21,691 nt of DNA. It comes from a virus. Position numbers and translations under genes: made by a program. Position 1 is the first letter of the stretch, and the number at the start of each line of letters is the position of its first letter. Below are positions 1 through 21,691 of the stretch, in pieces. The stretch is taken from positions 1-21,691 of the IMG/VR virus record IMGVR_UViG_3300024339_001108. One strand, written 5' to 3'. The notes beneath the pieces are model-generated. The model was not told the origin of the DNA and searched no databases. It saw only the letters and a list, made by a program, of their open reading frames with translations.

Positions 1-1024
1 AAAAGTCATGCTCTTTGTATCCTTCAAGGAACTCGTCCCACATTTGCTGAGCGTTTTTAGGATACAACTCGCATTTGAGATCTTCAAAAGCTGGTAGTGT
101 TAGGTTGTCTTTCTTACCAAGCCAGCCAAGTTTCTTATATAACTCTCTTGCTTGCCATTTATCGTTGCTCGGGTAATGAGAATCTGCCGTTGAGATCAAC
201 GGAATGCCAGTTAGTTTATGATGTTCTATGAGATAGTCATTAACAACGTGCTGCTTGTTTAGCTTGTTAAACTGCAGTTCTAATTTGAAGTTTTCAATAC
301 CTACTGCGTCTGTAAATCTGTCTGTAAGGTTTAAAAGATCTTTTTGGATTTCATCACGTGACTTATCATGTGCAACGCCGCGGAGTATTCTATTGCTAAA
401 AATCCCGCCTAAACATGCAGTATTTACGTGTAAGCCTTCGCCATGTTCTTTAAGCATTTTAAAGTCAATGCGAGGGTATCTATAGAAGCCGTCTTTGTAT
501 GACTTCTTTACAAGAGTGAATAGGTTATTAAGGCCTTTTCTATTTCTTGCTGTGACGACTAAGTGATAGCGACGTTTCCATTCGTCTTTAAGGATATCAA
601 TCTTTTTGGATTCATCTTCGTCCTCTATGACAAGACCACCGCTTTCATCATCAGCATCAATGATGATTTTTTCTTTACTTTTCCTTTCAGCAGCAGCAGC
701 AGTTTTTGCATCTTTAATTGCTTGCTTATGAGCTGCGTAGTCATTAGTCCATTGATCTAGTGAGGGAACAAAATAGAATTCGACCCCGTAGATTTGTCTA
801 AACTTTTTCCCAGCCTTTTGCATTTTGACAGCGTGCGAGCGTGCATGAGCGAGGCCGTTACCATTGCCGTGGTCTGTTAGTGCCCAAGCATCCATGCCTT
901 GTGATTCAGAAAGCACAAAGTCTATATGATCTGATGGGTAACCTAATCCATCAAAAGTGCTAAAAGTTGAGTGAGAATGAAGAGAAACAAACCTGTCTGG
1001 TGGAGTTATTAAATCAATAGACAA
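1..1024 (-). CDS. dnaE: DNA polymerase III alpha subunit, N-terminal part (cut by window edge)
   Basis: Probable replicative polymerase of the phage. About 341 N-terminal residues are visible and the rest lies beyond base 1. They form the PHP domain of bacterial C-family polymerases: LHSHSTFSTFDG (residues 15-26), ALTDHGN (48-54), GVEFYF near 80, HLVVTARN, then DGFYRYPRIDF, ACLGG and ADSHYP. The PHP metal-ligand positions (His, His, Asp, His, Glu, His, Cys, Asp, His) all appear present, so the domain may be an active nuclease or proofreader rather than degenerate as in E. coli. A Lys/Asp/Glu-rich insertion lies around residues 100-135. The start is a TTG at 1024: an in-frame stop lies two codons upstream, no ATG/GTG fits, and AAGAAAGG sits 8 bases before it. 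It is divergent from the rightward genes. The family call is firm; full length and activity are unseen. Confidence 0.92.
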   Translation of the reverse strand, partial: MSIDLITPPDRFVSLHSHSTFSTFDGLGYPSDHIDFVLSESQGMDAWALTDHGNGNGLAHARSHAVKMQKAGKKFRQIYGVEFYFVPSLDQWTNDYAAHKQAIKDAKTAAAAERKSKEKIIIDADDESGGLVIEDEDESKKIDILKDEWKRRYHLVVTARNRKGLNNLFTLVKKSYKDGFYRYPRIDFKMLKEHGEGLHVNTACLGGIFSNRILRGVAHDKSRDEIQKDLLNLTDRFTDAVGIENFKLELQFNKLNKQHVVNDYLIEHHKLTGIPLISTADSHYPSNDKWQARELYKKLGWLGKKDNLTLPAFEDLKCELYPKNAQQMWDEFLEGYKEHDF

Positions 1025-1050
1025 ATTTTATACCTTTCTTGTTTTTATTT

Positions 1051-1079
1051 ATTATAACAACATTATATTTATATTTACA
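1051..1079 (-). promoter_or_regulatory. Predicted leftward promoter of dnaE
   Basis: On the minus strand TGTAAA (1079-1074) is followed after 17 bases by a perfect TATAAT (1056-1051), about 27 bases before the TTG start. The same two boxes with 16 bases between them occur upstream of both thyX-type genes and clpP, which makes a chance match less likely. The box is preceded by GCG, giving GCGTGTAAAT. Confidence 0.6.
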
Positions 1080-1098
1080 CGCAAAAGATATAATAAGG
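1065..1098 (+). promoter_or_regulatory. Leader motif of rightward gene 1 (possible late promoter plus ribosome binding site)
   Basis: ATATTTATATTTACACGCA (from 1065), continuing as an A-run, aligns with ATATTTAATTTACGCGAAAA (2589-2608) before the second rightward gene, at 42 and 37 bases from the respective ATG. An AAGG Shine-Dalgarno core follows in both. The shared block suggests a common promoter or leader for the two plus-strand genes, different from the leftward promoter type. It overlaps the -35-like box of dnaE on the other strand. Confidence 0.35.
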
Positions 1099-1106
1099 TT
1101 TAATTA

Positions 1107-2567
1107 ATGAGTAAGATGAATAGAAAAGAATTTAACGAGTTGTTAACTGAATGGAAACAAAACTTTGTTAATGAAGCTAATAGAGTTATCATGTCAGAAC
1201 CTGAAGATTTTATAGGAATAGATGGCGAAAAAGGATCACAAGCTTCGCGTGTTCAAAGTAGTCTTATGACTAAAGAAATAGAAGATATGACACATTTAAG
1301 TGTAGAAGATACATTAAAAAAACTAATAAATATTGCAGATGAAAATGTATTTATTCATTTTTTAACTAAATCAGATAAGCTAGATAGAAGCAAAGTTTCT
1401 AGTAATGAAATAAAAACACTTTCAGTAAACCCTAAAGTTAATTGGGGTGATCAGCAAGGAATATTTAGTTACAAGCTTAACAAACAAGGATTGGTTAATT
1501 TAATACAAAGAGGAAAACCTGCAAGTGGAGATTATGGAGTTGCAGCTGATTATTTTCAAGTATTTAAAATTGATGATGCAAGAACTATAAAAATATTTGA
1601 AATAGATGATCATGTAAATGTCACATTGCCAATTTCTCTTTATCCGATTACAACTAGAAGTTTGCAAAATAAATTAAAACATATAATAAAAGAATCTTTT
1701 TACTTGATATCAAAAAATAAAATAGAAAATGAGAATGAGTTTATTTTAAAATATTCAACATTAAAAAGTAAAATAATAAAACTATATTTACAAGCGATAG
1801 AGTCTAAAGATTTTAATAGCTTTATTCCAACAATAGCAAAACATATAGAATTAGGTGTAAAAAAAGAAGTATTTGATCATGAAAAGAAAAAGAAATATAA
1901 TTATTACTTAAAAAATAATGAAGCTAAATTTCTTTTTATTATTAACTATTATGTAGGCTTGATTTCTTATGTTGTAGGTTATATAAACAACACGACATCA
2001 GCTCAATATGGCAGTTTACTTTGGCATATGTTAGGTGTAGAAAACATAGATGATCAAGGAACTGGTTTTATTCATGGAAATGAATTGTCGCAAGCTGTAT
2101 CTTTTGATTTTTCAGGTGACTCATTAGAGTCAATTGGAACATTTAAAAATTATTTCAAATACCCACCTATAGGTCAATACTATAACATGTTTGTTGATAT
2201 TATTAATCATGAAAATGTAAATTGGGATTTTAACATAGTTACTAAAAAGTTTGATGAAATATCTGATCCTAGAGATTGGGATTTAAAACATTTAAAAAAA
2301 GCTTTAAAATTAAATAAACCGGTTAGACCTACTAACTGGGATAAAGATAACGGTAGCTGGTATTTCTGGACTGATTCTATGGAAGGCGCATTATGGGCTT
2401 TTTCTGAGCACGAAGATAAAGATACTGGTCTTTTATTATTAAAATATGTAATAGATAATTGTCCAGTTCTTAAAGATACTGCAACTCATTACTATAACGA
2501 ACTTAAAAAAGATGATAGAGAATCTGGTTATTGGAAAGATAAAGAAGACTTATATTATAAGGGTTAA
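1107..2567 (+). CDS. Unknown phage protein with N-terminal tag, possible packaged virion protein
   Basis: 486 residues, no recognised enzyme family. The first 23 residues (MSKMNRKEFNELLTEWKQNF then VNE) nearly match the start of the next gene's product, while the remainders are unrelated, so this looks like a detachable targeting tag, for instance a capsid-targeting sequence. After a linker, residues 81-130 contain FIHFLTKSDKL and LSVNPKVNW followed by GIFSYKL. Further on (roughly 305-335) lies GTGFIHGNELSQAVSFDF. From memory, blocks of the kind NPk..GIysY and GxGxIHxNExxQAV recur in uncharacterised proteins of large phages; this is unverified. No signal peptide or membrane segment is obvious. 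The gene is markedly AT-rich. ATG at 1107 is preceded by TAAGG. It is one of only two rightward genes here, divergent from dnaE, with 58 bases to its partner. Confidence 0.85.
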   Translation: MSKMNRKEFNELLTEWKQNFVNEANRVIMSEPEDFIGIDGEKGSQASRVQSSLMTKEIEDMTHLSVEDTLKKLINIADENVFIHFLTKSDKLDRSKVSSNEIKTLSVNPKVNWGDQQGIFSYKLNKQGLVNLIQRGKPASGDYGVAADYFQVFKIDDARTIKIFEIDDHVNVTLPISLYPITTRSLQNKLKHIIKESFYLISKNKIENENEFILKYSTLKSKIIKLYLQAIESKDFNSFIPTIAKHIELGVKKEVFDHEKKKKYNYYLKNNEAKFLFIINYYVGLISYVVGYINNTTSAQYGSLLWHMLGVENIDDQGTGFIHGNELSQAVSFDFSGDSLESIGTFKNYFKYPPIGQYYNMFVDIINHENVNWDFNIVTKKFDEISDPRDWDLKHLKKALKLNKPVRPTNWDKDNGSWYFWTDSMEGALWAFSEHEDKDTGLLLLKYVIDNCPVLKDTATHYYNELKKDDRESGYWKDKEDLYYKG

Positions 2568-2588
2568 AAAGATTACATAATATAGTTA

Positions 2589-2618
2589 ATATTTAATTTA
2601 CGCGAAAAAAATAAAAGG
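2589..2618 (+). promoter_or_regulatory. Leader motif of rightward gene 2 (possible late promoter plus ribosome binding site)
   Basis: ATATTTAATTTACGCGAAAA at 2589-2608 is followed by AAAAGG before the ATG at 2626. It matches the leader of the first rightward gene apart from a two-base gap (TTTACACGC versus TTTACGCG). The T/A-rich ATATTTA part could serve as a -10-like late element, with a start site near the GCG; that reading is inference. Confidence 0.35.
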
Positions 2619-2625
2619 ATTATAA

Positions 2626-3543
2626 ATGAGTAAACTAAATAGAAAAGAATTTAAAGAGTTATTAAATGAATGGCATCAAAATTTTTTAAATGAAAAAGGT
2701 GAGTATTTAAAATATAACAAAGATAAAGTAAATCAAACTGGGTATTTAGCTACTTTTCCTCATTCTCAATTAGGAAAAATTGAAAAATATGTTATAAGTT
2801 ATATTAAAAATAATAATATAACAGAGCTCATGGATGTTACAAATCAAGATTACATTGAAGGAGGAATTGTTTTTCCTAAGACAAGTAAAGTTTTAAACAT
2901 GTTTAAAAACTACTTTGTTGAGTCTGGTGATGTAAATAAAGCAAAAGTAATGGAAAATATTTTAAAAAGCAATGATGACGAATGTGTTATTATACATTCA
3001 GGTAGTGGAGACTTTACTAAAGATTTTAAGTCTCAGTCAGAAGCTGAAATCTATCATTGGACATTGCACGATATGGAACATAATTTACTATCAGGCATAT
3101 CAGTACAGCCATTTTATTTTTGTAATAGCGTTTTAAAAAGACCTAGCTTTAAAAATGCAGTTAAAGAAAAAAATATAAGAAGTAATAATATTACAACAAC
3201 TACATTTTTAAATTCAGGAACAATGAGTAATAGCTTTTTAAGAGGAAATGAAGCTTATTTGGTTGAAAAATTTTTTAAAGCTATTAATTTTACTGAGACT
3301 GCTGAATTTGGTGATCAACATGCATCAGTTATGGCTTTTTGTTATAGTAAAATGTCTGAACTTGATAAAGATAAGTTGAAAAATATAAAAATTGATGAAA
3401 TAGAAAATTTAGATTCAAGTTTTACTAACGAAGAAAAAACATGGCTTTTAAACTTTTTTAGAAGTGAAGTATATAATATAACTCAAAATGCATTTAATGA
3501 ATTAAAAAATGTTTTTAAAGATTGCGTTATATTATCATATTAA
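2626..3543 (+). CDS. Unknown phage protein with the same N-terminal tag and a His/Asp cluster
   Basis: 305 residues. The start (MSKLNRKEFKELLNEWHQNF, then LNE) is 17 of 23 identical to the previous gene's product; the rest is different. Mid-protein, EIYHWTLHDMEHNLLSG (residues 141-157) has a His-x3-His-Asp-x2-His spacing with nearby Glu residues, which could bind a metal, and a further Asp-Gln-His lies at 230-232. I cannot assign a family; an HD-type hydrolase or metallopeptidase would be a guess. No membrane segment or signal peptide is seen. The gene is AT-rich like its partner, starts with ATG after AAAAGG, and ends one base before the stop codon of the converging minus-strand gene, so any terminator must lie inside coding sequence. 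Shared tag and leader suggest co-expression and perhaps co-packaging with the upstream gene. Confidence 0.85.
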   Translation: MSKLNRKEFKELLNEWHQNFLNEKGEYLKYNKDKVNQTGYLATFPHSQLGKIEKYVISYIKNNNITELMDVTNQDYIEGGIVFPKTSKVLNMFKNYFVESGDVNKAKVMENILKSNDDECVIIHSGSGDFTKDFKSQSEAEIYHWTLHDMEHNLLSGISVQPFYFCNSVLKRPSFKNAVKEKNIRSNNITTTTFLNSGTMSNSFLRGNEAYLVEKFFKAINFTETAEFGDQHASVMAFCYSKMSELDKDKLKNIKIDEIENLDSSFTNEEKTWLLNFFRSEVYNITQNAFNELKNVFKDCVILSY

Positions 3544-3544
3544 A

Positions 3545-3769
3545 TTAAGCTTTTTCTACCCAAAGGCCTTCTTGATTTTCAAGATCCATTGTCTCGCGAG
3601 AAGTACCGTTTAAATAAATTATTAAACCTTTTGTAAAGTAGTGATCTTGTATAATTTCTACAACTAAACAATTGTTTTTTATTTTTTTTCCGTAATAAAA
3701 AATATCAATCATGTCACCTTTGTTTAGTTGAGAAACAAATCTTATTTCTTCTTTATTATTGTCCGACAT
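3545..3769 (-). CDS. Small unknown protein
   Basis: 74 residues with no family I recognise. It is rich in charged residues and beta-prone stretches (RFVSQLNKGDMIDIFYYGKK, then alternating hydrophobic strands), which could form a small beta-barrel or SH3-like fold; this is only a shape guess. The ATG at 3769 overlaps the last 14 bases of the von Willebrand A gene and has no clear Shine-Dalgarno site, so translation may be coupled to that gene. It is the last gene of the leftward trio and converges on the rightward pair. Confidence 0.65.
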   Translation of the reverse strand: MSDNNKEEIRFVSQLNKGDMIDIFYYGKKIKNNCLVVEIIQDHYFTKGLIIYLNGTSRETMDLENQEGLWVEKA

Positions 3770-4976
3770 TTAATTTAGGCTTTCCCCATCTTAAAGTAAT
3801 TTGTGCATTGTTGTTTAACATGTTTGTACATATATTAAAGGGTTCTGTATCATAAAACTTTAAAATCTTATATAAATTATCATGTAAATAATCAATACCT
3901 TCTTCTAAGACTTGCGTATTGTTAAAAACATTTAGATTACCTTCAGCAATGACTGGACCAATTCTACACATAATTTCTGCAATAATAGCATTAAAAGCCG
4001 CAGAAACTTGGTTTGCATTGACAGTAAATGAAAACTCGTTAGGTGACGTATTTAAAGTATTACCACTTATTGAAGTTAAAGCATTTACATCTGCATTGTC
4101 TACACCTAATGTATATACTGTAATACACGGACTTGTATTAGTAGAAAAAATACAACTGTTGTCGTTAATATTCATGACATTGCTTTGCACAAAATTTTGT
4201 GAGGCGCTAATGCCTTCATTAGGCGATCCATCTGATATTAGTAGCACGTAGTAAGCTTCGTAGTCTGTTTGTGCTATTTGTTGTATTGCCTTGTCAAGTG
4301 GTTTAATAAAACTTGTCCCGCCTGAAGGGTTATTGTTTGTAACCATTGAGTTTACAGATTGTTTGTGTTGCTGACCTTTCCCAATATCTGAGTAAACTAT
4401 TACGTCACTATTATACAAGATAACAGAGTAACTTAGATTAAAGTCAGAGTTAATAAATTGCCTGACTGAGTCTTTTAACTGGACAATTCTATTGCCACTC
4501 ATAGAGCCGCTGTAATCAAGCAACATTATTACTGCTGCATCTATTAAGTTAACGTCATGAACCTCTTCGGGAACAGTTATAGTTACAAACTTAGACGTGT
4601 TTCCTCTTCCCGGATTATAACTCGAAGTAATGCCAAAATTTCTTTCACAAACATTATTTAAGTCACATTCTAAACCTAAATCAACACATTGAAAGTTTGG
4701 ATTTACGTTTTCTGAAAGTGTGGTTGCACATTCGTTAAGAAATCTTACGTCACATATTTCATCTACTTTGTTTGTTTTTATTATAGAAGTCCCTAAGTCA
4801 ATGCTGCACGAATCAAGTATTTGTTTTTCTTCCATTACGTTTAAGGATATACGCCCGTATTGAATTACAATAAATGATATTAATGACATCACAGCTGCGA
4901 GCGATATTATTGTTAAAGCTGCAAACCCTTTATTTTTTTGAGCTAGCTTTGAGATATATAAGGTGTCTTGTTCCAT
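3756..4976 (-). CDS. Membrane-anchored von Willebrand A domain protein, TadG-like
   Basis: 406 residues. A single hydrophobic segment at about 17-40 (GFAALTIISLAAVMSLISF onward) follows a short polar N-terminus, as in TadE/TadG pilus-assembly proteins, and would place the rest outside the cytoplasm. Residues 55-115 contain seven cysteines, possibly disulfide-bonded. A von Willebrand A domain spans about 145-330 with an intact metal-ion-dependent adhesion site: Asp-x-Ser-x-Ser in LLDYSGSMSG (154, 156, 158), Thr221 in GGTSF and Asp249 in LISDGSPNEG. Such domains bind protein partners through a divalent metal. The ATG start has no strong Shine-Dalgarno site and lies 47 bases inside the upstream nuclease gene. 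In a phage this could be a surface, adsorption or host-modifying protein; it could also be recently acquired cargo. The domain call is firm, the role open. Confidence 0.88.
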   Translation of the reverse strand: MEQDTLYISKLAQKNKGFAALTIISLAAVMSLISFIVIQYGRISLNVMEEKQILDSCSIDLGTSIIKTNKVDEICDVRFLNECATTLSENVNPNFQCVDLGLECDLNNVCERNFGITSSYNPGRGNTSKFVTITVPEEVHDVNLIDAAVIMLLDYSGSMSGNRIVQLKDSVRQFINSDFNLSYSVILYNSDVIVYSDIGKGQQHKQSVNSMVTNNNPSGGTSFIKPLDKAIQQIAQTDYEAYYVLLISDGSPNEGISASQNFVQSNVMNINDNSCIFSTNTSPCITVYTLGVDNADVNALTSISGNTLNTSPNEFSFTVNANQVSAAFNAIIAEIMCRIGPVIAEGNLNVFNNTQVLEEGIDYLHDNLYKILKFYDTEPFNICTNMLNNNAQITLRWGKPKLNVGQ

Positions 4977-5703
4977 GATAATTTTTATTTTCTATATTGT
5001 CTACTAACCAATAATGTCCGCTTTGTTTAATTTGAGTATAGAATTCATGCATAAGCAAAACATCTATGTCTAAACCTTGCTGTTTTAAAATGTCAGCAGC
5101 TAGTAAATTTGAATTAAACTTTCTATCTCTACGAATAGCTTTAAGTTCAACATACTTATCGTTATCCGGATGATAAAAGTCAGGTGTATATTGTTTGTCT
5201 CTTCCGTCGTACTGAACTGTAAATGTTTTATGCTCATATATGTAAGGTTTATTAGTTGCCTCACACCATCTTGCGTAATCAGCTTCTAAAGATGACTTAA
5301 AAAAATATTTTGGAGGTAAGTCTTTTCTAAAACCCATTCTTCCATTAGAAGGTATCTCATGCAGACCGCTACTTTGTGCTGTATGCTGGCATGTTTTACT
5401 ACAATATTTAGTTACTTCATCAAAAGGCTTTTCATATTTTATGCCACAATTGTCGCATATAAGACTTACTCTTTTTTTCTTGTTGTCGTCCATGTAACAT
5501 TTTCTTGAACAATATTTTTTTCCTCTTGTTGATTTAAACTCTTTTTTACAACTCAAACACTTTGCTGTTTTATGTTTTGAGGTTGATTTATCTTTGCAAG
5601 GTTTTGAACAAAATTTAGAATTTTTTGCTTTTGAAGGTGCCTTTTGATACGTTACACCACACTCTTGACAAACTAAGTCAATTTTTTTTGATTCTCTTGG
5701 CAT
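4930..5703 (-). CDS. Zinc-ribbon PD-(D/E)XK endonuclease, possible homing-type nuclease
   Basis: 257 residues from the ATG at 5703, chosen because AGGAG lies 8 bases upstream; a TTG seven codons earlier would place that site inside the gene. The N-terminal 105 residues hold three short cysteine modules (CxxC then CxxxC: CQECG/CSKPC, CLSCK/CSRKC, CDNCG/CSKTC), likely zinc ribbons for DNA binding. The C-terminal half carries a PD-(D/E)XK core: Glu140 in SSLEADYARW, Pro-Asp175 in YTPDFYHP, then Glu186-x-Lys188 in YVELKA. The arrangement resembles free-standing phage homing nucleases and TnsA-like nucleases. The substrate is unknown. Its 3' end overlaps the next gene by 47 bases, unusually long even here. 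It may cut competing phage genomes or process DNA; neither is shown by sequence. Confidence 0.82.
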   Translation of the reverse strand: MPRESKKIDLVCQECGVTYQKAPSKAKNSKFCSKPCKDKSTSKHKTAKCLSCKKEFKSTRGKKYCSRKCYMDDNKKKRVSLICDNCGIKYEKPFDEVTKYCSKTCQHTAQSSGLHEIPSNGRMGFRKDLPPKYFFKSSLEADYARWCEATNKPYIYEHKTFTVQYDGRDKQYTPDFYHPDNDKYVELKAIRRDRKFNSNLLAADILKQQGLDIDVLLMHEFYTQIKQSGHYWLVDNIENKNYHGTRHLIYLKASSKK

Positions 5704-5764
5704 GATATTTACTCCTGTATACAACAGATAAATATCTTACAATACAGAATCTAAACAAGGCAAG

Positions 5765-6751
5765 TCATTTTGGAAAGAATTTTTTAAGATCAACTTTGTT
5801 TTCTTTTGCTTGATCTAAATATTTTAAAGGATTGTAATTGCTTTTATCATTTTTAATAGTATTCCAAGATTCTTTAATACCTTCTTTTAAAGTTTTTGTA
5901 GCTGAAGTCTTCATAAAGTCTAAAAACTTTTGGTTAGAAAGTCTATGATTTCCAAGATAGTCAGTTTCTGGGTGCCACTTTATTATTCCTTCTAAAGAGC
6001 TTTCAGAAACTTCTTCAATTAAACTAATAATTTCCAAAGTTGTATGAGGATTTTCTGCTGTAATATTAAAATCCTCGTTTCTAACTCCATCATCTACAAG
6101 TCTCATGACGTTTTCACAAAAGTCTTCAACATGCATGTAGTCTTTAATTTTTTCTGGATTTAAAAACATATCAATACTTTCTATGCTGTTTTTAACTCCA
6201 AACAAAGACTTAGCAATTAAAGAATTCATATCACCTACACCACCGTAGGCAAATAGTGGTCTTGTAACAAGCCATTCTTTTGCATTATTTCTTACAATCA
6301 TTTCACCAGCGTACTTTTGCACTGCATAGTTTGTTCTTGGAAATATTTCGCTGTTTTCTAAAATGTCAGTTTCTTGATATTTGTATGTATCATAAATTAC
6401 TGTTGTACCAGTATATACAATTAACATTTTACAATTATTTGCTGCCTCAACGATTGTCTGTGTGCCTAACACGTTTGTATTAATAGCATGTCTTGGGTTT
6501 AAAGCAACAACATCAGTCCCAACAACTGCTGCATTATGAACAATACAGTCTAAGCCTAACAACTCAAATAAGCTGGTCCATCTTTTGACACTATTTTTAT
6601 ATACACAAACTTCACCTGATAGTGTGTAATCCATAACTCTTTTTGCAAAGTCAGCATTGTCAAGTGATACAAATTCATGTCCTTGTTTAATAATTTTTTG
6701 TGCTAAGTTGGTTGCAATAAAGCCTTTTTCTCCAGTAATTCCTATTCTCAT
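5765..6751 (-). CDS. NAD-dependent epimerase/dehydratase (extended SDR)
   Basis: 328 residues, about the usual length for extended short-chain dehydrogenases that act on nucleotide sugars. The Rossmann NAD(P)-binding glycine motif is at the N-terminus (GITGEKGFIA, glycines 4, 7, 10). HNAAVVG (72-78), a Thr-rich YTGTTVIYD strand (113-121) and the catalytic Tyr142-x3-Lys146 (NYAVQKYAGE) follow, as does RPLFAYGGVGD. The substrate cannot be told; a UDP- or dTDP-sugar is typical. In a phage it might feed glycosylation of DNA or of virion or host surface structures. The ATG immediately follows the stop codon of the 89-aa gene upstream, so the two are likely cotranscribed and coupled. Confidence 0.9.
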   Translation of the reverse strand: MRIGITGEKGFIATNLAQKIIKQGHEFVSLDNADFAKRVMDYTLSGEVCVYKNSVKRWTSLFELLGLDCIVHNAAVVGTDVVALNPRHAINTNVLGTQTIVEAANNCKMLIVYTGTTVIYDTYKYQETDILENSEIFPRTNYAVQKYAGEMIVRNNAKEWLVTRPLFAYGGVGDMNSLIAKSLFGVKNSIESIDMFLNPEKIKDYMHVEDFCENVMRLVDDGVRNEDFNITAENPHTTLEIISLIEEVSESSLEGIIKWHPETDYLGNHRLSNQKFLDFMKTSATKTLKEGIKESWNTIKNDKSNYNPLKYLDQAKENKVDLKKFFPK

Positions 6752-7021
6752 TTATTTTTCTTCTTTCATTGATTTAAAAACTTTAACTACTTTTATGTCA
6801 CGAGTTTTTATGACATATATTTTATTGCTATTTAAGTCAAGCATTTTATAACTAAAAAATTTTTTAATTCCATACTTTGTTTTATTGTCAAACAAGAAAC
6901 TTCTATCTATAACCAAAGCTGTTCTTGGCCCTGAAAATTGGTTTTTAAATACATTGTGCATAAAAGTTACTAAGTCAGAAACTTGTAAGCCATTTTTATA
7001 TGAATTGTATGTTTTTTGCAT
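6752..7021 (-). CDS. Small unknown protein
   Basis: 89 residues, basic and Lys-rich, without a family I recognise. The middle (PRTALVIDRSFLFDN) and end (NKIYVIKTRDIKVVKVF) read as beta strands. ATG at 7021 has AAGGA six bases upstream. Its stop codon abuts the start of the epimerase gene, so it heads a two-gene unit that begins after the 261-base gap and a weak copy of the leftward promoter. Confidence 0.7.
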   Translation of the reverse strand: MQKTYNSYKNGLQVSDLVTFMHNVFKNQFSGPRTALVIDRSFLFDNKTKYGIKKFFSYKMLDLNSNKIYVIKTRDIKVVKVFKSMKEEK

Positions 7022-7047
7022 AGATCATCCTTAATATGAGATTATAA

Positions 7048-7078
7048 ATTATAATATATTTTTTAAATGTAATTTACA
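7048..7078 (-). promoter_or_regulatory. Weak candidate leftward promoter
   Basis: Minus-strand CATGTAAATTACAT (7080-7067) contains the TGTAAA box. A TATTAT lies 16 bases downstream and a perfect TATAAT 19 bases downstream, ahead of the 89-aa gene. It is the same box as at dnaE, thyX and clpP but has a poorer -10 or poorer spacing. Confidence 0.35.
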
Positions 7079-7216
7079 TGCACTTTAAAACCATTTAAGC
7101 TTTTTTGAATACTTACATTTTACAAATCTTACTCTTTTAAAGTATTTGAGCGTTTTGTTTTTGTTCCAAAGTAAATGTAGCTGTGTATTTTATTTAGTCA
7201 GATTTTAACATCATTT

Positions 7217-7256
7217 TCACTACGTGATTGTCACAGTGATACGCCGTGACTTTTTT
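7217..7256. other. Structured segment in a 261-base non-coding gap
   Basis: The gap 7022-7282 has no open frame of note on either strand. Within it, TCACT/AGTGA and GTGA/TCAC arms (7217-7239) nest into one bulged hairpin of nine pairs. On the plus strand GTCAC (7230-7234) can instead pair with GTGAC (7246-7250), which is followed directly by six T (7251-7256), like a weak intrinsic terminator. The two pairings exclude each other because they share the middle TCAC. There is no rightward gene here, so it might end a small plus-strand RNA, or act as a leftward 3' end structure. Confidence 0.35.
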
Positions 7257-7282
7257 AGAAAATTTATCGAGAATGAAAATAT

Positions 7283-7483
7283 TCATAATATATTGTATTC
7301 CATAACATTATAAGGAATAATTTCTATTTTAGAGAGTTCTGTTAAAATCGTAACCATGCAAGTAAAGTTTGCATCTTCTTTTATTTTAAGAATTACACCT
7401 ATACTATCTGTATCGTTTAAATACAAGTAGCTGTATTTTATACAACTCCCAATCCTAAAAGATTCAGGTATTTTATTAATCAT
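7283..7483 (-). CDS. Small unknown protein
   Basis: 66 residues, no recognised family. Predicted strands such as DSIGVILKIKEDANFTCMV and a pattern of alternating hydrophobic residues suggest a small beta-rich fold. The ATG at 7483 directly follows the stop of the 70-aa gene (stop at 7485-7487) with only an AAAAGAT-type ribosome binding site, so coupled translation is likely. It is the last gene of its leftward run, before the 261-base gap. Confidence 0.6.
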   Translation of the reverse strand: MINKIPESFRIGSCIKYSYLYLNDTDSIGVILKIKEDANFTCMVTILTELSKIEIIPYNVMEYNIL

Positions 7484-7484
7484 T

Positions 7485-7697
7485 TTAATCTTTTAAGATT
7501 GTTCTGTTTGCTTCAGGCACATCATTTCCTGTGTTTGCTGTTTCTTTTTCATGAACACCTTTTTTAGGTAATGTTTTATCATGAACTTCATTAGCCCACT
7601 TTTCTTTGCCTACCCAATTTAAAACTTGCATTAGAGGATGAGCAACTATATTATGGAAAGCATATGTTTTAAAAATTTTTTTGTATTTAAAATTCAT
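7485..7697 (-). CDS. Small conserved phage-type protein (HNIVAHPLMQ family)
   Basis: 70 residues. The segment FHNIVAHPLMQVL, then WVGKEKWANEVHDKTLP, resembles from memory a small conserved protein of unknown function found in many tailed phages, with invariant-looking His-Asn, His-Pro-Leu-Met and Val-His-Asp positions; no search was done. The C-terminal 25 residues are polar and probably disordered. ATG at 7697 follows GAGGT at a good distance and overlaps the upstream stop by four bases. Confidence 0.7.
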   Translation of the reverse strand: MNFKYKKIFKTYAFHNIVAHPLMQVLNWVGKEKWANEVHDKTLPKKGVHEKETANTGNDVPEANRTILKD

Positions 7698-7978
7698 CTG
7701 TATACCTCATTAATTTGTTCTTCGTTAAAAAATATTTTCTGGCCGCTATCATCAATTCCTTCGTAGTTACCGTCAGGAAAAGACCCGTAAGACATAAAGC
7801 ATAAAGGTGTTACGTAAGAAAACTTATTGTTTGTCAACTCTACTTTTAACAAAAAAGACTTAACAAACGTAAATCTTCGATATACGTTTGAATTACATAT
7901 ATGTTTATACTTTGCGCTCTTATAGTCTTTAGTATCTTTAAAAGACCAAAACTTTAAAGTATCTTTATTCAATTGCAT
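7694..7978 (-). CDS. Small unknown protein
   Basis: 94 residues from the ATG at 7978, whose codon overlaps the end of the deoxyribosyltransferase-like gene by 14 bases. A GTG at 8005 would add nine residues; neither start has a convincing Shine-Dalgarno site, so the start is uncertain. The protein is rich in aromatic and basic residues (LKFWSFKDTKDYKSAKYK), with a beta-prone middle, and resembles no family I know. It sits inside a run of small leftward genes and is probably coupled to its upstream neighbour. Confidence 0.6.
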   Translation of the reverse strand: MQLNKDTLKFWSFKDTKDYKSAKYKHICNSNVYRRFTFVKSFLLKVELTNNKFSYVTPLCFMSYGSFPDGNYEGIDDSGQKIFFNEEQINEVYR

Positions 7979-8414
7979 CTGCGTAAGGCTCGTTTGGAAG
8001 TTCACCAGACTTAATTGCTCTGTCCAGATAATCTTCTAACTGTTTAAAAGACGTACAAACTTTAATACCACTTCTTGCTAACATAAGATTAAACTTAGCT
8101 CCTTTAGGCAAGCCTGCGCAAAAATAAATAATAGGCTTATCAAATGCATATGCGTAACCAGTTTCCCAAATAGTCCCGATATCCTTGTCACGTGTATTAA
8201 CAAGTAAAAAATCTGCTGTTTTAATATGATGTAAATTCCCTTTAAACGTAGCATCTTGAACCTCTTTTGAGGCGTTAGGAGGACAAACAAAGATACGACG
8301 AGGTGAAGCTAGTTTAAAAGAGTCAGCGCGCTCGTCAAAAATCTTTTCAAGTTGTGTAAGTTCTGCATCTTGTGTAGGATTAAACCAACCGCTAGCTAAA
8401 TAAATCTTTTTCAT
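7965..8414 (-). CDS. Nucleoside 2-deoxyribosyltransferase-like protein
   Basis: 149 residues, the usual length of this family, which cleaves or transfers the base of 2'-deoxynucleosides or nucleotides through a covalent sugar-glutamate intermediate. The N-terminal strand KIYLASGWF, a central TADFLLVNTRDKD and DIGTIWETGYAYAFDKPII fit the fold. Glu84 in the GTIWE motif is the expected nucleophile. A hydrophobic beta-alpha-beta end follows. The enzyme would act on the deoxynucleotide pool next to the ThyX-type gene just upstream. ATG at 8414 is preceded by AAGGA. It could instead be a hydrolase (DNMP N-glycosidase type, as in Rcl), which shares the same residues. Confidence 0.82.
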   Translation of the reverse strand: MKKIYLASGWFNPTQDAELTQLEKIFDERADSFKLASPRRIFVCPPNASKEVQDATFKGNLHHIKTADFLLVNTRDKDIGTIWETGYAYAFDKPIIYFCAGLPKGAKFNLMLARSGIKVCTSFKQLEDYLDRAIKSGELPNEPYADAIE

Positions 8415-8490
8415 TAAAATGTTCCTTATGTAATTATTTTTTTATGTTTTTAATTGTTTTGCAACAAAGTTTGCTATCTGTAATTCTGTT

Positions 8491-9462
8491 TTAAAATTCA
8501 TTATCGAGTTGCTGCTTAATTTCATTTACAGCATTTACATCATCATTCCACATTCTCGTAAAGATTTTTTCTTCACCGGACTTATTGCCATTAATCTCTT
8601 CACGACGACATGGATAAATAGCATCTTGTGCGTTAAAGTCAAACATATCGTTTTTAGGCTCAGGATAATATAAGTTAGTACCCTTAGAAGTATAAGAACC
8701 ATCTGCTTGCTCGACTCTAAATGTTCTTACATAATGCATGTCTGGTTTGCTAAAGTCAAGACATGATGCAACTTCTGGAATAGCATCACAAACAATTCTT
8801 GCAATTCGAGTTGCCATAATGTTATCAACTTCTGGTTGAATCTGCACGTCTTGTCTTTGCTTAATAAAACCAATTAAATCTTTAAGATTAAATCTTGCAA
8901 TGTAAAAAGTCTCAAGTGACTTAGGCAAAATAACTCGTGCATCCATTAGCGACACAACACGAGAATCAACCATATCAGAATAAAGTTGCTTTGCTTGCAT
9001 CGCAACATTAATAAATCTATCATGAAAGTCAGAATTTTCTACAGACTCTGGTACAAGAATGTTATCATTACGTAAATCTCTGTCACCTGTACATTGTGCT
9101 GCAAATGATCCAGCTCGATGTCTGATTAGATGAGTTACAGTTTGCGTATCAATCCCACTAATCTTAAACGTAAAACCTAAACACTCCATTGGCGTAGGCA
9201 AAGCTCTAAAGTTTAAGACGTCTTGAAGATTTTGGGAAGCTTCTTTAACAGAAGCATTTTCAAAAGAGGTCTCGTTAGGTGAATCAGCCCAAGTTGCTTT
9301 TGTCATGTGCCATGCAATTTTTTGTGCTTGTTCTCTTGTCGGACCATCAATTAACTCAATGTTAAGTGATTCTAAGTTGTTAATATAATTTGTAACTGGC
9401 TCTTGCCCGAATTTAAGATCCATAGGCAAAGTAACAGGTTCAAGATTATTATTAATAGGCAT
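8491..9462 (-). CDS. Divergent ThyX-like protein (flavin-dependent thymidylate synthase homologue)
   Basis: 323 residues, about 90 more than the canonical ThyX encoded at 12569-13270. The fold is recognisable: a HLIRHR segment (111-116), DARVILP (164-170) and NLKDLIGFIKQR, then a Gln-x-Glu and helix ending in IPEV. The signature after RHR is rewritten: where canonical ThyX has RHRxxSxNExSxRY, this has RHRAGSFAAQCTGDRD (114-128). The Asn-Glu pair and the Ser-x-Arg-Tyr end are lost, and a cysteine stands at the RHRx7S serine position. The Cys/Trp-containing C-terminal tail after residue 240 has no counterpart in the other copy. It may methylate or otherwise modify a different pyrimidine, or be a diverged dUMP enzyme. 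ATG at 9462 follows GGAG. It has its own predicted promoter with dyad symmetry. Confidence 0.8.
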   Translation of the reverse strand: MPINNNLEPVTLPMDLKFGQEPVTNYINNLESLNIELIDGPTREQAQKIAWHMTKATWADSPNETSFENASVKEASQNLQDVLNFRALPTPMECLGFTFKISGIDTQTVTHLIRHRAGSFAAQCTGDRDLRNDNILVPESVENSDFHDRFINVAMQAKQLYSDMVDSRVVSLMDARVILPKSLETFYIARFNLKDLIGFIKQRQDVQIQPEVDNIMATRIARIVCDAIPEVASCLDFSKPDMHYVRTFRVEQADGSYTSKGTNLYYPEPKNDMFDFNAQDAIYPCRREEINGNKSGEEKIFTRMWNDDVNAVNEIKQQLDNEF

Positions 9463-9505
9463 TTATTACTCCATTTATCAATATTGTTTTGTTAATTACT
9501 TTTAT

Positions 9506-9528
9506 ATTATACAATGATGTTGTATAAT
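9506..9528. promoter_or_regulatory. Operator-like dyad over the -10 box
   Basis: ATTATACAA (9506-9514) and TTGTATAAT (9520-9528) are perfect 9-bp inverted arms around TGATG. The left arm contains the -10 of the leftward promoter and the right arm reaches the first base of its -35-like box, a position where a bound dimeric repressor would block RNA polymerase. The right arm also presents TATAAT on the plus strand. Confidence 0.4.
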
Positions 9529-9533
9529 TTACA
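9506..9533 (-). promoter_or_regulatory. Predicted leftward promoter of the ThyX-like gene
   Basis: Minus-strand TGTAAA (9533-9528), 16 bases, TATAAT (9511-9506), giving a leader of about 40 bases before the ATG at 9462. The upstream part AATTGTGTGTAAATTATA is shared with the canonical thyX promoter. Confidence 0.6.
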
Positions 9534-9541
9534 CACAATTA
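9523..9541. repeat. 19-base repeat, copy 1
   Basis: TATAATTTACACACAATTA is identical to 13311-13329. Both copies lie upstream of a thyX-type gene and include its TGTAAA box (on the minus strand). Confidence 0.7.
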
Positions 9542-9556
9542 TATTTTAAATTAAAC

Positions 9557-10462
9557 CTATAAACTAAAGTAAGTTATATTTGCGTGATCTAAGTTTTTAT
9601 TGTAAGGCATTCGAGGAACTAAAACTTTAATACCATGTGTTGCGTATTCCATTGCATGTTTTGGACTATCATCAATTGCTGATAACAAGTTGTTATTTAT
9701 ATAAAAGTCTTTCTTAGCGAGCCATATATACTTTTCTGCTGCAAAGTTAATGTTATCAAAAGGAATATTGTTGTTTTCAAGCCAAACAAAAGTTTGATAC
9801 TTGCATTTCAAATTATGTTCTGGCCTCGAAGTAAGTAGTTGTACGTATACACCTTGTCTTTTCATGTCGTGTAAGAGATCAACCATTTCAGGTACTACAG
9901 GTATGTCTAGAAATCCATCTTCTTCAATAAAAGTTTCAAAAACTCTTTCGGGACTTAATCCTACACTTTTAACTTCTTTTGAAGAGTAATAAGAGGTATT
10001 TTCTGGGTCAACAAATATATCATACTTTTTGTATAAGTAGTTATTAAAATGGCTTCTAAAAGTGCATAAAACGTCATCTATGTCAACGACGACTACTTTT
10101 TGATTCCTGTTAGGACTTTTTATTTCGTTAATAATATCTAAGTGTTTGTCTCTTTCGTCAAAAGCAGAAGTAAATTCGTGATCTGTAATATTATAAAGAT
10201 TCATTATTGCTATCATGTACCTAAAGACATCAACAGAGTTGTAAAGGAGCTTGTTTTTATCAACAGAATAGTCCGTTTTGTCAAAAACTTTAAAATTTGT
10301 CGAAGATAAAATTTCTGATATTTCGTTGTGCATTGCTAAAGATAAAGTTTTAAGAAGCTCTTCTTTTTCTTTTTCGCTTAATATTTCTGAATTGTAAAAC
10401 TTTTTAGAAAAGATATGTTGTTTTACAAAAAAATCTTTCAAAGTATTTTCAGTAGATTTCAT
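9557..10462 (-). CDS. Fusion of all-alpha NTP pyrophosphohydrolase and HAD 5'-nucleotidase-like phosphatase
   Basis: 301 residues from the ATG at 10462; a TTG one codon earlier is less likely. Residues 1-110 are helical and match the MazG/dimeric-dUTPase superfamily: KTLSLAMHNEISEIL (acidic ExxE-type helix), NSVDVFRYMIAIMNL and SAFDERDKHLD. Residues 122-301 are a haloacid-dehalogenase domain of the 5'(3')-deoxyribonucleotidase type: motif I VVVVDIDDVLCTF (nucleophile Asp127, acid Asp129), motif II LLTSRP (Thr211), the lysine region AEKYIWLAKK and motif IV AIDDSPKH (Asp264, Asp265). The two halves could act in sequence, dNTP to dNMP to nucleoside, removing a chosen deoxynucleotide. The start overlaps the upstream gene by 14 bases. 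Substrate is unknown; the domain calls are good, the pyrophosphohydrolase half less so than the HAD half. Confidence 0.83.
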   Translation of the reverse strand: MKSTENTLKDFFVKQHIFSKKFYNSEILSEKEKEELLKTLSLAMHNEISEILSSTNFKVFDKTDYSVDKNKLLYNSVDVFRYMIAIMNLYNITDHEFTSAFDERDKHLDIINEIKSPNRNQKVVVVDIDDVLCTFRSHFNNYLYKKYDIFVDPENTSYYSSKEVKSVGLSPERVFETFIEEDGFLDIPVVPEMVDLLHDMKRQGVYVQLLTSRPEHNLKCKYQTFVWLENNNIPFDNINFAAEKYIWLAKKDFYINNNLLSAIDDSPKHAMEYATHGIKVLVPRMPYNKNLDHANITYFSL

Positions 10463-10850
10463 CAATCATTATTCCTAGCTCATCTAAATGTTCTTGACTT
10501 TTAAAATTATCTGCCAGTATATTAATAATTATTTCGCTATCTATAGGTTGCATTTGCATTGAAGTCTTGATTGTTAAGCTAAAAAAAACAAGCAAAGGTG
10601 TGATAAGAGAAAGTTGCGTATCATTTGCAGAGCTGTCATAGTTATCTCTTCCAGACTGCATTTCTCTTCTTACTTTTTCTATAAGTGAAAACATGTTGTT
10701 CCATTTAACAGGTTTCTTAAGAAATGTCCGTAGTAGTCTAAGTGCTTCTTGCTGTACTTCACTTGTAGTCAGATTTTCAATTTCTTCTTTTTCTTCTTCT
10801 ATATCAAGATGATATTCTTCTTGTAAATAATACCTGTTTTTATTTTTCAT
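10449..10850 (-). CDS. Unknown protein
   Basis: 133 residues, acidic at the N-terminus (IEEEKEEIENLTTSEVQQEA) and mostly helical. A central stretch, LSLITPLLVFFSLTI, is hydrophobic but probably a buried helix rather than a membrane span. I recognise no family; a helical accessory protein or a diverged relative of the all-alpha pyrophosphohydrolases on either side is possible, but the acidic motifs are not evident. The ATG at 10850 overlaps the upstream gene's end by 11 bases with a weak AAAGAA ribosome binding site. Confidence 0.65.
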   Translation of the reverse strand: MKNKNRYYLQEEYHLDIEEEKEEIENLTTSEVQQEALRLLRTFLKKPVKWNNMFSLIEKVRREMQSGRDNYDSSANDTQLSLITPLLVFFSLTIKTSMQMQPIDSEIIINILADNFKSQEHLDELGIMIDEIY

Positions 10851-11487
10851 TTCTTGTTCTTTCTTGTATCTCTAAAATATACTTTTGTAATACAGAGTTT
10901 ACGTTTTTTTTAATCATAACTTCTTTCAAGCCTTTATTATAAACTTTAGAAAGTAAAACATAATATTCGTATTCTACGTCTAATTTGGTAATTTTTGACT
11001 TTTCAATTTTATATTGAAGCGCGTTTTTATGTACTAAGTACTGGAGTTCTTTTGTTATTTTGGAAAGAATACTTGCTTTGATCTCAGTGAAAGAAGAAAT
11101 GTCTCCTGATATGTCTACTTGAGCTTCTATATCGCCTTCATCTTCACTATTATCTTCTTCATAATAAAAAAAGCATTTGTCGTAATTTAATTTAAACTCT
11201 TGTTTTTTTTCAAAGGTTATTAAAATACACGCTGTAAAGTCTGGCATATTGCATAGACAGTTGTTCAAAAAAAAGCGATAGCTTTCATTTACAACAATAA
11301 AAAATTCTGAACTTGCTGATATTGATATGTTCTCATTGTCAAAGTATACTGTTACAATTCCTGTATCAAATATTCCAAGTATATAAAGAATTTTGCTTTC
11401 AATAACATTCCACAAGTGTAAAGAAAATTCTGATGATCTGTAAAAACTATCTTTATAGATCAACAATTCATCGTCGATTTCGTACAC
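10840..11487 (-). CDS. Unknown protein
   Basis: 215 residues, no recognised family. The N-terminal two thirds are beta-prone (ILGIFDTGIVTVYFDN, SEFFIVVNESYRFF), followed by an acidic loop (YYEEDNSEDEGDIEAQVDIS) and a Lys-rich helical C-terminus from about residue 135 that could form a coiled coil. It starts with GTG at 11487, selected for the AAGGA seven bases upstream. It ends inside the next gene. One base separates its GTG from the stop of the pyrophosphohydrolase-like gene, so all belong to one leftward transcript. Confidence 0.65.
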   Translation of the reverse strand: MYEIDDELLIYKDSFYRSSEFSLHLWNVIESKILYILGIFDTGIVTVYFDNENISISASSEFFIVVNESYRFFLNNCLCNMPDFTACILITFEKKQEFKLNYDKCFFYYEEDNSEDEGDIEAQVDISGDISSFTEIKASILSKITKELQYLVHKNALQYKIEKSKITKLDVEYEYYVLLSKVYNKGLKEVMIKKNVNSVLQKYILEIQERTRNEK

Positions 11488-11488
11488 A

Positions 11489-11872
11489 CTAATATCCTTG
11501 TGTAAGTCTTTCTCTGATTATTCTGTCTTTTTTATTGAAAGCGTCATAAAACTCTTCAACATCTACTCCAATTAAAATCATTAAAGAAAAAAAGTAATTA
11601 AAAGCATCAACAATTTCCTCTAAAAATTCTTCTCTATCAATATCAGGCATTTCTGTTTCTCGATGTGGTTTCCAATTTTTAAGATGCTGTAATGCCTCAA
11701 ACATTTCTTCGACGCCTTTAAGAGCTGTTTCTCTGCATGTAGTCTGAGCTTGCTTTTCTGAAAGATTTACTGGCCACTCTGGATATGAGTCTGGAAACTT
11801 TTCTTTAATCATTTCCATAAAAGTTTGTCTTTTTTCAAAAACATCTTTTAACATATCTTTATTCATTGTCAA
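11489..11872 (-). CDS. All-alpha NTP pyrophosphohydrolase, dimeric dUTPase/MazG-like
   Basis: 127 residues. The helical core has the paired acidic motifs of the family: ETALKGVEEMFEAL (ExxE-type, about residues 48-61) and EEFLEEIVDAFNYFF (ExxD-type, about 82-96), then DAFNKKDRIIRERL, a Lys/Arg-rich segment seen in dimeric dUTPase-like enzymes. It likely hydrolyses a (d)NTP to the monophosphate with magnesium. The start is ambiguous: TTG at 11872 lies six bases after GAGG, while ATG at 11866 is twelve bases away; I used the TTG. It overlaps the upstream 86-aa gene by 14 bases. With the trimeric dUTPase and the fusion protein it makes three predicted nucleotide-triphosphate hydrolases in the window. 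Confidence 0.78.
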   Translation of the reverse strand: MTMNKDMLKDVFEKRQTFMEMIKEKFPDSYPEWPVNLSEKQAQTTCRETALKGVEEMFEALQHLKNWKPHRETEMPDIDREEFLEEIVDAFNYFFSLMILIGVDVEEFYDAFNKKDRIIRERLTQGY

Positions 11873-12119
11873 TATTTACCTCTTGTGCTTGGTTTAAACC
11901 TAACTCTTCGTCTCTTCTTGATAACGAATTTTTAACCATTACACTTATAGAATTATCATGAATTTCTTTGTATTCATCATTTAAAATCAATTTTAGTGAA
12001 TCATTAGGATTAGTATCAAGTTTCATCATTCTTAAATGATCTACAATGTCAGTGCCAGTAATGATGGCCATCTGAATAATTTTTGCAATGTGGCTAATTG
12101 CATTGTCGTCTAGTGTCAT
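11859..12119 (-). CDS. Small protein, possibly a conserved phage family
   Basis: 86 residues. The first half, DDNAISHIAKIIQMAIITGT then DIVDHLR, is an amphipathic helical stretch that resembles, from memory, small proteins of T4-like marine phages; no function is known to me. The C-terminus is acidic and polar (EELGLNQAQEVNIDNE). The ATG at 12119 follows AAGGA. It lies between the 126-aa gene and the pyrophosphohydrolase-like gene in one leftward transcript. Confidence 0.65.
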   Translation of the reverse strand: MTLDDNAISHIAKIIQMAIITGTDIVDHLRMMKLDTNPNDSLKLILNDEYKEIHDNSISVMVKNSLSRRDEELGLNQAQEVNIDNE

Positions 12120-12132
12120 TTTTTTTCCTTTA

Positions 12133-12513
12133 CTAAATAATCATTGGTCTTTTTTGAAGTTTTGCATTGACTATATCATTATCATGTTCCATTACTTTAA
12201 TCATGTCAACGCCTTCGATAGTTTTAAGTGATTTAGCAACTTCTTTCAAGACATCGCTTTTTGTCACAGTTAAGTATTTTTCCATATAAGAAACATTAAG
12301 TTCTACGATTCTATGACCGTTATTAGTCACAGGTTCACTAATCGGTCTAGTTTGTCTAACTGTGACAATGCCCGGCAAAGCTCTCATATCTGTCATAATA
12401 TCAAGTACTGTTGGGTCTTCTCTATCCTCAATCATAATTCTACACCTCATGAGCGCGTTGATTAGATCCTTGTGTCTTTCAAGGAGAAGTCTTTTTTTGT
12501 TGCTTAAATTCAT
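12133..12513 (-). CDS. Small phage protein of unknown function
   Basis: 126 residues. After a helical, basic N-terminus, the segment VLDIMTDMRALPGIVTVRQT and the later IVELNVSYMEKYLTV, then VLKEVAKSLKTIEGVDMIKV, alternate helix and strand like a compact alpha-beta (ferredoxin-like) fold. PGIVTVRQ resembles small uncharacterised proteins of tailed phages, from memory. I cannot assign a role. The ATG at 12513 and its AAGGA ribosome binding site sit in the right arm of a perfect inverted repeat (12511-12547), suggesting translational control. It is the first gene after thyX, 55 bases away. Confidence 0.72.
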   Translation of the reverse strand: MNLSNKKRLLLERHKDLINALMRCRIMIEDREDPTVLDIMTDMRALPGIVTVRQTRPISEPVTNNGHRIVELNVSYMEKYLTVTKSDVLKEVAKSLKTIEGVDMIKVMEHDNDIVNAKLQKRPMII

Positions 12514-12547
12514 AATTATCCTTACAAAGAAGTATAGGATAATTATG
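12511..12547 (-). promoter_or_regulatory. Hairpin burying ribosome binding site and start codon
   Basis: In the minus-strand mRNA CATAATTATCC is followed by a 15-base loop and GGATAATTATG, a perfect 11-bp inverted repeat. The 3' arm contains the GGA of the AAGGA ribosome binding site and the ATG start codon of the 126-aa gene. Folding would block initiation. As DNA it could also be an operator. Confidence 0.55.
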
Positions 12548-12553
12548 AGCTAC

Positions 12554-12572
12554 ATAAATAATTTTTATTTAT
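12554..12572. repeat. AT-only inverted repeat at the end of thyX
   Basis: ATAAATAA and TTATTTAT are 8-bp inverted arms around TTT and overlap the thyX stop codon. With no GC pairs and no clean T tract it is a poor intrinsic terminator; it may be only AT-rich spacer. Confidence 0.3.
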
Positions 12573-13270
12573 TTATTTCTTTTATAAGAATTGACTGTTT
12601 CTGGCCACAAATCTGAAATTATTCTTAGCATACCTTCAGCAAGTTTTTGAATTTCCCATTGTGCACCTTCATGTGTTCTTAAATCAATAAACTTAAGAAT
12701 ATTATTTAAATTTGCAGTTGCATAATATTCTGTGTAAAGATTTTGAGGTAGAATCATGCGTGCTTGCTCTCTTGCAACGCCTTTATTCGTCATATCATGA
12801 TATAAGTCTAAAGAAAGACGAACATGATGCTCAACAGCATCATTGCAAAGCCTGCTTTCTAAGTCAATAGGATAACAACCCATTTGAGGATTTATTAACT
12901 CACTTATATTAGAAGCTTGTCTGTTTGACTTATGCTGCGTTCTATAAGCCTTAGGTATATAAAATTGTAAAACAGAATCTGTATATCTTCTTGAAATTTC
13001 GTTATAAGACCACGTCCTGTGTCTATGATGTTGTGATCTGACGAAGAGAGGAACTTTTATTCTAAAAGTTGCAATATTATGTTCTAAAGTAGAAGTATGC
13101 TTATGAGCAACAAGATAGTTTACAAGCTTTTTGTCTTTGTCATCCATTTCTTGTTTATGCACTCCGAAAGAAACTCTTGCTGAGTTTACAACTGTTATAT
13201 CTTTACCCATACTTTGAACTAACTCAATTTGTCCAATTTTATCATCATATAAAAAATTTTGTTTGTTCAT
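12569..13270 (-). CDS. thyX: Flavin-dependent thymidylate synthase ThyX
   Basis: 233 residues, standard length. It makes dTMP from dUMP with methylene-tetrahydrofolate, FAD and NADPH. The full signature RHRTWSYNEISRRY is at 83-96, preceded by HNIATFRIKVPLFVRSQHH. AREQARMILP (166-175) supplies the substrate-binding arginine, followed by the Asn-Leu and GAQWEIQKLA helices. No canonical position is missing. The ATG at 13270 follows AAGGA. It has its own predicted promoter in the short space after the amidase gene, and its transcript probably continues into the small genes and the pyrophosphohydrolase genes to the left. Together with NrdJ and Dut it supplies thymidylate for phage DNA. Confidence 0.95.
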   Translation of the reverse strand: MNKQNFLYDDKIGQIELVQSMGKDITVVNSARVSFGVHKQEMDDKDKKLVNYLVAHKHTSTLEHNIATFRIKVPLFVRSQHHRHRTWSYNEISRRYTDSVLQFYIPKAYRTQHKSNRQASNISELINPQMGCYPIDLESRLCNDAVEHHVRLSLDLYHDMTNKGVAREQARMILPQNLYTEYYATANLNNILKFIDLRTHEGAQWEIQKLAEGMLRIISDLWPETVNSYKRNK

Positions 13271-13282
13271 TTTATTCCTTTG

Positions 13283-13327
13283 ATTGTGTGAATATTATAA
13301 AAACAAAAATTATAATTTACACACAAT
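13283..13327. repeat. 45-bp imperfect palindrome over the thyX promoter
   Basis: ATTGTGTGAATATTATAA (13283-13300) and TTATAATTTACACACAAT (13310-13327) are inverted arms of 18 bases with 16 matching and a 9-base spacer. They contain the -10 and the TGTAAA box of the thyX promoter, so a symmetric regulator bound here would cover both. Confidence 0.5.
13294..13321 (-). promoter_or_regulatory. Predicted leftward promoter of thyX
   Basis: Minus-strand TGTAAA (13321-13316), 16 bases, TATAAT (13299-13294), the same spacing as at the ThyX-like gene and clpP. The leader before ATG 13270 is about 17 bases. Confidence 0.6.
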
Positions 13328-13329
13328 TA
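13311..13329. repeat. 19-base repeat, copy 2
   Basis: Identical to 9523-9541. This copy ends exactly with the stop codon of the amidase gene, showing that a promoter element has been fitted against the end of a coding sequence. Confidence 0.7.
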
Positions 13330-14121
13330 AACAATTTCTTCATCGAGCCCGTAATATAGTTTTTCTGCCCAAGGTATAACATCCCATTTTTTTGCTGAAA
13401 TGTTATGGTGACCAACAATGCTATATTGTGATGCTTCTTTAACAGACATTACATCTAATGTTTCGCATATAGGCTTATCAAGCAAACCTGTTGATTCTCT
13501 TAACGACTGTAAAAACTCTCTGCAAACATCTGCAAAATCATCACCAATCATTACAAGTTTACGACCTCTAACTCTTCTATCAGGTATTTTGCATACTTGA
13601 AGTTCAGCATCTGGGTACCAACCTTTAGTTTTTTCCCAATACTTGTCATCTGGATGCATACAAATATCAATTCCAATAGAATATTTATTAAACTTTCCAG
13701 CATGATACGCAGCTAGTCCTGTATCTAAACACTGTAAGATTTCATATTCTCCTGTCTTATGATTTCGCCCAATTAAGAAGTGAGACGAAACGTGTCGACC
13801 CCTAGCAAGATTAAATACGTTATAACAGTGCCTTGTATTTAATCCTCCCCAGTGAACACATATTGTTGATGGGTCTGCTTTTCTTTTATACCAGTTTTTT
13901 GTTCCATCATCAAGCTCATATAAAGGTGCTGACCAATCAATCTCCAGCGGAGAATCAATAGGCACTACTTTACCCATATGCATCATAATAGGCATACCGT
14001 AGTATTGTCTAACTGCTCTATGTGTGTTAGGACCGTATACACCATCAGCTACAACGCCTACTTCTTGTTGTAAAGATACAACATATTCTTTATCTTTATT
14101 TAAAGTTGAAAATTGTTCCAT
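13327..14121 (-). CDS. N-acetylmuramoyl-L-alanine amidase with peptidoglycan-binding domain (endolysin-like)
   Basis: 264 residues. The N-terminal 45 residues are a PG_binding_1-type repeat (SLQQEVGVVADGVYGPNTHR then AVRQYYG). An amidase_2/PGRP-like zinc domain follows: ICVHWGG (His90), HVSSHFLIGR (111-120), LAAYHAGK (137-144), SIGIDICMHP, and the pair GHHNIS (His238) with KKWDVIPW (Asp247), the expected second and third metal ligands. It cleaves the amide bond between muramic acid and the stem peptide. There is no signal peptide, so a holin or other route would be needed for lysis from inside; a virion-associated role at entry is the alternative. ATG at 14121 follows AAGGA. It is downstream of clpP in the leftward unit, and its stop codon overlaps the thyX promoter. 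Confidence 0.9.
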   Translation of the reverse strand: MEQFSTLNKDKEYVVSLQQEVGVVADGVYGPNTHRAVRQYYGMPIMMHMGKVVPIDSPLEIDWSAPLYELDDGTKNWYKRKADPSTICVHWGGLNTRHCYNVFNLARGRHVSSHFLIGRNHKTGEYEILQCLDTGLAAYHAGKFNKYSIGIDICMHPDDKYWEKTKGWYPDAELQVCKIPDRRVRGRKLVMIGDDFADVCREFLQSLRESTGLLDKPICETLDVMSVKEASQYSIVGHHNISAKKWDVIPWAEKLYYGLDEEIV

Positions 14122-14135
14122 TATAAATTCCTTTT

Positions 14136-14216
14136 TTAACTTTTCTTACTTATGTATGTATTGACAATTCCTTTGACTTCTTCATTAGCGTTTTGAAGTG
14201 CTTTAAAGATTTCAAT
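14136..14216 (-). pseudogene. Coding-like remnant or small gene without a standard start codon
   Basis: Between clpP and the amidase the minus strand has an open frame ending IEIFKALQNANEEVKGIVNT, then YISKKS and TAA. It reads like real helical protein sequence but has no ATG, GTG or TTG; an upstream TAG closes the frame at the clpP end, so at most an ATT at 14216 could start it (26 residues). It is in a different frame from clpP. It may be a decayed C-terminus, an ATT-initiated peptide, or chance. Confidence 0.3.
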
Positions 14217-14229
14217 TAAACAAAAAGCT

Positions 14230-14835
14230 CTATTCTAGATCAAAAGATACAGTTACTTTTCCTTTTAAACTAGGCACTCTAAGATGTTGTGTGATATTGT
14301 GTTCTTTAGCTTCGACCGCATCTAGATACCAGTCAGCGTGTCCTTTATCATGAATTAAGTTTACAAAATAGTCATCAGGTTTACCACAATTCCTTGACAT
14401 CATAGTAAAAACTTTTTTATTCAATCGTTCAGCTTCTCTTGCATCAGACTTTAACTCTTCTACTTTTCCAAATGCCATCGACGAAACGTCATGTATCATC
14501 ATTGTCGCATCTTTATCCATAAATCTTAAACCATCTTCCCCAAAAGAAGACAATAGTGCTCCGCAAGACATAGCTTTTCCTTTTACTATTGTTGCAACCG
14601 GTATTTTTGAAGATTTAATTGATGATATCATTGACAATAAAGCGTAAGCTTGTCCCCCAAACGAATCAATAACTACAGGAACAACTTTTTGTCCTGTATT
14701 TTGTGCTGCACTCATTAAAGTAGCAAATTCATTAGCTGTTTCTTCATTAAACTCATTTACTGTAATGATGATTGGATCATGATGTAGCTCTATCTCTTTA
14801 ATTAGCGGTGAAATCTCAGTTAAAAAATTAATCAT
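14230..14835 (-). CDS. clpP: ClpP-like serine protease
   Basis: 201 residues, standard for ClpP without a propeptide. The catalytic triad is visible: Ser90 in GKAMSCGALL, His115 in TMMIHDVSS and Asp168 in GHADWYLDAVEAKEHNI. The glycine-rich VIDSFGGQAY strand fits the oxyanion-hole region of the fold. In phages such proteins either act with a Clp ATPase to degrade host or phage proteins or serve as head maturation proteases. No portal or capsid gene is nearby; neighbours are nrdJ and the amidase, so a host-takeover or regulatory role is as likely as head maturation. ATG at 14835 follows AAGGA and has its own predicted promoter. Confidence 0.88.
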   Translation of the reverse strand: MINFLTEISPLIKEIELHHDPIIITVNEFNEETANEFATLMSAAQNTGQKVVPVVIDSFGGQAYALLSMISSIKSSKIPVATIVKGKAMSCGALLSSFGEDGLRFMDKDATMMIHDVSSMAFGKVEELKSDAREAERLNKKVFTMMSRNCGKPDDYFVNLIHDKGHADWYLDAVEAKEHNITQHLRVPSLKGKVTVSFDLE

Positions 14836-14864
14836 TAAATACTTCCTTGTTTTGTGTTTTTATT

Positions 14865-14892
14865 ATTATATCATAGATTTATAAATTTTACA
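14865..14892 (-). promoter_or_regulatory. Predicted leftward promoter of clpP
   Basis: Minus-strand TGTAAA (14892-14887), 16 bases, TATAAT (14870-14865), about 30 bases before the ATG at 14835. It has the same boxes and spacing as the two thyX-type promoters. Confidence 0.6.
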
Positions 14893-14908
14893 GGATTTTA
14901 AAACCCTG
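14891..14908. promoter_or_regulatory. Near-perfect 18-bp palindrome upstream of clpP
   Basis: CAGGATTTTAAAACCCTG reads the same on both strands except one pair. It touches the TGTAAA box of the clpP promoter. Without a loop or T tract it is not a good terminator for nrdJ, so an operator is the likelier reading. Confidence 0.35.
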
Positions 14909-14926
14909 ACTTCTAGTTTTAATATA

Positions 14927-17344
14927 TCAAGAACATTTTGAATATCCGCAAGAACTGCATATTACACAGCCGTCTTGATATACTAAAGCTTCTACACCAC
15001 AATCATCACATTGCTTATCAGTAGGAACTTCGCCATCTTTGATATAGTTCTTAAGAATTCTAGCAATAGACTTGTTAAAGCTAAACATATCACTATCTTT
15101 GTCTTTCTGCAACTGCTCAACCATAAACTTGACTTTTGATCCGTGTCTTAAACTAAGTGATATCATTCTTGCAAAAGCTAAGTTGTTTGGATTGTTAAAC
15201 GCCTTAACTACGTCTTTAATGATTGTAGGATCATCTTGATCTCCAAAACAAAGATCATATTTGCTTATTTTTGTTTTAAATGTCCTCTTAACTAATGTTG
15301 CTTTGCTAATCTTTTTAGGGATTTCAACAAAAGAAGCTTTACCACCAAAGACCTCATATGGCTTGTTCTCTAACAACCCAATCAATATTACCCATTTTTC
15401 TCCTCTAACTTTTGTATGGTGTATATCACAAATCAACGTTTCGGGTCTTTTTGGCGCTTGAGTTTGAGGAAACGTCTCTTTCTCTTCACTACTTGTAACT
15501 AATACACCAGATCTAGAACCATCAACGTAAACAGTTACACCTTTGAGACCTTTTTTCCAAGACTCAAGATATATTTTACTTACTGTTTCTGACGTTGTAT
15601 CTGAAGGTAGATTAATAGTTGAGCTTATTGCGTGATCAATGTGTTGTTGAATTTTTGATTGTATCTCAACTCTTTTTTCCCAATTGATCTGATCACTTTC
15701 TGTAAAAAATGCTGGCAGATCTTTTCCTGGGTTTAACTGTCGCCACTCTTTAGCATTATGATGAAAGACTTCAAATTCATGCCACTTATCACCTAAATCA
15801 TCAACAAAATCGACTTTTTCACTAGAATCGTCACCAAGTTTTCTTCTTCGTATATAAGAGTTTCTAAAAACAGGCTCTAAGCCGGAACTAGTCTGTGATA
15901 GTATTGATACACTACCTGTTGGCGCATTAGTTAATATTGAAATGTTTCTTCTTCCATACTCAGACATTTCTTTTAACATCTCATCTGGAAGTTGACTTAA
16001 ATAAGGATGATCTATTTCTTTTTCAAAGTCATAGACTGGAAATGATCCTCTTTCTTTTGAAAGCAAAACACTCTCACCATACGCTGATTCTTTTAAAGTC
16101 CTATAAATATTTGCTGTTATTTCTATTGCATTTTCATCATCATATGGTAAGTTTAATCTTGACAAGACATCAGCTAATCCATGTGTTCCTAACCCAGTTC
16201 TTCTACCATTCTTACAAGCAACTAAAAGTTTTTCCCACATTTCTTTTTCATCGTCAGTATCTGATACGTTGAGAATGCTCTCTAACTTTTCTATTTCTAA
16301 CTCTACCAAGTCGTCAGATAATCTCATTGCTACACGAGAAACTTCTTTAAGTTTCTCAAAGTCAAATATTGCATTTTCTGTAAATGGGTTTTCTACCATA
16401 TGCTTAAGATTTATAGATATTAATCTACAGCTATCATATGAAGACAAAGGTATCTCTGCACATGGATTTGTACATACAGTTTTAAATCCTACATCTTTGT
16501 AACTCTCAGCAGGTAACATTTTTGTTATATTGTCCCACATAAGTAAACCAGGCTCTGCAGTTGTCGTTGCTGAGTTAACTATTAAATCCCATAAGTCTTT
16601 AGCTTTAATGACTTTTTCGTATTCAGGGCTTTCTGAACCGATTGGGAAATGCAGTCTAAAGTCTTTATCATTATCAACAGCTTCCATAAACTCATCTGTT
16701 ATTTTAACAGATACATTTGCGCCAGTCACTTTTGTTAAATCGTTTTTCATAACGACAAACTTTTCAATATCAGGATGTCTAATATCCATAGATATCATAA
16801 GTGCACCACGACGTCCGTTTTGACCAATCATTCTGCACACATTACTAAAATAATCAGCAAAACTCCAAGCGCCAGAAGTTGTTATTGCTGAATTGTTGAC
16901 ATACGCACCTTCAGGTCGTAATTCACTTATGTCTAGCCCTACGCCACATCTTCTCTTGAATAGATTTGCAAGATCTTTGCCACTATTCATTATAGATGAT
17001 ATTGTATCTTTTGGCGATTCTACAACAACACAGTTTGATAATGAAATATTCATATAATCATTACCAATTCCTGACATTGGTGAACCTTGCGGGACGATAT
17101 ATTTAAAGTTTTTTAAGTAATCATAAATCTCTTTTTTAGACATTGCATTTGTCTTGAACTTGTCCTCTATTCTTGCAAATTCTGTTGCAAGCCTTACATG
17201 CATATCATCAGGCGTCTCCTCTAAAAAACAGCCACGTTTATCTTTTAACGCATACTTTGACATCCATACGTTTACAGCTAATTCATCATTATCAAAATAT
17301 TCTATTGTTTTCTGTTTAACTGTATTTTTTTTTATAACTTTCAT
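14927..17344 (-). CDS. nrdJ: Class II (adenosylcobalamin-dependent) ribonucleotide reductase
   Basis: 805 residues from the ATG at 17344, chosen because AAGGAGG lies just upstream; a TTG seven codons earlier would read through that site. It reduces ribonucleotides to deoxyribonucleotides using vitamin B12 coenzyme, oxygen-independently. NISLSNCVV (Cys105) and DSCRLISINL (Cys306) give the redox pair, and NPCAEIPLS gives Asn293, the thiyl-radical Cys295 and Glu297. APTGSVSILSQTSSGLEPVF, the class II substrate-site region, is near residue 480. The C-terminal end carries a zinc-ribbon/redox tail (CDDCG...CSSCGYSKC) as in long NrdJ proteins. The gene overlaps no neighbour; dut lies 17 bases upstream. 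No NrdR box was searched for. It is the only reductase visible here. Confidence 0.95.
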   Translation of the reverse strand: MKVIKKNTVKQKTIEYFDNDELAVNVWMSKYALKDKRGCFLEETPDDMHVRLATEFARIEDKFKTNAMSKKEIYDYLKNFKYIVPQGSPMSGIGNDYMNISLSNCVVVESPKDTISSIMNSGKDLANLFKRRCGVGLDISELRPEGAYVNNSAITTSGAWSFADYFSNVCRMIGQNGRRGALMISMDIRHPDIEKFVVMKNDLTKVTGANVSVKITDEFMEAVDNDKDFRLHFPIGSESPEYEKVIKAKDLWDLIVNSATTTAEPGLLMWDNITKMLPAESYKDVGFKTVCTNPCAEIPLSSYDSCRLISINLKHMVENPFTENAIFDFEKLKEVSRVAMRLSDDLVELEIEKLESILNVSDTDDEKEMWEKLLVACKNGRRTGLGTHGLADVLSRLNLPYDDENAIEITANIYRTLKESAYGESVLLSKERGSFPVYDFEKEIDHPYLSQLPDEMLKEMSEYGRRNISILTNAPTGSVSILSQTSSGLEPVFRNSYIRRRKLGDDSSEKVDFVDDLGDKWHEFEVFHHNAKEWRQLNPGKDLPAFFTESDQINWEKRVEIQSKIQQHIDHAISSTINLPSDTTSETVSKIYLESWKKGLKGVTVYVDGSRSGVLVTSSEEKETFPQTQAPKRPETLICDIHHTKVRGEKWVILIGLLENKPYEVFGGKASFVEIPKKISKATLVKRTFKTKISKYDLCFGDQDDPTIIKDVVKAFNNPNNLAFARMISLSLRHGSKVKFMVEQLQKDKDSDMFSFNKSIARILKNYIKDGEVPTDKQCDDCGVEALVYQDGCVICSSCGYSKCS

Positions 17345-17361
17345 GTTCCTCCTTGTTACTG

Positions 17362-17835
17362 TCAATCTGAACTTCCTACTTTTCCGGTGCTTCTCTTAGA
17401 AAATTTGGATAGGGTTAAGTATTCTTTTTCTCCAATTTCAGAATACTCATTATCACATTTAACAACTATAATTTGCACAGGAAGTTTCTGCCCTTTTTTA
17501 ATAATATACTCTTCACTGCTAATGTTTACAAGATTAACAAATATTTCTCCTGTATATCCTTCATCAACTACTCCTGCTCTATACTTTAGCGGTGTCTTTG
17601 TAATAGATCCTCGCTCTTTTATTAGAGAAACGTATCCTTTTGGCGTAAAAACATGAAGACCCGTGCTTATCATTACACCTTTAGGATCAGAAGATGAAGG
17701 CATCACAGAAATATTTTCTCCTGAGTTGTAAAGGTCTAATCCCGCACTTTCGCCCCCATAAGCAGGAACATAATCTTTAACATCATTGTCATCTAATGCT
17801 TCATCTAACTTTTCATTGCAATAAATCTTAATCAT
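17362..17835 (-). CDS. dut: dUTP pyrophosphatase, trimeric dUTPase family
   Basis: 157 residues. It converts dUTP to dUMP, the substrate of ThyX, and keeps uracil out of DNA. Family motifs are in order: ESAGLDLYNSG (1), IKERGSITKT (2, in place of the usual RSGLA), AGVVDEGYTGEIFVNLVN (3, with the catalytic Asp), GQKLPVQIIV (4) and, at the C-terminus, RSTGKVGSSD (5). In motif 5 the aromatic residue that normally stacks on uracil is replaced by Val, which may alter specificity or turnover. The ATG overlaps the dnaB stop as ATGATTAA (8 bases), so translation is probably coupled. Confidence 0.9.
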   Translation of the reverse strand: MIKIYCNEKLDEALDDNDVKDYVPAYGGESAGLDLYNSGENISVMPSSSDPKGVMISTGLHVFTPKGYVSLIKERGSITKTPLKYRAGVVDEGYTGEIFVNLVNISSEEYIIKKGQKLPVQIIVVKCDNEYSEIGEKEYLTLSKFSKRSTGKVGSSD

Positions 17836-19204
17836 CTTTTTTATTTACCTCTTTCCACTTTTCTCTTAATTTTTCTTTCATAGAATTATTATCTTGTGAT
17901 ATTGCTTCATTTAATGTTAACGAGCTTTCATCTAAAATTGCAAACTTAGATTTTGCAGTATCAATATTAATAGGAAATAATAAGCCATCACGGCCGGCAC
18001 GGTTCTTAGCAACAAAAATTCGTCCAGTACCTTCAGACTTTTCCATAGGCTTTCTGCTAATTGAAAGTACAATATCAGCAACTTGTGCTTTAGCGTATGA
18101 CTCGCCTAGATTTTCTAATCCTACAACGTCTGCCTTTGAAGATTCTTTGTTTGCTTGAGAAGCTGTCCAGACTGGAATGTTTAGTTCACCTGCAAGATTT
18201 CTTAATTCTGTGTATATCAACTTTAATTCATGTCTTAAAGAGTCATAAGCTCTCGTAGACTTCATAACATCAGCGTAGTCAATAATAACTACACTTGGTT
18301 TAAATCCTTTAAGTGTTAGTTTTTCAATATGATTTCTTATTGTAAGAACAGAAGCAGAACCACTTGGGTATTCTTTAATAATAAGTCTACCTAAGTCCAT
18401 TCCTTCATATTTATTAATGACTTCTTTCTTACGTTCAATAATTTCATTTGAAGGAATGTTACACAAATTAGAGTCATACCTTTTTCCAGTATCATGTTCT
18501 GATAGCTCGAATGTATAGTGTATTACATTTTTGCCAGCTCTCATAGCTGCACATCCCATTGCAACTAAGAAGTGTGATTTACCTACACCTGTATTAGCTG
18601 CAATAACGCCAAGTTCACCTCTGCCTAAACCACCTCTTAAAATATCTTGCGCATCAAGTCTATCTAAACCAGTAGGGCAGACTTGTCTGTTGATTTGAAC
18701 AAATCTTGCTTCGATATCATCAAAGAAATTGTGACCTGAAGAGTTTGGCATGCCTACAGAGATTGCTTCTTTCATGATATTTAAAACAGATTCATATTTC
18801 TCTGTTTGGATTAATTCAACACTTTGTTCTAAAGCTTCACGAAAAGCTTGCCTTTTACAAAATTCAAGTGATTTATCTTTAACATATTGTAGATCACCCA
18901 TGTCTGGATTTGTTTTCATACGATGAAGATATTCAATAATTTGGTCTCTCAAAACGTGATCTTTTGAGTTAGTTAAATCTTCTTTGATAATTGTAATAAG
19001 AATTGTAAGTGTTGGAAATGTTTTGTATTTCTTATAGTATGAAAAATATTTTCCACATAAAAAAGACAAATACTTAAGATCAAAGTATTCAGGATTGACA
19101 ACCTCGATCATTTGTCCAGCCCAGAGTTGATCTGACAACATTGATTGAAAAACTTTTTCTTGAAAAGGCTTTCCAAATTTTGAAAAGTTTGTATTTAAAC
19201 TCAT
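17828..19204 (-). CDS. dnaB: Replicative DNA helicase, DnaB/gp41-like
   Basis: 458 residues. A helical N-terminal domain of about 150 residues is followed by a RecA-type ATPase domain: GRGELGVIAANTGVGKSHF (Walker A Lys209-Ser210), VVIIDYADVMK (Walker B Asp309) and WTASQANKE (sensor Gln). An RNRAGRDG-like segment (KNRAGRDGLLF) fits the arginine-finger region. It would unwind the fork ahead of the polymerase encoded at the left end. The C-terminus is Lys-rich. ATG at 19204 follows AAGGAC eleven bases upstream; six bases separate it from the 5' nuclease gene. No primase is seen in the window. Confidence 0.93.
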   Translation of the reverse strand: MSLNTNFSKFGKPFQEKVFQSMLSDQLWAGQMIEVVNPEYFDLKYLSFLCGKYFSYYKKYKTFPTLTILITIIKEDLTNSKDHVLRDQIIEYLHRMKTNPDMGDLQYVKDKSLEFCKRQAFREALEQSVELIQTEKYESVLNIMKEAISVGMPNSSGHNFFDDIEARFVQINRQVCPTGLDRLDAQDILRGGLGRGELGVIAANTGVGKSHFLVAMGCAAMRAGKNVIHYTFELSEHDTGKRYDSNLCNIPSNEIIERKKEVINKYEGMDLGRLIIKEYPSGSASVLTIRNHIEKLTLKGFKPSVVIIDYADVMKSTRAYDSLRHELKLIYTELRNLAGELNIPVWTASQANKESSKADVVGLENLGESYAKAQVADIVLSISRKPMEKSEGTGRIFVAKNRAGRDGLLFPINIDTAKSKFAILDESSLTLNEAISQDNNSMKEKLREKWKEVNKKDD

Positions 19205-19210
19205 TTAATT

Positions 19211-20170
19211 TTATGTCCTTAGTGTTGATTTAATTGTTAATAAAAACGTGTGAATATCAAATCCGTTTAAACCATTTTTATTTAGTAACTTAAGCAATTC
19301 AAATTTATTTAGTTTTTCTTCTTTTTGTTCTATTTGAAAGTTTATTTTTTTGATTTGATCAGCACTTAACATCGCAGAATCTAAATACATTAGCTTCCAG
19401 TTTTTATCAATATCGTTTTGTCCTGCAATAATATTTTCAAATAACTTTAAATTGCTGCCGTTTTGAATATTATCTTTGGCTTCATTTATTATATCATGAT
19501 GAGATAAAAATTTACACACACCTAAATCTGGAAATCTTTTAAGCATTACTTTTAAGCCTGCTCCTTTGACACCTTTAATACCGTCACTCTGATCTCCTGC
19601 GAAACATCTTGCTGTACAAAAATTTTGTGGAGTAATTCCCCACTTTTCTAATACATATTTTTCATCAATCAATATTTTTTTATTAGGTGACCAGATTTTT
19701 GTTTGTTCATCAATTAACTGATAATAATCTTTGTCAGATGTAGCAATTATTTTTTGAAATATTACTTTTTTTGTTTTTGTTAAATAAGAAATAACATCAT
19801 CAGCTTCACAATCATTTACATAAACTTGTGTAACAGGTGTTTTATATAAAATCTTTACAAGAGTCTTAAGTTGCCAGTCTCTATTGTTAGTAGTATCAGG
19901 AATGTCATCATGATATTCACTTCTATTTAAACGTACAGGTCTTCTCCTGTTTTTATAATCTGGGTCAACAGCTCTTCTTCTAAAAGAACCGCCACCTTCC
20001 CAAACAACTATTATTTTTTGTGGCTTAAATCTTTCAGAGAGATGTTGTATATTTCTTAACATACCAAAAATGCCACCACACAGCTGTCCATTTAATGACT
20101 TAGCTGGATTGGCAGCAAAGTGTCTCATAAATACATTTAAGCCGTCAATGTAAATGACAGGCTCGTTCAT
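19211..20170 (-). CDS. 5'-3' exonuclease / flap endonuclease (T4 RNase H-like)
   Basis: 319 residues of the FEN/5'-nuclease family, which removes RNA primers and 5' flaps. The metal-binding acidic residues are in order: IYIDGLN (Asp9), WEGGGSFRRR with the basic DPDYKNRRRP helical-gateway region, NDCEADDVISYL, ATSDKDYYQL and AGDQSDGIKGVKGAG (helix-hairpin-helix DNA-binding turn). The C-terminus has a Lys-rich helix. It lies between recA and dnaB with 6-7-base gaps, so it belongs to the replication operon. The ribosome binding site upstream of ATG 20170 is weak (TTAAAG). Confidence 0.92.
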   Translation of the reverse strand: MNEPVIYIDGLNVFMRHFAANPAKSLNGQLCGGIFGMLRNIQHLSERFKPQKIIVVWEGGGSFRRRAVDPDYKNRRRPVRLNRSEYHDDIPDTTNNRDWQLKTLVKILYKTPVTQVYVNDCEADDVISYLTKTKKVIFQKIIATSDKDYYQLIDEQTKIWSPNKKILIDEKYVLEKWGITPQNFCTARCFAGDQSDGIKGVKGAGLKVMLKRFPDLGVCKFLSHHDIINEAKDNIQNGSNLKLFENIIAGQNDIDKNWKLMYLDSAMLSADQIKKINFQIEQKEEKLNKFELLKLLNKNGLNGFDIHTFLLTIKSTLRT

Positions 20171-20177
20171 AATGTTA

Positions 20178-21386
20178 TTACTTTAATTCTTCAAACGCAT
20201 TATCATCATTGTCCATTAAGTGATCAGCTATTGCTTGTATATCTGTATAACTTTCAGGATCAATATTAGGTTCTTCTACTTCGTTTTTTCTAATCATCGC
20301 TTTTTCAAGCAACATGTCAATATAATTTCCGTACTCTGGATGTGAAATTATTTCACCAAAGTCTGCTTTATAGAATTTCTTTTCTATAATTTGTTCACCT
20401 TGAGAGTCATAAACTTCTAAATGCTTCCATGCACCATTACCTCCTACTTCTACTGTATAACCATTACAAACTTCAGAGCCATGTTTTCGAAGCAAATCGA
20501 ATATTTGTTCATGTTCTTTAATACCTTTGCCAAAGTGAATTTCAAAATTACATGTTCTAAAAGGTGCTGAAACTTTATTTTTAATTGTCTTTGCAGATAC
20601 ATTAATTCCAATGGGCTCTTTGTCTTTGTTTAAGATTTGAGAACCTGCTCCTAACTTAATTCTAACAGAACTGTGAAAAGGTATTGCCATTCCGCCAGGA
20701 GTAGTAGTAGGATCACCGTACATTACGCCTACTTTAGTTCTAATTTGATTTAAACAAACCATAAGAACTTTTTCGTTTGCAATAACTCCAGTAATCTTTC
20801 TCATTCCTTTAGAAATAGCACGTGCTTGAAGACCAATGCTTTCTTTATCATAATCACCTATAAGCTCAGCTTTTGGAGATGTTGCTGCAACTGAGTCCCA
20901 TATGATTGTAACTGGTACATCTTTATCCATTGCTTTCGCTTTAATAACAGTGCTTTCTGCAATTGACAATACTTCTTCTGTACAATGCGTGTCAACATAA
21001 ACAAATCTTCTTGATATGTCTACACCAAGCATTCTTAAGTTTTCAACAGACGTTGCATTTTCGGTATCTATATAAACTACAATTCCACCCATTTGTTGAG
21101 TTGATCTTGCAATCTGTGTTGCAATATGTGACTTTCCAATAGAAGGAGGCCCAAATATTTCTACAATTCTACCTTCAGGTAGACCTCCATTCTTTTGATT
21201 AGCAATAATATAGTCTAACTGTTTTGATCCTGTACTTATCCATCTTTTAACATGTGTAGGTGAATCGTCTGTACTCAGATTATAAGCAACTCTATTACCT
21301 CTTTCTTTATTAAGTGACTTAATAAGATCAGAAGTAAAGTCATCTAAAGGTGCTTTTTCCTTTTTAACTTCTTTCTTCTTTGCCAC
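20178..21386 (-). CDS. recA: RecA/UvsX recombinase
   Basis: 402 residues. The N-terminus is Lys-rich, then the ATPase core: EIFGPPSIGKSHIA (Walker A Lys85-Ser86), VVYIDTENA (Glu109 region), VTIIWDSVAATSP (Walker B) and LNQIRTKVGVMYGDPTTTPG, then G, which matches RecA loop L2 (the ssDNA-binding turn). A long acidic C-terminal tail ends the protein. It pairs and exchanges strands in recombination-dependent replication. It starts with GTG at 21386, which has AAGGAG six bases upstream. It is first in the row after the ssDNA-binding protein, a classic partner. Confidence 0.94.
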   Translation of the reverse strand: MAKKKEVKKEKAPLDDFTSDLIKSLNKERGNRVAYNLSTDDSPTHVKRWISTGSKQLDYIIANQKNGGLPEGRIVEIFGPPSIGKSHIATQIARSTQQMGGIVVYIDTENATSVENLRMLGVDISRRFVYVDTHCTEEVLSIAESTVIKAKAMDKDVPVTIIWDSVAATSPKAELIGDYDKESIGLQARAISKGMRKITGVIANEKVLMVCLNQIRTKVGVMYGDPTTTPGGMAIPFHSSVRIKLGAGSQILNKDKEPIGINVSAKTIKNKVSAPFRTCNFEIHFGKGIKEHEQIFDLLRKHGSEVCNGYTVEVGGNGAWKHLEVYDSQGEQIIEKKFYKADFGEIISHPEYGNYIDMLLEKAMIRKNEVEEPNIDPESYTDIQAIADHLMDNDDNAFEELK

Positions 21387-21396
21387 AGTCTACTCC

Positions 21397-21691
21397 TTAT
21401 AGTCCTTCAAGATCAGCAAATGCGTCATCAATAGAACTATATTTACCTGCAATAGCGTCTGGAGAATCATCACTCTTTGACTGTGTAGAATTACTCTTAA
21501 AGTTACTACCACCTCGGGTTGTTTCTTTTTGATTGTCTTCGTCGTCTCCATTTAACCACTCATTGATAATTCCTTCAAGCTCTTCGTAAGACTTAAGCTC
21601 AAACAAGTCATTGACATCTGGAATGCTATCTAACCACTGTTTTGACTTTGCAGAATCTCCTGATAATGCTGTGTCTTTTCCTCGAGGTCTT
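21397..21691 (-). CDS. C-terminus of probable ssDNA-binding protein (gp32-type), cut by window edge
   Basis: The last 97 residues of a gene entering from beyond base 21691. The frame stays open upstream of the TTG at 21606, so that codon is internal, not a start. The tail consists of a short helical segment (WLDSIPDVNDLFELKSYEEL), a Ser/Asp/Gly/Lys-rich linker and an acidic end, DDAFADLEGL, which matches the style of the protein-interaction tail of T4 gp32 and bacterial SSB. Position directly before recA supports this. The DNA-binding core is not visible, so an unrelated acidic-tailed protein is possible. Confidence 0.6.
   Translation of the reverse strand, partial: RPRGKDTALSGDSAKSKQWLDSIPDVNDLFELKSYEELEGIINEWLNGDDEDNQKETTRGGSNFKSNSTQSKSDDSPDAIAGKYSSIDDAFADLEGL

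Follow-up and report, generated by a model that had tools for sequence, protein, structure and literature searches.

The window, i.e. the whole stretch of DNA analysed here (21,691 bases), is a fragment of an uncultured T4-like phage. It harbours two adjacent rightward genes, ORF1 (1107-2567, 486 aa) and ORF2 (2626-3543, 305 aa), whose products begin with MSKMNRKEFNELLTEWKQNFVNE and MSKLNRKEFKELLNEWHQNFLNE, respectively. The initial annotation had placed both proteins correctly and had claimed that they share a start of 23 residues with about 74% identity, after which similarity ends. The shared start is real and its identity slightly higher, as 18 of the 23 residues are identical (78%; pairwise match with E = 4.4e-7). 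The end of the similarity was confirmed as well: beyond residue 26 BLASTP gives no match between the two bodies, so that plain paralogy over the whole length of ORF1 and ORF2 is excluded. We refer to the shared start as the tag and to the remainder of each protein as its body. The locus consists of the following parts:

1021-1106, plus strand: upstream region of ORF1 with the ATTTACAC element; a similar block precedes tagged genes with different bodies on other contigs
1107-1175, plus strand: ORF1 tag, MSKMNRKEFNELLTEWKQNFVNE; LLTE and FVNE are candidate (L/I)-x-E-like protease sites
1176-2567, plus strand: ORF1 body (cargo A), with P-x-G-(I/N)-Y-x-Y-P-L-like and H-x-x-E-x-x-Q-x-V motifs (17-member alignment)
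2568-2625, plus strand: upstream region of ORF2, a diverged version of the ORF1 upstream block (ATTTACGCG)
2626-2694, plus strand: ORF2 tag, MSKLNRKEFKELLNEWHQNFLNE, holding LLNE and FLNE
2695-3543, plus strand: ORF2 body (cargo B), from a divergent family with an invariant H-D-x-x-H and a later D-x-x-x-S (family alignment)

In the structure model of ORF1 a helix is predicted at residues 6-28.

The same locus is present in the 133-kb IMG/VR contig IMGVR_UViG_3300024261_000007 (G001), where both tagged proteins are 100% identical. The head module of G001 is of the T4 type and includes a gp21-type protease (phrog_207, E 3e-51); the gp23 capsid protein is encoded as well (phrog_138, E 8e-71). By capsid and terminase the nearest isolated relatives are Flavobacterium phage immuto and Microcystis phage Mel-JY01, and by capsid Rhodothermus phage RM378 also belongs to the nearest ones, all of them being distant. 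The tag genes of the window lie in an island beside a DNA polymerase gene, outside the head operon. A conserved VWA-domain protein with a hydrophobic N-terminus, resembling a Tad-pilus-like secreted protein, is encoded at 3756-4976 (minus strand) and adjoins the tagged island in several contigs. Further along the window (14230-14835, minus strand) lies a gene for a ClpP-like protein, whose best PHROG match is a head maturation protease family and which is present although a gp21-type protease is encoded elsewhere in the phage.

By plain search neither body has a relative in Pfam, PHROGs, the PDB or isolated phages, and only scattered weak matches were obtained. The ORF1 body has fold matches to two proteins of the thermophile phage RM378, p059 (BFVD E 6e-8) and p039 (BFVD E 5e-6), which were identified by their lengths and a profile search. 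These relatives start close to the body and lack a comparable tag. They are annotated as hypothetical (NC_004735, 45740-47158 and 35631-37496), and the gene of the second begins next to that for the gp20 portal. The H..Y..E-like motifs of the ORF1 body had raised the idea of an Alt-like ADP-ribosyltransferase, which remains unsupported: the first histidine is not conserved in the alignment, no fold match at all was found in the PDB (with a model that is only moderately confident) and no ADP-ribosyltransferase domain in Pfam, and hhalign detects no similarity to T4 Alt. The model of ORF2 (pLDDT 62) is too weak for a meaningful fold search; its H-D-x-x-H motif and the later aspartate are suggestive of a putative metal site, but of nothing more.

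Further proteins with this start do exist. A tag profile led to eight related viral contigs, of which every ORF was then scanned, yielding 18 tagged ORFs (E <= 1.1e-5) across the 8 contigs. The tag always begins at residue 1 (once at residue 3) and is never internal. The tagged ORFs span at least six body families, including the ORF1 family, the divergent H-D-x-x-H family to which ORF2 belongs, a HEAT-like-repeat family (531, 651, 638 and 954 aa) and several singletons; contig G006 encodes six window-type tagged proteins and G002 four. Judged from the sequences alone, L13-x-E15 is kept in nearly all copies and E23 in most, the second site (E23) being absent from several members (IKK, NNK, NND) and E15 being replaced by D in one. 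Searching isolated phages with the tags by tblastn gave no match, as expected with so short a query, and no relative was found in the bacterial genome contigs searched for the tag. Beside the tagged genes of G002 (G002:C1:13333-17765) we noticed nine proteins in a row that look alike, with lengths of about 160-175 aa and the pattern TSxxT...GSxISYTP.

The tags of ORF1 and ORF2 differ with pS 0.44 and pN 0.12, and between body families (87 pairs) the mean values are 0.69 and 0.18. For the same 87 pairs the 24 codons behind the tag have a nucleotide identity of 0.33, which is about random for AT-rich DNA, and the similarity of the tags has a sharp boundary at residue 23. Because synonymous sites are nearly saturated and pN is low, the peptide is maintained for itself. 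This has to be weighed against the possibility that the shared start is merely a recombination anchor, a promoter-plus-start block kept alike by gene conversion, whose peptide has no function. Such an anchor would account for the upstream block, which is common to many tagged genes and reaches up to 95% identity between genes with different bodies, and for a 17-codon orphan copy of the tag ahead of one gene (G006 near 56555). It does not account for a peptide conserved with pN well below pS, the block is missing from three tagged genes (G007 19252, G002 11198, G006 68020), and wider variants described below retain the shape of the peptide in different genes and phages; we regard this explanation as very unlikely. 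The orphan copy itself (G006:C1 near 56511-56555, minus strand; MNKLSRREFKELLTEMN, then a stop) lies directly upstream of another tagged gene and is the kind of remnant expected from body exchange. A T4 late promoter (TATAAATA) was also sought upstream of tagged genes; these genomes are too AT-rich for this, and the motif failed to separate head genes from others.

A wider form of the tag is common in IMG/VR, where at least 120 stretches fit a DNA pattern encoding E-N-W-x-x-F-L-N-E. Among these, 93 matches were parsed, and in 80 the motif is N-terminal (at most 25 residues from the first ATG); the other 13 are largely frames whose first ATG is an unlikely start, together with three copies of one ATG-less chance match. 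This wider ENW tag is connected with the window tag by the bridge form MKRKEFKILLENWKKFLNE. Taken together, 99 tagged proteins (ENW-tagged ones among the matches listed plus the window-type ones) fall into about 52 body clusters. Recognisable bodies are an ART-PolyVal domain (PF18760, E 2e-12), a SAM lyase (PF23780, E 8e-12), a zeta-type kinase (PF06414, E 1e-13) and a cytidylyltransferase-like protein, and in G009 variant starts stand ahead of HAD_SAK and Nudix bodies. The small ADP-ribosyltransferase (ART-PolyVal) at L146:1052-1468 directly follows its ENW tag, an Alt-like arrangement. SAM-lyase-like proteins of the anti-restriction type are ENW-tagged in L155, L136, L140, L144, L161 and L113, a Pfam match having been obtained for L113; their homologues in isolated phages have other starts, most with a terminal glutamate. 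Lysine-rich small proteins with a T4-CTS-like start (LLEEFIKEALLDEAKKKKKKRK; CTS, capsid-targeting sequence) are encoded at G006:C1:51245-51861, G007:C1:18570-19228 and G008:C1:85762-86425 and by their appearance look like DNA-condensing internal proteins.

The strongest evidence for a capsid-targeting function, although it comes from sequence comparison only, is the exchange of tags on homologous bodies. In two contigs the ORF1 body follows MSKxNRKEFxELLTEWKQNF(V/I)(N/S)E and then continues with ANRVIM, while 15 of its relatives start differently (MILLEKYIKEFLKEA, MKIRLLKKYIKESLGREIM, MKIRLLKKYIKESLGRE and similar). These alternative starts resemble the T4 CTS, as in ipII (MKTYQEFIAE|A, T4 record). 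An ORF2-like body beginning with RVSQSL is preceded by LLLEWKQNFINE in G002, but by LIVENWRKFLNE in G005. The SAM-lyase body (SSLSR) follows MKTIIENWQRFLNE, a related ENWxxFLNE tag, in uncultured phages; in Microcystis phage Mel-JY01 it has the T4-like start MQFKQYILGE, in an Alishewanella phage MNFVQLLESEINALSE, and in Campylobacter phage CP20 another start, with NFNE at its end. On the RVSQSL and SAM-lyase bodies the start differs while the glutamate before the body is retained, and in the ORF1 family the exchange point adjoins a glutamate, give or take one or two residues. Proteases of the gp21 type require glutamate at the cleavage site: the prohead proteases of T4, phiKZ and SPN3US all cut after it (PMC5694885). 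In the T4 CTS, processing is governed by positions 8 and 10 (PMC9026906). Of the N-termini, 18.3% contain a [hydrophobic]xx[hydrophobic][LIVM]xE motif, compared with 1.7-7.6% of sequence windows further along. Window-type and ENW tags are interchangeable, on the ORF1 and SAM-lyase bodies respectively, with starts that are CTS-like by sequence but not proven CTSs.

The exchanges also decide whether the tagged proteins could be ordinary paralogues whose bodies have diverged past recognition, with the start as no more than their best-preserved portion. The ORF2 family would be in line with this, as identity among its bodies is only about 25%, against a nearly invariant tag. However, several known domains are represented among the tagged bodies (HEAT-like, HAD, Nudix, ART, SAM lyase), and homologous bodies carry unrelated starts. 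For the set as a whole the tag swaps refute common descent of the bodies, and we give it hardly any credence.

A link to the head is provided by gene order. In seven of the nine contigs which hold both an ENW tag and gp21, a tag-like gene lies beside gp21, either upstream (G010, G013, G014, G015, G016, G024) or directly downstream (G010, G014, G029). Several of these gp21-adjacent tags were classed by eye and fit only loosely (EHWNRYLQE, ENWNSFVDL, ENWRQFSEQE, AWREYLNE). The occurrence of gp21 as such, in 9 of 27 ENW contigs versus 4 of 26 random contigs of similar size, is not clearly elevated. It remains conceivable that the tag addresses a target other than the head interior, for instance by docking its protein onto an enzyme complex of the host or the phage, or by directing it to a membrane or the tail. 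No direct evidence puts tagged proteins in the head, and an amphipathic helix may have many partners; yet the tag-like genes beside gp21 in head operons and the alternation of the tag with T4-CTS-like starts having a terminal glutamate speak against such an address, which we consider very unlikely.

The initial annotation had read the shared start as a capsid-targeting sequence of packaged, possibly injected proteins. This reading is well supported, if indirectly, as all the checks it had proposed at the sequence level turned out in its favour; the support comes from the additional tagged proteins, the end of the similarity before the bodies, the gp21 and gp23 genes, the tag swaps and the tag-like genes beside gp21. 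Starting from what has been demonstrated, namely a shared tag under constraint, its modularity and swaps, the protease and capsid genes, and the tag-like genes in head operons of related contigs, we conclude with a probability of roughly 0.85 that these 23 residues serve a T4-type phage as a capsid-targeting propeptide; packaging, cleavage, core binding and injection are inferred. Counting against it are the missing sequence similarity to the T4 CTS, the loss of the second site in several members and of E15 in one, the position of the window's tag genes outside the head operon and a gp21 frequency not clearly above that of random contigs. The amphipathic helix (F9, L12, L13, W16, F20) would attach to the prohead core and pull the cargo in before DNA filling. 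Cleavage by the gp21-type protease behind glutamate (LLxE15 and/or glutamate 23) would then free the mature cargo inside the head, from where it may be injected alongside the DNA to exert its effect within the first minutes of an infection. The tag is a portable module, with recombination exchanging the bodies behind it and also replacing it by other tags of the same kind on one body.

The cargo list (ART-PolyVal, SAM lyase and zeta-type kinase, with Nudix and HAD_SAK behind variants) fits what is expected of injected effectors. ADP-ribosyltransferases and Nudix proteins have been argued to be packaged in myovirus heads (PMC9503650), and the internal proteins of T4 are a diverse counter-defence set with the CTS alone in common (PMC3012670; PMC9391042). 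We also think it likely, though by no means settled, that a tryptophan-centred code of the form hydrophobic-x-E-(N)-W-x-x-F-(L/I)-N-E, unrelated in sequence to that of T4, loads dozens of mutually unrelated effector and counter-defence proteins into the head across uncultured T4-like phages. Phage-injected proteins are known for few phages, and a recognisable portable tag would make them searchable, so that, if the reading holds, those of uncultured phages could be listed from sequence alone. The tag would point to proteins of the first counter-defence response (SAM lyase, ADP-ribosyltransferase, Nudix, kinase and many unknown bodies) and would provide a new way of bringing foreign proteins into the heads of T4-like phages besides T4 itself. 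The idea of a capsid-targeting sequence is known from T4; the sequence of the tag, its breadth and the cargo list are new, and no description of this tag was found in the open-access literature searched.

Among known systems, the ejection proteins of the giant phages SPN3US and phiKZ also have N-terminal propeptides which a prohead protease cuts after glutamate, and the diverged paralogues gp53 and gp54 have identical starts (PMC5694885). These propeptides, however, are mostly over 100 residues long, and their sharing by unrelated bodies is less extensive. The T4 gp23 propeptide (ELLNKWKPLLEGE) scores 14.5 on the tag matrix, in the top 0.5% of N-termini, compared with 14.0 for the wider ENW tag. 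Scaffold binding by mimicry of the gp23 propeptide is conceivable, though with weak support; it is no more than a suggestion, as tag-matrix scores are much lower for the capsid proteins of the closest relatives, and the likeness was noticed after the fact. The closest parallel is the T4 CTS of IPI, IPII, IPIII and Alt, which is cut by gp21. The tag differs from it in being 23 instead of about 10 residues long and tryptophan-centred, in having no detectable similarity to MKTYQEFIAE (tag-matrix score of -5.5 for the start of T4 ipII), and in occurring on up to six or seven genes per contig and on bodies of up to 954 aa. Both are short N-terminal peptides on unrelated bodies with diverse cargo, in T4 on highly diverse internal proteins (PMC9026906, PMC3012670), and both have a terminal glutamate and a hydrophobic P3 residue and come from genomes with a T4-type protease and capsid gene. 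The alt.-1/alt.-2 remnant adjoining T4 alt is similar in kind to the orphan tag of G006, and homologous bodies exchange T4-CTS-like starts and window or ENW tags.
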